A stretch of DNA of 58,105 bases from Actinomycetota bacterium (GTDB lineage Bacteria > Actinomycetota > Actinomycetes > Nanopelagicales > Nanopelagicaceae): the NCBI GenBank assembly GCA_009701185.1, contig WLKQ01000003.1, positions 1-58,105 on the forward strand, read 5' to 3'. How positions within the stretch are numbered: the stretch's first letter is position 1; each line of letters opens with the position of its first letter. A model generated the notes under the pieces. The model saw only the letters and a list, made by a program, of their open reading frames with translations. It was not told where the DNA came from and did not search any database. This document shows, in pieces, positions 1-58,105 of this stretch. Both the position numbers and the translations under genes were made by a program.

Positions 1-1016
1 CCGCTCTTCACCTTTATGGGCAGGGCTTTTTCGCGCTTTTTGCGTGGTAGTAAACCATCGGGCCTAAAGTTCATAGTGACTACCAAAACAACACCGAATA
101 CTAGAAGTCGTGCATCTGAGAGAAAGCGAATACGGTCAGGCAAATATCCGAGAATCACGGCGCCGACTATAACTCCCCAGATATTTCCGATTCCACCGAA
201 AACGATGCAAGAAAGAATGAGGATGGAAACATTGAGCGTAAACATTTCGGGAGCGATAAATAGATTCTTTGAGGCAAAGAGAACGCCAGCGGCGCCGCCA
301 ATTGCTGCGCCTAAAGTAAAGGACCAAATCTTATAGCGAAGCGTTGGCACACCCATAAGCTCTGCGGCATCTTCATCTTGTCGAATCGCCTCCCATGCGC
401 GTCCTGGGCGACGCACAGATAGTCTGCGAACTAGCCAAATAACCAGAAGAATCATTACAAGTGTTGTCCAGAAAAATAGCTTCTGATTAAAAATATTGTA
501 TTCCTGGCCTAAAATATTAGGCGGCATTGGTACGTTTGCGATTCCATTAGGGCCACCTGTTGACTCAGAGTTCAAGGCAACGATTCGTACAATTTCTCCG
601 AAACCTAAGGTAACGATTGCAAGATAATCCCCGCGCAAGCGAAGAGTAGGAAGACCTAGTAACACTCCCGCCAACATGGAAAGCCCGATGCCAATCGGCA
701 TAATTTCCCAGGTGTTAAGACCTGTGTGAGTGCCGAGCAAAGCCATTGTGTATGCACCGATGGCGAAGAAGGCTACGTAGCCAAGATCGAGCATTCCAGA
801 TTTACCAACAACAATATTTAATCCAAGTGACATCAGAACAAACATCGCGATTGGATAGACCAACACTGAATCAAATGCGGCAACAGGCGTTGCGAGAAAA
901 GTTCCACCTGCATACGGGAGCAAGCAAATTAAGAAAAGCGTCACCAAAACTATTGCTACTCGTACAGGGCGATTAGAGCGTTCCCATACTCCGGCTCCGA
1001 GATCTCGTAGGTTCAT
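1..1016 (-). CDS. livM: Branched-chain amino acid ABC transporter permease LivM (3' end cut by window)
   Basis: Membrane permease that would pair with LivH to import branched-chain amino acids delivered by the LivK-type binding protein. I translated the minus strand from ATG at 1016-1014 and the frame stays open to the window edge, giving about 338 residues. It begins MNLRDLGAGVWERS, followed by successive hydrophobic segments. The LivM-type stretch GLNIVVGKSGMLDLGYVAF lies near residue 60, and a cytoplasmic EAA-like loop (RPGRAWEAIRQDEDAAELMG) sits past the middle. LivH stops only 2 bp upstream, so the two are co-transcribed. The ATPases LivG and LivF would be expected next, outside the window. 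The C-terminus is missing only because of the window boundary. Confidence 0.9.
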   Translation of the reverse strand, partial: MNLRDLGAGVWERSNRPVRVAIVLVTLFLICLLPYAGGTFLATPVAAFDSVLVYPIAMFVLMSLGLNIVVGKSGMLDLGYVAFFAIGAYTMALLGTHTGLNTWEIMPIGIGLSMLAGVLLGLPTLRLRGDYLAIVTLGFGEIVRIVALNSESTGGPNGIANVPMPPNILGQEYNIFNQKLFFWTTLVMILLVIWLVRRLSVRRPGRAWEAIRQDEDAAELMGVPTLRYKIWSFTLGAAIGGAAGVLFASKNLFIAPEMFTLNVSILILSCIVFGGIGNIWGVIVGAVILGYLPDRIRFLSDARLLVFGVVLVVTMNFRPDGLLPRKKREKALPIKVKS

Positions 1017-1018
1017 GA

Positions 1019-1969
1019 CTATGCCCTCGTCTGCTGAATGGCTTCGCCAAATAGACCATTTGGTCTAAATAGAAGCACCAGCACTAAAGTAATAAAGACA
1101 GTTACTGCCTTCCACTGTGTTCCCAAAACCGCTGAAGCATAAGTTTCGAGTAGGCCCAGGGCTATTCCCCCAGCAAATGCACCGCGGATATTTCCAATTC
1201 CTCCGAGAACGGCAGCAGTAAAGGCGGCTAGGCCCATCGAGAAGCCAATGTTGAATTTTGTATTTTCATATACGGTCACAAAGAAAAATGACGCTGCGCC
1301 AGTCATGAGTCCACCAATAAGAAATGTAGTTGAAATGACGCGGTTGAGATTGACTCCCATGAGCTTGGATGCATCCTCGTTCATCGACACTGCACGAATT
1401 GCCTTACCCATACGAGAAAGCTTTACGAAACGATCGAGCAAAATGAAGATGATTGAAGCTGCAACAATTGTCAGAACGTTATCTATTCTGATATTTGCGC
1501 CCCACAGTGTTCCTAGCGAAATCTTCTCTAATACTCGTCCACTACCTGTAGGTCGTGAGTGCGTTAAAAGGCGCATCGTCTCTGACAAAACAATTGAAAT
1601 ACCGATTGCCGAGATTAATGTAGCTAATTTATTCGTCCCTCTTGCCCGAAGTCGGCGATAAGCAACGAACTCGACAAAGACTGCTACAACAGCCGAAGTA
1701 AGCATTGAGGCTATGAGCGAGAGAAGCAGAATAAGCACTAAGCGAAAACCAGTTGAATGTGTAGTAAGAGATGTGTAATGAAAAACATCGCGCGTAATAA
1801 CTACGGTTGCAAAAGTTCCAAACATAAAAATCTCTGAGTTAGCAAAGTTGATCATTCTTAGGACGCCATAAACCATGGTGTAACCAAGAGAGATCAAGAC
1901 ATAAATAAAACCTAAAGCGATTCCAGAGATTGTGAGAGACCAAAACTGGTCAATTAGAACTGAAAACAT
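1019..1969 (-). CDS. livH: Branched-chain amino acid ABC transporter permease LivH
   Basis: Integral membrane subunit of the branched-chain amino acid importer, 316 residues, a usual length for LivH. The N-terminal part carries GIALGFIYVLISLGYTMVYG and MINFANSEIFM, the typical LivH sequence around helices 1-2. The EAA-like cytoplasmic loop (RMGKAIRAVSMNEDASKLMG) is near residue 190 and the GGIGNIRGAFAGGIALGL segment is near residue 255. A strong ribosome site (AAAGGAG) sits just before the ATG. It is separated from livK by a UUCG hairpin, so the permeases are probably expressed at lower level than the binding protein. Substrate range within hydrophobic amino acids cannot be told from the sequence. 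Confidence 0.94.
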   Translation of the reverse strand: MFSVLIDQFWSLTISGIALGFIYVLISLGYTMVYGVLRMINFANSEIFMFGTFATVVITRDVFHYTSLTTHSTGFRLVLILLLSLIASMLTSAVVAVFVEFVAYRRLRARGTNKLATLISAIGISIVLSETMRLLTHSRPTGSGRVLEKISLGTLWGANIRIDNVLTIVAASIIFILLDRFVKLSRMGKAIRAVSMNEDASKLMGVNLNRVISTTFLIGGLMTGAASFFFVTVYENTKFNIGFSMGLAAFTAAVLGGIGNIRGAFAGGIALGLLETYASAVLGTQWKAVTVFITLVLVLLFRPNGLFGEAIQQTRA

Positions 1970-2030
1970 TCTTCTCCTTTAATCGGTATCTGGAAACTCT
2001 ACCAAATTTTGCGCTAAAACATTAAAGAAT

Positions 2031-2068
2031 GGGTGCCTTAGAACGTTCCGAAGAACTCTAAGGCACCC
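2031..2068 (-). terminator. Intercistronic UUCG hairpin between livK and livH
   Basis: A perfect 12-bp stem (GGGTGCCTTAGA paired with TCTAAGGCACCC) encloses a second 4-bp stem GTTC/GAAC capped by a C(UUCG)G tetraloop when read on the minus strand. It starts 17 bp after the livK stop codon. The sequence that follows is A/T-rich (ATTCTTTAATGTTTT) but not a pure T-run, so I expect partial termination or 3'-end protection of the livK message, with reduced read-through into livHM. Confidence 0.8.
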
Positions 2069-2085
2069 ACTCTTATTAAAATGTA

Positions 2086-3240
2086 TTACTTAATCTGGCC
2101 CTTACTTACAACTTTGCCATTTGTGATGACGAAGCCGTTAATAAAGCCTGCTCCAGCTGTATCGCCGAAACGGTCAAAGCTAATCGTGTTACCGGCAACG
2201 CCAGTTCCTGAGTAAGCATTGATCCAGTTAAGCATTGCTAGACGTGTTAACTTTCCAGCCTTGATACCAGCCAAGATGATATTTGTTGCGTCATATGACT
2301 CAACAGCATAAACACCTGAAGCAACACCCATTGCAGCCTTGAACTTAACTTCAAGGGCAGGATCAGCATCTGCTAGAGGAATTGTTCCACCAGTTAGACG
2401 TGCGCCTTCTGCATCTTTACCTGCAAGGTCAGCGAATTCTTGGTTTAGAACGCCATCTCCACCTGCAAATACACCCTTGTAGCCAGCTCCACGGAGCTGC
2501 TTGATGAGCTTAGATGCCTGTGAGAAATAGCCTGTGTAGATAACTACGTTTGCATCAGTTGACTTGATCTTTGAAAGTGTTGCAGAGAAGTCTGTTGCAT
2601 CGTTTGGAATACTGTCTTTTCCAACGAGAGTTGACTTTGCAACCTGCTTAAGAACATAGTCACGAAGTCCAGTTGAATATGAAGACTGGTCATCGATGAC
2701 GTAAACCTTAGGTGAAGTTACACCTTGTACTGCGTACTTAGCCAAGGCTGGGCCCTGCTTAGCATCAGTTGAAGGAATACGGTGGAATACAGGTCCGCCG
2801 TATGAAGCCTTATCCTTTGGATTTGTCAGTGAAACGCGTGTTGCTGATGGTGAGATCATAGGCAAGTTACCAGCCTTGTAGTAAGGCAATGATGCAATAG
2901 TTGCACCTGAGTAAGCAGGTCCTACAACAGCGATAATGTTTTTGTTAGCAGCTGTTCCTGGAGCAACAGTTCCAGCAACTGATGGATCGCCTTGATCATC
3001 AACTGAAACCAATGTCACCTTAACTGCTGGATTTGTGTCGTTGTATTGCTTGAGAGCAAACTTAACTGCGTTCTGCTCATCGATACCAGTTTGTGCTTCT
3101 CCACCTGAAAGTGGACCTTGGTATGCGATTGAAACAGTGGTTACCTTTGCAGCTGCTTGCGCCTGTGAAATTGAAACTACGCCTAGGGCGAGAGTTGCAG
3201 TTGCAGCGACGGCAAGAGCCTTTTGAATCTTCTTATTCAT
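2086..3240 (-). CDS. livK: Branched-chain amino acid ABC transporter substrate-binding protein
   Basis: Extracytoplasmic binding protein of the LivJ/LivK (Peripla_BP_6) family that captures leucine-type amino acids for LivHM. It has 384 residues. Residues 1-30 form a Sec signal peptide (MNKKIQKALAVAATATLALG, then an Ala-rich AQA cleavage region). The mature part shows the family pattern IAYQGPLSGGEAQTG near residue 38 and AVVGPAYSGATIASLPYYK near residue 105. A ribosome site GGAAAGG precedes the ATG. Oddly, there is no lipobox cysteine near the signal peptide, although binding proteins of monoderm bacteria are usually lipoproteins. It leads the livKHM unit and is followed by the UUCG hairpin. 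Ligand identity is inferred from family and neighbours. Confidence 0.92.
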   Translation of the reverse strand: MNKKIQKALAVAATATLALGVVSISQAQAAAKVTTVSIAYQGPLSGGEAQTGIDEQNAVKFALKQYNDTNPAVKVTLVSVDDQGDPSVAGTVAPGTAANKNIIAVVGPAYSGATIASLPYYKAGNLPMISPSATRVSLTNPKDKASYGGPVFHRIPSTDAKQGPALAKYAVQGVTSPKVYVIDDQSSYSTGLRDYVLKQVAKSTLVGKDSIPNDATDFSATLSKIKSTDANVVIYTGYFSQASKLIKQLRGAGYKGVFAGGDGVLNQEFADLAGKDAEGARLTGGTIPLADADPALEVKFKAAMGVASGVYAVESYDATNIILAGIKAGKLTRLAMLNWINAYSGTGVAGNTISFDRFGDTAGAGFINGFVITNGKVVSKGQIK

Positions 3241-3362
3241 GTGTGGCCTTTCCTGTTCTCTTTTTCCCGGGACAGGGAGGAGACGAGGTTACTGGCAAAG
3301 GGTTATTTCGTACAACCCGAATTGAGTGCAAAATCACCCCAAATCCCGGGGCGCTTACCCAA

Positions 3363-3938
3363 TTATGTCTCAGGAACAGCGTCTGGACTGATGACTGCTT
3401 GGGCGACTTGTTTCATGGTCAGGCGACGATCCATGGCGGCACGTTGGATCCATGAGAAAGCCTCGGGCTCAGAGAGATTGAGCGCCTTCATTAAAATTCC
3501 CTTGGCCCTATCAATCAGCTTTCGCGTCTCTAATCGCTCATGCAAATCAGCGACCTCCTCGGCAAGGGATCTCATTTGCAGATGCCGACTTATTGCAATC
3601 TCTATAGCTGGAATTAAATCTGAGATCGTAAATGGCTTAACAACGTAGGCCATGACACCTGCATCGCGCGCTCTATCAATTAGCTCTTTTTGAGAAAATG
3701 CGGTCAACATTAAGACCGGAGCTAAGGTAATTATTTTTTCAGCGGCAGAAATTCCATCCATTACTGGCATTTTTACATCCAGAATTGCTAGATCTGGTTT
3801 GTGCAGAATTGCTAAATCAACTGCCTCTTGTCCATTGGTTGCCTCTGCAACGATTTCATACCCCGCACCTTGCAACATTTCAACTAGATCCATACGGATA
3901 AGCGCCTCATCTTCAGCCACCAAGATGCGAACGCTCAT
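3363..3938 (-). CDS. pdtaR: ANTAR-domain response regulator (PdtaR-like)
   Basis: Two-component response regulator whose output is RNA binding rather than DNA binding. Residues 1-120 are a receiver domain: acidic pair E9/D10, phospho-acceptor D54 (ILDVKMPVMDG), T79 and K101 (VVKPF). Residues from about 135 form an ANTAR domain (RKLIDRAKGILMKALNLSE, then the Ala- and aromatic-rich segment ending TMKQVAQAVI). ANTAR proteins of this layout, such as mycobacterial PdtaR, act as antiterminators or RNA chaperones once phosphorylated by PdtaS-type kinases. The total of 191 residues suits PdtaR. Position next to pyk matches other actinobacteria. No cognate kinase gene is in the window. The symbol rests on architecture and context. 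Confidence 0.88.
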   Translation of the reverse strand: MSVRILVAEDEALIRMDLVEMLQGAGYEIVAEATNGQEAVDLAILHKPDLAILDVKMPVMDGISAAEKIITLAPVLMLTAFSQKELIDRARDAGVMAYVVKPFTISDLIPAIEIAISRHLQMRSLAEEVADLHERLETRKLIDRAKGILMKALNLSEPEAFSWIQRAAMDRRLTMKQVAQAVISPDAVPET

Positions 3939-3977
3939 AATCTATTGATCCTTTCGGAATGTAAAAATAATTTAGCG

Positions 3978-4050
3978 TGCCCCGAGTCGGATTCGAACCG
4001 ACACTATGCAGTGTTTGAGACTGCCCTCTCTACCGTTGGAGTACCGAGGC
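3978..4050 (-). tRNA. tRNA-Leu, anticodon CAA, with a short variable loop
   Basis: A complete 73-nt cloverleaf can be drawn on the minus strand. The acceptor GCCTCGG pairs with TCGGGGC (G-U pairs included) and the discriminator is A73. U8 and A9 precede a 3-bp D stem (CTC/GAG) with A14 and GG at 18-19. The anticodon stem GCAGT/ACTGC is perfect, with loop CTCAAAC and anticodon CAA. The variable loop is 5 nt (ATAGT), and T stem GTCGG/CCGAC carries loop TTCGAAT. Tertiary partners U8-A14 and A15-U48 are present. CCA is not encoded. CAA reads UUG (Leu), yet bacterial tRNA-Leu normally has a long class II variable arm, so identity rests on the anticodon alone. It lies between pyk and pdtaR. Confidence 0.88.
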
Positions 4051-4063
4051 TTACCAAGGAATC

Positions 4064-5503
4064 TTAGCGGTAGGCAGGGGCGACGCCACCAACGGCATCT
4101 CCCACGCGGTGAACGCGCATTGCATTAGTCGAGCCTGGAATTCCTGGAGGTGATCCAGCAACGATCATGACACTGTCGCCGATAGTGGCGCGACCTGAGT
4201 CAATAAGAACGGTATCGACCAATTTCACCATTTCATCAGTTGCTCCGACGATGGGAGTCAACATGGACTCAACGCCCCATGTAAGCGCCAATCGGTTATA
4301 GGTACCAACTTCTGGTGTCATTGCAAGAATTGGAATAGATGAGCGAAGTCGAGACATTCTGCGTGCGGAGTCACCGCTCTGTGTAAATGCAACAAGGTAC
4401 TTTGCACCGACAATTGCGCCAACTTCAGTAGCAGCCTTAGTGATTGCCCCACCCTTAGTACGTGGTGCAGTTTTTATCGGACGAATGCGATCTAGGCCAC
4501 CCTCTTCAGTCTTTTGAATAATGCGCGCCATCGTTTGAACAGCTTCTATTGCGAACTCACCAACACTTGTTTCGCCAGAGAGCATCAAGGCATCTGCGCC
4601 ATCTAAAACTGCGTTCGCGCAATCTGTAGCCTCTGCGCGAGTTGGACGTGAATTTGTAATCATTGAATCAAGCATCTGAGTCGCAACAATGACCGGCTTG
4701 GCCATATCACGCGCAAGCTCAACACATAGTTTTTGAACTAGTGGAACATCTTCAATAGGAAGCTCTACCCCGAGATCACCACGTGCAACCATGATGCCAT
4801 CAAAGGCTTCAACGATTTCTACGATATTTTCAACGGCTTGAGGCTTTTCAATTTTTGCAATCACTGGAAGACGGATACCTTCTTCATCCATAATCTTATG
4901 TACATCTTTAATATCTGCAGCATTTCGAACAAATGAAAGTGCAATAAAATCAGCACCGGCGCGAATTCCCCAACGAAGATCTTGAATATCTTTCTCCGAC
5001 ATTGCTGGGACAGAGACTGCAACTCCCGGCAAGTTGATTCCTTTATTGTTACTTACAGCGCCAGGTTCAATGACTTTAGTTACGACATCATTACCTTTCA
5101 CTTCTACAACTTCGACCGTAACTTTTCCATCATCAATAAGAATTCGATCTCCTGGTTTACAGTCCCCAGGCAAACCTTTGTATGTCGTTCCTACGCGCTC
5201 TTTAGTTCCATCAACTTCATCGGTGGTAATCGTGAAAATATCTCCGCGGGCTAAATCGTGAGGGCCGGCGGCAAAACGCGCTAAGCGAATCTTTGGCCCC
5301 TGCAAATCAACTAATATTGCAACTGGTCGCCCAGCCGCCGAAGCTGCAGCTCGCACTTGATCCAAGCGCGCTTGGTGCTCTTCATAGGAGCCGTGAGAGA
5401 GATTAAGGCGGGCCATATTCATGCCTGCGTCAATCAGCTCTTTTACTTTTTCTGGTGACTCAACTGCTGGACCCATTGTGCACACTATTTTCGCTCTACG
5501 CAT
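4064..5503 (-). CDS. pyk: Pyruvate kinase
   Basis: Final glycolytic enzyme: phosphoenolpyruvate plus ADP to pyruvate plus ATP, cytosolic. The 479 residues are a normal length for a single-domain-set bacterial enzyme. Visible features: N-terminal RRAKIVCTMGPAVESPEKV, NMARLNLSHGSYEEH around residue 29, the active-site signature IAKIEKPQAVENIVEIVEAF around residue 215, VARGDLGVELP, and KPVIVATQMLDSM with TRAEATDCANAVLDGADALM. Start ATG is preceded by AAGG at good spacing, 9 bp after gltD, so it is the last protein gene of a gltBD-pyk unit, with a tRNA following closely. The C-terminal domain (GGAITKAATEVGAIVGAKY onward) is complete. Confidence 0.97.
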   Translation of the reverse strand: MRRAKIVCTMGPAVESPEKVKELIDAGMNMARLNLSHGSYEEHQARLDQVRAAASAAGRPVAILVDLQGPKIRLARFAAGPHDLARGDIFTITTDEVDGTKERVGTTYKGLPGDCKPGDRILIDDGKVTVEVVEVKGNDVVTKVIEPGAVSNNKGINLPGVAVSVPAMSEKDIQDLRWGIRAGADFIALSFVRNAADIKDVHKIMDEEGIRLPVIAKIEKPQAVENIVEIVEAFDGIMVARGDLGVELPIEDVPLVQKLCVELARDMAKPVIVATQMLDSMITNSRPTRAEATDCANAVLDGADALMLSGETSVGEFAIEAVQTMARIIQKTEEGGLDRIRPIKTAPRTKGGAITKAATEVGAIVGAKYLVAFTQSGDSARRMSRLRSSIPILAMTPEVGTYNRLALTWGVESMLTPIVGATDEMVKLVDTVLIDSGRATIGDSVMIVAGSPPGIPGSTNAMRVHRVGDAVGGVAPAYR

Positions 5504-5512
5504 GGGCCAACC

Positions 5513-6967
5513 TTAAACCATCAATTGACGGGTAGTGGGTTCAATTGGTGATGGAAGTTGTGAATCACCAGTGAGATATCTATCAACTGCTGCAGCTGTG
5601 CTTCGTCCCTCTGCGATAGCCCAAACAATCAAGGATTGTCCTCGTCCAGCATCTCCAGTAACGAAGATACCCTCATCATTTGCTGCGAAATTTGAATCTC
5701 TCTTAATGGTGCCGCGATCATCGACTTCTACTTCTAGTTGCGTTAATAAAGGTGATTTCTCTGGTCCGGTAAATCCCATAGCTAGAAAAACAAAGTCAGC
5801 TGGAATCTCCTTTTCTGTCCCAGGAACAGGTTCGAATTTTCCGTTTGCGAAAACAGTTTCAACAATCTTTAACGCTCTAAGATTGCCATCTGAATCCCCT
5901 AAGAACTCTTCTGTGCTTACTGAAAAGAGCCGGTTATCTTTCTCTTCATGTGCACTAGATACTCTGTAAATCATTGGGTATGTCGGCCACGGTTGTGATG
6001 CTGGACGCTCTTCGGTTGGTCGAGGCATAATCTCAAGTTGAGTAACACTTGCTGCTCCTTGGCGAATTGAAGTCCCTAAGCAATCAGCGCCAGTATCTCC
6101 ACCACCCAAAATTACAACATGCTTTCCGGCGACATTAATATCAGGCTCGTCGACCTCACCGAGGGCTTGTTTGTTGCCCCACGGTAGAAATTCCATAGCT
6201 TGATATATACCTCTTAGATCACGTCCCTTAATTGAAAGATCACGCCACTGAGTTGCACCAACTGCTAAGACAATTGCATCGTATTTCTTTCGCAGTGCTG
6301 AGCCAGTGAGCTCTCCCCCGACATCAACACCGGCACGAAAACGAGTGCCCTCTTTTTCCATCTGTTCGAGGCGACGATCAAGAATGTGTTTTTCCATTTT
6401 AAATTCTGGAATTCCATATCGAAGAAGCCCGCCGATTTTGTCAGCGCGCTCATAAACAACGACGGTATGTCCAGCACGAGTTAACTGCTGTGCTGCCGCA
6501 AGCCCAGCTGGTCCAGAGCCAACAACGGCTACAGTCTTTCCGGTTAGGCGATCTGGCGCTAATGGCTTTACATCGCCAGTCGCAAAGGCCTCTTCAATGG
6601 TGCGCAGTTCAACTTGCTTGATTGTTACTGCATCTCGATTGATTCCAACTACACATGCAGTCTCACATGGCGCTGGGCAGAGTCGACCAGTGAACTCAGG
6701 AAAGTTATTAGTTGCATGCAAACGATCGATTGCTGCGTGAGTATCTCCACGCCAAATCAGATCGTTCCACTCAGGAATCAGATTTCCGAGTGGGCAACCG
6801 TTATGGCAGAAAGGAATTCCACAGTCCATGCAACGACCAGCTTGCTTTTGCAAATGCTCAAAACTTTGTGGCTCATAGACTTCACGCCAATCTTGGATGC
6901 GTACATCTACAGGACGTCGAGTTGGTGTTTCACGCGGCGTAGTTATAAAACCCTTTGGATCAGCCAA
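5513..6967 (-). CDS. gltD: Glutamate synthase (NADPH) small subunit
   Basis: Supplies electrons from NADPH through FAD and 4Fe-4S clusters to the large subunit GltB, making glutamate from glutamine and 2-oxoglutarate. It has 484 residues. The N-terminal cysteines C46, C49, C54 and C58 ([15 protein letters not shown]) and the later CPAPCETAC form the Fe-S region. [20 protein letters not shown] near residue 145 is the FAD-binding fold, and [15 protein letters not shown] near residue 288 is the NADPH site. The start is a TTG codon overlapping the end of gltB by 8 bp. It is chosen because MADPKGF is the typical actinobacterial GltD N-terminus and the coupling is tight. pyk follows after 9 bp. Confidence 0.95.
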
Positions 6968-9900
6968 GTGCTGCTACCTCCATAACTAATTCATCAACCG
7001 GCAAACCTTCACGAGAAGCTCGTGCCATTGCCTCGAGCACGCGCGCATAATCACGCGGCATAACTAATGAGATGCGATTAATCGCAGTGTCCCAGTCCGC
7101 CAAGATCTCTGCAGCAATGAGTGAATCTGTTTGTGCTTTAAAGTTTTCGATAATAGTTTTTAAAACACCTTGTTGATCTTCTGGTACGGCTAATACGTCG
7201 ACCATATCCGTATTTACATGAGCAGGTTCTAGATCTAAAACAAAGGCTCTTCCGCCTGACATACCAGCAGCAAAATTTCGGCCAGTTTGACCTAGGACTA
7301 CTACGGTGCCACCCGTCATGTATTCGCATCCGTGATCGCCGATACCTTCAACGATTGCAGTTGCTCCAGAGTTTCTTACACAGAAGCGCTCTCCAACTAC
7401 TCCGCGAATCATAATTTCACCTGATGTTGCGCCATAACCAATAACATTTCCAGCAATGACGTTTTCATGCGATAAATAAGTGGAAGCCTCATTAGGGCGA
7501 ACAATCACGCGACCGCCAGAGATTCCCTTACCCACATAGTCATTTGAATCACCGTAGAGGCGAAGTGTTAATCCATTTGGGATAAATGCTCCGAGAGATT
7601 GCCCAGCAGAGCCTCGTAGCGTGATGTCGATTGTTGAATCAGCTAAACCAGCGCCACCAAATCGTCGTGTAATTTCTGCACCTAACATCGTTCCTACGGT
7701 GCGATTAACGTTACGTACCGGAAGGTCAATTCGCACTAGTTCTTTGCGTTCAAGTGCGGCCTCTGATAAACGAATCAATTCATTATCAAGTGCGGCATCC
7801 AGACCATGTTCTTGTTGAATAGTGTTGTGCAATGGGCTATCAACATCTGGGCGTACTAACAATGGTGATAGATCTAAACCACTAGCTTTCCAATGCTCAA
7901 CCGCGCGACGAGTTTCCAAATATTCAACATGACCAATGGCCTCCAGAAGTGTTCGGAAACCTAAGCTTGCAAGAATCTCGCGAACTTCTTCGGCTATGTA
8001 TTCAAAGAAGGTCTCTACGAACTCAGGCTTTCCGCTAAATTGTTTACGTAGCTCAGGATTTTGAGTCGCTACACCCACTGGACATGTATCTAAATGACAC
8101 ACACGCATCATGATGCAACCTGAAACTACCAATGGCGCAGTTGCAAAACCAAACTCCTCTGCTCCTAAGAGCGCTGCAATAACTACATCGCGACCGGTTT
8201 TTAACTGCCCATCGGTTTGTACAACGATGCGATCACGCAAATTATTTAGAAGCAACGTCTGTTGCGTTTCAGCCAATCCAAGTTCCCATGGTGCACCTGC
8301 ATGCTTAAGTGAAGTAAGAGGAGAAGCTCCAGTTCCCCCATCATGGCCAGAGATAAGAACAACGTCGGCATGGGCTTTACTAACGCCAGCAGCAACTGTT
8401 CCCACACCAACTTCAGCAACTAGTTTTACATGCACACGGGCGTTCTTGTTGGCATTTTTTAGGTCGTGAATTAGTTGGGCTAAATCTTCAATTGAATAAA
8501 TATCGTGATGAGGTGGTGGAGAAATAAGTCCCACCCCTGGAGTTGAATAGCGCACCTTGGCAATCCAGGGATAAACCTTGTTGCCTGGTAACTGCCCACC
8601 TTCGCCAGGCTTTGCTCCTTGAGCAATCTTTATCTGAATGTCATCAGAGTTAACTAAATACTCACTTGTTACACCGAAGCGACCTGAAGCAACCTGCTTG
8701 ATCGCTGAGCGCTTTGAGTCACCATTTTCCATCGCCACAAAACGTGAAGGATCTTCTCCGCCCTCACCTGTATTTGATTTACCACCTAGACGGTTCATGG
8801 CAATCGCTAAAGTTTCATGCACTTCTTGCGACACTGAGCCATAGGACATCGCTCCAGTTGAGAAGCGTGCAATGATCGCACTCGCAGACTCAACTTCATC
8901 AATTGATATTGGGTTTTGATTTTTGAACTCAAATAAACCTCGTAAAGTCATTAAGCGAGTGCTTTGCTCATTGACTCGATTTGTATAGCGCTTAAAGACA
9001 TCATATTTCTTAGTACGAGTGGAGTGCTGCAAAGTAAAGACTGTCTCTGGGTCAAAGAGGTGTGGTTCACCTTCGCGGCGCCATTGATACTCTCCGCCAA
9101 TCGGCAGACGCTTGGTTCCGGGAACTTCTCCACCTGGCGGATAAGCGATGTTGTGACGGGCGATGGTTTCTTCGGCGATAACTTCTAAAGAGACTCCGCC
9201 AAGTCGTGATGTTGTTCCGACGAAATATTCATCAACAACTTCTTTACTCAGGCCGATGGCTTCAAAAACTTGCGCTCCTGTATAGGAAGCAATTGTACTA
9301 ATTCCCATCTTTGACATTACTTTCAGGACGCCTTTTCCTAAAGATTTAATGAGATTACGTACGGCTTTTTCTGGCGTGATGCCAGTGATCACGCCCTGTA
9401 AAACTAAATCTTCGGCACTTTCCATCGCTAGATACGGGTTAACCGCTGCGGCACCATAACCAATAAGTAAGGCAACATGGTGAACTTCGCGTACATCGCC
9501 AGCTTCTACAACTAACCCAACTTTAGTACGTGTCTTTTGGCGAATGAGATGGTGGTGAACTGCTGACGTTAAAAGAAGTGATGGGATTGGTGCATCTTCT
9601 GCATCACCATCACGGTCGGATAAAACAATTATTCGTGCGCCTCTTTCAATAGCCGCTGAGACCTCTGCCTTAATCTCATCTAGGCGTTGACGCAATGATG
9701 CTCCCCCGCCCGCGACTAAGAACAGGCCACGAACAACATGTGCCTCTAAGCCTGGATGATCTCCATCGGCGTTTACATGGATTATTTTTGCAAGTTCATC
9801 ATTGTCTATGACCGGAAAAGCTAAAGAAATCTGTCGGCACGAGGATGGTCCTGGATCAAGGAGATTATGTTCTGGCCCCATAGATGTTCCTAATGAGGTT

Positions 9901-11471
9901 ACTAACTCTTCACGAATAGCGTCCAGCGGTGGATTGGTTACTTGAGCAAATAATTGTGAGAAGTAATCAAAGATTAATCGTGGCTTGTCGGATAGCGCAG
10001 CGATAGGTGTGTCAGTTCCCATCGAACCTAAAGCTTCCATTCCATTTCGTGCCATTGGCGTTATCAAAATACGAAGCTCTTCTTCGGTATAACCAAAAGC
10101 TCTTTGCCGACGTACTACCGAAGAGTGCGGATAGACAATGTGCTCGCGTGCGGGAAGATCATTGAGCTTGACCATTCCCCCATGGAGCCAATCTCCATAA
10201 GGCGCAGCACTTGCTAACTCTTCTTTAATTTCATGGTCTTCAATGATGCGACCAGACTCAATGTCTACAAGAAACATTTTTCCAGGCTGCAAGCGGCCTT
10301 TGCGTGCAATATTTTCTGGAGCGATATCCAAAACTCCGACTTCAGATGCAAGAACTACTAAGCCATCTTTAGTAACCCAAAAACGTGACGGGCGCAGTCC
10401 GTTGCGATCTAGTACCGCTCCAACTTGATGACCGTCGGTAAATGTCACACACGCAGGTCCATCCCACGGCTCCATAAGAGAGGCATGGAATGCATAAAAA
10501 TTCCTACGTGATTCAGACATCGATGTGTGATTTTCCCAGGCTTCAGGAATCATCATAAGTACCGCATGAGGCAATGAACGTCCACCCAAATATAGAAGTT
10601 CTAGAACTTCATCAAAGGAGGCTGAATCGCTGCCGGACATTTCAACAATTGGAAATAGACGCTTTAAATCACCTGGGATCAAATCCGACTCAAGTAGAGA
10701 TTCACGTGCACGCATCCAGTTTCGATTTCCCTTAACGGTATTGATTTCACCGTTGTGTGCGATGTAGCGATAAGGGTGAGCTAAGGGCCAGGATGGAAAA
10801 GTATTTGTAGAAAAACGTGAGTGTACGAGAGCTAGTGGTGAAACTACGCGTGCGTCACTCAAATCTGGGAAAAACTCTTCGAGTTGTCCAGTTGTAAGCA
10901 TTCCTTTATAAACAATTGTCTGTGATGACAGAGAAGGAAAATAAAGCTTCAAACCATGCTCGGCGCGCTTTCGAAGACAATAAACCATGCGCTCTAGAAC
11001 TAAGCCAGTTTCATTTTTTAAGCCACTGACAAAAAGTTGTTTAAAATCTGGCATTACCGACAGGGCGGTTTTTCCAAGTGATGCAGCATTAATTGGAAGC
11101 GTGCGCCAACCCAGAACTTTCAAACCTTCCAAGGCGGCAAGCTCGGCAATCGACTTAGTTACATCGACTCCTGCCTCAATAAATGCGATTCCCGTTGCAT
11201 ATGATCCAGCGGCAGGAAGTGCAAAATCTGTAACCTCTTGATAAAACTGATCGGGAATACGGATAAGAATTCCAGCGCCATCGCCACTATCTGGTTCTGC
11301 GCCAGATGCACCGCGGTGTTCTAGGTTTCGCAGTGCAGTCAGTGCCTTTTCAACTATGTCATGTGTGGCAATTTTATTAAGTGTTGCAACCATGGCTACA
11401 CCACATGCATCATGTTCTTGAGCAGGGCTATAGAGCCCTTGTGCATGTGGATAGTTGGACGGCAATGCCAT
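6960..11471 (-). CDS. gltB: Glutamate synthase large subunit
   Basis: Large catalytic subunit of GOGAT, 1503 residues, the usual length. After a short propeptide the protein reads [16 protein letters not shown]23 is the expected N-terminal nucleophile of the class II glutaminase domain once residues 1-22 are removed. [20 protein letters not shown] around residue 355 belongs to that domain. The central and FMN-binding synthase regions show [20 protein letters not shown] and [20 protein letters not shown] near residue 950, then [17 protein letters not shown]. The Fe-S cysteines follow in [17 protein letters not shown]. The C-terminal part is the Gly-rich GltB beta-helix ([21 protein letters not shown]). 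GGAG precedes the ATG. The gene leads the gltB-gltD-pyk unit. Confidence 0.97.
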
Positions 11472-11514
11472 AGGTATGAACTCCGCTTGTTAAATCAGTT
11501 GCGGGACAACCTTG

Positions 11515-11563
11515 GCCCAGGTACAAATAATGTGCTGGGCAAAGACTAGCAAGAAACTAGCAA
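11515..11563 (-). promoter_or_regulatory. Repeats in the gltB upstream region
   Basis: The 103-bp gap between the VIT gene and gltB holds a direct repeat of ACTAGCAA on plus (11545-11552 and 11556-11563, 11-bp period) and an inverted repeat GCCCAG/CTGGGC (11515-11520 and 11535-11540). The 11-bp spacing would put both direct copies on one face of the helix, as in a regulator site in front of gltBD. I cannot assign a factor, and the inverted repeat could instead be a weak terminator for the upstream gene. Confidence 0.3.
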
Positions 11564-11574
11564 TGTGCGAGAGC

Positions 11575-12282
11575 TTAGAGGCCAGATACCTGGGCGATCT
11601 GGCCGATACCAGCTGTGATGAGCATGCCCAAACTGCCACCAATAATGACACGAAGCGTTGTGCTCAAAACACGGGCGCCAGCAGTTCTAGCACTGATCAC
11701 GCCAGTAAGAATCAAACCAGCAACGGTAAAGCCAACGATGCTCCATGCCTTAGCGCCAAGAGTTGGAGCAAAAGCGCCAGCGAAAGGCACTAGTCCGCCC
11801 GCGGTAAAACTAATGGCAGAGGCGATAGCTGCTTGAACTGGGCGAGCTTTTGTGTGCGGGTGTTGACCCAACTCATCTCGTAAGTGCGCAGCAAGTGGAT
11901 CAATATTGTGCATCTGCGTTGCTACTTCTAGTGCAAGTTCTGCAGTTAATCCTCGATTGATATAAATGTGTTGAAGCTCCAACAGTTCAGCTTCTGGATC
12001 TGCAGCTAAATGTTCAATTTCAAGTAATCTGTCTGATTCTTCAACATCATTTTGGGAACGAACAGAAACATATTCACCAACGGCCATTGACATCGCACCT
12101 GCAGTAATACCAGCAATACCTGCAGTGACAAGAAAATCATTTTTACCTGCAGCTACGACACCAATCATCAGCGATGCAGTTGAGACTAATCCATCATTTG
12201 CACCCAATACCGCAGCACGAAGCCAACCTGCGCGGTGTGTGCGGTGGCTCAAATTACGCTGATATACCTCTTCTAATGTCAT
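11575..12282 (-). CDS. VIT (CCC1/DUF125) family metal transporter
   Basis: Membrane protein of the vacuolar iron transporter family, which exchanges Fe2+ or Mn2+ against protons; in bacteria it probably exports metal from the cytosol. It has 235 residues. The first helix region is diagnostic: HRAGWLRAAVLGANDGLVST (residues 16-35), then GITAGAMSMAVGEYVSVRSQ near residue 60. An acidic, hydrophilic metal-binding domain (about residues 75-135, rich in Glu, Asp and His) separates the first two from the last three helices. The gene sits 19 bp after lgt, with its own TAGAAT box 6 bp before the ATG, so it is probably transcribed separately as a leaderless mRNA. Metal specificity is not decidable. Confidence 0.88.
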   Translation of the reverse strand: MTLEEVYQRNLSHRTHRAGWLRAAVLGANDGLVSTASLMIGVVAAGKNDFLVTAGIAGITAGAMSMAVGEYVSVRSQNDVEESDRLLEIEHLAADPEAELLELQHIYINRGLTAELALEVATQMHNIDPLAAHLRDELGQHPHTKARPVQAAIASAISFTAGGLVPFAGAFAPTLGAKAWSIVGFTVAGLILTGVISARTAGARVLSTTLRVIIGGSLGMLITAGIGQIAQVSGL

Positions 12283-12288
12283 ATATAT

Positions 12289-12294
12289 ATTCTA
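12289..12294 (-). promoter_or_regulatory. Candidate -10 box (TAGAAT) for leaderless VIT transcript
   Basis: TAGAAT is separated from the ATG at 12282 by only ATATAT (6 nt), so transcription would begin at or next to the start codon. No ribosome site fits in this space. A clear -35 element is not seen. Confidence 0.5.
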
Positions 12295-12301
12295 CCTGAC
12301 T

Positions 12302-13108
12302 TTACTGTCGTAACTTCGGAATTCTAAGAAAAACCGTTAAAGCGCCGATAGCAACAAAGATGCTCACCCAGATATTGATTCGCAGTCCCCCAACTAATTG
12401 CGCTGAGTCAATACGGAGGGACTCAATCGCTAATCGTCCTATGCAGTAACCAAAAACATACAGTGCAAATACTTGTCCAGGTCGTAAAAATCTACCTATT
12501 CTTAAAAGGAGCAGAGCTAGCAAAGCACACCAGATTGCTTCATAAAGAAACGTGGGATGAAAGGTTGCAAACTCTGAGAATCCTTGAGGACGATCCGTAA
12601 CCGGAATCTCTAACGCCCACGGTGCATCAAGTGGTCGCCCAAAAAGTTCGTGATTAAACCAGTTTCCAAAACGACCAATCCCTTGGGCTAGCACGACTCC
12701 TGGGGCTAAAGCATCCATAAAATATGCGAAGGGAACTAGATCCACTGTTTTAGCAAGTCTTCGATAGCGCCACCATGCTGCCACGGTGCCAAGAGCGATA
12801 GCGCCCCAAATTCCAAGGCCACCTTCCCAGATTTTAAATGCGTCTAGAGGGTGTCCCCCTTTCCCGAAGTAAGCATCTGGTGAAGTGAGTACATGATAAA
12901 TACGACCACCGATGATTCCAACAGGTACGGCTGTAATCGCTACTTCTGCGACAACTGAATGCGTTTCTGGTGCAATAGCTTTAAAGCGTTTATCACCTAA
13001 CCAGATAGCAACTGCGATTCCCATGATTATGCATAATGCATACATGTGAACCGTAAGCGGTCCGATTTCCAAGACCGAAAATGTTGGTGATGGAATCGAA
13101 CGTTGCAA
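12302..13108 (-). CDS. lgt: Prolipoprotein diacylglyceryl transferase
   Basis: Membrane enzyme that moves diacylglycerol from phosphatidylglycerol to the lipobox cysteine of prolipoproteins, the first lipoprotein maturation step. It has 268 residues with about seven hydrophobic segments. The Lgt signature GIGRFGNWFNHELFG is near residue 143; GGRIYHVLTSPD near residue 67 and FLYEAIWCALLALLLL near residue 190 also fit. The start is TTG 3 bp after the preceding stop, chosen because IPSPTFSVLEIGPLTVHMYA aligns with the normal Lgt N-terminus. It ends the his-trp unit. The lspA gene for the second step is also in the window, at 28690-29175. Confidence 0.95.
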   Translation of the reverse strand: MQRSIPSPTFSVLEIGPLTVHMYALCIIMGIAVAIWLGDKRFKAIAPETHSVVAEVAITAVPVGIIGGRIYHVLTSPDAYFGKGGHPLDAFKIWEGGLGIWGAIALGTVAAWWRYRRLAKTVDLVPFAYFMDALAPGVVLAQGIGRFGNWFNHELFGRPLDAPWALEIPVTDRPQGFSEFATFHPTFLYEAIWCALLALLLLRIGRFLRPGQVFALYVFGYCIGRLAIESLRIDSAQLVGGLRINIWVSIFVAIGALTVFLRIPKLRQ

Positions 13109-13111
13109 AAT

Positions 13112-13831
13112 TTAGCCAGCCTCTACAGCCAGACGGAACTCGGCAAGATTGAAGTCAGGTGACTTGCGCTCCCACAATTTTCCATTGATGAATACCGTTG
13201 GCGTCCCAGTAACTTTGTAGGATGGCATGGAGTCATAACTGGCCTTCACATAATCGAGCTTCGATCCCTTATTTACGCAGTCGATAAAACTCTTTGAGTT
13301 TAAGCCAACGTAGTCACCGATTTTTAGCAAGTTCTCATTAGTAAAGAAACCCGAGTTTTCAAGTGATGGTTGAACTAAGTAAACAGCTTTATGAAAATCT
13401 AAATAGTGATTCTCATCGGCGGCACAGAACTGCGCATTAGCAGTTCTGACAGATTCATCGCCTAAAAAGGAGAGTACGTGAAAAACAACCGTAGCTTTCT
13501 TTGTGCGCACTAAATCATCGAGATAACTGCCATTGGCATCTTCAAAAAGTTTGCAGATTGGGCACTGAGGATCTTCCCAAACATCAATCTGCGTCTTACT
13601 TCCTGGGTTCAAAACTATTCCAGAACCTTGCGCTGGATCAACGGTTGCAGCTACTGCCTCGGTCAATTTGTAATCTTTGAGAGCGGCAAATGACGCAGAA
13701 GCTTTGGTTGATTGGCTCATCATTGAAAAGACGACACCTGTAATTACTACAAGTGCAACCATTCCAATTACTAACCAGCGTGTGAAATTATCTCCACCGG
13801 AAGTTGCCTGTGCCTTGGCTTGCTTTGCCAT
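13112..13831 (-). CDS. Membrane-anchored DsbA-like thiol-disulfide oxidoreductase
   Basis: Thioredoxin-fold protein of the DsbA / thioredoxin_4 family, 239 residues, predicted to act outside the membrane in disulfide formation. One transmembrane anchor lies at residues 18-37 after a short cytosolic tail. The active site CPIC is at C90-C93 (WEDPQCPICKLFEDANG). The cis-proline region YKVTGTPTVFINGKLWE lies near the C-terminus. AGGAG stands 6 nt before the ATG. It follows a MauE/DoxX-like membrane protein by 8 bp and precedes lgt by 3 bp; the membrane partner may reoxidise it, an inference from adjacency. Substrates are unknown. Confidence 0.87.
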   Translation of the reverse strand: MAKQAKAQATSGGDNFTRWLVIGMVALVVITGVVFSMMSQSTKASASFAALKDYKLTEAVAATVDPAQGSGIVLNPGSKTQIDVWEDPQCPICKLFEDANGSYLDDLVRTKKATVVFHVLSFLGDESVRTANAQFCAADENHYLDFHKAVYLVQPSLENSGFFTNENLLKIGDYVGLNSKSFIDCVNKGSKLDYVKASYDSMPSYKVTGTPTVFINGKLWERKSPDFNLAEFRLAVEAG

Positions 13832-13839
13832 TACTGCTC

Positions 13840-14328
13840 CTAGATCTGAGGTGTGAGTTTTTCAATCCCTAATCGGCCATAGGGGAAAAAGTATAGGTAT
13901 GTTGCACTTAAAACCAAGCCGGCATCGCGCAGAATTTCAATGAAATACGCTCGGTGCGCCGCTGCGGCCTTGGAGGGATCTATCGCCCCGCCCCCGCCAA
14001 AGCAGCCACAATCAATCAGGATGCCTCTGGCCCAAACGGAGATTATCGCGCCAATAAACATCACCATCACTATGCCGCCAGTGATAGCAGCGAAACGAAC
14101 GGAGAGACCAATGATGAGTAGTATCCCGATTGCAACTTCTAGCCACGGGAGCGCATAGCCGAATATGTGAGCTATCTGAGTCGGCAAAATCTTATAAGAG
14201 GCTACCGCACCCGCTGAATCTGCAGGTGATAGCGCCTTTATTCCACCAGCAACTACCAGGACTCCGCCCAATACAAGACGGAAAATAAGTGTAAGAAGTG
14301 GTTGAAATTTCGCATTGAGAGTTTTCAT
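13840..14328 (-). CDS. MauE/DoxX-family redox-associated membrane protein
   Basis: Small polytopic membrane protein, 162 residues with four hydrophobic segments (about 10-30, 55-75, 80-100 and 128-147). The pattern FRLVLGGVLVVAGGIKAL near residue 16 is typical of DoxX/MauE proteins. A cysteine pair C107/C109 (ILIDCGCFGGGG) lies after the third helix, as expected of a quinone- or thiol-linked redox partner. Its ATG overlaps the trpA stop as ATGA, and a DsbA-like gene follows, so both probably form a disulfide-generating pair carried along in the trp operon. The exact electron acceptor is unknown. Confidence 0.8.
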   Translation of the reverse strand: MKTLNAKFQPLLTLIFRLVLGGVLVVAGGIKALSPADSAGAVASYKILPTQIAHIFGYALPWLEVAIGILLIIGLSVRFAAITGGIVMVMFIGAIISVWARGILIDCGCFGGGGAIDPSKAAAAHRAYFIEILRDAGLVLSATYLYFFPYGRLGIEKLTPQI

Positions 14329-15128
14329 CGGCCCTCTCTGACTCCAGCAACTAATTCTTTAGCTAGCACTGAAATTGCATCTAGGCCTGCTTGTTCTGAA
14401 GTGGCATTGAGTAATAATTTAATGAAAGCTGAGCCAACAATCACTCCATCGGCATATCCAGCTACTTCTCGAGCTTGTTCACGCGTTGATACGCCAAGAC
14501 CCACAGCAACCGGGAGTGAAGTTTTTGAGCGAACCCGTGAAACTAAATCTCGAGCATCAACTGAGACACTAGTACGCGCTCCAGTAACTCCCATGATGCT
14601 TGCCGCATAAACAAAGCCACCTGTCTTTGATGTTACTTTTCCAATTCGCTCGTCGCTACTACTTGGAGCAACAACATAAATAGGATTAATCTGATGTTTA
14701 TCGGTCGCAACTAACCACTGCGCCGATTCTTCAATCGTTAAGTCTGGCGTAATAACACCCGAGCCGCCATTGTCAGCGATTGATTGCGCGAATTTATCTA
14801 CTCCATATTTTTGAATAGGGTTCCAGTAAGTCATAACAACGCTTGCAACACCACAATCACTTGCCGTTTTCAGTGCAGTAAAAACATCTGAAGCATTTGT
14901 CCCTGCTCGCAAAGAAATATCGGCCGCTTCTTGAATAGTGGGTCCATCCATTACGGGATCACTGTATGGAAATCCAATTTCTATTGCATCTACACCGGCA
15001 GCGGCTAACGCTGCGATTGCTTTTTTGCATCCTTCTTTCGATGGAAACCCCGCAGGTATATAGGCAATAAGCGCAGCTCGATTTTCAGCTCTTACCTTTT
15101 TAAATAATTGATCGAGAGGTGTACTCAT
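14325..15128 (-). CDS. trpA: Tryptophan synthase alpha subunit
   Basis: Cleaves indole-3-glycerol phosphate to indole and glyceraldehyde 3-phosphate in the TrpA2B2 complex. It has 267 residues and a TIM barrel. Catalytic residues correspond to E50 and D61 in [37 protein letters not shown] is near residue 96 and the phosphate-binding [19 protein letters not shown] is near residue 212. The start overlaps the trpB stop by ATGA, so translation is coupled, matching the 1:1 need for both subunits. Confidence 0.97.
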
Positions 15129-16321
15129 AGTGGAATTCCAAAATACTGGGCAGCCGTTTGCACATCTTTATCTCCGCGTCCAGACAAGTTAAGCAATAGC
15201 GTGGCATCCGGACCAACTTCTCGACCAATGATCATGGCCCCAGCTAGAGCGTGCGCAGTCTCAATTGCTGGAATAATTCCCTCTGTCTTACAGAGAAGCG
15301 AAAAAGCCTCCATCGCTTGACTATCAGTGATTGCTCGATACTCAGCGCGGCCGACGTCATGCAGATATGCATGCTCTGGGCCGACACCTGGATAATCTAA
15401 ACCGGCCGAGATTGAATGAGACTCAATTGTTTGACCATTCTCATCTTGTAATACATACGAGCGAGTTCCATGCAATACACCTGGGGATCCACCAGTGATT
15501 GTTGCTGCGTGTCGTCCAGTTTCAACTCCATCACCGCCGGCTTCAAAGCCAATCAACCGTACGCCGGAATCTGGAATAAATGCATGAAATATTCCTATTG
15601 CATTTGATCCGCCGCCTACACATGCAAGGACTGCATCAGGAAGTTTGCCAGTTAACGCTAATACTTGCGCACGCGCTTCTTCTCCGATGATCTTGTGAAA
15701 ATCGCGAACCATGGTTGGGAATGGGTGCGGACCGGCAACGGTTCCAAGAAGATAATGTGTATCGGCAACATTTGTGACCCAATCACGCATCGCTTCGTTA
15801 ATTGCATCTTTTAAAGTGCGCGAACCGGAGGTAACTGGAACAACTTCTGCGCCTAATAATTTCATTCGTGCAACATTGAGAGATTGTCTGCGAGTATCTT
15901 CTTCGCCCATATAAACAACGCATTCAAGTCCCATCAATGCTGCTGCTGTTGCTGAAGCCACACCATGTTGACCGGCACCAGTTTCAGCGATGATGCGCTT
16001 TTTTCCCATTCGCTTAGTGAGTAAAGCTTGACCTAAAACATTGTTAATCTTGTGACTGCCGGTGTGGTTGAGATCTTCGCGCTTGAGCAAAATACGCGCA
16101 CCGCCTGCATGCTCAGCAAAGCGTGGAACCTCAGTGATAATGCTTGGACGACCTGTATATGTTCGATGAAGTTCGGCTAACTCAGCTTGAAACGTTGGAT
16201 CCACCTTCGCGCTTGCATGCGCAGCTTCAAGCTCATTGAGTGCACCAATAAGTGCTTCAGGTACAAAGCGGCCACCATATTCACCGAAGTGGCCATCAAA
16301 GATCTGCGAATCAACGCTCAT
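15125..16321 (-). CDS. trpB: Tryptophan synthase beta subunit
   Basis: PLP enzyme that condenses indole with serine to make tryptophan. It has 398 residues. The N-terminus [19 protein letters not shown] is characteristic of TrpB1. PLP lysine K91 lies in [20 protein letters not shown], the catalytic region continues with [20 protein letters not shown] near residue 112, and the phosphate-binding loop [13 protein letters not shown] is near residue 235. ATGA overlaps join it to trpC upstream and trpA downstream. Confidence 0.98.
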
Positions 16322-17112
16322 TGTTCAAGTCTACCTAGGCCTAGAAGTTCACGCACGGCAGTGGCTGGCTCTCCGGCTCGCACCAACGCCTCCCCCACGA
16401 GGATGGCAGTGGCGCCGCTGTTTTGCGCATAATCAACATCTCTGCGGTTGGTAATTCCAGATTCTGCGACCCTGACCACGTCTGCAGGTAACCGTGGAAT
16501 CAACTCCGCGAAAGCACCAGTATCTACTTCTAGAGTTTTTAAGTTACGTGAATTTACCCCCACAATTTCTGGTGAGATTTCAAGCGCACGCTCTAACTCA
16601 TTATGTGTATGAACCTCAATGAGTGAACGCATTCCAAGCTCACTCGCTAACTGAAAATAGTCTTTAAGTTGGTTAGCACCAAGTGCGGCGACGATAAGCA
16701 AAACTACATCGGCACCATGCGCACGCGCCTCAAAAAACTGGTATTCGTCAACCATAAAATCTTTTCGTAACACTGGAATATCTACCCTTGCACGGACCGC
16801 ATCTAAATCATCAAGTGAACCACCAAATCGTCGTCGTTCAGTTAAGACGCTAATCATGCTCGCTCCTGCTTCTGCATATTGCTCGGCAAGTGCTGCTGGA
16901 TCTGCAATCTGCGCTAACACACCTTTACTTGGTGAGGATCGTTTTACTTCTGCAATCAGTGACATCTCTTGAGAAAGCATCGTGGCTAATGGATCGCGCA
17001 CTGCGGGTGCTCTATCTATAGCTTCTTGGATCTGGGCAAGTGAAACGCGCCGTATTGCTAAATCTTCTCGCACGCCTTCAATGATTGAATCAAGGACGCT
17101 CATTCTCGCCAT
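16318..17112 (-). CDS. trpC: Indole-3-glycerol phosphate synthase
   Basis: Ring-closing decarboxylation of CdRP to indole-3-glycerol phosphate. It has 264 residues and a single-domain TIM barrel, not fused to TrpF. Motifs: [20 protein letters not shown] (substrate-binding ExKxxSPS) near residue 52, [20 protein letters not shown] near residue 114, [16 protein letters not shown] near residue 179 and [15 protein letters not shown] near residue 210. The ATG at 17112 overlaps the small upstream ORF by 23 bp; an ATG three codons later ([15 protein letters not shown]) is equally plausible and gives the more common actinobacterial N-terminus. Confidence 0.95.
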
Positions 17113-17269
17113 CCCGACTGAGGTCTATGCCTTTATCTTGAGCGCTCCATGTATTGAGCTCCTTCGGTGTGCGCTCATATTTTGATGAGAGGCGAAACAG
17201 TTTGCTAAACACCACAACAACAGTGAAAACAAAACCAATACTTATTGCAATCGAAAAAAATTGATCCAT
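17090..17269 (-). CDS. Small single-pass membrane protein in the trp operon (59 aa)
   Basis: Reading the minus strand from ATG at 17269 gives 59 residues. A hydrophobic helix spans about residues 3-23 (FFSIAISIGFVFTVVVVFS), followed by the basic KLFRLSSK and a polar tail with ERTPKELNTWSAQDKGIDLS. The ATG overlaps the trpE stop by one base (TAATG) and the end overlaps trpC by 23 bp, which supports translation inside the operon. I do not recognise a named family. Actinobacterial trp clusters elsewhere also carry small ORFs (for example trpX of Streptomyces) or a membrane protein, so a role tied to tryptophan synthesis is possible but unproven. Confidence 0.75.
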   Translation of the reverse strand: MDQFFSIAISIGFVFTVVVVFSKLFRLSSKYERTPKELNTWSAQDKGIDLSRDGENERP

Positions 17270-18753
17270 TAACTTTTTCGCAATCTATTAGCTGCATCTA
17301 CTGCACTCAAAACCGCGGCGGCCTTATTGTGGCATTCTTGATTTTCTGACTCTGGATCAGAGTCGGCAACTACTCCAGCACCTGCCTGTACGTAAGCCTT
17401 ACCATCATGAATTAAGGCAGTGCGAATAGCTATACATGTATCGATGTTGCCGGTGAAATCTATATATCCAACGATGCCACCATAAAGTCCTCGGCGAGTT
17501 GGTTCTAACTTTTCAATAATCTCCATAGCTCGTGGCTTAGGTGCACCAGATAATGTACCGGCAGGGAAAACAGAAAATAGCGCGTCTACCGGTCTTGATT
17601 TCTCAGAAAGTTGGCCGGTAACCGTTGAAACTATGTGCATCACGTGTGAATACCGTTCGATGTGCATAAAATCAATGACTTCCACTGAACCTGCTTCGCA
17701 TACACGACCTATGTCATTTCGCCCTAGATCCACCAACATTAAATGCTCTGCTCGCTCCTTAGGATCAGCCAGTAATTCCTCAGCTAGGCGGTGGTCCTCA
17801 TCAGGTGATGCTGAACGTTTTCTTGTACCGGCAATCGGATGAATCATTACTTCTTTGCCATTTATCTTTACCAGAGCTTCTGGGCTGGAACCAACGACGT
17901 CTATTCCATCGTTAAAGCGCAAGAGATACATATAAGGACTTGGATTATTAAGGCGCAACATTCGATAAACATCTAATGCATCGGCAGTGCACTCCATCGA
18001 AAATCGCTGTGAAAGAACGATTTGAAATGCTTCACCAGCCAGAATCTCTTCCTTGGCAGCTAAAACTTTGGCTTTAAAACTTTCTGAATCGATGTTTGAG
18101 CTAAATTCTGGATGTGCGTGAGTATCAATAAGTGCCACATCACCTGAGAGCGCTGAATTTAAGTCCATCTGCATTCGATCTAAACGTTCATTGCATGATG
18201 CAAATGCTTCATCGATTCGCTCATCGCTTCCATCCCAATTAATTGCATTTGCAATTAAAGTGATGGTGCCATCACTGTGATCTAAAACAGCCAAGTCACT
18301 TGTCAACATAAAACTTAATTCAGGTAAAGGTAAATCCTTCGCTGCAAGGTTTGGTAGTTTTTCTAATCTACGAACAATGTCGTAGCCCATGAAACCTACG
18401 AGACCACCAGTCAATGGGGGCAGGCCCGGGATTTTTGGAGACTTGAGGTGCTCGGCAGCTAAGCGCAAAGCAACTAAGGGATCTATTCCTGTGGGAGCAC
18501 CAGCTGGCGCCGTTCCTTGCCAGTAGGCAAGACCATTGGCCTCACTGAGCGTTGCTTCACTTCGCACTCCGATAAATGAATATCGCGACCATGCCCCACC
18601 ATGTTCTGCCGACTCCAATAAAAATGTATGTGGAGCATTCTTTGCAAGTTTACGATAAACACCAAGCGGAGTTTCGCCATCGGCTAGTAACCGCCGCGAT
18701 ACTGGAATGACATTTGAAATTTTTGCGTAAGCGCGAAACTCCTCTAGATTCAT
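17269..18753 (-). CDS. trpE: Anthranilate synthase component I
   Basis: Converts chorismate to anthranilate, using ammonia passed from TrpG. It has 494 residues from the chosen start. The N-terminal domain has the LLES tryptophan-feedback motif ([20 protein letters not shown]). The C-terminal chorismate-binding domain shows [57 protein letters not shown] and [19 protein letters not shown]. An ORF extends 18 codons upstream, but ATG at 18753 overlaps the hisI stop as ATGA and begins [20 protein letters not shown], the natural N-terminus. No trpG or trpD lies in this window. Confidence 0.95.
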
Positions 18754-19091
18754 GGGGTGGTCACCGCTAGAGGTTTGTGAAAGCAAGTTGATTCGCCAGT
18801 ATGGCAAGCCACACCAATTTGTGTTACTTGTACAAGCAATGCATCTCCATCACAGTCAAGTGCTACAGATTGCACATGTTGGAAATGACCAGATGTTGCA
18901 CCTTTTACCCACAACTCATTTCTACTACGGCTCCAAAAAGTTGCCATGCCGGTCTCTAGCGTTAGCGCCAGTGATTCTGAGTTCATATAGGCCAGCATCA
19001 GGACTTCACGGCTAGTTGCATCTTGAACAATCGCAGGAATGAGCGCACTGGAGTCTTTGAGTAAAGATTGAACTGCTGGATCAAGTGGCAT
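18750..19091 (-). CDS. hisI: Phosphoribosyl-AMP cyclohydrolase
   Basis: Third step of histidine synthesis, opening the adenine ring of PR-AMP. It has 113 residues, the single-domain form without HisE. Metal-binding motifs are visible: [39 protein letters not shown], the Asp-rich [14 protein letters not shown], and the cysteine pair in [13 protein letters not shown]. The stop overlaps trpE (ATGA), making the junction between the his and trp parts of the operon. Confidence 0.96.
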
Positions 19092-19105
19092 GGCCTAATT
19101 CTGCC

Positions 19106-19879
19106 TTACTTAGCTGGAGTGGTGCGCACCGGATAATTATGCTTGGCCAAATATGCCTTGACGTCGCTGATTCGGTGGATTCCGAAGTGAAAAACACTTG
19201 CAGCAAGTAGGGCATCTGCTCCAGCATCTAATGCGGCAGCAAAATCCTCCAAGGCTCCTGCCCCACCACTAGCTATCAGAGGAACATTGCTCACAGCGCG
19301 AACTGCAGAAATCATGGAGATGTCGTAGCCAGCTCTGGTGCCATCGGCATCCATGGAGTTAAGAAGAATTTCGCCAACGCCTAAAGCACAAGCCTGTTCG
19401 ACCCACGCTAATGCATCTATGTCCGTACCTTCGCGCCCACCATGAGTTGTAACTTCAAAACCTGATGAAGTGCGAGCTCTGCGCGCATCAACAGATAACA
19501 CCAGCACTTGTGAGCCAAATCGATCTGCAATTTCGGCGATCAATTGCGGGCGAGCAATTGCAGATGTATTGATTGAAACTTTATCGGCGCCTGCACGGAG
19601 CAAGCGATCCACATCTTCAACAGATCTGATGCCTCCACCAACTGTGAGAGGAATAAAAACTTCTTCAGCGGTGCGGCGCACTACGTCGAGAGTCGTTTCT
19701 CGTCCAGCACTACTCGCTGAAATATCTAAAAAGGTAAGTTCGTCGGCGCCTTCTAAATCATATAAGGATGCCATCTCAACTGGATCACCTGCGTCAACTA
19801 AGTTTGTGAAGTTAACTCCTTTGACTACGCGACCTTGAGTTACATCAAGGCAGGGAATAATCCGGATGGAAAGGGTCAT
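19106..19879 (-). CDS. hisF: Imidazole glycerol phosphate synthase, cyclase subunit
   Basis: Uses ammonia from HisH to close the imidazole ring and release AICAR. It has 257 residues and a (beta-alpha)8 barrel. [19 protein letters not shown] gives catalytic D12; [20 protein letters not shown] is near residue 76, [17 protein letters not shown] holds the second catalytic Asp, and [15 protein letters not shown] is the phosphate site. The start overlaps the preceding hisA/priA stop (ATGA). The 14-bp gap to hisI is the widest inside the his-trp unit. Confidence 0.97.
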
Positions 19880-20601
19880 TGCGATGCAATCACTAAAGCT
19901 TCTTGTAGCGTGAATGCACCGGCGTATAGAGCTTTACCCACAATGGCGCCTTCAATTCCTAATGTACGAATTGCTGCAAGTGCAGAAATATCTGCAAGTG
20001 AGGAAATTCCACCGCTTGCTATCACTGGTTTCTTAGTTGCCGCACATACGCTTCGGAGAAGTTCAATATTTGGGCCTTGAAGAGTTCCATCCTTAGTCAC
20101 ATCAGTGACAACATAGCGTGCGCAACCATCTCTATCTAGACGATCAATTGTCTCAAAGAGTTCACCGCCTTCTTCAGTCCAACCGCGCGCTGCCAAAGTA
20201 TGTCCACGGACATCTAATCCAACGGCAACTAAATCACCATATGTTGCAATAACTTTTGCGGTCCATTGGGGATCTTCTAAAGCGGCAGTTCCCAAATTGA
20301 TTCGAGTACAGCCGGTGGCGATTGCGCGTTGCAGGGATTCGTCATCTCGAATTCCACCAGAGAGTTCGACATTAATATCTAGCTTTCCAACAACTTCCGC
20401 CAATAGTGCGGCGTTATCCCCCCGGCCGAAAGCGGCATCGAGATCTACTAAATGAATCCACTCCGCGCCTGCTGCCTGAAACTCTAGCGCTGCATCCAAT
20501 GGGGTTCCATAGATGCTTTCTTGCGAAAGTTCACCTTGTACCAAGCGAACGGCACGTCCATCTTTAACATCTACTGCTGGCAATAACTCTAAGTAATTCA
20601 T
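19876..20601 (-). CDS. priA: Phosphoribosyl isomerase, probably bifunctional PriA (HisA/TrpF)
   Basis: Isomerises ProFAR in histidine synthesis, and in most actinobacteria also PRA in tryptophan synthesis. It has 241 residues. It resembles PriA closely: [19 protein letters not shown] at the N-terminus, [29 protein letters not shown] and [13 protein letters not shown]. The stretch [13 protein letters not shown] near residue 140 keeps the Arg and Trp of the PriA loop that handles PRA. No trpF occurs in the adjacent trp genes, which agrees with a dual role. ATGA overlaps link it to hisH and hisF. Confidence 0.92.
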
Positions 20602-21200
20602 AGCGAGTTACTCCAATTCTTAATAAGGGCCAAGCCCGCACTTCCAGATTTCTCGGGATGAAATTGTGTCGCACTGACATATCCATCTTCAACGGCGGCG
20701 AGAAACCGTTCGCCGTGAGTGGTCCAGCTTTGATACTTTCCAACCTCTTTTTTTGCTGCATAGGAATGTACGAAATAAAAAGATTCATCCTCTATGCCAT
20801 TAAATAAGACGGAGTCCTTTGCAGTCTCAACGCTATTCCAACCCATGTGCGGAAGAATGGGGGCATTAATTTTTGAAACAGTCGCATCCCAAATGCCGAC
20901 TCCAGAGTGAGGCGTCCCATCTGCGTGTTCATTGCCATGTGAAAAAAGAATCTGCATTCCAATACAAATACCCAAAACTGAACGTTCACTGGAAACTCGT
21001 TTGCGAATAATCTCTGAACCATTAATAGCATTTAAGCCATTCATACATGCAGCAAATGCACCCACACCTGGAACAACAAGACCGTCGGCTTCAAATGCAA
21101 CGTTGGCATCTGATGTAACAACTACATCATGACCAGAGGTTGCAAATGCACGTTCGGCAGAGCGTAGATTTCCAGATCCGTAGTCAAGAATTGCAATCAA
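20598..21200 (-). CDS. hisH: Imidazole glycerol phosphate synthase, glutaminase subunit
   Basis: Class I glutamine amidotransferase that feeds ammonia to HisF. It has 200 residues. Nucleophile C79 is in [13 protein letters not shown]; the oxyanion region [15 protein letters not shown] is near residue 42, and the catalytic His/Glu pair is in [11 protein letters not shown] near residue 181. The start is TTG, overlapping the hisB stop by 4 bp (TTGA). No ATG would give the conserved [14 protein letters not shown]-terminus. Confidence 0.96.
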
Positions 21201-21790
21201 AGAGAGCCCTTAGTTGAGGGAATCCCTGCGACTCGCCCATCGAGGGAGACCGCATCACGTAGAGCACGTGCGACAGCTTTGAACTGTGCTTCAAATACGT
21301 GGTGCGCATTTCGGCCTTCAAGCACACGAATGTGAAGTGCAATATGTGCTTCAGCGACAATTGATTCCCAAATGTGCTTGCCTAGTGTCGTATCGAAGGT
21401 GCCGATGAGTTCAACAATCTCTGGTTGGCGATGAACTAAATAAGGGCGTCCAGATAGATCAACAGCGGCTTGAACTAAAACTTCATCCAAAGGAACCATG
21501 GAATCACCGAAGCGACGAATGCCTGCCTTATCCCCCAAAGCTTCGCGGAGTGCTTGCCCAAATGCCAATGACGTATCTTCAACACTGTGATGGGAGTCAA
21601 CATCGATATCACCGGTTGTTTTAACAGTGAGATCAAAACCGGAATGCTTTCCAAGTTGCGACATCATGTGATCAAAAAATGGAACACCGGTACTCACATC
21701 GATCACGCCTTGTCCGTCGAGATTGAGCTCAACTAAAACATGTGATTCTTTAGTTTCTCTTTCAATGCGTGCGCTTCTCATGGTGCTCAC
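21197..21790 (-). CDS. hisB: Imidazoleglycerol-phosphate dehydratase
   Basis: Dehydrates IGP to imidazole acetol phosphate; monofunctional, with no phosphatase domain. It has 197 residues. The Mn-binding His motifs are FFDHMMSQLGKHSGFDL near residue 39, DSHHSVEDTSLAFGQAL near residue 66, and HIALHIRVLEGRNAHHVFEA near residue 149. The reported start is GTG at 21790, three bases after hisC; an ATG three codons downstream is an alternative with a closer purine-rich stretch. Confidence 0.95.
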   Translation of the reverse strand: MSTMRSARIERETKESHVLVELNLDGQGVIDVSTGVPFFDHMMSQLGKHSGFDLTVKTTGDIDVDSHHSVEDTSLAFGQALREALGDKAGIRRFGDSMVPLDEVLVQAAVDLSGRPYLVHRQPEIVELIGTFDTTLGKHIWESIVAEAHIALHIRVLEGRNAHHVFEAQFKAVARALRDAVSLDGRVAGIPSTKGSL

Positions 21791-21793
21791 TTT

Positions 21794-22879
21794 CTATAAC
21801 AGTTGCTGTAGGGCCTGAATAAAGCGTTGATTCTCGGCCTCATTGCCGATTGTGACTCGTAGATAGCCTGATAATCCCACATCTCTAATCAGAACACCCT
21901 TTTCTAGAAGGCCCGCCCAGAGTTGTGGCGCACTGGCACTAAAACCAGTGAAGAGTAAGAAATTTGCGCTGCTTGGCAGGGTGGTTAAGCCGAGTGCCTG
22001 GAGGGATTTCACCATGGACTCACGTGCACTGACTAGTGAATTAACTCCAGCCAACAGTTCAATGCGGTGATCGAGTGCAACTTGCGCAGCAGCTTGAGTC
22101 AAAGCACTTAAGTGATACGGCAAACGAACTAACATCATCGATTCAACGACATGTGTATCGGCAACTAAATAGCCTAGACGTGCTCCGGCAAAGGCAAATG
22201 CTTTGCTCATCGTGCGAATCACAACCACCTGAGGCTTGCTTGAAACCAGAGTTGTGGCTGAAATTTCTTGTGAGAATTCCGCATAAGCCTCGTCGACTAT
22301 CAATAAGCCACCACAACGTGAGACTTCATCGGCTAGGACGTTAATGTCAGCCAATTCGATTGAATCTCCAGTTGGATTATTAGGAGTCGTGATAAAAGTT
22401 AATTGTGGTTTAAATTCTCGGATCGATTGAACTGCTAAATCTAAATTAAAAGTTAGATCACTATTTCTTGAACCGTCAATCCATTTCGTGCCGGTAACTT
22501 TTGCAATTAAGGGATGCATTGAATACGAAGGAGTAAAACCGAGTGCAACTCCTTCGCCAAATGCCAAGAAGAGCGATTGAATAATTTCATTACTTCCATT
22601 TGCCGCCCAAATATTTTTCGACTCCAGCGACGTCATTGAGCGTTCATTAATATACGTTGCTAGCTTTGAGCGCAAAACTTCAGCATCACGATCAGGATAG
22701 CGATTGAGTGTAGAAGCAACTTTTGCAACAGCCTGTGTTATCGCCTTTTGCAGATCTTCTGATGGAGGATATGGATTTTCATTTGTATTAAGCGCTGCAT
22801 CTGCAGGAATTTGAGGTGCACCGTAGGGAGTCAGTGGTTGCAAGTCTTTGCGTAAAGGTAACCACGTTGGCCAACTCAT
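21794..22879 (-). CDS. hisC: Histidinol-phosphate aminotransferase
   Basis: PLP-dependent fold type I enzyme converting imidazole acetol phosphate to histidinol phosphate. It has 361 residues. [14 protein letters not shown] is near residue 30, [15 protein letters not shown] near residue 165, VDEAYAEFS near residue 194, and the Schiff-base lysine is in [18 protein letters not shown] near residue 228. [14 protein letters not shown] is at the C-terminus. ATGA overlap with hisD. Confidence 0.95.
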
Positions 22880-24186
22880 GGAGTCTGCTCCAAACGAACA
22901 AGCATTGCCTCTCCATGGGCTGGTAAGTCCTCAGAGTTAGCAAGAGTCACAACAGTTGGCACTAAATCACTAAAAGCGCGCTTGCTGTACTCAATAAAAT
23001 GAAGCCCGCGTAAGAAACTTTGGACTGAAAGTCCACTGGAGTGACAAGCGCACCCCCCTGTAGGTAATACATGGTTTGATCCCGCTGAATAGTCACCGAG
23101 TGAAACTGGAGAAAAACGCCCAATAAAAACCGCTCCAGCGTTGCGAACCTTGAGCGAATCATTGCGTGCATCTGCAGTTTGAATCTCCAAGTGCTCTGCG
23201 GCATAGGCGTTGACTACGTCTAGACCTTGATTAATTGAATCAACTAAAACAATCGCAGATTGCACGCCACTGAGGGCTTCACGGATACGAGCAGAGTGTC
23301 GTGTTTTATCAACACGAATATTTAGTTCTGCAATAACTGCCTGAGCTAGTTCTTCGCTGTCGGTTACCAAAATTGCTGCTGCAATTACATCGTGCTCAGC
23401 TTGGCTAATTAAGTCTGCCGCAACTTCTGCAGGCACCGCACTCTTATCTGCCAGAATTACAATCTCTGTTGGGCCAGCCTCTGAATCAATTCCGATGACT
23501 CCACGTAGTGCACGCTTTGCTGCAGCAACATAAATATTTCCTGGCCCGGTTACTAAATCGCATTTTTCACAGAGTCCATCCATACCATATGCAAACAGAG
23601 CAATAGCTTGCGCTCCCCCAACCGCATACACTTCGCTAATTCCCAATAACGCACATGTTGCCAAAATCGTAGGATGTGGAAGTCCCCCACAATCTTTTTG
23701 CGGAGGTGAAGCAACAGCAATTGATCGCACGTTAGCAATTTGTGCAGGAATTACATTCATCATCACGCTACTTGGATAAACAGCACGTCCGCCTGGTACA
23801 TAAAGGCCTACACGATCTACTGGAATCCACTTCCCTGTAACAGTTCCACCATCAACGACAGTCGTTGTTTTCTCAGAACGAATCTGATCTCTGTGTACTT
23901 TTTGAACACGTTCGATTGAAATCTCTAGAGCACGCCGAATATCTGGGTCTAACTCAAGAAGAGCCTTATCTAACTCTTTCTGGTCAACACGAATTGAGAC
24001 TGGACGTACACCGTCAAACTCCTCGGCTAAGGCCAGTAAGTCACTTTCGTTCCCATTTCTCACTCGATGCAAAATTGGCTCTATAAGTGCCATCGCCTCC
24101 GCAACGTTTAAATTGGCGCGCGGAAGCTCGCTGTTGTATTCACTCTTTGAGAGAGCGCGACCGCGCAGGTCAACGGTGCGAATCAT
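22876..24186 (-). CDS. hisD: Histidinol dehydrogenase
   Basis: Zn-dependent, NAD-linked four-electron oxidation of histidinol to histidine. It has 436 residues. [20 protein letters not shown] is near residue 122, the family signature [17 protein letters not shown] near residue 214, and [20 protein letters not shown] near residue 236. The Zn ligands are in [14 protein letters not shown] and AAEHLEIQT. It is the first gene of a 15-gene his-trp-lgt unit. The start codon lies only 6 nt after a TACAAT box, so the mRNA may be leaderless. Confidence 0.97.
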
Positions 24187-24192
24187 TGTGCA

Positions 24193-24198
24193 ATTGTA
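24193..24198 (-). promoter_or_regulatory. Candidate -10 box (TACAAT) of the his-trp operon
   Basis: TACAAT ends 6 nt (TGCACA) before the hisD ATG, placing the likely transcription start at the start codon. There is no plausible ribosome site in this interval. The spacing is the same as at the VIT gene and one base longer than at the SulP gene. Confidence 0.5.
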
Positions 24199-24230
24199 AC
24201 TGCAGGAGGCGCACTCATGCCCCGCAGTTA
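24197..24230 (-). promoter_or_regulatory. Inverted repeat overlapping the hisD promoter
   Basis: On the minus strand TAACTGCGGGG can pair with TCCTGCAGTTA over 11 bp (two G-U pairs), with a 12-nt loop. It begins 4 bp after the dnaE stop, and its last arm runs into the TACAAT box. There is no T-run after it, so it is a poor terminator; a DNA operator or a weak end-of-message hairpin for dnaE are both possible. Confidence 0.35.
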
Positions 24231-24234
24231 TTGG

Positions 24235-27200
24235 CTAGACCAAGCAGTTAGGCCCCAAAATCGATTTTAGATCTGCGCTCAAACTTGGCGATGACGTAAT
24301 CAGGGCATCAATCTTCATATACGTATCACTGCCATTGTCCTTAATCTGCAAATGCACTTCACGTTTACCTGGGTGAGAGCGCAAAATCTCCTTGATGCGA
24401 TCGACAATTGGTGGAGTGCATTGGGCCATAGGCAAGGCGATTACAAAAGGACCGGTTGGTCCAGCTGAGATATCTGGCATCGACATTTCAAGGGCAGTAA
24501 AACGCAGGGCATCATCACGTCGATCTACTCGGCCTCTGACTGTAACAATTCGATCTTCTGTAAGTGACATTGAATATTGATTATAGGTATTGGCGAAGAA
24601 GAGAACTTCTAATGATCCTTCTAAATCTTCGACACTGACGACTGCCCATGATGCACCCTGTCGTGAAACTTTCCTAGTAACACTTGTGATTAATCCACCA
24701 ATCGTGACTATAGATTCGGTCTGTGCGCCATCATCTAACAATTGGCTGATTGACATATCTGTATTGGCACGCAGAACATGCTCCACACCCAATAATGGAT
24801 GATCGGAAACATAGAGGCCCAACATCTCACGCTCATAACTAAGCAACATCGCTTTATCCCATTCACCCTTTGGAATATCTAAATCGATCGCAGCAACATG
24901 GCTTATGGATTCACCACCAAAGAGATCAAACTGCCCAATAGCTTCGGCACGTTTAGTTTCAATCACTGAATCAATGGCCTCTAAGTAAATCGCCATTAAA
25001 CCTTTTCGAGTTGCACCCATGGAGCCAAAAGCCCCGGCTTTGATTAGCGATTCGATTGTTTTCTTATTACATACCTGGGCATCGACTTTTGCAAGAAAAT
25101 CCCCGAAGGAGGTAAAACGTCCCTTGGATTGACGAGCAGCCTTTATTGATGCAACTACGCCTTCGCCAACATTTCTAATCGCAGCTAAACCAAAGCGGAT
25201 GTCATTGCCTCTAGGAGTGTATTCAGCATCAGATTCATTGACATCAGGCTCTAAAACTTTGATACCCATGCGACGACATTCACTTAAATAGAGCGCGGAT
25301 TTATCTTTATCATCACGCACGCTTGTAAGAAGCGCCGCCATATATTCGGTTGGATAGTTCGCCTTTAAATAGCCCGTCCAGTATGAAACGACGCCGTAGC
25401 CAGCTGAGTGCGCACGATTGAAGGCATAGTCTGAGAAGGGAATAAGAACATCCCATAACCGCTTGATTGCAGCGGTGGAAAATCCATTGGCTTTCATGCC
25501 AGCTTCAAAAGGCACATACTCTTTATCTAGAATCTCTTTATTCTTCTTGCCCATGGCTTTACGCAGTAAATCCGCTCGCCCAAGTGAGAAGCCAGCAACT
25601 TTTTGTGCAATCGCCATTACTTGCTCTTGATAAACAATAAGGCCATACGTATCGCCAAGGATTTCTTGCAACGGTACAGAGAGTTCTGCGTGAATTGGCT
25701 CTACTGGTTTACGGTGATTTTTACGATCTGCGTAGTTATTATGCGCATTCTCACCCATAGGACCAGGTCGATAGAGGGCAATAACCGCTGAGATATCTTC
25801 AAATGAATCTGGCGACATTGATCTAAGCAATGCACGCATAGGTCCACCATCGAGTTGGAAAACACCAAGAGTGTCGCCTCGAGATAAAAGCTCATAGGTT
25901 TTCTTATCATCCAACGTTAAATCTTCTAGAACTAAATCAATTCCCTTATTCGCTTTGATATTAAGGAGTGCGTCATCTAAAACCGAAAGGTTTCTCAGAC
26001 CAAGAAAGTCCATTTTCAGAAGACCGATTGCCTCACATGCGCCCATATCGAACTGCGTAATAATTGCGCCATCGGCTTCACGGCGATGAATGGGAATGAC
26101 ATCTAATAAAGGTTCGCGAGAAAGAATGACTCCTGCAGCATGAACTGACCATTGGCGTTTTAATCCTTCAATGCCGCGTGCAGTATCTACAACTCGCTTG
26201 GAATCTGGATCAGACTCATAGAGAGATCTAAACTCCCCCGCTTCTCCATAGCGATCATCTTTTGGATCGAAGACTCCGCCAAGTGAAATATCTTTACCCA
26301 TAACCGAAGGTGGCAGTGCTTTAGTTAGTTTTTCACCGATAACGTATGGATAGCCCAATACGCGCGTTGAATCTTTTATTGCTTGCTTAGATTTGATTGT
26401 GCCGTAGGTAATAATCTGAGCTACGCGATCTTCCCCATATTTAGAAGTTGCATAACGAATCATTTCACTGCGCCGGCGCTCATCGAAGTCCAAGTCGATA
26501 TCGGGCATAGAGATTCGCTCTGGATTTAAGAAGCGCTCAAACAAAAGTCCATGTTCAAGTGGATCAAGGCCAGTAATTCCAAGTGAGTATGCGACGAGTG
26601 AGCCAGCGGCTGAACCGCGACCTGGTCCCACGCGGATACCCACCTCTTTCGCATGTGCGACTAAATCTGCAACAACTAAAAAGTAACCAGGAAATCCCAT
26701 CGTTTGCATGACTCCGAGCTCATAAGCCAATCGCTCTGTATGTGCAGGTGTTACACGAGCGCCTAGCCGCGCCGTAAGCCCACGGGCAGCCTCTTTTTGT
26801 AGCCATGAATCTTCAGTTTCACCTTCTGGAACGCTGAACTGGGGAAGTAGATTTTCACCCTCACGTAATGTGACATTACAGCGCTCAGCAATCAATAGCG
26901 TGTTGTCACAGCTCTCTGGAATTTCCTTAAACAGTTCACGCATCTCTTGCGGGGTCTTTACATAGAAAGTGTCGTTATCAAACTTAAATCGCTTTGGATC
27001 AGCCAGCGTCGAGCCCGATTGAATACACAATAAAGCTTCGTGTGCACCTGCATCGCTTTGCAATGTGTAATGGAGATCATTGGTTGCAAGAAGCGGCAAA
27101 CCTAATTCCTTGCCGAGTTTGAGTAAGTCTGCCTTTACGCGAGTTTCTATATCGATTCCATGATCCATGATTTCTAAGTAAAAGCTTTCAGGACCGAAAA

Positions 27201-27732
27201 TATCTCGATAATCACTAGCTGCTTTAAGCGCCTCCTTATAGGCACCCATACGCAATCGCGTTTGAACTTCTCCACCAGGACATCCGGTTGTTGCAATTAA
27301 ACCCTTGGAATGTTTAGCAAGAAGTTCGCGGTCCATTCTAGGTTTGTAGTAATAACCTTCAAGAGATGCCAGAGAAGAAAGTCTAAAAAGATTTCCTAAG
27401 CCGACATTATTTTCGGCCAAAATAGTCATATGCGTATATGCACCACCACTGGAAACATCGTCTTCTCCGCCATCGGCCCACTTGACTCGCTTCTTATCAA
27501 AACGTGATTCAGGTGCAACGTAGGCTTCAATACCAATGATTGGCTTAACACCAGCTTTTTGTGCACCCTTATAAAAATCATAAGCTCCGAAAACATTGCC
27601 GTGATCGGTCATTGCAATCGCCGGCATACCTTGGCGAGACACTTCGCTCATTAACTCTGAAACGCGCGCTGCACCATCGAGCATTGAATACTCAGTATGT
27701 ACGTGCAGGTGAACGAAGTTATCTTTTGACAT
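24235..27732 (-). CDS. dnaE1: DNA polymerase III alpha subunit (replicative)
   Basis: Replicative DNA polymerase catalytic subunit, 1165 residues, normal for actinobacterial DnaE1. The N-terminal PHP domain is intact (FVHLHVHTEYSMLDGAAR, AIAMTDHGNVFGAYDF). The polymerase active-site aspartates are in SMPDIDLDFDERRRSEMIRY near residue 410. Further motifs are GRGSAAGSLVAYSLGIT, RPGPMGENAHNNYADRK and SAGYGVVSYWTGYLKANYP. A C-terminal OB domain contains IVTIGGLITSVTRKVSRQG. It is 19 bp after the rluD-like gene. A second, DnaE2-type polymerase lies at 51800-55027. Confidence 0.97.
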   Translation of the reverse strand: MSKDNFVHLHVHTEYSMLDGAARVSELMSEVSRQGMPAIAMTDHGNVFGAYDFYKGAQKAGVKPIIGIEAYVAPESRFDKKRVKWADGGEDDVSSGGAYTHMTILAENNVGLGNLFRLSSLASLEGYYYKPRMDRELLAKHSKGLIATTGCPGGEVQTRLRMGAYKEALKAASDYRDIFGPESFYLEIMDHGIDIETRVKADLLKLGKELGLPLLATNDLHYTLQSDAGAHEALLCIQSGSTLADPKRFKFDNDTFYVKTPQEMRELFKEIPESCDNTLLIAERCNVTLREGENLLPQFSVPEGETEDSWLQKEAARGLTARLGARVTPAHTERLAYELGVMQTMGFPGYFLVVADLVAHAKEVGIRVGPGRGSAAGSLVAYSLGITGLDPLEHGLLFERFLNPERISMPDIDLDFDERRRSEMIRYATSKYGEDRVAQIITYGTIKSKQAIKDSTRVLGYPYVIGEKLTKALPPSVMGKDISLGGVFDPKDDRYGEAGEFRSLYESDPDSKRVVDTARGIEGLKRQWSVHAAGVILSREPLLDVIPIHRREADGAIITQFDMGACEAIGLLKMDFLGLRNLSVLDDALLNIKANKGIDLVLEDLTLDDKKTYELLSRGDTLGVFQLDGGPMRALLRSMSPDSFEDISAVIALYRPGPMGENAHNNYADRKNHRKPVEPIHAELSVPLQEILGDTYGLIVYQEQVMAIAQKVAGFSLGRADLLRKAMGKKNKEILDKEYVPFEAGMKANGFSTAAIKRLWDVLIPFSDYAFNRAHSAGYGVVSYWTGYLKANYPTEYMAALLTSVRDDKDKSALYLSECRRMGIKVLEPDVNESDAEYTPRGNDIRFGLAAIRNVGEGVVASIKAARQSKGRFTSFGDFLAKVDAQVCNKKTIESLIKAGAFGSMGATRKGLMAIYLEAIDSVIETKRAEAIGQFDLFGGESISHVAAIDLDIPKGEWDKAMLLSYEREMLGLYVSDHPLLGVEHVLRANTDMSISQLLDDGAQTESIVTIGGLITSVTRKVSRQGASWAVVSVEDLEGSLEVLFFANTYNQYSMSLTEDRIVTVRGRVDRRDDALRFTALEMSMPDISAGPTGPFVIALPMAQCTPPIVDRIKEILRSHPGKREVHLQIKDNGSDTYMKIDALITSSPSLSADLKSILGPNCLV

Positions 27733-27751
27733 TGTTGCGCAAGGTTATTAC

Positions 27752-28693
27752 TTAGGGCAGAACGGCGTCGGATAGCAACGCCAATGAGCCTGTGAGATCG
27801 GCTGGGTAGGGGGCAATAAAGCTCAGTGCCTCACCAGAAATGGGGTGGGCAAAACGCAGTTCTTTGGCATGGAGCCATGGTCGCGCCATTTCAAGGCTTT
27901 TAGCTAATACTGGATCTGCGCCATACGTAGTATCCCCCACCAAAGGGTGGTTGAGGGCTGAGAAGTGCACGCGGATTTGGTGTGTGCGTCCCGTTTCCAA
28001 CTCAACTTTAACCAGAGAGACCGCTCGATAAAACTCAATCACTTCATAATGAGTGATGGACTCTTTCCCCGTTCCCACAACTGCAAAGCGATGATCTTCC
28101 TTCGGGTGTCGATCGATGGGTGCATCAATAGTTCCAGTCGTTGGATCCATGTGGCCCTGAATGAGTGCGTGATAAATCTTCTCAACTGTACGAGTGCGAA
28201 ATGCATCTTTCAAAACAGTAAATGCTCGATCACTTTTTGCGACAATCATCAAGCCGCTTGTTCCGACATCTAATCTATGCACAATTCCTTGGCGCTCTGC
28301 TGCGCCACTTGTGGAGATGATAAATCCTGCGGCACTTAAAGCGCCGACAACGGTTGGTCCCGTCCAACCAGGACTCGGATGTGCTGCACATCCAACAGGT
28401 TTATTAATAACAACAATGTCTTCATCCTCATAGACAATCTCTAAGCCATCGATCGGCGTAAGTGGAATAGGGATTGTGTTAACTTGGGCTGGCATTAAGA
28501 CATCGATAATCTGTCCAGCGGAAACTCGTTCTGATTTGAGCATTGCTTTGCCATCAGTTGTGATGTCTCCATCTTCGAGAAGTTTGACAACTGCAGTTCG
28601 AGAAAGACCCAACACTCGCGTAAGTGCGCTATCAATTCGCTCACCTGCCACTCCCTCAGGAACTGACAATGTTCGAAGCTCTCGATTACTCAT
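27752..28693 (-). CDS. rluD: RluD-family 23S rRNA pseudouridine synthase
   Basis: Isomerises uridines in large-subunit rRNA. It has 313 residues. The S4 RNA-binding domain lies at about 16-75 (RIDSALTRVLGLSRTAVVKL). The catalytic Asp is in GIVHRLDVGTSGLMIVAKS near residue 141, preceded by IVVINKPVGCAAHPSPG. GRTHQIRVHFSALNHPLVGD is near residue 237. The ATG overlaps the lspA stop (ATGA). Exact target positions (RluD versus RluC/RluA type) cannot be decided; the symbol reflects the closest architecture. Confidence 0.9.
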   Translation of the reverse strand: MSNRELRTLSVPEGVAGERIDSALTRVLGLSRTAVVKLLEDGDITTDGKAMLKSERVSAGQIIDVLMPAQVNTIPIPLTPIDGLEIVYEDEDIVVINKPVGCAAHPSPGWTGPTVVGALSAAGFIISTSGAAERQGIVHRLDVGTSGLMIVAKSDRAFTVLKDAFRTRTVEKIYHALIQGHMDPTTGTIDAPIDRHPKEDHRFAVVGTGKESITHYEVIEFYRAVSLVKVELETGRTHQIRVHFSALNHPLVGDTTYGADPVLAKSLEMARPWLHAKELRFAHPISGEALSFIAPYPADLTGSLALLSDAVLP

Positions 28694-29175
28694 AATGACG
28701 CTTCCTTTTTCGCAATGGGAGGAATATTCCTTGCGGATAGGACTATCGAAATTGCAGAAGCAATGACGATTGCAGAATCAGCAATATTGAATATAGGCCA
28801 ATGAGGTAATTGCATCCAATCGACCACATGGCCACGCAAGAAACCAGGCTCACGGAATAAGCGATCTGAAAGGTTTCCCAGAATTCCGCCCATAACCAGA
28901 CCAAGTACCACTGCCCACCCTCGTGACGTGAGCTTAGGTGCAAAGTAAGAAATCACCACTAAGACGAATATTGAAAAAATGGATAACAGAAGGGTTGCAC
29001 TTGTTGCAAAAGAAAATGCTGCCCCGGAGTTTCTGGCAAAAGTGAGTTGAAAAAATGAACCAATAATTTTTACTGAGTCGCGATGTGAAAGCTGGCTAAC
29101 CGCCCACGCCTTAGTTGCTAAATCGAGGATCCAGATAGACCAGGCAACACTTAAGAGTGTTCGCCAGCTGCGCAC
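28690..29175 (-). CDS. lspA: Signal peptidase II (lipoprotein)
   Basis: Aspartic protease in the membrane that cuts the signal peptide from Lgt-modified lipoproteins. It has 161 residues from GTG at 29175, 2 bp after the stop of the upstream gene. A longer reading would run back into that gene and adds no family-like sequence. Four hydrophobic segments are visible. Catalytic aspartates are in GGILGNLSDRLF and FNIADSAIVIASA, with the conserved Asn and Gly nearby. WILDLATKAWAVSQL is the usual first-helix pattern. It is followed directly by the RluD-like gene, as in many bacteria. Confidence 0.93.
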   Translation of the reverse strand: MRSWRTLLSVAWSIWILDLATKAWAVSQLSHRDSVKIIGSFFQLTFARNSGAAFSFATSATLLLSIFSIFVLVVISYFAPKLTSRGWAVVLGLVMGGILGNLSDRLFREPGFLRGHVVDWMQLPHWPIFNIADSAIVIASAISIVLSARNIPPIAKKEASL

Positions 29176-29177
29176 TG

Positions 29178-29999
29178 TTAGCGCCGTTCTTCCTTCTGCT
29201 TGCAGAGCATGCAGAGAGTGGCGCGAGGGAATACTTGAAGTCGGGCCTTTCCAATTGGATTGCCACACTCTTCGCAGTTTCCATAACGCTTTGAATCAAT
29301 TCGCTCTAACGCGCGCTCAGTTTGTAAAACCATGTCACGAGCGTTGATGACTAATGACATTTCATGCTCACGCTCAAAAGTTTTAGTTCCCGCATCTGCC
29401 TGATCATCACCAGCGCCTTCGCCAGACTCTTGAATTAATGAGTCCATTTCAATTTCAACCAGCGCTAATTCACGGCGAAGACGTTCGAGCTCTTTTGATA
29501 TTTCGGTTCGGATAGCTTTGAGTTCTGCAGACGTCCATGACGGCTCAGATTCGCTAACAACAACTGGAGTTGGTGCACCCTTGATTGGCTTTAATGGCGC
29601 AAACTTTTTTGTACTTTTTACAGGACGAGGAGGTGGTGGCATCACTAAGCGACGCTCTTCGACGACTGGGACAAGAACAGGAGCGGTGACAGTTGAAACA
29701 GAGACCGTCTGAGATTTTTCATCTACCGTCAACGTTGTTTTGGAAGGAAAAGCTTTTCCTGCCGCTTTCTTAACTGGAATACTCTTGGTAGTTACCGCCT
29801 TTTTGGCGGCGGTTTTCTTAACAGGAGCTTTCTTGGCAGGTGCTTTCTTGATGGCAGCCTTTTTGGCAGCGACCTTCTTTACTGGCTTCTTCACAGAAGC
29901 CTTTTTGGCAGGAGCCTTTTTGGCAGGAGCCTTTTTGGCAGGAGCCTTTTTGGCAGGAGCCTTCTTGGCTGCGACCTTCTTCACTGGCTTCTTCGGCAT
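29178..29999 (-). CDS. DksA/TraR-type zinc-finger protein with a histone-H1-like Lys/Ala arm
   Basis: It has 273 residues. The first ~90 residues after [13 protein letters not shown] are built of KKAPA and KKAA-type repeats, like the tails of mycobacterial HupB or histone H1, and should bind nucleic acid. A Pro/Val-rich linker follows. The C-terminal ~110 residues are DksA/TraR-like: a coiled-coil stretch ([20 protein letters not shown]) and a C4 zinc finger ([14 protein letters not shown], then CMLCKQ). Such proteins may act on RNA polymerase. The start is the third in-frame ATG because AAGG lies 8 nt before it; the ORF can extend 24 codons upstream. It sits next to lspA and ileS, as in Streptomyces. 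Confidence 0.85.
29899..29958. repeat. 15-bp tandem repeat, four perfect copies
   Basis: The unit gcctttttggcagga (plus strand) is repeated exactly four times and encodes KKAPA in the Lys/Ala arm of the DksA-like protein. Diverged units continue on both sides. Identical copies suggest recent expansion and possible length variation between strains. Confidence 0.9.
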
Positions 30000-30102
30000 G
30001 ACGCGAACCTTATGCCGATTGGCCATGAGATACCAACTGCGCCACGGGCAATCTTTATCGCACCATGGCATAGACTGCGCCTACTGACTAAAAGAAGAGC
30101 AA

Positions 30103-30272
30103 TGACGGGGCTATCACCTCACGAGTTCGTCGGAAGAAGTGGGCTCGCGCTCACCTAGAACCGACAGTCAGGATTTTAAGTGGTGCACAGTGTGCACAAG
30201 GCGGGTGGTACCGCGAGATCTGCTCAACGGCAGGACTCGTCCCTCCAGAGTTATTTTCCTGGAGGTTTTTTT
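30103..30272 (+). promoter_or_regulatory. Isoleucine T-box riboswitch of ileS
   Basis: Leader RNA that senses uncharged tRNA-Ile. A short stem I (GACG/CGTC outer pairs, GGGG/CCTC inner) presents ATC at 30113-30115 in the loop CTATCA, the isoleucine specifier. A second stem has outer arms GTCGG (30129-30133) and CCGAC (30161-30165), with GTGGGC/GCTCAC inside. GTGCAC/GTGCAC at 30183-30197 forms stem III. The T-box core GGGTGGTACCGCG lies at 30203-30215; its TGGT pairs with ACCA of the tRNA end. The final hairpin CCTCCAG/CTGGAGG (30242-30265) hides the GGAGG ribosome site and is followed by seven T's and the ATG. The short stem I is typical of actinobacterial translational T-boxes. TAGACT at 30071-30076 may be the -10 box. 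Confidence 0.93.
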
Positions 30273-33200
30273 ATGTCGTTTAAGGCCATCTCTCCCGCAG
30301 TGGACCTACCTGCCCTAGAGCATTCAATTTTAGATTTTTGGCGCGACAATCAAATCTTCCACAAGAGCGTAGATGCTCGTGTTGGTAATTCACCGTGGAC
30401 ATTTTATGAGGGTCCACCAACTGCAAATGGAATGCCTGGAACACACCACATCGAGGCGCGCGTTTTTAAAGATGTATTCCCTAGATACCAAACAATGAAG
30501 GGCATGCATGTCACTCGTAAGGCTGGTTGGGATTGTCACGGCTTGCCAGTTGAAATTGCAGTTGAAAAAGAGTTGGGCTTTGCCGGCAAAGGTGACATTG
30601 AAAAATTTGGTGTAGCTGCCTTTAACGATAAGTGTCGCGAATCTGTGCAACGCCATGTGAGTGCATTTACAGATATGACTGATCGTATGGGTTTTTGGGT
30701 CGATTTCGACGAAGCGTATTGGACTATGTCTCCTGAATACGTTGAGAGCGTGTGGTGGTCACTTAAGGAGATTTGGAAAAAAGGTCTTCTCGTCCAAGAT
30801 CATCGAGTTGCACCTTACTGCCCTCGATGTGGAACGGGATTATCTGATCACGAATTAGCTCAAGGTTATGAAAGTGTTGTTGACCCCTCCGTTTACGTCC
30901 GTTTTCCAGTTACATCAGGTGATCTAGTTTCCTTGAACGCCTCCCTACTTGTGTGGACGACTACGCCGTGGACGCTTGTTTCTAATACTGCAATTGCTGT
31001 ACATCCAGAAGTTGAGTACGTCGTGGTGCAGGTGAGTGTTGATGAGCAGACCGAGGTTCTCATTGTTGCTAAAGAGTTAATCGAAAGCCTAAAAGGTGAA
31101 AAAGTAATTCTCAAATCCATTCTTGGTAAAGATTTAGAGCGCACAACATATAAGCGACCATTTGATTACGTTGAAATCCCTGATGCTCACTACGTAGTAC
31201 TTGCAACCTACGTAACAACTGAAGATGGAACTGGATTAGTCCACCAATCCCCCGCATTTGGCGCTGACGACCTTGCAGTCTGTCGAGGTTATGGCCTCCC
31301 AGTTATAAATCCGATTGCACCTGATGGAACTTTTCTGAGCGCAACTCCAGTTGTGGGCGGTATGTTCTTTAAAGACGCTGACAAAGTCCTAGTCAAAGAA
31401 TTAAGAGCAAATGGCTCACTGTACAAACATCAACCTTATGAGCACACGTATCCGCATTGTTGGCGCTGCCATACAGCTCTTATGTATTACGCACAGCCAT
31501 CGTGGTATGTGCGTACAACTTCAATTAAGGATGCATTGCTGCGTGAGAATGCAGCCACTGATTGGCACCCACAGACTATTAAAGAAGGTCGCTACGGAGA
31601 TTGGCTTAACAACAATATCGACTGGGCGCTTTCGCGAAATAGATACTGGGGAACTCCCCTGCCAATTTGGCGCTGTGAGAACAAACATGAAATCTGTGTA
31701 GATTCTTTGAAAGAGTTAGGTGCACTAGCCGGTCAAGAGTTGTCGGCGCTAGATCCACATCGCCCATTTGTTGATGACATTACTTTTGCTTGTGCAGAGT
31801 GCTCACAGCTGATGACACGCGTTCCAGAAGTGATTGATTGTTGGTATGACTCTGGCGCAATGCCCTTTGCCCAATGGGGTTATCCTCACAAAGAAGGTTC
31901 AGTCGAAAAATTTAAAGCCTCTTATCCGGCAGATTTTATCTGTGAAGCAATTGACCAAACACGTGGCTGGTTTTACACCCTGATGACGATTGGAACCTTA
32001 GTTTTCGATAAGTCTTCTTACAAGACAGTTCTATGCCTGGGTCATATTTTGGATAAAGATGGCCGCAAAATGAGTAAGCATGTTGGAAATGTTTTAGAAC
32101 CAATGGCACTTATGGATCAACATGGCGCAGATGCTGTGCGCTGGTACATGTTGGCTGCGGGGTCTCCATGGGCTGCCCGCCGCGTTGGACATGAGGCAAT
32201 CAATGAAGTTATTCGAAAAACTCTACTGACATATTGGAACACTGTTTCTTTTCATGCGCTCTATGCCAATGCATCAGACTTTGAGCTTTCTCAAGCTCCA
32301 GAGTTGAAAGACCGTGCATTGATGGACCGGTGGATTATCTCCGAGCTCAATGTATTAATTGAGTCAGTGGATGAAGCCTATGCCGGCTTTGATTCACAAA
32401 TTGCCGGAAAAGCTCTTGCCGGATTTATCGATGACCTCTCTAACTGGTACGTGCGCCGTTCACGGCGACGCTTCTGGGATGGCGATCTAGCTGCCATGGC
32501 GACCTTGCATGAATGCCTTGTCACGCTGACAAAACTTCTGGCACCCATGGTTCCTTTTATTACCGAACAAGTGTGGCAGGAACTAGTACGCCCAACCGAT
32601 ACAACGTCCTCGATGTCGGTTCACCTAACAGATTTTCCCACCCCCAATAAGAGCGCGATCAATAACGAACTCTCCCGACAAGTAGCACTTACTAGACGTA
32701 TTGTTGAGTTAGGCCGTGCATCTCGCGCCGAATCCGGAATTAAGATTCGTCAACCACTGCAACGTGCACTGATAGCGGCTACTGGATGGTCAAGTTTGCC
32801 TGAAGCGATGCGCGAACAGATTGCTGACGAGTTAAATGTTATTGAGCTTGAAGATATTGCTAGCGCCGATGGCGACTTGGTAGATATTTCCGTAAAGGCT
32901 AACTTCAAAACTTTAGGTGCAAAATTTGGTGGTGCAGTGCAAGAGATTGCTAAAGCAATCGCTGCGACCGATGCAACGACACTTGTTAAGAAATTGCGTA
33001 CTGAAGGTGAGACGAAGTTGGGAGAATGGGAGATTTCCTTAGACGACTTAGTAGTGACTGAAGTTCCCAAGAGCGGATGGATGGTGTCATCTCACGACGG
33101 TGAGAGTGTTGCCCTAGATCTTGCTCTGTCACCATCATTGATTTTGGCTGGTAACGCGCGTGAGGTTATTCGCTTTATTCAAGAGCGCCGTAAAAGTGAC

Positions 33201-33386
33201 GGCTTTGAAATTTCCGATCGTATTGATATTACGTGGAATGCCAGCGTTGAGATTGCAGAGGCAATTGCCAGCGACCTTGCACACATTCAAGATGAGGTTT
33301 TGTCTTTATCGATGGTGCGTGACGAATCACTTGCCCTAGATCAGGGAGAGCTTGGGTTAGCAGTAAAACTAGTTAAATCCCTCTGA
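30273..33386 (+). CDS. ileS: Isoleucyl-tRNA synthetase
   Basis: Charges tRNA-Ile; class I synthetase, 1037 residues from the ATG placed 7 nt after GGAGG. The ORF can be extended 31 codons upstream, but that part is the T-box. HIGH-type motif: GPPTANGMPGTHHIEARVFK. The Trp/Cys-rich GWDCHGLPVEIAVEKELG follows. The CP1 editing domain contains LLVWTTTPWTLVSNTAIAV and GTGLVHQSPAFGADD. The KMSKS motif is DGRKMSKHVGNV near residue 600. The sequence and length resemble the eukaryote-like (type 2) IleRS group usual in actinobacteria, which is often less sensitive to mupirocin; that property is inferred. Its end overlaps convergent yggT by 14 bp. Confidence 0.97.
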   Translation: MSFKAISPAVDLPALEHSILDFWRDNQIFHKSVDARVGNSPWTFYEGPPTANGMPGTHHIEARVFKDVFPRYQTMKGMHVTRKAGWDCHGLPVEIAVEKELGFAGKGDIEKFGVAAFNDKCRESVQRHVSAFTDMTDRMGFWVDFDEAYWTMSPEYVESVWWSLKEIWKKGLLVQDHRVAPYCPRCGTGLSDHELAQGYESVVDPSVYVRFPVTSGDLVSLNASLLVWTTTPWTLVSNTAIAVHPEVEYVVVQVSVDEQTEVLIVAKELIESLKGEKVILKSILGKDLERTTYKRPFDYVEIPDAHYVVLATYVTTEDGTGLVHQSPAFGADDLAVCRGYGLPVINPIAPDGTFLSATPVVGGMFFKDADKVLVKELRANGSLYKHQPYEHTYPHCWRCHTALMYYAQPSWYVRTTSIKDALLRENAATDWHPQTIKEGRYGDWLNNNIDWALSRNRYWGTPLPIWRCENKHEICVDSLKELGALAGQELSALDPHRPFVDDITFACAECSQLMTRVPEVIDCWYDSGAMPFAQWGYPHKEGSVEKFKASYPADFICEAIDQTRGWFYTLMTIGTLVFDKSSYKTVLCLGHILDKDGRKMSKHVGNVLEPMALMDQHGADAVRWYMLAAGSPWAARRVGHEAINEVIRKTLLTYWNTVSFHALYANASDFELSQAPELKDRALMDRWIISELNVLIESVDEAYAGFDSQIAGKALAGFIDDLSNWYVRRSRRRFWDGDLAAMATLHECLVTLTKLLAPMVPFITEQVWQELVRPTDTTSSMSVHLTDFPTPNKSAINNELSRQVALTRRIVELGRASRAESGIKIRQPLQRALIAATGWSSLPEAMREQIADELNVIELEDIASADGDLVDISVKANFKTLGAKFGGAVQEIAKAIAATDATTLVKKLRTEGETKLGEWEISLDDLVVTEVPKSGWMVSSHDGESVALDLALSPSLILAGNAREVIRFIQERRKSDGFEISDRIDITWNASVEIAEAIASDLAHIQDEVLSLSMVRDESLALDQGELGLAVKLVKSL

Positions 33387-33654
33387 CGAAACCTAAAAGT
33401 AGTTGAACGGCGAAGAAAAGAACTATAAAACTTAGATCAAGACTTACTGCGCCAAGGCGAAGCGGTGGAATAAATCTTCCAACGAAGCGCATCGGCTGAT
33501 CCGTAATGGCATAAATCGCTTCTACTAAATAAAGCGTGACTCCACTTGGGCGCCAATTGCGCGCAAACATTCGTACGTAATCAAGAATCAATCGACCCAG
33601 TAGGGCAAATAAGAATAGCTGCAGTACGCCCGCTAAAAGCGAACTGATTCCCAT
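33373..33654 (-). CDS. YggT family membrane protein
   Basis: Small integral membrane protein, 93 residues, with two hydrophobic regions (about 5-25 and 70-90) around a loop containing TDQPMRFVGRFIPPLRLG, the YggT signature with the conserved Pro-Pro. Its function is not firmly known; in actinobacteria it regularly follows sepF in the division cluster, as here. The last gene of the dcw run, it ends inside the 3' end of ileS on the other strand. No divIVA gene follows. Confidence 0.88.
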   Translation of the reverse strand: MGISSLLAGVLQLFLFALLGRLILDYVRMFARNWRPSGVTLYLVEAIYAITDQPMRFVGRFIPPLRLGAVSLDLSFIVLFFAVQLLLGFVRGI

Positions 33655-33660
33655 ATGAAA

Positions 33661-34134
33661 TCAGCTCTGGTTAAAGAAACTAGCTTGCGCAGCCGCTGAC
33701 TTATCTTCATTGCTCACTTGTAGGTTAGCTGGTGAGATCAAGAAAACTTTTTTCGTAACGCGCTCGATAGTTCCATGTAAACCAAATGCTAGGCCACTTG
33801 CAAAATCGACTAAACGCTTATGCTCTGACTCGTCCATGTCAGTTAAATTAATTATTACTGGATTGCCTTGACGAAAGTGCTCACCAATTGTGCGGGCCTC
33901 ATTATAAAAACGTGGGTGCAAAGTGATGATGCGATCTAGTGTTGGTAGATCAAGTTGAGGGGCTGGCTCAACAGTTGATGTAATCACCGATGAGACAGGA
34001 CGCGGTAGACGCGGCTTGATTCGAACTTCGTTAGATGTTTGAACTGCCGGTACTGATTTTGCGACCGGGGTATCAAAATCAGGATCATCCATCAAACCTA
34101 AATAATTTGCGACGCGCTTAAGGGCATTAGTCAT
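33661..34134 (-). CDS. sepF: Cell division protein SepF
   Basis: Membrane anchor and organiser of FtsZ; essential in many actinobacteria that lack FtsA and ZipA. It has 157 residues from ATG at 34134. A TTG seven codons upstream, adjacent to the ylmE stop, is possible, but MTNALKRVANYLGLMDDP matches the amphipathic membrane-binding N-terminus of the family. The disordered linker (residues 20-70) is followed by the SepF core: PRFYNEARTIGEHFRQGNPV, INLTDMDESEHKRLVDFASG and TKKVFLISPANLQVS. Confidence 0.93.
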   Translation of the reverse strand: MTNALKRVANYLGLMDDPDFDTPVAKSVPAVQTSNEVRIKPRLPRPVSSVITSTVEPAPQLDLPTLDRIITLHPRFYNEARTIGEHFRQGNPVIINLTDMDESEHKRLVDFASGLAFGLHGTIERVTKKVFLISPANLQVSNEDKSAAAQASFFNQS

Positions 34135-34155
34135 AGTCAAAATATACCTACCCAA

Positions 34156-34818
34156 CTACCTGGAACCAAGGATTGAACTACCGATTCGACAATGTGTCGC
34201 CCCGTGCATAATCGCCTCTTCATAGTCCCCGCTCATGCCTGCCGACAGCGAGGTAGCACGCGGAAATTCGCGAATGAATCCGCGGTGAATCTCTGCCAAC
34301 TTGCTAAAGGAATCAGTGGGATTCTTACCCAACGGGGCAACTGCCATAAGCCCCGCCAAATGATGCACTGGCGATGCTTGGACCAAACTAGCTAACGTGT
34401 AAAGGGTTTCCGTATCACTGCCGCCGCGATTATCTGCACCATCCAAACTGACCTGAAGAAATATTTCCAATGGATGCACTGTCGATTTTTCAATCAATGC
34501 AAAATGCCGTGCATCATCAAGGGAATGAACTACATGGCTCCACGTACACAGAGACTTAATTTTGTTACTTTGAATCTGTCCCTGGAAATGCCAGTTCGCG
34601 GGTACCGCCGCTGCCTTCTGTGCCCCATCGGCATCCCGATTCTCACCAAAATCACTAATGCCTAAATCTTTTAGAATTTCAATATCACTTAAGGGGAATG
34701 TCTTTGTCACGGCGATCAAAAGGATTTCCTTCGGATCACGACCAGTGGCTTTGGCGCTAGCTGCAATACGTTCACGTACTTCAGTGAGTTTCTGTTCTAT
34801 CTCGTTATGACGTGTCAT
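34156..34818 (-). CDS. ylmE: YggS/YlmE-type PLP homeostasis protein
   Basis: PLP-binding TIM-barrel protein of the PLPBP (YggS) family that buffers pyridoxal phosphate; no known catalysis. It has 220 residues. The lysine is in ILLIAVTKTFPLSDIEIL near residue 38, then DFGENRDADGAQKAA, WHFQGQIQSNKIKSL, LAGLMAVAP, and SLSAGMSGDYEEAIMHGAT at the phosphate site. The ATG overlaps the ylmD stop (ATGA); an upstream 26-codon extension is a shadow within ylmD. It lies in the conserved ftsZ-ylmD-ylmE-sepF order. Confidence 0.94.
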   Translation of the reverse strand: MTRHNEIEQKLTEVRERIAASAKATGRDPKEILLIAVTKTFPLSDIEILKDLGISDFGENRDADGAQKAAAVPANWHFQGQIQSNKIKSLCTWSHVVHSLDDARHFALIEKSTVHPLEIFLQVSLDGADNRGGSDTETLYTLASLVQASPVHHLAGLMAVAPLGKNPTDSFSKLAEIHRGFIREFPRATSLSAGMSGDYEEAIMHGATHCRIGSSILGSR

Positions 34819-35477
34819 AGCCAGACAACTCCTGCATTTCTGCCAGTGATGTTGTGCTGGCGATAAGAGAAGTAGTGCGTATCTTCCAAGGTGCACGTCG
34901 GTGATGCTTCATAGCTAATTCCTTGCGAAACTAAAACGGTGATTAAAGCCTTAGGCAGATCCAAGGACGGAGTGTGTTCGCGCGTGAGAGAATATGCATC
35001 CGGGTGTGTTTTGCATACTTCATCTTGGATGGCTTGTGAAACTTCATAACAGCGTCCGCAAATCGACGCACCTAATTTTGCATGAATCTCTCCAGCGCCT
35101 AAGCGCTTCATTTCATCAATTACTTTAGATGCAATTGCATTCTGTAAGCCTTTGCGCCCAACATGAACCGCTGCAACCACGGTTGTAGAAACAAGTAGCA
35201 GCGGAATGCAATCAGCCACCATTACAGCTAGAGCAAGACCTTGTCTGGTTGTTATCAATGCATCACATGTTGGATCAATCTCAGAATACGAATCAATCAC
35301 TTGAAAATTATCACCATGAACTTGATTCATAAATTGAACCGGGCCGACCATTGATGTGAGAAATGCTCGATTGCGATCAACAGAAACTGGATCATCGCCA
35401 ACATGGCGGGCTAAGTTAAAAGACTCAAAAGGCGCCAGGCTAAAACCCTGACGCCGATCGGTAAAGAGTTCTGGCAA
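34815..35477 (-). CDS. YlmD/YfiH-type polyphenol oxidase (peptidoglycan editing factor PgeF family)
   Basis: Multicopper-oxidase-like (laccase domain) protein; family member PgeF of E. coli removes wrongly incorporated serine from muropeptides, while others oxidise nucleosides. It has 220 residues. The metal-site residues are visible in FMNQVHGDNFQVI, MVADCIPLLLV and AAVHVGRKGLQNAI. The start is TTG, 4 bp after ftsZ; no ATG gives the FTDRRQGFSLAPFESFNLA N-terminus. Which substrate applies here is open. Confidence 0.88.
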   Translation of the reverse strand: MPELFTDRRQGFSLAPFESFNLARHVGDDPVSVDRNRAFLTSMVGPVQFMNQVHGDNFQVIDSYSEIDPTCDALITTRQGLALAVMVADCIPLLLVSTTVVAAVHVGRKGLQNAIASKVIDEMKRLGAGEIHAKLGASICGRCYEVSQAIQDEVCKTHPDAYSLTREHTPSLDLPKALITVLVSQGISYEASPTCTLEDTHYFSYRQHNITGRNAGVVWL

Positions 35478-35481
35478 AGCT

Positions 35482-36624
35482 TTACTTCATGAAATCGGGG
35501 ACGTCGACCTCATCTGAATCATTGTCAGAAACTAGCTCTTCAAAAGTGACTCGGCGTCGCGCAATTGGCTGATCGTTTAGTTCCAAAGCCACCGATATCG
35601 GGTCATTAGAGGCAATTGGGTCGGCTACCCCGCCAAGGGTTGCTGCATCAATGACTGGCGTCAGAACCCGCTTAGGTTCGCCACCTTCAAAACCAGCGGC
35701 CACGACTGTAATTCGTACCTCATCACCCAACGCATCATCAATTGTTGTTCCGAAAATAAACTTAGCGTTTGGATGCACAGCTGATTGAACCAATTCACAT
35801 GCTTCATTTACCTCAAAGAGTCCAAGGTCTGATCCACCAGACACTGAAAGAAGTACACCCATTGCGCCATCGATTGATGCCTCCAAGAGTGGAGACGAGA
35901 TGGCTAACTCTGCTGCGCGAAGTGCTCGATTTTCACCACGTGCTGAACCAATTCCCATCAGTGCTGAACCGGCACCAGACATAACGGCTTTAACATCAGC
36001 AAAGTCAAGATTAATCAGACCAGGCTGAGTAATTATCTCCGTAATTCCCTGCACACCAGAAAGTAAAACTTGATCTGCACTCTTAAAAGCATCCGCCAAA
36101 GTAATTGTGCGATCTGAAATTGCTAAAAGTCGATCATTAGGAATAACAATTAAAGTATCAACTTCAGCACGAAGTGCCTCAATTCCAGTGTCTGCTTGCG
36201 TTGCGCGAAGTTTGGCTTCAAATGAAAATGGTCGAGTAACAACACCGATTGTTAATGCACCAATGTCACGAGCAATTTTTGCAACTACCGGAGCAGCACC
36301 AGTACCAGTACCTCCACCTTCACCTGCCGTTACAAAAACCATATCGGCGCCACGTAAAATCTCTTCGATGTCTTCTGCGTGATCGAGTGCAGCTTCGCGA
36401 CCCTTATCGGGATCCATACCTGCGCCAAGGCCGCGTGTAGTTTTTCTTCCGATATCTAATTTAACATCGGCATCGCTCATCAACAGATGTTGTGCATCGG
36501 TATTTATCGCAATGAACTCAACGCCTTTGAGTCCTACATCGATCATGCGATTGATTGCATTTACTCCACCGCCACCAATTCCAACGACCTTGATGACTGC
36601 TAAATAATTCTGCGGTGAAGCCAC
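35482..36624 (-). CDS. ftsZ: Cell division GTPase FtsZ
   Basis: Tubulin-like GTPase forming the division ring. It has 380 residues. The N-terminus reads [20 protein letters not shown]; the tubulin signature [20 protein letters not shown] is near residue 103, and the T7 loop [15 protein letters not shown] near residue 205 supplies the catalytic Asp of the next subunit. The C-terminal peptide VDVPDFMK is the partner-binding tail that SepF uses. The start is GTG at 36624 with GAGGAGG 7 nt before it. A 135-bp gap to ftsQ gives room for its own promoters. Confidence 0.98.
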
Positions 36625-36641
36625 TTTTATCCTCCTCGTGA

Positions 36642-36647
36642 ACTATA
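36642..36647 (-). promoter_or_regulatory. Candidate -10 box (TATAGT) upstream of ftsZ
   Basis: The 135-bp, A/T-rich gap between ftsQ and ftsZ is the largest space inside the dcw run. TATAGT lies 17 bp before the GTG start, leaving room for the AGGAGG site. A -35 box is not clear, so more than one promoter is possible, as known for Streptomyces ftsZ. Confidence 0.4.
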
Positions 36648-36759
36648 AACCTCAACTTGAGCCTTATAATTCAATGTTTATTGATAAGGCGAACGTAAAG
36701 TGCCAGCGCTTTTTAATCAAATACCGACTCGAACTATTTGCTGTGTCGTACTTCAATAT

Positions 36760-37401
36760 TTATTTGACGATTGGAGCATGCGGGGCCGATACATCAACTC
36801 TCTTTAAGTTTTTATTTTCCGGTTGAAGCAGCAAAGCCCTATAAACCTTAGCTTTTAATGCATTCTCTTCACTTCTGCCCCATCGAAGCTCTAGGTTTCC
36901 ACTCTTTGTCACTAACTCCAGGAAGAATGTGTCGCCACTATGAGCTTTGACCATTCGTACTTGTGCTGCAATATCGGTTGGCAGCTGTCTAAAGAATGCA
37001 GCGGCAATAATTGCAGAATCGACGTTTGGAGCTTGAATTTTTGGCAGTTGAGCAACATCCTTATTGCGGATCATGAAACTCGCGCCTTGAGCATCGATTG
37101 CTAGATTGTTATAGATAGCTATAGGAGTTCGCTCAGTTATTGTGATGCTTACTTTGCCGGTTATCCAATTTCTAGAAACAGTTGCGCTCTTTACCCAATC
37201 ATTTTTTTCAAATACCCGTGCGACGATTCGGGGTTCTACTCGAGCTAGTTTTTCACCTTTGACTACGCCAGAAGGCAGAGCAGCATCTGTGCCTTTTATT
37301 TCGACTGCACTCACTGTAAACAGGGTTGACCAACCTAAAATATAAGCCGCCCCACCCACCATTAGCGCAGAAACAATTATTACAAGACGACGTTTATTCA
37401 T
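36760..37401 (-). CDS. ftsQ: Cell division protein FtsQ/DivIB
   Basis: Bitopic divisome protein linking FtsZ-ring assembly to septal wall synthesis. It has 213 residues. A short cytosolic start (MNKRR) is followed by one transmembrane helix (residues 6-26), a POTRA domain beginning FTVSAVEIKGTDA, and the beta domain with VKSATVSRNWITGKVSITIT and ERTPIAIYNN. It is slightly short for the family because the N-terminal cytosolic part is minimal. Its ATG follows the murC stop without a gap. Confidence 0.9.
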   Translation of the reverse strand: MNKRRLVIIVSALMVGGAAYILGWSTLFTVSAVEIKGTDAALPSGVVKGEKLARVEPRIVARVFEKNDWVKSATVSRNWITGKVSITITERTPIAIYNNLAIDAQGASFMIRNKDVAQLPKIQAPNVDSAIIAAAFFRQLPTDIAAQVRMVKAHSGDTFFLELVTKSGNLELRWGRSEENALKAKVYRALLLQPENKNLKRVDVSAPHAPIVK

Positions 37402-38790
37402 TTAATCAAAGCGCCGAATCAGGCCATCGATAATTATTGGTGCAAGCGAGCTAACATCACCTGCACCAAGAGTGATAATCACATCACCTGGTTCGGCGTA
37501 GCCAACAATCAGATCAGTAACTTCAATAAAATTTGGGATGTACTCCCCTTTAGTCATTGCGCTAGTTATCAATTGCGAAGTTACTCCAGGAATTGGCTTT
37601 TCACTTGCTGCATAAATTTCGAGAACTATTACACGATCTGCAGCATCTAATACGTGTGCAAAGTTCGTTGAAAATGCTTGAGTTCGAGAGTATCGATGTG
37701 GCTGAAAGATCACCAAGAGTCGGCCATCGCCGGCAAATCGACGTGCGGCCGTGAGAGTTACATCGATCTCTGTCGGATGGTGTCCATAGTCATCGACCAC
37801 GCGAATTCCATGAACCGTTCCAATGAGCTCAAAGCGACGACCCGTACCCCTAAAAGTTGATAGGCCCGTCAATAGATCACCTGCTGCAAATCCCAATTGA
37901 ATTCCGGTTGCAAGGACGCCTGCTGCATTCAAAAGGTTGTGATGGCCGGGAACTACTAGCTCAATAAAACCAATGGACTTGCCGTGCCATAGCGCCCTGG
38001 CCTTTGATCCAGATGCCCCAAGTTCAATCTGATCAATTCGCAAGTCCGCATCATCTGCTACTCCATAAGAAATGATACTTAATCCACTCGTGTTACTAAC
38101 GAGTGCGCGCGCTCCTGCATCATCCATGCAGTAAGTAAGAAAACCATCTGGATTAATCGTGGCTATAAAAGCGCTAAAAGCTTTTTCAACATCGGCAGGT
38201 GTAGCAAAAAAATCAACATGGTCATGTTCCACGTTTGTAACGATTGCTGCGAACGGATGATATTCAATAAAAGATCCATCCGATTCGTCGGCTTCTGCAA
38301 CAAATATATTTCCAGTACCCCGATGGGCATTAGATCCTGATGCGGTAATTGTTCCACCGATTGCAAATGAAGGATCCGCACCACATGCTTGCAAGGCAAC
38401 TGCAAGCATCGAAGAAGTTGTTGTCTTTCCATGAGTACCCGCTACCGCGATGGACTTTGAATCCGACATTAGGATGGCCAGAGCAGCAGCACGAGTGAGA
38501 ACTTTAATTCCTCTTTCATGCGCACGAATCAATTCAGGATTATTAACAGCTATCGCTGTGGAATAAACCACAAGATCGGCACCCTCAACATTTTCTCCAA
38601 CGTGCTGGGTGGAAATTTCTGCACCAAGTGCTTGGAGTGCTTTCACTACAGAGGAGTCTTTGGCATCAGATCCACTGACACGAATTGAATGCGAGAGCGC
38701 GATACGTGCGAGGCCGCTCATACCCGCACCACCAATTCCAATAAAATGGATTCTTTTTCCAATAAGTGATTTCAATTCAATTCGATTCAT
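37402..38790 (-). CDS. murC: UDP-N-acetylmuramate--L-alanine ligase
   Basis: First amino-acid ligase of peptidoglycan stem synthesis, adding L-Ala to UDP-MurNAc. It has 462 residues. HFIGIGGAGMSGLARIAL near residue 14 is the UDP-binding loop and VAGTHGKTTTSSMLAVAL near residue 115 the ATP P-loop; AEADESDGSFIEYHP and NVEHDHVDFF are Mur-ligase motifs. VDDYGHHPTEIDVTLTAAR lies in the C-terminal domain. ATGA overlap with murG upstream. Confidence 0.97.
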   Translation of the reverse strand: MNRIELKSLIGKRIHFIGIGGAGMSGLARIALSHSIRVSGSDAKDSSVVKALQALGAEISTQHVGENVEGADLVVYSTAIAVNNPELIRAHERGIKVLTRAAALAILMSDSKSIAVAGTHGKTTTSSMLAVALQACGADPSFAIGGTITASGSNAHRGTGNIFVAEADESDGSFIEYHPFAAIVTNVEHDHVDFFATPADVEKAFSAFIATINPDGFLTYCMDDAGARALVSNTSGLSIISYGVADDADLRIDQIELGASGSKARALWHGKSIGFIELVVPGHHNLLNAAGVLATGIQLGFAAGDLLTGLSTFRGTGRRFELIGTVHGIRVVDDYGHHPTEIDVTLTAARRFAGDGRLLVIFQPHRYSRTQAFSTNFAHVLDAADRVIVLEIYAASEKPIPGVTSQLITSAMTKGEYIPNFIEVTDLIVGYAEPGDVIITLGAGDVSSLAPIIIDGLIRRFD

Positions 38791-39866
38791 GCTGCACCCA
38801 CAGCAAACTCGCCCAATGCAACAATTTTTTCTGCTGCAGTGAGATCTTTCGGGTCACCCGCTATTGGAGCTGCATGTGATCTCTCAATAAGATTATCAAT
38901 TTCAGATATCAAATAATGGGCGTTAAATTGAGCTTGATTAACAATCTCAGCACGGCCACTTTCAACTAACGAGCGAGCATTGTGTAACTGTTCTCCATTT
39001 CCTACTGGTAGGGGTACGAACAGTGCAAATCGCCCAAGGGCTGCAAATTCGCTGCACGTTACCGCACCACTGCGCGCGATGATTACATCGCTAGCTAAAT
39101 AAGCCAACGCCATATCGTCGACATATGCAACGGGCTTATATCCGGGTGCGGACTGTGGCAATAGGTTGAGGCGACCCACTGAATGAAAGATCGAAACTTT
39201 TTTTGCTTGGAGCGCATCTAACGACTGGGCGACTACGGAATTAATCGCTATAGAACCTTGCGAACCTCCCATGATAAAAAGTAATGGTGAATCCGTATCG
39301 AAGCCCAAACGTGCTTTTGCGCTACTTCTGGCAGCTTTCCAATCATGGCTCGATTCAATAAAAGCATGCGCGACGTCCGAGCGCAGTGGGAGTCCAGTTA
39401 TAAGCGCGTCGCTGAACTCCTGACTCTCTATCGGATTAGCAACTGCTACATAAGGTGTCATACGTGCACCAAGCCTATTAGCCCACCCAGGTGTGGCATT
39501 AGCTTCATGAACAAGAGTTGGAGTTCTGGCTATACGTGCCGAGAGATATGCAGGCGCACTTACGTATCCCCCAAACCCAATCAATAAATCTGCCGATTTT
39601 ACAATCGCATACGACGCTCTGATTGATTGAAGTAAATCGATCGGAATTTTTAGCCATGAGATTGAAGGTTTCCTGGATATTGCAACTTTAGGTATTAGTA
39701 ATAATGTGAATCCTTGCGCAGGAACCAATGAATTTTCCAGGCCACTCTTGGTTCCTAGAAATAAGATTTTATCTGCTGGGTGAGTTTCTCGCCAAGACTT
39801 TGCTACTGCAAGTGCAGGCTCGATGTGGCCAGCTGTACCGCCCCCGGCAAAAACTATCGTAGCCAT
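38787..39866 (-). CDS. murG: UDP-GlcNAc:lipid I N-acetylglucosaminyltransferase
   Basis: GT-B fold glycosyltransferase on the inner membrane face, converting lipid I to lipid II. It has 359 residues. The Gly-rich loop FAGGGTAGHIEPALAVA is at the N-terminus, GFGGYVSAPAYLSARI is near residue 95, LFIMGGSQGSIAINSVVAQS near residue 190 is the second Gly-rich loop, and ARSGAVTCSEFAALGRFALF is near residue 265. Overlaps ftsW by 13 bp. Confidence 0.96.
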   Translation of the reverse strand: MATIVFAGGGTAGHIEPALAVAKSWRETHPADKILFLGTKSGLENSLVPAQGFTLLLIPKVAISRKPSISWLKIPIDLLQSIRASYAIVKSADLLIGFGGYVSAPAYLSARIARTPTLVHEANATPGWANRLGARMTPYVAVANPIESQEFSDALITGLPLRSDVAHAFIESSHDWKAARSSAKARLGFDTDSPLLFIMGGSQGSIAINSVVAQSLDALQAKKVSIFHSVGRLNLLPQSAPGYKPVAYVDDMALAYLASDVIIARSGAVTCSEFAALGRFALFVPLPVGNGEQLHNARSLVESGRAEIVNQAQFNAHYLISEIDNLIERSHAAPIAGDPKDLTAAEKIVALGEFAVGAA

Positions 39867-41020
39867 GCCGCTCCGGCTTTTTGAAGTTCCTTGTAAATTA
39901 CTGGATCACGTCGTGCAGCTCCAATGACAAATGCTAAGCCCATATAGGTGGCAACTATTGCTGAGCCTCCATATGAAACCAATGGCAATGTCACTCCGAC
40001 CACTGGAAGAATGCTAATCGCAGAACCAATATTAAGAATCGATTGAATTGCAATCCAGCATCCGATTCCAGAACAGACATAACGCACCATAGGATCGGCA
40101 GCGCGTAGAGCAATTTTAAAGATTGAAAAAATCAAAACTGAAATTAAAAACAGAGTCATCAAAGTTCCGAACAGGCCTAACTCTTCACCTATGACTGAAA
40201 AAATAAAATCAGTATGCGCCTCAGGTAAATTTCCCCACTTTTGACGGCTCGCCCCCAGTCCAACTCCAAATAAACCGCCGCTGGCTAAGCCAAGCAAGCT
40301 GTGCGCGGGTTGCCAACCAATATTTTTGTATTGATCTTCGGCAAAAGGATTAAGGAAAACAGAAAAACGAGCCATTCGATAGGGAGCAGAGAGAATCAGA
40401 GCTCCAATTCCTGCAAAACCTAAAGCCATAATTCCGCTAAATACGCTGAGGCGAACCCCTGAAACCCACAAAAGACCCGCTAAAACAAAGCCGAAAACAG
40501 AGGCAGTTCCTAAGTCGCTACCTGCCATTACAAGAACAATACAAACAAAGTAGGCCGGCGCAATCAGCTTGATGACATTTCCTTGAATCTCGCCCATTCG
40601 TTCGCGCTTAGCCAATACATATCCGGCCCAAAGAATCATCAAGAATTTGGCTATCTCGCTAGGTTGAACATCGACGAAACCCAAACTAATCCAGTTATGG
40701 TTTCCGTTAACGCTCTTACCAATTACTTGCACAATAGCTAATAATCCAAAAGAAACAACTACGCCTAACCGTGCAATGTCCTTCCAACGATTTAAGGAGA
40801 ATCGTGAGAGGACCCAGGCCATGGGTATGGAGATGAGTAAGAAAATGAATTGTCGCAAAACAATTGCGAATGTTGTTCCTTTAGTTTCAAGGGAGTGAAT
40901 TGAAGATGCGGAAAAAACCATAACGAGACCTAAGAGGCTTAATCCAAGTGAGCTAAAAATCAACATGTAATAGAGGTTGATAGGTTTGCTGAAGAAATTC
41001 TGCTTTTGTTCAACCGTCAT
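39854..41020 (-). CDS. ftsW: Septal peptidoglycan polymerase FtsW
   Basis: SEDS-family glycosyltransferase that polymerises lipid II with FtsI. It has 388 residues and about ten hydrophobic segments. The SEDS motifs are NGNHNWISLGFVDVQPSEIA near residue 105 and AHTDFIFSVIGEELGLFG near residue 265. A further typical run is ILPVVGVTLPLVSYGGSAIV near residue 342, with the signature SYGGS. An 11-bp overlap with murD and 13-bp overlap with murG support tight coupling. Confidence 0.96.
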   Translation of the reverse strand: MTVEQKQNFFSKPINLYYMLIFSSLGLSLLGLVMVFSASSIHSLETKGTTFAIVLRQFIFLLISIPMAWVLSRFSLNRWKDIARLGVVVSFGLLAIVQVIGKSVNGNHNWISLGFVDVQPSEIAKFLMILWAGYVLAKRERMGEIQGNVIKLIAPAYFVCIVLVMAGSDLGTASVFGFVLAGLLWVSGVRLSVFSGIMALGFAGIGALILSAPYRMARFSVFLNPFAEDQYKNIGWQPAHSLLGLASGGLFGVGLGASRQKWGNLPEAHTDFIFSVIGEELGLFGTLMTLFLISVLIFSIFKIALRAADPMVRYVCSGIGCWIAIQSILNIGSAISILPVVGVTLPLVSYGGSAIVATYMGLAFVIGAARRDPVIYKELQKAGAAWLR

Positions 41021-42404
41021 GTTTCACCAATTTCTTTACTGCCTCTGCAAACCGATCACCGCGATCGCTATATGAAACAAATTGATCCATCGATGCACAC
41101 GCTGGTGCCATCAAAACAGTATCCCCTGGTTCAGCATAAGTTACTGCAGTGCTGACAATTTTCTCCATGAAACTATTTGACTCACCGCCTTTGACATAGT
41201 CGCTATCCATATCAATCATGACTCGTGCAGTTCCTGGAGAATGCTGCTTAAACGCATCCTCAAGAAGAATTCGGTCGGTTCCTATCAAAATAGCAACTTT
41301 GATTCGCTTTGCACATGTCTTAATCAGTTCGGACATGTCGGCACCTTTTGCTAAACCGCCAGCGATCCAAATAACGCTGAGATGAGACATCAGTGAAGCC
41401 GAAGCGGCATGCGGATTTGTCGCCTTGGAATCATCTATCCAGTTCACACCATTGGCCTGAAGAATTGATTCAATGCGATGGCGCCCTGGGTGAAAGTTAC
41501 GGAGCGCATGTTGGATATTTTCATATGGCACGCCCACACTTCGAGCTAAACCAGCGGCGGCTAAAGCGTTTGAAACGCTGTGAGGCAACGTTGGTTGAAT
41601 ATCAGAAATTGACGCAATCATTCCAGCTTCATTGGCATCATCAATAAATGCCCTGTCAACTAGTAAATCCTCTACGAGTCCAAGCTCTCCTGGGGCGGGT
41701 GTTTGAAGTGAGAAAAAGACTTTCCGTCCTGGCCAGTTTTGGGCCATCATGAAAATTTGTTCATCCTGTGCATTTAAAATTCCAACATTGGCGCGATTGA
41801 GGATTGATAATTTATCTTCGCAATATTTTTCAAAACTTCCATGCCAATCAATATGGTCCTGTGCGATATTCAAAATGGCAACAGCTGCAAACTCAGCATC
41901 TTTCATCCAGTGAAGCTGAAAAGAAGATAATTCAAGCACTAAATAATCATAGGCATCATCACGATCTACAGCATCAATGACGGTATCTCCTACGTTTCCA
42001 CATGCAACCGCTTTGTACCCTGCACTTTGCAGAATTGCTGCAGTCATTTCTACGGTCGTTGTTTTACCATTTGTACCAGTTAAAGCTAACCACTGTTGCG
42101 AAGGCGATTTGTGCCGTGAGAGCGCCCATGCAATATCAATTTCATTCTCTATCTCTAGGCCTGCTGCAACAGCTGCCACCACCAGTGGGTGGTCTTCTTT
42201 CCACCCTGGAGAGACAACCACTGCATCAAAATTCGTCATTACAAGATCATCGGGCTTTATGACATTAAAGTCTGAATGCGAATGTGAATTCTCATCAACA
42301 ATACTTACCGAGGCTCCATGCCTTGAGAGTGATATGGCTACTGCATTGCCCGTTACTCCAGCCCCAAGGATTAAATATCTGCGACTGACAAAAAATTTGT
42401 CCAT
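41010..42404 (-). CDS. murD: UDP-N-acetylmuramoyl-L-alanine--D-glutamate ligase
   Basis: Adds D-Glu to UDP-MurNAc-Ala. It has 464 residues. RYLILGAGVTGNAVAISLS is at the N-terminus, LALTGTNGKTTTVEMTAAI near residue 110 is the P-loop, and LNIAQDHIDWHGSFEKYCED and GRHRIESILQANGVNWIDDS are family motifs. MAPACASMDQFVSYSDRGDR near the C-terminus is typical of MurD. It starts 5 bp after mraY. Confidence 0.96.
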   Translation of the reverse strand: MDKFFVSRRYLILGAGVTGNAVAISLSRHGASVSIVDENSHSHSDFNVIKPDDLVMTNFDAVVVSPGWKEDHPLVVAAVAAGLEIENEIDIAWALSRHKSPSQQWLALTGTNGKTTTVEMTAAILQSAGYKAVACGNVGDTVIDAVDRDDAYDYLVLELSSFQLHWMKDAEFAAVAILNIAQDHIDWHGSFEKYCEDKLSILNRANVGILNAQDEQIFMMAQNWPGRKVFFSLQTPAPGELGLVEDLLVDRAFIDDANEAGMIASISDIQPTLPHSVSNALAAAGLARSVGVPYENIQHALRNFHPGRHRIESILQANGVNWIDDSKATNPHAASASLMSHLSVIWIAGGLAKGADMSELIKTCAKRIKVAILIGTDRILLEDAFKQHSPGTARVMIDMDSDYVKGGESNSFMEKIVSTAVTYAEPGDTVLMAPACASMDQFVSYSDRGDRFAEAVKKLVKHDG

Positions 42405-42409
42405 GTAAT

Positions 42410-43468
42410 TTACTTAACTACCCACTGTGCGTAAAAAAGACCTAGTCCACCTGCAACACTCAGGCCAGCAATAATCCAGAAACGAATCACCACTGTGATC
42501 TCTGCCCAACCCTTGAGTTCAAAGTGGTGATGTAGCGGCGCCATTTTGAATACACGTTTTCCGCCGCTAATTTTAAAGTAAAGGGTTTGTATTACGACTG
42601 ACATCGTAATAATTACAAACAGGCCTCCCAAAGGAACCAACAGCAGTTCGACTCGAAGGGTTGCAGCTAGACCAGCAATTGCCGCACCAAGTGCAAGGGA
42701 TCCGGTATCTCCCATAATAATTTTTGCTGGGGCCGTGTTCCACCATAGAAATCCAGTGCACCCTCCGGCAAAAGCTGCAGCTAGTACCGCGAGATCAAGT
42801 GGATCACGCACTAAATAGCAACCGGAGGCACTTATCACTGCACAACTTTGGCCAAACTCCCACACTCCAATGAGCACGAAGGCAAGAAAGGTCATGATAG
42901 TTGCACCAGTTGCTAATCCATCAAGGCCATCGGTCAAATTTACGCCATTGCTTGCTGACATCACCATAAGAATGATCCAAATGATTGCGAAGAATGATCC
43001 TAGATAAATACTTGTCTCTCGAACTCCAGATAAATAATGTGAAATAGGAGTTAAAGAATCCGGATCAGCAAATCGTAAGCCTAAGAATCCAAATACACCT
43101 GCAATGATTGCTTGAGTAATAAGTTTATATCGCCCTTTTAGCCCTCTGGAATTTTGGCGAGAAACTTTCAACCAATCATCAATAAAGCCAATTGCTCCCA
43201 GACTGACAACTAATCCAATAACTAATAGTGCAGAAACTGTAAAAGAATTACCAGAGATAAGGTGTGCGGCAGAGTAACCGAAAATTGCAGCGAGAATAAA
43301 TATTATTCCACCCATGGTTGGCGTACCACGCTTTGTGTGATGGCTGCTTGGGCCGTCATCTCGAATAATTTGCCCATATCCTTTATTAGCTAAAATCTTT
43401 ATCAGGATCTTGGTTCCAAAGAGTGAAAAAGCTAGGGCCAGCGCGCCGGCTATGAGAATCTGTCTCAT
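42410..43468 (-). CDS. mraY: Phospho-N-acetylmuramoyl-pentapeptide-transferase
   Basis: Membrane enzyme making lipid I from UDP-MurNAc-pentapeptide and undecaprenyl phosphate. It has 352 residues and about ten transmembrane segments. The catalytic regions GTPTMGGIIFILAAIF near residue 49, LGAIGFIDDWLKVSRQNSRG with the DD pair near residue 97, NGVNLTDGLDGLATG near residue 174, and MAPLHHHFELKGW near residue 309 are all present. ATGA overlap with murF. Confidence 0.97.
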   Translation of the reverse strand: MRQILIAGALALAFSLFGTKILIKILANKGYGQIIRDDGPSSHHTKRGTPTMGGIIFILAAIFGYSAAHLISGNSFTVSALLVIGLVVSLGAIGFIDDWLKVSRQNSRGLKGRYKLITQAIIAGVFGFLGLRFADPDSLTPISHYLSGVRETSIYLGSFFAIIWIILMVMSASNGVNLTDGLDGLATGATIMTFLAFVLIGVWEFGQSCAVISASGCYLVRDPLDLAVLAAAFAGGCTGFLWWNTAPAKIIMGDTGSLALGAAIAGLAATLRVELLLVPLGGLFVIITMSVVIQTLYFKISGGKRVFKMAPLHHHFELKGWAEITVVIRFWIIAGLSVAGGLGLFYAQWVVK

Positions 43469-44841
43469 TCATTCACTCCAATCTTCTCATTCCAATACAG
43501 CTCTAACCATTCAGTAATAACTTCAAAACCTTCCGAACGTGATGCCTTGACAAGCACTACATCACCCTCTGCCAAATATTCGAAATACTTTCGTGCATCT
43601 TCTTTAGTCTGCACATGATGGACAGCAAGTTCTCCAGCTCCAACCCCATATTCAGGGGCATTGACCACGACCAAATGATCAATACCTATCTCTTGAGCAA
43701 GGGTGCCAATACCTGCGCTCAGCAATGGGCCTGACTCGCCGAGTTCCTGCATTTTTCCTAGAAATGCCCAAGACTGACCACCGCGTTCTTGGGCAAATAA
43801 GGCTAATGAGCGCAAAGCAGCTGCCATTGAAACTGGGTTAGCGTTGTAAGAGTCATTGATGATTAAGAAATCCTGCAGTTCGTGAAGCTCCATGCGCCAT
43901 TTACTAGAGCTCTCTGCAGTCGATAGTGAACTGGCTATTAGTTCTAGCGGAAGATTCAACGCTGTACCAACTGCTGCAGCTGCAAGTGCGTTAGAGATTT
44001 GATGCGCACCGACTAAACGCATCCCAACCGCATCACGTCCAGCCGTCGTTACTACATCAAAGTGAGGCCGTCCTTCGCGAATTTCTATATCAGAGGCACG
44101 TACATCAAGGTCTGCTCGCTCGCCAAACATTATTGTGCGGCCGTCATGAAATTTGGCCATCAAGGGCGTGTATTCATCATATGTACCAAGAATGGCAGTA
44201 CCTGATTTACCTAGCGACTGGATGAGTTCTGCTTTAGTTTCTGCAATTGCTGCAGTCGAACCAAATTCACCAAGGTGGGCACTGCCCACAGTGAGAACTA
44301 CGCCAATATTTGGTTGTGCAATTTCACACAAGCGAGCAATATCACCTGTGTGTCGTGCTCCCATTTCTAAAATACAGAATTTTGTTTTCTCATCGCATTC
44401 CAATAACGTAATGGGAAGGCCTAGATCATTATTAAAAGATCCTTGTGGTGAAACTGTTGGACCAACCGTACTAAGCATGTGTCCTAATAAATCTTTAGTA
44501 CTTGTTTTTCCTTGAGACCCAGTAATACCGATGACAGTTAAGTTAGTTAATTTCTTTCGGACAAAACTAGCAAGAATTGAAAGTGCGGCAATCACATCTT
44601 TTACAACAATGCAGGGACCATCGATGATATGAGTTGTCAAAGAAAACATAGATCCGAGTCGATAAGCATCGGCTACAAAATCATGGCCATCATTATTTTC
44701 ACCTCGAAGAGCCAAGAAAAATGTTCCTGGACCAGCCTTGCGTGAGTCAAAGACTGGCGCTTTAGAGATAAGTAGGTCCTTGTCGCAATGAAGCTCACCG
44801 CCCACTAAAAGGGCGATTTCGCCCGCAGTTAACGTAATCAC
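43465..44841 (-). CDS. murF: UDP-MurNAc-tripeptide--D-alanyl-D-alanine ligase
   Basis: Adds D-Ala-D-Ala to complete the pentapeptide. It has 458 residues. VIGITGSQGKTSTKDLLGHM near residue 103 is the P-loop. NDLGLPITLLECDEKTKFCI, EMGARHTGDIARLCEIAQP, and IINDSYNANPVSMAAALRSL are MurF signatures. The start is GTG at 44841, overlapping the murE stop by 4 bp (GTGA). Confidence 0.96.
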   Translation of the reverse strand: MITLTAGEIALLVGGELHCDKDLLISKAPVFDSRKAGPGTFFLALRGENNDGHDFVADAYRLGSMFSLTTHIIDGPCIVVKDVIAALSILASFVRKKLTNLTVIGITGSQGKTSTKDLLGHMLSTVGPTVSPQGSFNNDLGLPITLLECDEKTKFCILEMGARHTGDIARLCEIAQPNIGVVLTVGSAHLGEFGSTAAIAETKAELIQSLGKSGTAILGTYDEYTPLMAKFHDGRTIMFGERADLDVRASDIEIREGRPHFDVVTTAGRDAVGMRLVGAHQISNALAAAAVGTALNLPLELIASSLSTAESSSKWRMELHELQDFLIINDSYNANPVSMAAALRSLALFAQERGGQSWAFLGKMQELGESGPLLSAGIGTLAQEIGIDHLVVVNAPEYGVGAGELAVHHVQTKEDARKYFEYLAEGDVVLVKASRSEGFEVITEWLELYWNEKIGVNE

Positions 44842-46334
44842 TTCTTATTCTCAATCGCTTTAGCTAGCTCGATGCGATCATCGAAATCAGTGATTTCTCC
44901 ATTAATTTCCTGACCTTTTTCATGGCCCTTACCTAGGACAATTACTACATCTCCTGATTGGGCAGCGTTCACGGCCGCTCGTATTGCAGAAGCTCGATCT
45001 GGAATAACTTCATGAGGTGGCTTAATATCTATATCTAAAACCATTTGAATCAAAATATCTTGTGGGTTTTCGCTACGAGGATTATCACTTGTAAATATTG
45101 CAATATCCGAGCCTTCAAACAACGCTTTACCCATCAACGCACGTTTGGTTTTATCGCGGTCTCCCCCGCAACCCAGGACTGCGATTACATTGCCTTCAGA
45201 AATTTCATGAGCTGTTTCTAGAACTCGAACGACTGCTTCTGGGGAATGGGCATAGTCCACGAGCGCAGTGAAATTTTGCCCAAGTCGTACGGCTTCAAGT
45301 CTGCCGGCAGCACCGGTCAACCGTGGAATTATCGCCGCTATATCTATGGGGTCAATTCCACTCTCAACTGCAATTGCAACTGCCATGAGTAAATTGTCGT
45401 AATTAAATCCGCCATGCAAGGAAGTCTTAGCTTCAATGAGAATGCCACCACTGCCGCGAATAGCAATTGAAGCTCCTATGTAGTCAGATACGATTTGTGT
45501 AAAATGCCAATCAGCGCTGGAGCTATAGCGCGAAAGAGTCTTTACCGATAGCTCCGTCATTTTCGTTAATCTTTCACCATATGCATCATCAACGTTAATG
45601 ACTGCTAAATCTGCATACTCAAAAGTAAACAATCTAGATTTAGCTAAGAAGTACTCCTCCATGGTTTTATGAAAATCTAGGTGGTCTTGAGAAAGATTTG
45701 TAAATCCCACGACCGCAAAGTGACTACCTCTAATTCGTTCTAAAGTAATTGCGTGGCTTGAAACTTCCATAACTAAATTCCGCATGTGCCTCTCACGCAT
45801 AACTGCGGTAAGCGCAGATAATTCAGCACTTTCAGGGGTTGTGCGTTTACTTGCCATCACTTCAGAACCGATTCGAGTTTCAACTGTTCCTATTAAGCCG
45901 CTTTCACGACCCGCAAAGCTCATAATTTGATGCAACAACGTTGTTACTGTCGTCTTTCCATTTGTTCCGGTTATACCAACGCTATACAGATCACGCATCG
46001 GTTCGCTATAAAACCATGCACCTACGATTCCAGCGGCACGGCGTGGATTAGAAGTAACTATTACTGGTAAATCGCTAATCATGGATGCGCCAGTAACATC
46101 AGTTAGAACAGCTACTGCTCCCTTGGCTTTGGCCTCTTTTGCGAATTGAGCGCCATGAAATTTTTCACCAGGAAGTGCGATAAACAGATCACCTTCGCAG
46201 ATTGAGTCACTTGTTTGCGATAGGCCCGAAATTAGTATTGATTGTAATTCCTCATTATTAAGTGAAGTGGTCGCATCAATCACTTTACAGACTGCCGATA
46301 GAGTTTTGGGCGAACTAGTTATTGGTCTTAACAT
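44838..46334 (-). CDS. murE: UDP-MurNAc-L-Ala-D-Glu--meso-diaminopimelate ligase
   Basis: Adds the third stem residue. It has 498 residues. SVGITGTNGKTTVTTLLHQI near residue 117 is the P-loop. NLSQDHLDFHKTMEEYFLAK and AHSPEAVVRVLETAHE are family motifs. The specificity motif reads DNPRSENP; DNPR is the form that selects meso-diaminopimelate rather than lysine, so the wall should be DAP type. The ATG lies 20 bp inside the ftsI end. Confidence 0.95.
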   Translation of the reverse strand: MLRPITSSPKTLSAVCKVIDATTSLNNEELQSILISGLSQTSDSICEGDLFIALPGEKFHGAQFAKEAKAKGAVAVLTDVTGASMISDLPVIVTSNPRRAAGIVGAWFYSEPMRDLYSVGITGTNGKTTVTTLLHQIMSFAGRESGLIGTVETRIGSEVMASKRTTPESAELSALTAVMRERHMRNLVMEVSSHAITLERIRGSHFAVVGFTNLSQDHLDFHKTMEEYFLAKSRLFTFEYADLAVINVDDAYGERLTKMTELSVKTLSRYSSSADWHFTQIVSDYIGASIAIRGSGGILIEAKTSLHGGFNYDNLLMAVAIAVESGIDPIDIAAIIPRLTGAAGRLEAVRLGQNFTALVDYAHSPEAVVRVLETAHEISEGNVIAVLGCGGDRDKTKRALMGKALFEGSDIAIFTSDNPRSENPQDILIQMVLDIDIKPPHEVIPDRASAIRAAVNAAQSGDVVIVLGKGHEKGQEINGEITDFDDRIELAKAIENKK

Positions 46335-48114
46335 CTGCAGCCTTCTTAGCTAGTAGCTCTTTTTCATTGAGTGCTACAGGTACGACAGTCGTTCCAGTTG
46401 GTGGAATGTGTCGACTTTGCAAAACAAATGACATAACTTTTTTGAAAACTGGACCACCGAGTGCGCCGCCCCAATGCAGACCTTTGGGATCTTGAATTGT
46501 TACGCTAATTACATATGCTGGCTTATCTGCTGGCGCAAAACCAATAAATGACGCCGTATATCCGCGATAGCAACCACATGTATCGTCGATACGCATGGCA
46601 GTGCCTGTTTTTCCAGCTACGCGGTATCCAGCTATGGCTGCAGTCGGTGCTGTGCCAGATGCCGACACAACACTCTCCATCATGACTCGCATTTTTTGAG
46701 CAGTTTCAACGCTGATTACTCGTTGGCTTGTTCTTCCTGCGGCTGGTGTGTAGTTTCCGCTCGCGTCACTTGTTCCAGCAATTACTGTTGGTGAAACACG
46801 CATACCATTATTTGCAATAGTCGCAAAGATACTTGTGGCCTGCATTACCGTGAGGGAATAGCCTTGGCCAAAAGCAACTGTTGGCGCTGTAGTTCCAGAC
46901 CAGTCTGCAACTTTGGGAAGAATTCCATTTGACTCCCCTGGTAGCCCAGAGCCAGTCTTTGTTCCAACGCCAAACTTTGACAAGTAGTTGTACAAGGTTT
47001 CATGCGAGAGCAGTTCGCCAATTTGAATAGAACCTGTATTCGAGGATTCTGCAAGAATTCCGGAGGCGGTTAATCTCTTAGTGGCATGGCGCTCGTGGTC
47101 GTGGAAAACTTTAGTAGAACGCTTCAGTGCATATGGAACGGAAAAAATCGTCTCCGGCGATATTTTTTTCTCTTCTAAGGCAGCAGAGAGCGTCATTACC
47201 TTGCCGGTTGATCCAGGTTCATATACATCCTGAACAGATGGATTTCGCATTGAGACGAGAGAGACTTTAGAAGTGTTATTGGGATCAAAAGTTGGTGCAG
47301 TCGCATGTGCCAAAATTTCTCCAGTTTTTGGATCCATGACTATTACTGTTCCGCTGATTGCATGTGATGCTTTAACAACATCTGAAATGGCCTTTGATGC
47401 AACCCACTGGATATCTCTATCAACTGTCAAGCGCACTGTAGTTCCAGTTTGTGCGGGAAATATCTCTGATTGGGAGCCAGGAATTTCTGCGCCATAACCA
47501 TTTGCGTATGAATATTTTCCATCAACTCCTGAGATTGTTGAATTCATACTGGATTCAAGACCAGTGGCACCTTTACCATCATGATTCACAAATCCGACTA
47601 GCGAAGCGATGAGTGAACCCGATGGGTATTCACGTACATAGCTGCGCTCAGGGAAAAAGCCAATAATTCGATCCGGACTCATTGCGGGAAATTGTGTGTT
47701 GTATTGCGCGATTGCCAGATTTAACTCCTGCCATTTGGCAGGCTTTGCATTTTGGAAAACCATATTCCATTTTCTTGAACCAGTTATACTTGCCTTAACT
47801 TCCGAGACCGGCAAACCAAGTATTGGCGCTACAAAAGAAGCTACCCGTGCAGGGTTAGATATCTGAGTTTGATCAACAACGATGCTTGTAGCAGCAACGC
47901 TTCTAGCGAATGCAACTCCATGAACATCGGTTATTTCTCCACGTGGAGCGAGCAAAGCGCGAGTATTTTCCATTTCAGATGCAGCTCGTGCTCGATAATC
48001 AGATGCTTGGACAGCCTGCACCTGAATTAGGCGAACACCAAAAATAAACATAGCAACAGCAACTAATAAAATCAGTAGTCTGATTCGATTGTGAGCTATC
48101 GCGAAATTACCCAT
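46315..48114 (-). CDS. ftsI: Septal transpeptidase FtsI (class B PBP)
   Basis: Cross-links septal peptidoglycan with FtsW. It has 599 residues. A short cytosolic start and one transmembrane helix (about 11-30) precede the pedestal domain (ARAASEMENTRALLAPRGEI). The transpeptidase domain holds SxxK in YEPGSTGKVMTLSAALE near residue 305, SxN in ILAESSNTGSIQIGELL, and KTG in RVAGKTGTAMRIDDTCGCYR. There is no PASTA domain. The overlap with ftsL is 8 bp. Confidence 0.95.
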   Translation of the reverse strand: MGNFAIAHNRIRLLILLVAVAMFIFGVRLIQVQAVQASDYRARAASEMENTRALLAPRGEITDVHGVAFARSVAATSIVVDQTQISNPARVASFVAPILGLPVSEVKASITGSRKWNMVFQNAKPAKWQELNLAIAQYNTQFPAMSPDRIIGFFPERSYVREYPSGSLIASLVGFVNHDGKGATGLESSMNSTISGVDGKYSYANGYGAEIPGSQSEIFPAQTGTTVRLTVDRDIQWVASKAISDVVKASHAISGTVIVMDPKTGEILAHATAPTFDPNNTSKVSLVSMRNPSVQDVYEPGSTGKVMTLSAALEEKKISPETIFSVPYALKRSTKVFHDHERHATKRLTASGILAESSNTGSIQIGELLSHETLYNYLSKFGVGTKTGSGLPGESNGILPKVADWSGTTAPTVAFGQGYSLTVMQATSIFATIANNGMRVSPTVIAGTSDASGNYTPAAGRTSQRVISVETAQKMRVMMESVVSASGTAPTAAIAGYRVAGKTGTAMRIDDTCGCYRGYTASFIGFAPADKPAYVISVTIQDPKGLHWGGALGGPVFKKVMSFVLQSRHIPPTGTTVVPVALNEKELLAKKAADVKTNN

Positions 48115-48514
48115 TATTTAGCTTCGCTTGCTGTGCAATTACTTGATCTAAATTCAAGAATGTTGGTGTCTCGGAAGGCTTCATGCCGAGTGAAGTTGCC
48201 GTTCTTGCAAGTGCTTCTGGAGAAGACTGCTTATCAATTTGTCGAGCGATTGCTTCACGCTCATCACTAACCATTTTTGCTTGAAGCTTTAAGTGGGTCA
48301 ATGTAAATGCGTCTTGAGCTAATAGCGTATTGATTAAGAGAAGAAATAGGAGTCCAATCACTCCAACAATAGAAACGAAAGATGCAAAGAATTTTCTATC
48401 GGCCTGCTTACCTTCAGATACATCTGGCACAAGTTTGAGTGCAACTTGAGAAGATTTTGCAATCAAAATCTCTCGAGAGCGATGTATTGCTGGAGCTAAA
48501 GCGGTCATAGCCAT
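48107..48514 (-). CDS. ftsL: FtsL-like septum protein
   Basis: Bitopic divisome protein, 135 residues. A cytosolic stretch of about 45 residues leads to one transmembrane helix (about 45-66, SFVSIVGVIGLLFLLLINTL), then a short extracellular coiled-coil-like segment (LKLQAKMVSDEREAIARQID). Sequence similarity in FtsL is always weak; the call rests on topology and on the place between rsmH and ftsI. Its ATG overlaps the rsmH stop by one base (TAATG). Confidence 0.85.
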   Translation of the reverse strand: MAMTALAPAIHRSREILIAKSSQVALKLVPDVSEGKQADRKFFASFVSIVGVIGLLFLLLINTLLAQDAFTLTHLKLQAKMVSDEREAIARQIDKQSSPEALARTATSLGMKPSETPTFLNLDQVIAQQAKLNNG

Positions 48515-49461
48515 TATGCGGCCACCCTTTCAATTGCGCGTAGTCGAACTGAGGCCGAACGTGAATTTTCTTCTAACTCTTTTTCTGTTGGAGTTTCACT
48601 ACCACGAATGACGAGAGAAAACTTGGCAGCAAACTCAGGTAGTTCGAACGGAAGATCTCGTGGCGTACCAGACGTTGTTGATGCAACAAAAAGATCTTTG
48701 ACAATTCGATCTTCAAGTGATTGGAATGACATGACAACTAATCGACCGCCAACAGTTAATAGGTTTAGAGCAGCTGGCAATGCACGAGTAATCGCACCAA
48801 GTTCATCATTGGTTTCAATACGCAGCGCCTGGAAAGTACGTTTGGCGGGGTTTCCACCAGTACGTCGAGTCGCTGCAGGAATCGCATTCTTAACCAGGCT
48901 TGCAAGCACACTAGTTGAGTTCAAGGGTGCAATAGTGCGGGCTTTAACGATTGATTCAACAACTCGTGTAGCAAATTTTTCTTCACCGTATGTACGCAAA
49001 ATACGAACCAGCTGCCCAGGCTCATATGTATTAAGGATTTCTGCAGCAGTTAAGGATTGTGTCCTATCCATTCGCATATCTAACGGAGCTTCCTGTGAAT
49101 AAGAAAAACCACGATTTGCTTCATCTAGCTGCAAAGAAGATACGCCGAGATCAAAGAGTGCACCAACAATATTTGTGTGACCAAATGATTTAACAACTGA
49201 TTCAATTGAATCAAATGTTGTATGTGCCACGTGCAGCCGATCTGCAAATGGCGCAAGCCTTGCAGATGCGCGATCAATAGCATCCTGGTCGCGATCAATA
49301 CCTATAACAGTCAGGTGTGGGAATTTTTGTAAAAGAGCTTCTGTGTGGCCACCTAAACCTAAGGTTGCATCAACCACGACAGGATTTTCACGCGAGTTAA
49401 TTGCGGGAGTAAGAAGCTCGATACAGCGATCTCGCATAACTGAAATGTGCGTACTTGTCAT
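48514..49461 (-). CDS. rsmH: 16S rRNA (cytosine-1402 N4)-methyltransferase
   Basis: SAM-dependent enzyme (MraW) methylating C1402 in the ribosomal decoding centre. It has 315 residues. The N-terminus HISVMRDRCIELLTPAI, the SAM loop VVDATLGLGGHTEALLQKFP near residue 28, GALFDLGVSSLQLDEANRGF near residue 107 with RMDRTQSLTAAEILN, and RTFQALRIETNDELGAI near residue 208 are all typical. The 162-bp upstream gap contains an mraW-type RNA element. Confidence 0.97.
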   Translation of the reverse strand: MTSTHISVMRDRCIELLTPAINSRENPVVVDATLGLGGHTEALLQKFPHLTVIGIDRDQDAIDRASARLAPFADRLHVAHTTFDSIESVVKSFGHTNIVGALFDLGVSSLQLDEANRGFSYSQEAPLDMRMDRTQSLTAAEILNTYEPGQLVRILRTYGEEKFATRVVESIVKARTIAPLNSTSVLASLVKNAIPAATRRTGGNPAKRTFQALRIETNDELGAITRALPAALNLLTVGGRLVVMSFQSLEDRIVKDLFVASTTSGTPRDLPFELPEFAAKFSLVIRGSETPTEKELEENSRSASVRLRAIERVAA

Positions 49462-49517
49462 TACTCCCCCTTTCGATTAACTGCACTTAACTCATTAACT
49501 AACTGGTGTTATCTGAA

Positions 49518-49619
49518 CTCTCACCTCTGGTCACCGCCGGCCGACGGATCTGTTTAGTAGCGGCGCCGGGGAAGGGGCGCCGATACGTTCGAAGGGTCGG
49601 CGGTGGCCACAAATGAGAG
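49518..49619 (-). ncRNA. Structured leader between mraZ and rsmH, probably the mraW RNA motif
   Basis: On the minus strand CTCTCA (49619-49614) can pair with TGAGAG (49523-49518), and GGCCACCGCCGAC pairs imperfectly with GTCGGCCGGCGGTGACC. An inner hairpin GGCGCC-CCTTCCCC-GGCGCC lies near the middle. The element fills most of the 162-bp gap. An actinobacterial RNA motif called mraW is known upstream of mraW/rsmH genes, and this fits by place and by its long GC-rich stem in an otherwise low-GC genome. It could be cis-regulatory; I could not compare it with the family model. Confidence 0.65.
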
Positions 49620-49623
49620 TCAT

Positions 49624-50055
49624 TTAGAAAAGTCCCGGAAAGACCTCCTCTGAAACATCAGCAAAACTCTTTTCGCGATCTGCTAAATATTCATTCCAAG
49701 AAGTTGCATCCCAAATTTCTACGCGAGTATTTGCGCCAATAACAACGCAATCTTTTTCAAGGCCTGCATATGTACGAAGTCCTTGCGGAATTGTTATGCG
49801 ACCTTGGCGATCTGGAATTTCATCATGTGCACCTGCAAACATCACACGGCTGTAATCGCGTGCTGATTTTGCAGTGACTGGCGCTTGTTTTAGCGTTTCC
49901 GTAATAACAGAAAATTCATTTGTTGGAAAAACATAAAGACAACGTTCTTGTCCTTTTGTAATTACTAAACCTGAAGCAAGCTCTTCGCGAAATTTCGCAG
50001 GAAGAATGAGACGACCTTTTTCATCAAGGCGCGGTTCGTGGGTGCCTAGAAACAT
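49624..50055 (-). CDS. mraZ: Transcriptional regulator MraZ
   Basis: DNA-binding regulator of the division and cell-wall cluster, 143 residues. It has two SpoVT/AbrB-like repeats: [19 protein letters not shown] near residue 11 and [20 protein letters not shown] near residue 85, each with the DxxGR and P-F/L-R pattern. [15 protein letters not shown] is the normal start; a G-rich site (GGGGAAGGGGG) lies upstream. MraZ forms rings that bind short tandem repeats before its own gene, and such repeats are present at 50111-50190, so it probably autoregulates the cluster. Confidence 0.96.
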
Positions 50056-50110
50056 TTTCAGCGCCCCCTTCCCCAGGTTCGCTAGCCGTGTGGATTCTCG
50101 GCTTAGTTCC

Positions 50111-50190
50111 CCACTTTACTCCACTTTCCTCCTTTTTCAACCACCTTTCGCCACTATTTTCCCTTTTCCGCCCACTCTCCCCCCACTGCG
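50111..50190 (-). promoter_or_regulatory. MraZ operator array: eight 10-bp units
   Basis: Between the DUF3040 terminator and mraZ, the plus strand shows a CC-initial unit every 10 bp: ccactttact (50111), ccactttcct (50121), cctttttcaa, ccacctttcg, ccactatttt, cccttttccg, cccactctcc and ccccactgcg. In mraZ orientation this is AAAGTGG or a variant repeated at helical pitch; four units carry CCAC in the same register, two carry it shifted by 1-2 bp, and two are degenerate. It resembles MraZ sites described in Mollicutes (AAAGTG-type repeats) and the TGGG-N5 repeats of E. coli, but is longer. Confidence 0.8.
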
Positions 50191-50197
50191 AAGGCAT

Positions 50198-50224
50198 AAA
50201 AAAAGACCCTCACAAGGAGGGCCT
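50198..50224 (-). terminator. Rho-independent terminator after DUF3040
   Basis: On the minus strand AGGCCCTC pairs with GAGGGTCT (8 bp, one G-U), the loop is CTTGT, and seven T's follow. It lies 24 bp after the DUF3040 stop and insulates the SOS polymerase operon from mraZ. Confidence 0.9.
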
Positions 50225-50247
50225 CTATGGTGAATTCCGGTGATGTC

Positions 50248-50601
50248 CTACTGGTTATTGCGCTCATCCCAACGAGATTGCAGCTTTGAATTGATGCCCG
50301 GACTCTTGCGAGCGCTAGTTTTCTGTAATCGCTTCGCCTTTGCCCCAAATGATGAGAGCGCCAGGATGATTCCTGCCAGAGAGATGATGAAACCTAGGAC
50401 TCCGACCGGAGTTACCTTTGCAATCAGGCCTGTAAAGAGAACGGCAATGCCTGTAATGAAGAGGGCCAGCGAGGCCATAATTCGTGGCCGCTTAGGTGAA
50501 GAGGTGCTGCCAGAGAGAGCTGAAAAAAGCCGTGGATCCTCGGTTAAAAGGGCGGCCTCCATCTCTTGGAGCATTCGCTTCTCATGATCTGACAAAGGCA
50601 T
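50248..50601 (-). CDS. DUF3040 family membrane protein
   Basis: Actinobacterial membrane protein of unknown function, 117 residues. The N-terminus PLSDHEKRMLQEMEAALLTE and the DPRLFSAL segment are the DUF3040 signature. Two hydrophobic helices (about 42-60 and 65-88) follow, then a basic tail. It lies 32 bp after dinB and just before mraZ, a neighbourhood seen in other actinobacteria. It may be transcribed with the SOS operon by read-through, but no function is known to me. Confidence 0.87.
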   Translation of the reverse strand: MPLSDHEKRMLQEMEAALLTEDPRLFSALSGSTSSPKRPRIMASLALFITGIAVLFTGLIAKVTPVGVLGFIISLAGIILALSSFGAKAKRLQKTSARKSPGINSKLQSRWDERNNQ

Positions 50602-50633
50602 AGGCCAACAATAGAAGATTTTTTCGCACCCCG

Positions 50634-51803
50634 CTACTCCTCGTGACTGGGCTTAATAAGACGTGCAGGACGCACACTTCCCGCCCCAAATCGTGCTCGG
50701 GCCCTATCAATAGCTCCATCGGCCTGACGCCAGCCGCTTTCTCGTGCACCCAAAACCATCTGCTCTGGAGCACCACTACTTAAGTTATCCAGCGATACCC
50801 CCACCAGGCGAAGGCGTGCTCGATCAATTTTTAGGCCTTGATAGAGAGCCTTCACAACGTCATAGATTTCATGAGTTCCATCTAAGGGCAGCGCTAGCGT
50901 TTTAGATCTATTGATAGTTGAGAAATCCGCAAAGCGCACCTTGATAGAAATAGTCTTTGCAAATAAATCCTTATCGCGCAATCTGGCTGAGGCGCGCTCA
51001 GTTAAACGCAAGAACTCGGTAAGAATTTGAGCCGGATCATCTAAGTCTTGAGGGAAAGTCTCTGCCGCGCTAATACTTTTTTCAGCATCACTAGGTGAGA
51101 CATCTCGATAATCGCGACCCCATGCCAGTTCATAGAGTGATGCACCATTTGCTTCACCTAATGCGCGAATGAGAGTTGCTCTCGGTAAATTGGCGATGTC
51201 TTCAATGGTACGAAGCCCTAAGCGCTCTAATGTTTCGGCAGTCTTTGGCCCAACTCCCCACATCGCATTGATGGGAAGTGGATGTAAAAAAGTAAGAATG
51301 CGATCAGAGGTTATCTCTAACATTCCATTTGGCTTGCAGTGTTGGGATGCAAGTTTTGCTATGAACTTTGATGGCGCAATTCCGACTGAACATGTTATTC
51401 CTTCTTGCGCCTCTACTTTTGCTCGAATTGCAGTTGCGATTTCACGTGGTGAACCTAATAAACGTTGTACGCCGCTGACATCCAAGAAGGCTTCATCTAA
51501 AGAAATTGGTTCGACCCATGGCGTAAAGCTCTCAAAGATCTCCATAATGTGGCCGGAGACTTCTTGGTATCTGGGCATATCAACGGGAAGGAAAATCGCA
51601 TGCGGTGCTAAACGCCGGGCCCGTCCGACTGGCATTGCTGAATGAATTCCAAATTTTCGTGCTTCATAATTTGCAGCAGATACGACTCCGCGAACACCCA
51701 TTCCTATAACAACTGCTTTTCCTTTGAGTTCAGGATTATCACGCTCGGCAACGGAGGCAAAGAATGCATCCATATCCACATGCAGGATTGAGGCCGACGT
51801 CAT
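50634..51803 (-). CDS. dinB: DNA polymerase IV (DinB, Y-family)
   Basis: Translesion polymerase, 389 residues. Catalytic carboxylates are present: D10 in ILHVDMDAFFASV and D103/E104 in EPISLDEAFLDVSG. YEARKFGIHSAMPVGRARRL is the fingers motif, and the thumb has HhH-type sequence MWGVGPKTAETLERLGLRTI near residue 181. QMVLG near residue 358 could be a beta-clamp contact. The normally conserved Glu after FFASV is Ala here. The ATG overlaps the dnaE2 stop (ATGA), so both polymerases are made together. Unlike ImuB, the active site is complete. Confidence 0.94.
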   Translation of the reverse strand: MTSASILHVDMDAFFASVAERDNPELKGKAVVIGMGVRGVVSAANYEARKFGIHSAMPVGRARRLAPHAIFLPVDMPRYQEVSGHIMEIFESFTPWVEPISLDEAFLDVSGVQRLLGSPREIATAIRAKVEAQEGITCSVGIAPSKFIAKLASQHCKPNGMLEITSDRILTFLHPLPINAMWGVGPKTAETLERLGLRTIEDIANLPRATLIRALGEANGASLYELAWGRDYRDVSPSDAEKSISAAETFPQDLDDPAQILTEFLRLTERASARLRDKDLFAKTISIKVRFADFSTINRSKTLALPLDGTHEIYDVVKALYQGLKIDRARLRLVGVSLDNLSSGAPEQMVLGARESGWRQADGAIDRARARFGAGSVRPARLIKPSHEE

Positions 51804-54800
51804 ATTGCCAGCGTACTTTCTTTAGTCCGCCAACTTTCATATGCCGCGCGTAAATCCCATGCGCCTGTCCCCCGGATTGAAATTCCACGCGCTCCAGTGC
51901 GGCGAGTCTGCCCTCTCACCAGTAGCAGAGATGTCGAATACAGCGTGCTGGCGTAATCTGCTTGCATATCAGTAAAAAAAGCTGAATCGCTACAGCCGTA
52001 TCCATCATCGAGAGTTAAGAAAATTACACGCTTTCCTGATCTAACCGGTGGCGTCTGCAACGCAACCTTGATGCCGGCCACAAGAACACTAGAGCCAGAG
52101 CGCTGAGTAAGTAACTGCGATGAGCGCACGGCGCCGATAGCGTTGAGAAATTCACTATAAAACTCAATAAGGTGCGCGGACATGTCGATACCTAAACGTT
52201 CGACTTCGTGGCGCACGATTTCTGCTGGCTTCATGTCGGGCAGACCACTACTAATCAGCGTAGGGGCAGCAAAAGCTAAGTTCATCTGTGCGCCAGAAAT
52301 AGCTTTACTTGGAGAACGTTGTAAGTCAGAGAAATACAATAAGAGATCGCGACGATTAACATCGGTGTGCAAACGATCAAATGCACCGGTCAAAATTGCG
52401 CTCTCTGTAACTGGCGCACTACTTCCAGAGCGATGAACGAAATCACCGAGATCGGTATAAGGACGACCGGCAATAATAGATTTGATTTCAGCATCACTAA
52501 TCTTTTCAATAGTCGATAGCGCTATGCGAATTGCGGCGCCTTTTTCTTCAACGCGGTATACCGAATCAGATTCATTAACATCTAATGGTGCAACGGTAAG
52601 TCCCATTTGACGCACTTCATCAACAATCAAACGCTTGGGGTACATGCCAGGATCATGCGTAAGTACTCCAGCTAAAAAAGCAGCAGGGTAATGTGTTTTG
52701 AGCCAGGCCGATTGGTATGTAGGCAGTGCAAAGGCAGCAGCATGTGCCTTACAAAAACCAAATGATGCAAAGGCGCGCAGTAGATCCCAAATCTGGGTAA
52801 TGACTGGTAGTTCGTAGCCCTTTGCCGTTGCGGCAGGAAAGAACCAATCGCACACTTCTTGTTGGCCCGCCTTGTCCCCCAATGCTCTACGTTTTTCATC
52901 TGCGCTAGCAAGGGATGCACCAGTCATCGTTGCAATGATTTCGATAACCTGTTCATGAAAAACAACAACACCTTCGGTATCACGCAAGATCTCATAAAGG
53001 TCCGGGTGAATTATCTGGGCTGGACTCCAGCCATGCCGAGCCTTTAAAAATGGCGTAATCATGTCGCCTTTAACTGGGCCGGGTCTAAAAAGTGAGATAT
53101 CGATAATTAAATCGGTAAAAGTTTTGGGCTCTAACTTTCCAACTAACTCACGCTGACCTGGACTCTCTATCTGAAACATACCCAGGGTTCGCGTTGATTG
53201 GATTAAATCAAATGTTGCCGGGTCATCTATTGGCACAGTATCGATATCAACTTTTTCATTCTGTGCGCGTTCGATTTCAGTCAGTGCATATGAAATCGCT
53301 GATTGCATGCGCACGCCTAAGACATCTAGTTTTAATAATCCAATAGCCTCAACATCATCTTTATCAAAGACCACCATGGGGTAACCGCTTGCACTAGCCA
53401 TCAGTGGAGTGCGATCTAATAAACCCCCGTCGGATAAAACAATCGCACATGGATGCATCGCTAGGTGTCGCGGCAGACCATCAAGACGTTGAGCAAGTGC
53501 AATCGTCATGGCAGTCAACGGCGCTGAAACATTGAGAGATTTCAACTCGGGCAGGTTTTCTAGAACACTAGAAATATTGCGTGCACGCACATGTGGCATT
53601 GACTTAGCAAGTAAGTCAATCTCAATCGCAGGCAAACCAAGTGCTGCACCTGCATCGCGAATTGCATGGCGAGCACGATAGGTATCGACCATTGCAACCG
53701 TGGCGCACCGTGATTGATTATTAGGTGTATCCCAGTTCGTATCACCGTAGCGTTTAAAAACCATGTCATAGATCTCAAGGCGCCGGTGTGATTCAACATC
53801 GATATCTATGTCGGGCAAAGCTCGACGCAGCGGTGAGCAAAAGCGCTCCATTAATAAACCGTGCTGCATCGGTTCAACGCCAGAGATTCCAAGTAAATGG
53901 CAGATTAGTGAGCCCGCACCACTGCCACGTGCAGCAACGCGAATACCAGCGCTTCGTGCCATGTCGCAAATATCGGCGACGGTTAGAAAATAGGATTCAA
54001 AGCCAAGTGTTGCAACCGTGGCTAGCTCATCATCTAAACGCAGGCGCGCACGCTTAATAGTTGTGGCATCGCTATAGCGCCAATTAATACCAGCCTCACT
54101 GCGCGTGCGCAAAAGTGTGCGCATCTGATGTGCTGATTCAGCGCCAACAACGTGTGGCTCAGGTAAGTGCGCCCCTCCCAAGCCAATATCGCGTGCAGGT
54201 GATAACAGGCAACGCTCGGCCCATTCTCTAGTCGTTGCTAGTAGTTGCCGCGGTGTGCGCTCACCTGCAGCGCGTGCAATTTCAGCAGCCACGGTAATCA
54301 TCTCATCGCCGGATTTTAAAAAGCCTTCAGCATTGGTGCGTTCGACGTGACGCGGGTGCAGCGGTACTAATTGACGCGCGCAATCTAAGACATCTGCTAC
54401 AGGTCCATCGATACGATCTCGCATGCGAACCGCATTTGTAATAACTGCATCGATGTCATTGTCCCGTGCAAAAATTAATGACTTGGCAGCCTGCGATGTA
54501 GAACGTGGACCCTTACCCGCAGCTAAATGCGATATGCACTCAATGGCATTGCCGGCAAATAAATCGCGCGTCATATTAAATGTCATAAAAGCTGCATCGC
54601 TGTGGTTGTCGGTTAATAATCTACCTACAGGTGATTCCGGTCCGTGCAGTGCATAGAGATTTGAACTGTAGTGACTAAAGCGCTGCAAAAATTCAAGAGT
54701 CAGAATTGGATTGCGGTTATCGCTCACCATCGCCAGTGATGTCAGTAAGCGACAGAGCGAACGCCATCCACCATCACTGTGCGCCAACAACGTAATACGA

Positions 54801-55027
54801 TTTTTCGGGCTGCCAATATCGATTCCTAAATTGACTCCAATAATTGGTGCGATACCAAACTCAACACAACTCTGCGCAAAGCGAACCGCGCCAGCTAAGC
54901 CGTCACGATCAGTCAGTGCTAGTGCAGGCATTTCAAACTCTGCAGCCCGGGCAACTAGATCTGCTGGTTGTGTGGTGCCGTATTTAAGTGAGTATGCACT
55001 TGCAACGTTCAGGTGTATGAAGCTCAT
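51800..55027 (-). CDS. dnaE2: DnaE2-type error-prone DNA polymerase
   Basis: C-family polymerase used in damage tolerance, 1075 residues from ATG at 55027, which overlaps the DUF6504 stop as ATGA. Polymerase aspartates are in LPDIDIDVESHRRLEIYD (D406, D408, D410). RGSGAGSLICHLLGISGVEP is near residue 367 and SLFRPGPVKGDMITPFLKAR near residue 660. The PHP domain looks inactive: where DnaE1 has HLHVHTEYS this has HLNVASAYS, and TDHG becomes TDRDG. The subgroup resembles the Streptomyces dnaE2 that is also next to a dinB. A LexA box lies upstream of the operon. Confidence 0.92.
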   Translation of the reverse strand: MSFIHLNVASAYSLKYGTTQPADLVARAAEFEMPALALTDRDGLAGAVRFAQSCVEFGIAPIIGVNLGIDIGSPKNRITLLAHSDGGWRSLCRLLTSLAMVSDNRNPILTLEFLQRFSHYSSNLYALHGPESPVGRLLTDNHSDAAFMTFNMTRDLFAGNAIECISHLAAGKGPRSTSQAAKSLIFARDNDIDAVITNAVRMRDRIDGPVADVLDCARQLVPLHPRHVERTNAEGFLKSGDEMITVAAEIARAAGERTPRQLLATTREWAERCLLSPARDIGLGGAHLPEPHVVGAESAHQMRTLLRTRSEAGINWRYSDATTIKRARLRLDDELATVATLGFESYFLTVADICDMARSAGIRVAARGSGAGSLICHLLGISGVEPMQHGLLMERFCSPLRRALPDIDIDVESHRRLEIYDMVFKRYGDTNWDTPNNQSRCATVAMVDTYRARHAIRDAGAALGLPAIEIDLLAKSMPHVRARNISSVLENLPELKSLNVSAPLTAMTIALAQRLDGLPRHLAMHPCAIVLSDGGLLDRTPLMASASGYPMVVFDKDDVEAIGLLKLDVLGVRMQSAISYALTEIERAQNEKVDIDTVPIDDPATFDLIQSTRTLGMFQIESPGQRELVGKLEPKTFTDLIIDISLFRPGPVKGDMITPFLKARHGWSPAQIIHPDLYEILRDTEGVVVFHEQVIEIIATMTGASLASADEKRRALGDKAGQQEVCDWFFPAATAKGYELPVITQIWDLLRAFASFGFCKAHAAAFALPTYQSAWLKTHYPAAFLAGVLTHDPGMYPKRLIVDEVRQMGLTVAPLDVNESDSVYRVEEKGAAIRIALSTIEKISDAEIKSIIAGRPYTDLGDFVHRSGSSAPVTESAILTGAFDRLHTDVNRRDLLLYFSDLQRSPSKAISGAQMNLAFAAPTLISSGLPDMKPAEIVRHEVERLGIDMSAHLIEFYSEFLNAIGAVRSSQLLTQRSGSSVLVAGIKVALQTPPVRSGKRVIFLTLDDGYGCSDSAFFTDMQADYASTLYSTSLLLVRGQTRRTGARGISIRGTGAWDLRAAYESWRTKESTLAI

Positions 55028-55305
55028 ACCGATCGAATAATCCACTGACCGCTAAGTTCATCGCGTTCGAGTTCAAATGTCGTGAGCGAACCAATGGGTG
55101 CCGCTTCTACGCGCCACACTGCCCGGGCTTGATCATCAGGGCGATACTTGCCATCACTAATTCGATTCCACCATCCCCCGGCTTCACACCATCTGGATAA
55201 CACTGCATGGATGCGAAAGCGCCTGCCCTTGAAAGTAAATTCAATCGGCGTTGTTGCGCCATCGATCATGACATCGTGGGCGGGGCTAATCTGCGGGGCT
55301 GACAT
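55024..55305 (-). CDS. DUF6504-like protein of the SOS polymerase operon
   Basis: Small soluble protein, 93 residues from ATG at 55305; the ORF can extend 26 codons upstream, but that would cross the LexA box. The core reads TPIEFTFKGRRFRIHAVLSR, then WCEAGGWWNRI and a beta-rich end ERDELSGQWIIRSV. I take it to be DUF6504, a small family often found beside actinobacterial dnaE2/dinB genes. AAGGAG is 12 nt upstream. It is the first gene of the LexA-controlled operon and is translationally coupled to dnaE2, so it may be a polymerase accessory factor. That role is inference. Confidence 0.75.
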   Translation of the reverse strand: MSAPQISPAHDVMIDGATTPIEFTFKGRRFRIHAVLSRWCEAGGWWNRISDGKYRPDDQARAVWRVEAAPIGSLTTFELERDELSGQWIIRSV

Positions 55306-55336
55306 CGCGGGCAAAGACTCCTTCAGGCTGTGGATA

Positions 55337-55354
55337 TTCGAACAGGTGTTCGAA
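55337..55354 (-). promoter_or_regulatory. LexA (SOS) box
   Basis: TTCGAAC-AGGT-GTTCGAA: perfect 7-bp arms around 4 bp, matching the Gram-positive/actinobacterial LexA consensus CGAAC-N4-GTTCG. It ends 31 bp before the DUF6504 start codon, so LexA should repress the DUF6504-dnaE2-dinB operon until DNA damage. Confidence 0.92.
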
Positions 55355-55407
55355 AAATAGCCCCCCGGACTGACAAAAGGCAAGTGGCGGCGCGTGTCGG
55401 CTCGATA

Positions 55408-55429
55408 AGTAGTTGAAATTTCAACTACT
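55408..55429 (+). promoter_or_regulatory. Perfect 22-bp palindrome before doxX
   Basis: The half-site AGTAGTTGAAA is followed directly by its exact complement, centred 50 bp upstream of the DoxX start codon. TTGAAA inside it could be a -35 box with TACGGA 17 bp later as -10. Palindromes of the form TTGAAATTTCAA are common MarR-type operators, which often control DoxX-like redox genes. No MarR gene is in this window. Confidence 0.7.
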
Positions 55430-55467
55430 ATGTTCTACGGAACGTATTCATCAACCTAAGGAGTCCC

Positions 55468-55881
55468 ATGAACGCAGTACTAGTAATCGGTCGCATCATG
55501 TTTGCGCTGATCTTCATTAATTCAGGTATCAGCCACCTGACCAAGCTTGAGGCAATGACTGGCTATGCCACATACAAAAAGGTCCCAGCTGCCAAGCTCA
55601 GTGTCATCGTTTCAGGTCTGATGATTCTGATTGGTGGACTCTATGTTGCCTTCGGTGTCTATGCAGATCTCGGCGCACTTCTTATCGCACTGTTCTTAGT
55701 TCCAGCAGCATTCATGATGCATGCATTCTGGAAAGAGAGCGATGCAACTGCAAAGCAGAATGAAACTATTGGTTTCTTTAAAGACCTATCACTTGCTGGT
55801 GCGGCCCTGATCATCTTTGCTCTAGTCGGCGCAGGTGCAGATTTTGGTCCAAGCATTACAGGTGCATTCTTTAACTTCTAG
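55468..55881 (+). CDS. DoxX family membrane protein
   Basis: Small four-helix membrane protein, 137 residues. FALIFINSGISHLTKLEAM near residue 12 is the DoxX pattern, followed by MILIGGLYVAFGVYADLGAL and LVPAAFMMHAFWKESDA. DoxX-like proteins are tied to thiol or quinone redox stress, but this one lacks cysteines. AAGGAG stands 4 nt before the ATG. It is a single-gene unit on the plus strand, with a palindromic operator in front and a terminator behind. Confidence 0.87.
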   Translation: MNAVLVIGRIMFALIFINSGISHLTKLEAMTGYATYKKVPAAKLSVIVSGLMILIGGLYVAFGVYADLGALLIALFLVPAAFMMHAFWKESDATAKQNETIGFFKDLSLAGAALIIFALVGAGADFGPSITGAFFNF

Positions 55882-55892
55882 TAACTTAAGTA

Positions 55893-55935
55893 GTAAAGCC
55901 CTCGCAGATTAACTCTGTGGGGGCCTTACTTTTTT
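55893..55935 (+). terminator. Rho-independent terminator of doxX
   Basis: GCCCTCGCAGA (55898-55908) pairs with TCTGTGGGGGC (55914-55924) over 11 bp with two G-U pairs and loop TTAAC. After a one-base mismatch the stem extends through GTAA/TTAC, and six T's follow. The right arm contains the stop codon of the convergent MFS gene. Confidence 0.88.
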
Positions 55936-57122
55936 ATGATGTGAGATTGATATCCAGCAAGTAGCAACATGAGAACTGGATACGTCATTGCCACAGGAAG
56001 AGATGTTACTTGTGCGAGCGCGCCAGTTACCGATGGGCCAATAAAAAAACCTGCTAAACCAATAACACCAACTCGCGCAATCGCAACTGACGATGCCATA
56101 CCCGAAACTTGTGATGCCGCCAAAATGTAAGCGGGAAACATCGGACCGATTCCAAGCCCAGCACAAGCAAAGCCAACGTTAACAATAATGAGTGCAGGAA
56201 TAGGATGTGACTGCGCTAGTGGAATTCCAAGTGCAAGACCTATGGCCCACCCGAGCCCACCTAAATAACCGCCAAGCAAAACTGTCCTTCGCGGTCCAAA
56301 GTAATCAAGGGCCCTATCACCCAAGAAACGCGCAGTGATCATTGCTAAAGAAAAAGTTGCGAAGGCGCTTGCATTAACACCTTTGCCAAAACCCATGTCA
56401 TCGCGGAGCAAAATAGCGCCCCAATCACTTGCTGCACCTTCTGCAATTAAACCACCAAGAAGTCCAATACCCATTCCCCACAAAGGTAAAACGCTTTTAC
56501 CTATAAAGGGAATCTTGGCCAATGTCTCTTCTTCTCCGCCGGCGTGGTCATCTAAGTGCGGCGGCAAAAGCGCCATTACAGATGGGATAAATAAACAAAA
56601 TCCAATAATTCCTATCGCTACTAAATTATCTCGTGGTGAAACATGTCTCGAGATTGCACCACCGATAACTGTCGTGACAAATGCTCCCGTGCTCCATAGT
56701 GCATGGAAAGATGACATGTAACGTCTTCCCAAATGCTTTTCAATTACTACGGCCTGCGTATTAGATGAAATATCTACTGATGAATAACCAAGACCCATAA
56801 CAAATAAACCAACTATGAGTGTGATCGGTGACGTAGAAAGCCCCATGAGGATTAAGCCAATAGGCATAATTACAACTGCGCATACAATAACTGGTTTAGT
56901 TCCGTAGGTATGAATTAATCGCCCGGAAGATTGTGCTCCAACAATTGCACCAATAGTGCTAGCAATCAAAATAAGTCCGAGTTGACCATTATTGAGACCA
57001 TTTGCATCACGAATTTCTGGGATTCGTGCGACCCATGCCATTGAAACGACACCCATAAAGAAGAAACTCGCCCATAAACCGTTGCGGGCACGGGTAGCCA
57101 TGCGAACAACATCAACGGTCAT
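55926..57122 (-). CDS. MFS transporter (YbjJ-like)
   Basis: Major facilitator protein, 398 residues with about twelve hydrophobic segments. NGLWASFFFMGVVSMAWVAR and IPEIRDANGLNNGQLGLIL at the N-terminus, the loop GAQSSGRLIHTYGTKPVIVC near residue 60 and the central GDRALDYFGPRRTVLLGGYL near residue 265 match the MFS loop 2-3 and 8-9 patterns. The sequence is closest in style to YbjJ-type transporters of unknown substrate. It is divergent from the SulP gene, sharing a 51-bp intergenic region, and convergent with doxX. Confidence 0.85.
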   Translation of the reverse strand: MTVDVVRMATRARNGLWASFFFMGVVSMAWVARIPEIRDANGLNNGQLGLILIASTIGAIVGAQSSGRLIHTYGTKPVIVCAVVIMPIGLILMGLSTSPITLIVGLFVMGLGYSSVDISSNTQAVVIEKHLGRRYMSSFHALWSTGAFVTTVIGGAISRHVSPRDNLVAIGIIGFCLFIPSVMALLPPHLDDHAGGEEETLAKIPFIGKSVLPLWGMGIGLLGGLIAEGAASDWGAILLRDDMGFGKGVNASAFATFSLAMITARFLGDRALDYFGPRRTVLLGGYLGGLGWAIGLALGIPLAQSHPIPALIIVNVGFACAGLGIGPMFPAYILAASQVSGMASSVAIARVGVIGLAGFFIGPSVTGALAQVTSLPVAMTYPVLMLLLAGYQSHIIKK

Positions 57123-57162
57123 AGTGAGCTAACCCTAACCGAGTAATGCGACGATAGGGGCA

Positions 57163-57168
57163 TACACT
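57163..57168 (+). promoter_or_regulatory. Candidate -10 box (TACACT) of the SulP gene
   Basis: TACACT ends 5 nt before the ATG at 57174, so the message would be leaderless or nearly so. No ribosome site fits between box and start; AGGGG at 57156-57160 is 13 nt away and less convincing. Confidence 0.4.
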
Positions 57169-57173
57169 CAAGT

Positions 57174-58105
57174 ATGTTCTTTTCCTTCTGGCCCCACAGA
57201 AATGAATTCTCTACGTCGCGCAAAGATTTAATGACAGATCTGATTGCGGGCTTAACGGTAGCAATCGTCGCTCTCCCACTTGCCCTTGGTTTTGGTATCA
57301 CCAGTGGAATGTCAGCGGCGGCCGGACTATCTACTGCAATTATTGCAGGCCTTCTTGCAGCATTATTCGGTGGCTCAAAATATCAAGTGAGCGGGCCGAC
57401 CGGAGCAATGACAGTTATTTTGATTCCAGTAGTTCATCAATTTGGTATTTCTGCAATTCCTGCCCTTGGAATCATGGCTGGTGCCATGGTTGTCTTAATG
57501 GCGATCTTTAAATTAGGTGCAGTCATAAACCGAGTCCCCTGGATGGTTGTTGAAGGTTTCACTGTTGGAATCGCATTTATTATTTCATTGCAGCAAATTC
57601 CACTCGCCCTGGGTATTGCAAAAGGAAATGGCGAGAAGAGCTACGTCGTTGCCTGGAATAGTCTGCAAAATGCTTTGACCATCGGACTTAACTTTTCAAG
57701 TTTGTTAATAGTAGCCATCACTTTGATGATTAAGTTTTCTTATCCCGTACTGACTAGAAAGCTTGGTCTCACTTTACATATTCCAGCCAGCTTCATGGCA
57801 CTTCTTATCGTCACACTTATCACTAAGCTCTTTTCAATAGATGTTGTAACGATCGGATCAATTCCACGCAGCCTTGGTGCTTTACAAAAAATTGAATTCT
57901 CGAATCTAACAAGTCTGTTAATCCCTGCGCTATGGATTGCATTGCTAGCCGCCGTTGAATCACTGCTCTCAGCCCGAGTTGCCGACGGTATGGCCCATGA
58001 GAAAGTTCACTTTGAACCTAATCGCGAGCTCTTTGGCCAAGGAATCGCAACGGTGGCCGCTTCAATTTTCGGAGGTATGCCCGCAACTGGTGCGATCGCG
58101 CGAAC
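57174..58105 (+). CDS. SulP family anion transporter (3' end cut by window)
   Basis: I translated the plus strand from ATG at 57174; the frame stays open to the window end (310 residues). DLIAGLTVAIVALPLALGFG near residue 22 is the SulP start of helix 1, GLLAALFGGSKYQVSGPTGA near residue 60 carries the conserved sulfate-transporter motif, and AALWIALLAAVES-like sequence followed by GGMPATGAIART near the end lies in the core. Members carry sulfate, bicarbonate or dicarboxylates. The C-terminal part, where a STAS domain would be, is outside the window, so the substrate cannot be guessed. Confidence 0.92.
   Translation, partial: MFFSFWPHRNEFSTSRKDLMTDLIAGLTVAIVALPLALGFGITSGMSAAAGLSTAIIAGLLAALFGGSKYQVSGPTGAMTVILIPVVHQFGISAIPALGIMAGAMVVLMAIFKLGAVINRVPWMVVEGFTVGIAFIISLQQIPLALGIAKGNGEKSYVVAWNSLQNALTIGLNFSSLLIVAITLMIKFSYPVLTRKLGLTLHIPASFMALLIVTLITKLFSIDVVTIGSIPRSLGALQKIEFSNLTSLLIPALWIALLAAVESLLSARVADGMAHEKVHFEPNRELFGQGIATVAASIFGGMPATGAIAR

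Follow-up and report, generated by a model that had tools for sequence, protein, structure and literature searches.

A candidate eight-unit MraZ operator, helically phased around the mraZ promoter, in Nanopelagicaceae

Organization of the mraZ locus

The stretch of DNA analyzed here (hereafter the window) spans 58,105 nucleotides, positions 1 to 58,105 of contig WLKQ01000003.1 from the assembly of a freshwater Actinomycetota bacterium affiliated with the Nanopelagicaceae (GCA_009701185.1), and includes a division (dcw) gene cluster. MraZ stands at the head of the division cluster in many bacteria, and in the window mraZ occupies 49624–50055 on the minus strand (PF02381, E 3.3e-41). The gene is single-copy in this genome, and the structure model of its product matches solved MraZ structures at Z 19–22, with 1n0e, 9qlg and 9sz7 at Z 20–22. 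An initial, sequence-only reading of the window had counted 17 genes in the cluster, which agrees with the order of the ORFs. Pfam matches confirm MraZ, MraW, two Mur ligases, MraY-type and MurG-type transferases, FtsZ, two genes after FtsZ, SepF and YggT, the remaining cluster genes being named from their order and length only.

Two further features were noted on either side of mraZ. In the gap between mraZ and mraW (49507–49626, minus strand), a sub-threshold match to the Rfam mraW RNA (RF01746; 29.2 bits for a gathering threshold of 50, E 0.0097), found in the same place in a relative (L002, 31.3 bits), may correspond to a divergent mraW cis-regulatory RNA. Upstream of the cluster, the segment 50634–55383 (minus strand) encodes a Y-family DNA polymerase (IMS, Pfam), a DUF6504 protein and, as judged by eye, a long DnaE-type-like ORF, and reads as a translesion-synthesis-like cassette adjoining the division cluster.

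Immediately in front of mraZ, which opens the dcw cluster, the minus strand carries eight consecutive units of 10–11 bp, comprising six GTGG boxes and two degenerate units that retain GG. Numbered outwards from the gene, these are units 1 (GTGG, 50111–50114), 2 (GTGG, 50121–50124), 3 (AAGG, 50131–50134), 4 (GTGG, 50141–50144), 5 (GTGG, 50151–50154), 6 (AGGG, 50161–50164), 7 (GTGG, 50172–50175) and 8 (GTGG, 50183–50186), the higher coordinate of each pair being the first base of the unit on the minus strand and the lower one the first base of its plus-strand complement (CCTT at 50131, CCCT at 50161, CCAC elsewhere). On the plus strand, the CCAC at 50111, 50121, 50141 and 50151 share one register, and those at 50172 and 50183 are displaced from it by 1–2 bp; from distal to proximal, unit spacings are 11, 11, 10, 10, 10, 10 and 10 bp. 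The coordinates and the layout of the units are as the sequence-only reading had given them. The array qualifies as a row of MraZ boxes (at least three direct (A)GTGG/TGGG repeats with a 10-bp period; here eight units, six of them strict), and is bounded upstream by an intrinsic terminator-like hairpin of the neighboring DUF3040 gene (50202–50226, minus strand).

Absent from that earlier description is a promoter inside the array. The sole promoter-like site found near mraZ, TTGAAA-16-TAAAGT at 50140–50113 on the minus strand, has its -35 (50135–50140) and -10 (50113–50118) covered by the proximal boxes, with the distal boxes lying upstream. Units 4 and 3 abut the -35 on its upstream and downstream sides, respectively, unit 2 falls within the -35/-10 spacer, and unit 1 begins with the last two bases of the -10. 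Beyond the array, the mraZ leader (50056–50110, minus strand, with a putative start site) includes the Shine-Dalgarno-like CTGGGGAAGGGGG. A Shine-Dalgarno-like block, GGGGAAGG, is invariant in this leader and is preceded, by eye, by a variable GC-rich inverted repeat. RNAalifold returned no covarying stem for a possible conserved leader hairpin (GCCG...CGGC by eye), whose loop is poorly aligned.

Identity of the boxes

The array was scored with a one-box weight matrix trained on 33 mraZ upstream regions from outside the Nanopelagicaceae (132 boxes), searching for chains of boxes 9–12 bp apart. On both strands of the 58-kb window, the array chain reached a score of 29.1 and the runner-up chain 12.6, and the score of the array was not matched in any of 3000 shuffles of the leader (160 bp) that preserved its dinucleotides. 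The sharing of one exact register by four GTGG has a p-value of ~2e-4, and the distal half by itself is in register with the proximal half at p = 0.0025, the lowest value that 400 shuffles can give.

To check the matrix against known sites, we applied it to E. coli K-12, where its three best hits lie at -44, -34 and -24 relative to the ATG and a degenerate box at -14 comes fourth. Since a matrix trained on other families of actinobacteria picks up both the array of the window and the three MraZ boxes of E. coli, the label of MraZ boxes, under which the units had first been presented, is well founded. Pattern searches of the rest of the available assembly (88.6% complete) yielded weak matches only and nothing comparable to the array; these matches were set aside, most of them belonging to a low-complexity GTGGGT repeat of contig C1 that is unrelated to it.

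Conservation in Nanopelagicaceae and beyond

MraZ operators usually carry three or four boxes. With unit counts that admit weak units, the longest chain has a median of eight units across 125 distinct Nanopelagicaceae mraZ leaders, vs. four in 51 leaders from other families of the same class and also four in 27 from other classes, so that the array is indeed about twice the usual length, as first proposed. A search of the available papers for box counts in actinobacterial MraZ operators yielded none.

Family-wide, box positions were numbered from unit 4, which abuts the -35 on its upstream side and was set to 0, with NTGG as the box core. On the proximal side, NTGG is found at +30 in 100% of the Nanopelagicaceae (unit 1, part of the anchor), at +20 in 76% (unit 2), at +10 in 38% (unit 3, where GG is invariant) and at 0 in 95%, and on the distal side at -10 in 87% (unit 5), at -20 to -22 in 25% (unit 6), at -30 to -32 in 63% (unit 7) and at -41/-42 in 51% (unit 8). 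The gaps between these positions are nearly empty, and NTGG occurs at -52 in 5% of the family. This occupancy profile, with the near-absence of boxes at -52, indicates that the family array consists of eight positions and ends there. The embedded promoter is likewise recognizable across the family (TAAAGT in 123 and TTGAAA in 86 of the 125 leaders); in most other families, TTGAC(G/C) and TAnnGT stand in its place with the same spacing. Around the promoter, conservation drops directly past the last box.

Compared with shuffles, an in-register upstream extension is significant (p < 0.05) in 101 of 122 Nanopelagicaceae, a sample weighted towards close relatives, relatedness inflating the nominal p-values, as well as in 10 of 13 members of a second family (f18) and 13 of 51 leaders from other families of the class. 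The test is independent of the training set for the Nanopelagicaceae themselves and only partly so for f18, because four f18 sequences contributed to the matrix. In 90 of the 122 Nanopelagicaceae, the distal half is in register beyond shuffles. Most Nanopelagicaceae thus share the eight-unit layout with this genome, and the 10-bp period, whose conservation in relatives the idea of a long operator depended on, is found family-wide together with the eight-unit extent and recurs in f18. Unit 6 is the weakest position throughout the family and several relatives are without distal boxes, which suggests that the distal half is not indispensable.

Comparison with known operators

In E. coli, MraZ acts as an autorepressor, and an M. 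genitalium mraZ mutant shows increased dcw transcripts (PMC8475190). The E. coli mraZ operator resembles the present array in its direct GTGG(G) repeats placed exactly 10 bp apart before mraZ, but is limited to three boxes and a degenerate fourth near the ATG (-44 to -14), whereas the eight units here contain the promoter. Mycoplasma operators share the AAAGTGG-like units, the 10-bp period and the regulator fold; however, they engage three or four units per complex, i.e., a single octamer on the (AAAGTGKN3)3 site (PMC5282649) and the solved complex of M. genitalium MraZ on a 4-box promoter (9sz7), as opposed to the eight units here, whose spacing slips past the fifth.

Closer in taxonomy, the common actinobacterial mraZ operator also embeds a promoter of the same spacing, with boxes that flank the -35 and overlap the -10. 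It typically has four units, one of them downstream of the -10; this downstream box is present in most other Actinomycetes sampled and missing from the Nanopelagicaceae, which have upstream units instead. The f18 operator is similar in having eight or more units, often spaced 10, 10, 12, 10, 10, 10 and 10 bp, which gives a 3+5 layout much like that of the Nanopelagicaceae, but differs in that its five-box block sits one box nearer the gene and in that most of its boxes are perfect GTGG. Weak downstream matches enter the f18 counts and inflate those above eight. Three f18 leaders (L112, L221 and L225) have more GTGG motifs past the promoter boxes, e.g., GAGTGGTCCG, and f18 arrays may therefore exceed eight units.

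Helical phase and models of MraZ binding

Units 1 to 5 follow one another at exactly 10 bp, and a slip of 0–2 bp occurs between the fifth and seventh units in the Nanopelagicaceae. In the window, this slip of 1–2 bp brings the array back into helical phase, a feature that, like the invariant GG of the degenerate units, the earlier description did not contain. Relative to box 0, the mean phase of the distal boxes is -0.14 bp at 10.4 bp per turn and +0.18 bp at 10.5, and such near-zero values place the distal boxes on the same face of B-DNA as the proximal ones, the mean box spacing being ~10.3 bp with all boxes on one face.

We consider that the array is probably an autoregulatory MraZ operator around the dcw promoter, taken up by two rings, or by one ring with a cooperative extension. 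The presumed ligand in this species would be MraZ itself, the product of the adjacent gene. Because the proximal boxes flank and overlap the -35 and -10, MraZ bound to them (50111–50154) would exclude RNA polymerase and would thus be expected to repress. The distal three units, upstream of the -35 on the same helix face, would most likely load a second ring, or else stabilize or extend the first one cooperatively; autorepression of the 17 genes would then be predicted to become tighter or to depend more sharply on MraZ concentration. Given that a single Mycoplasma octamer sits on three repeats and that complex 9sz7 involves four boxes, eight boxes suggest more than one ring.

Function could instead be limited to the proximal, class-wide boxes, the distal units being left over from a tandem duplication within a G-rich spacer. 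The proximal boxes do tend to score higher and are common to other families, and about one fifth of the Nanopelagicaceae are without a significant extension. However, in 76 clusters with <66% identity in the distal segment, the boxes from -15 to -46 are coherent in phase (R = 0.68, p = 2e-4 vs. randomly rotated segments), i.e., the distal register has been kept although its surroundings have diverged, and the extension recurs in f18. We thus regard this explanation as unlikely.

The number eight itself invites another model, in which one octamer wraps the ~80-bp array once with one subunit per box, forming a small nucleosome-like repressor complex on the division promoter that would have arisen more than once among Actinomycetes. 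Wrapping of DNA had been raised in the sequence-only reading alongside the binding of two rings, either of which might give the cluster a sharper or stepped control. It would account for a box number equal to the eight subunits of an octameric MraZ ring, for a family array with eight positions and then none (eight in most of the family, about eight in f18), and for boxes that all lie on one face. Yet a complex of Mycoplasma MraZ contains three or four boxes, the break in spacing past unit 5 suggests two blocks, and f18 has additional weaker boxes downstream, all of which makes a single wrapped octamer rather improbable. As far as spacing can tell, the block of five units at exactly 10 bp followed by a slip would fit two abutting assemblies somewhat better than a continuous wrap.

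The distal boxes share one helical face and begin immediately before the -35, a placement also to be expected if they served activation, with upstream MraZ touching RNA polymerase at low MraZ and occupancy of the proximal boxes repressing at high MraZ. However, we found no functional evidence that this promoter is activated, and since the proximal boxes tend to be closer to the consensus, proximal repression should come first; we therefore give this model very little weight. Hardly credible at all is a G-quadruplex in place of a protein operator, for which there is a reported precedent in the S. aureus mraZ promoter (PMC11796246) and a G-rich strand here, but neither the array nor the leader of the window contains the canonical G3+N1-7 four-run motif, which is present in only 35 of the 125 family members, and a quadruplex would need neither the 10-bp period nor the conserved T of GTGG.

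The doubled, phase-locked layout around the promoter in Nanopelagicaceae and the similar 3+5 layout of f18 offer natural operators for studying ring stoichiometry, cooperativity and dose response. They bear on why box number varies between operators and on the way in which a protein ring that is closed can read boxes set out in a line.

Two observations concern the regulator gene itself in other lineages. In genus g33 of family f17 (e.g., G166, G184 and G198, with genomes of 6–11 Mb), no MraZ match was seen among the genomes listed, and this lineage appears to have lost MraZ, unlike nearly all other families of the class. Another genome (G179) has two MraZ copies on separate contigs (L236 and L237), and each copy is preceded by a box array with an embedded promoter; the duplication could stem from mixed strains in the assembly.
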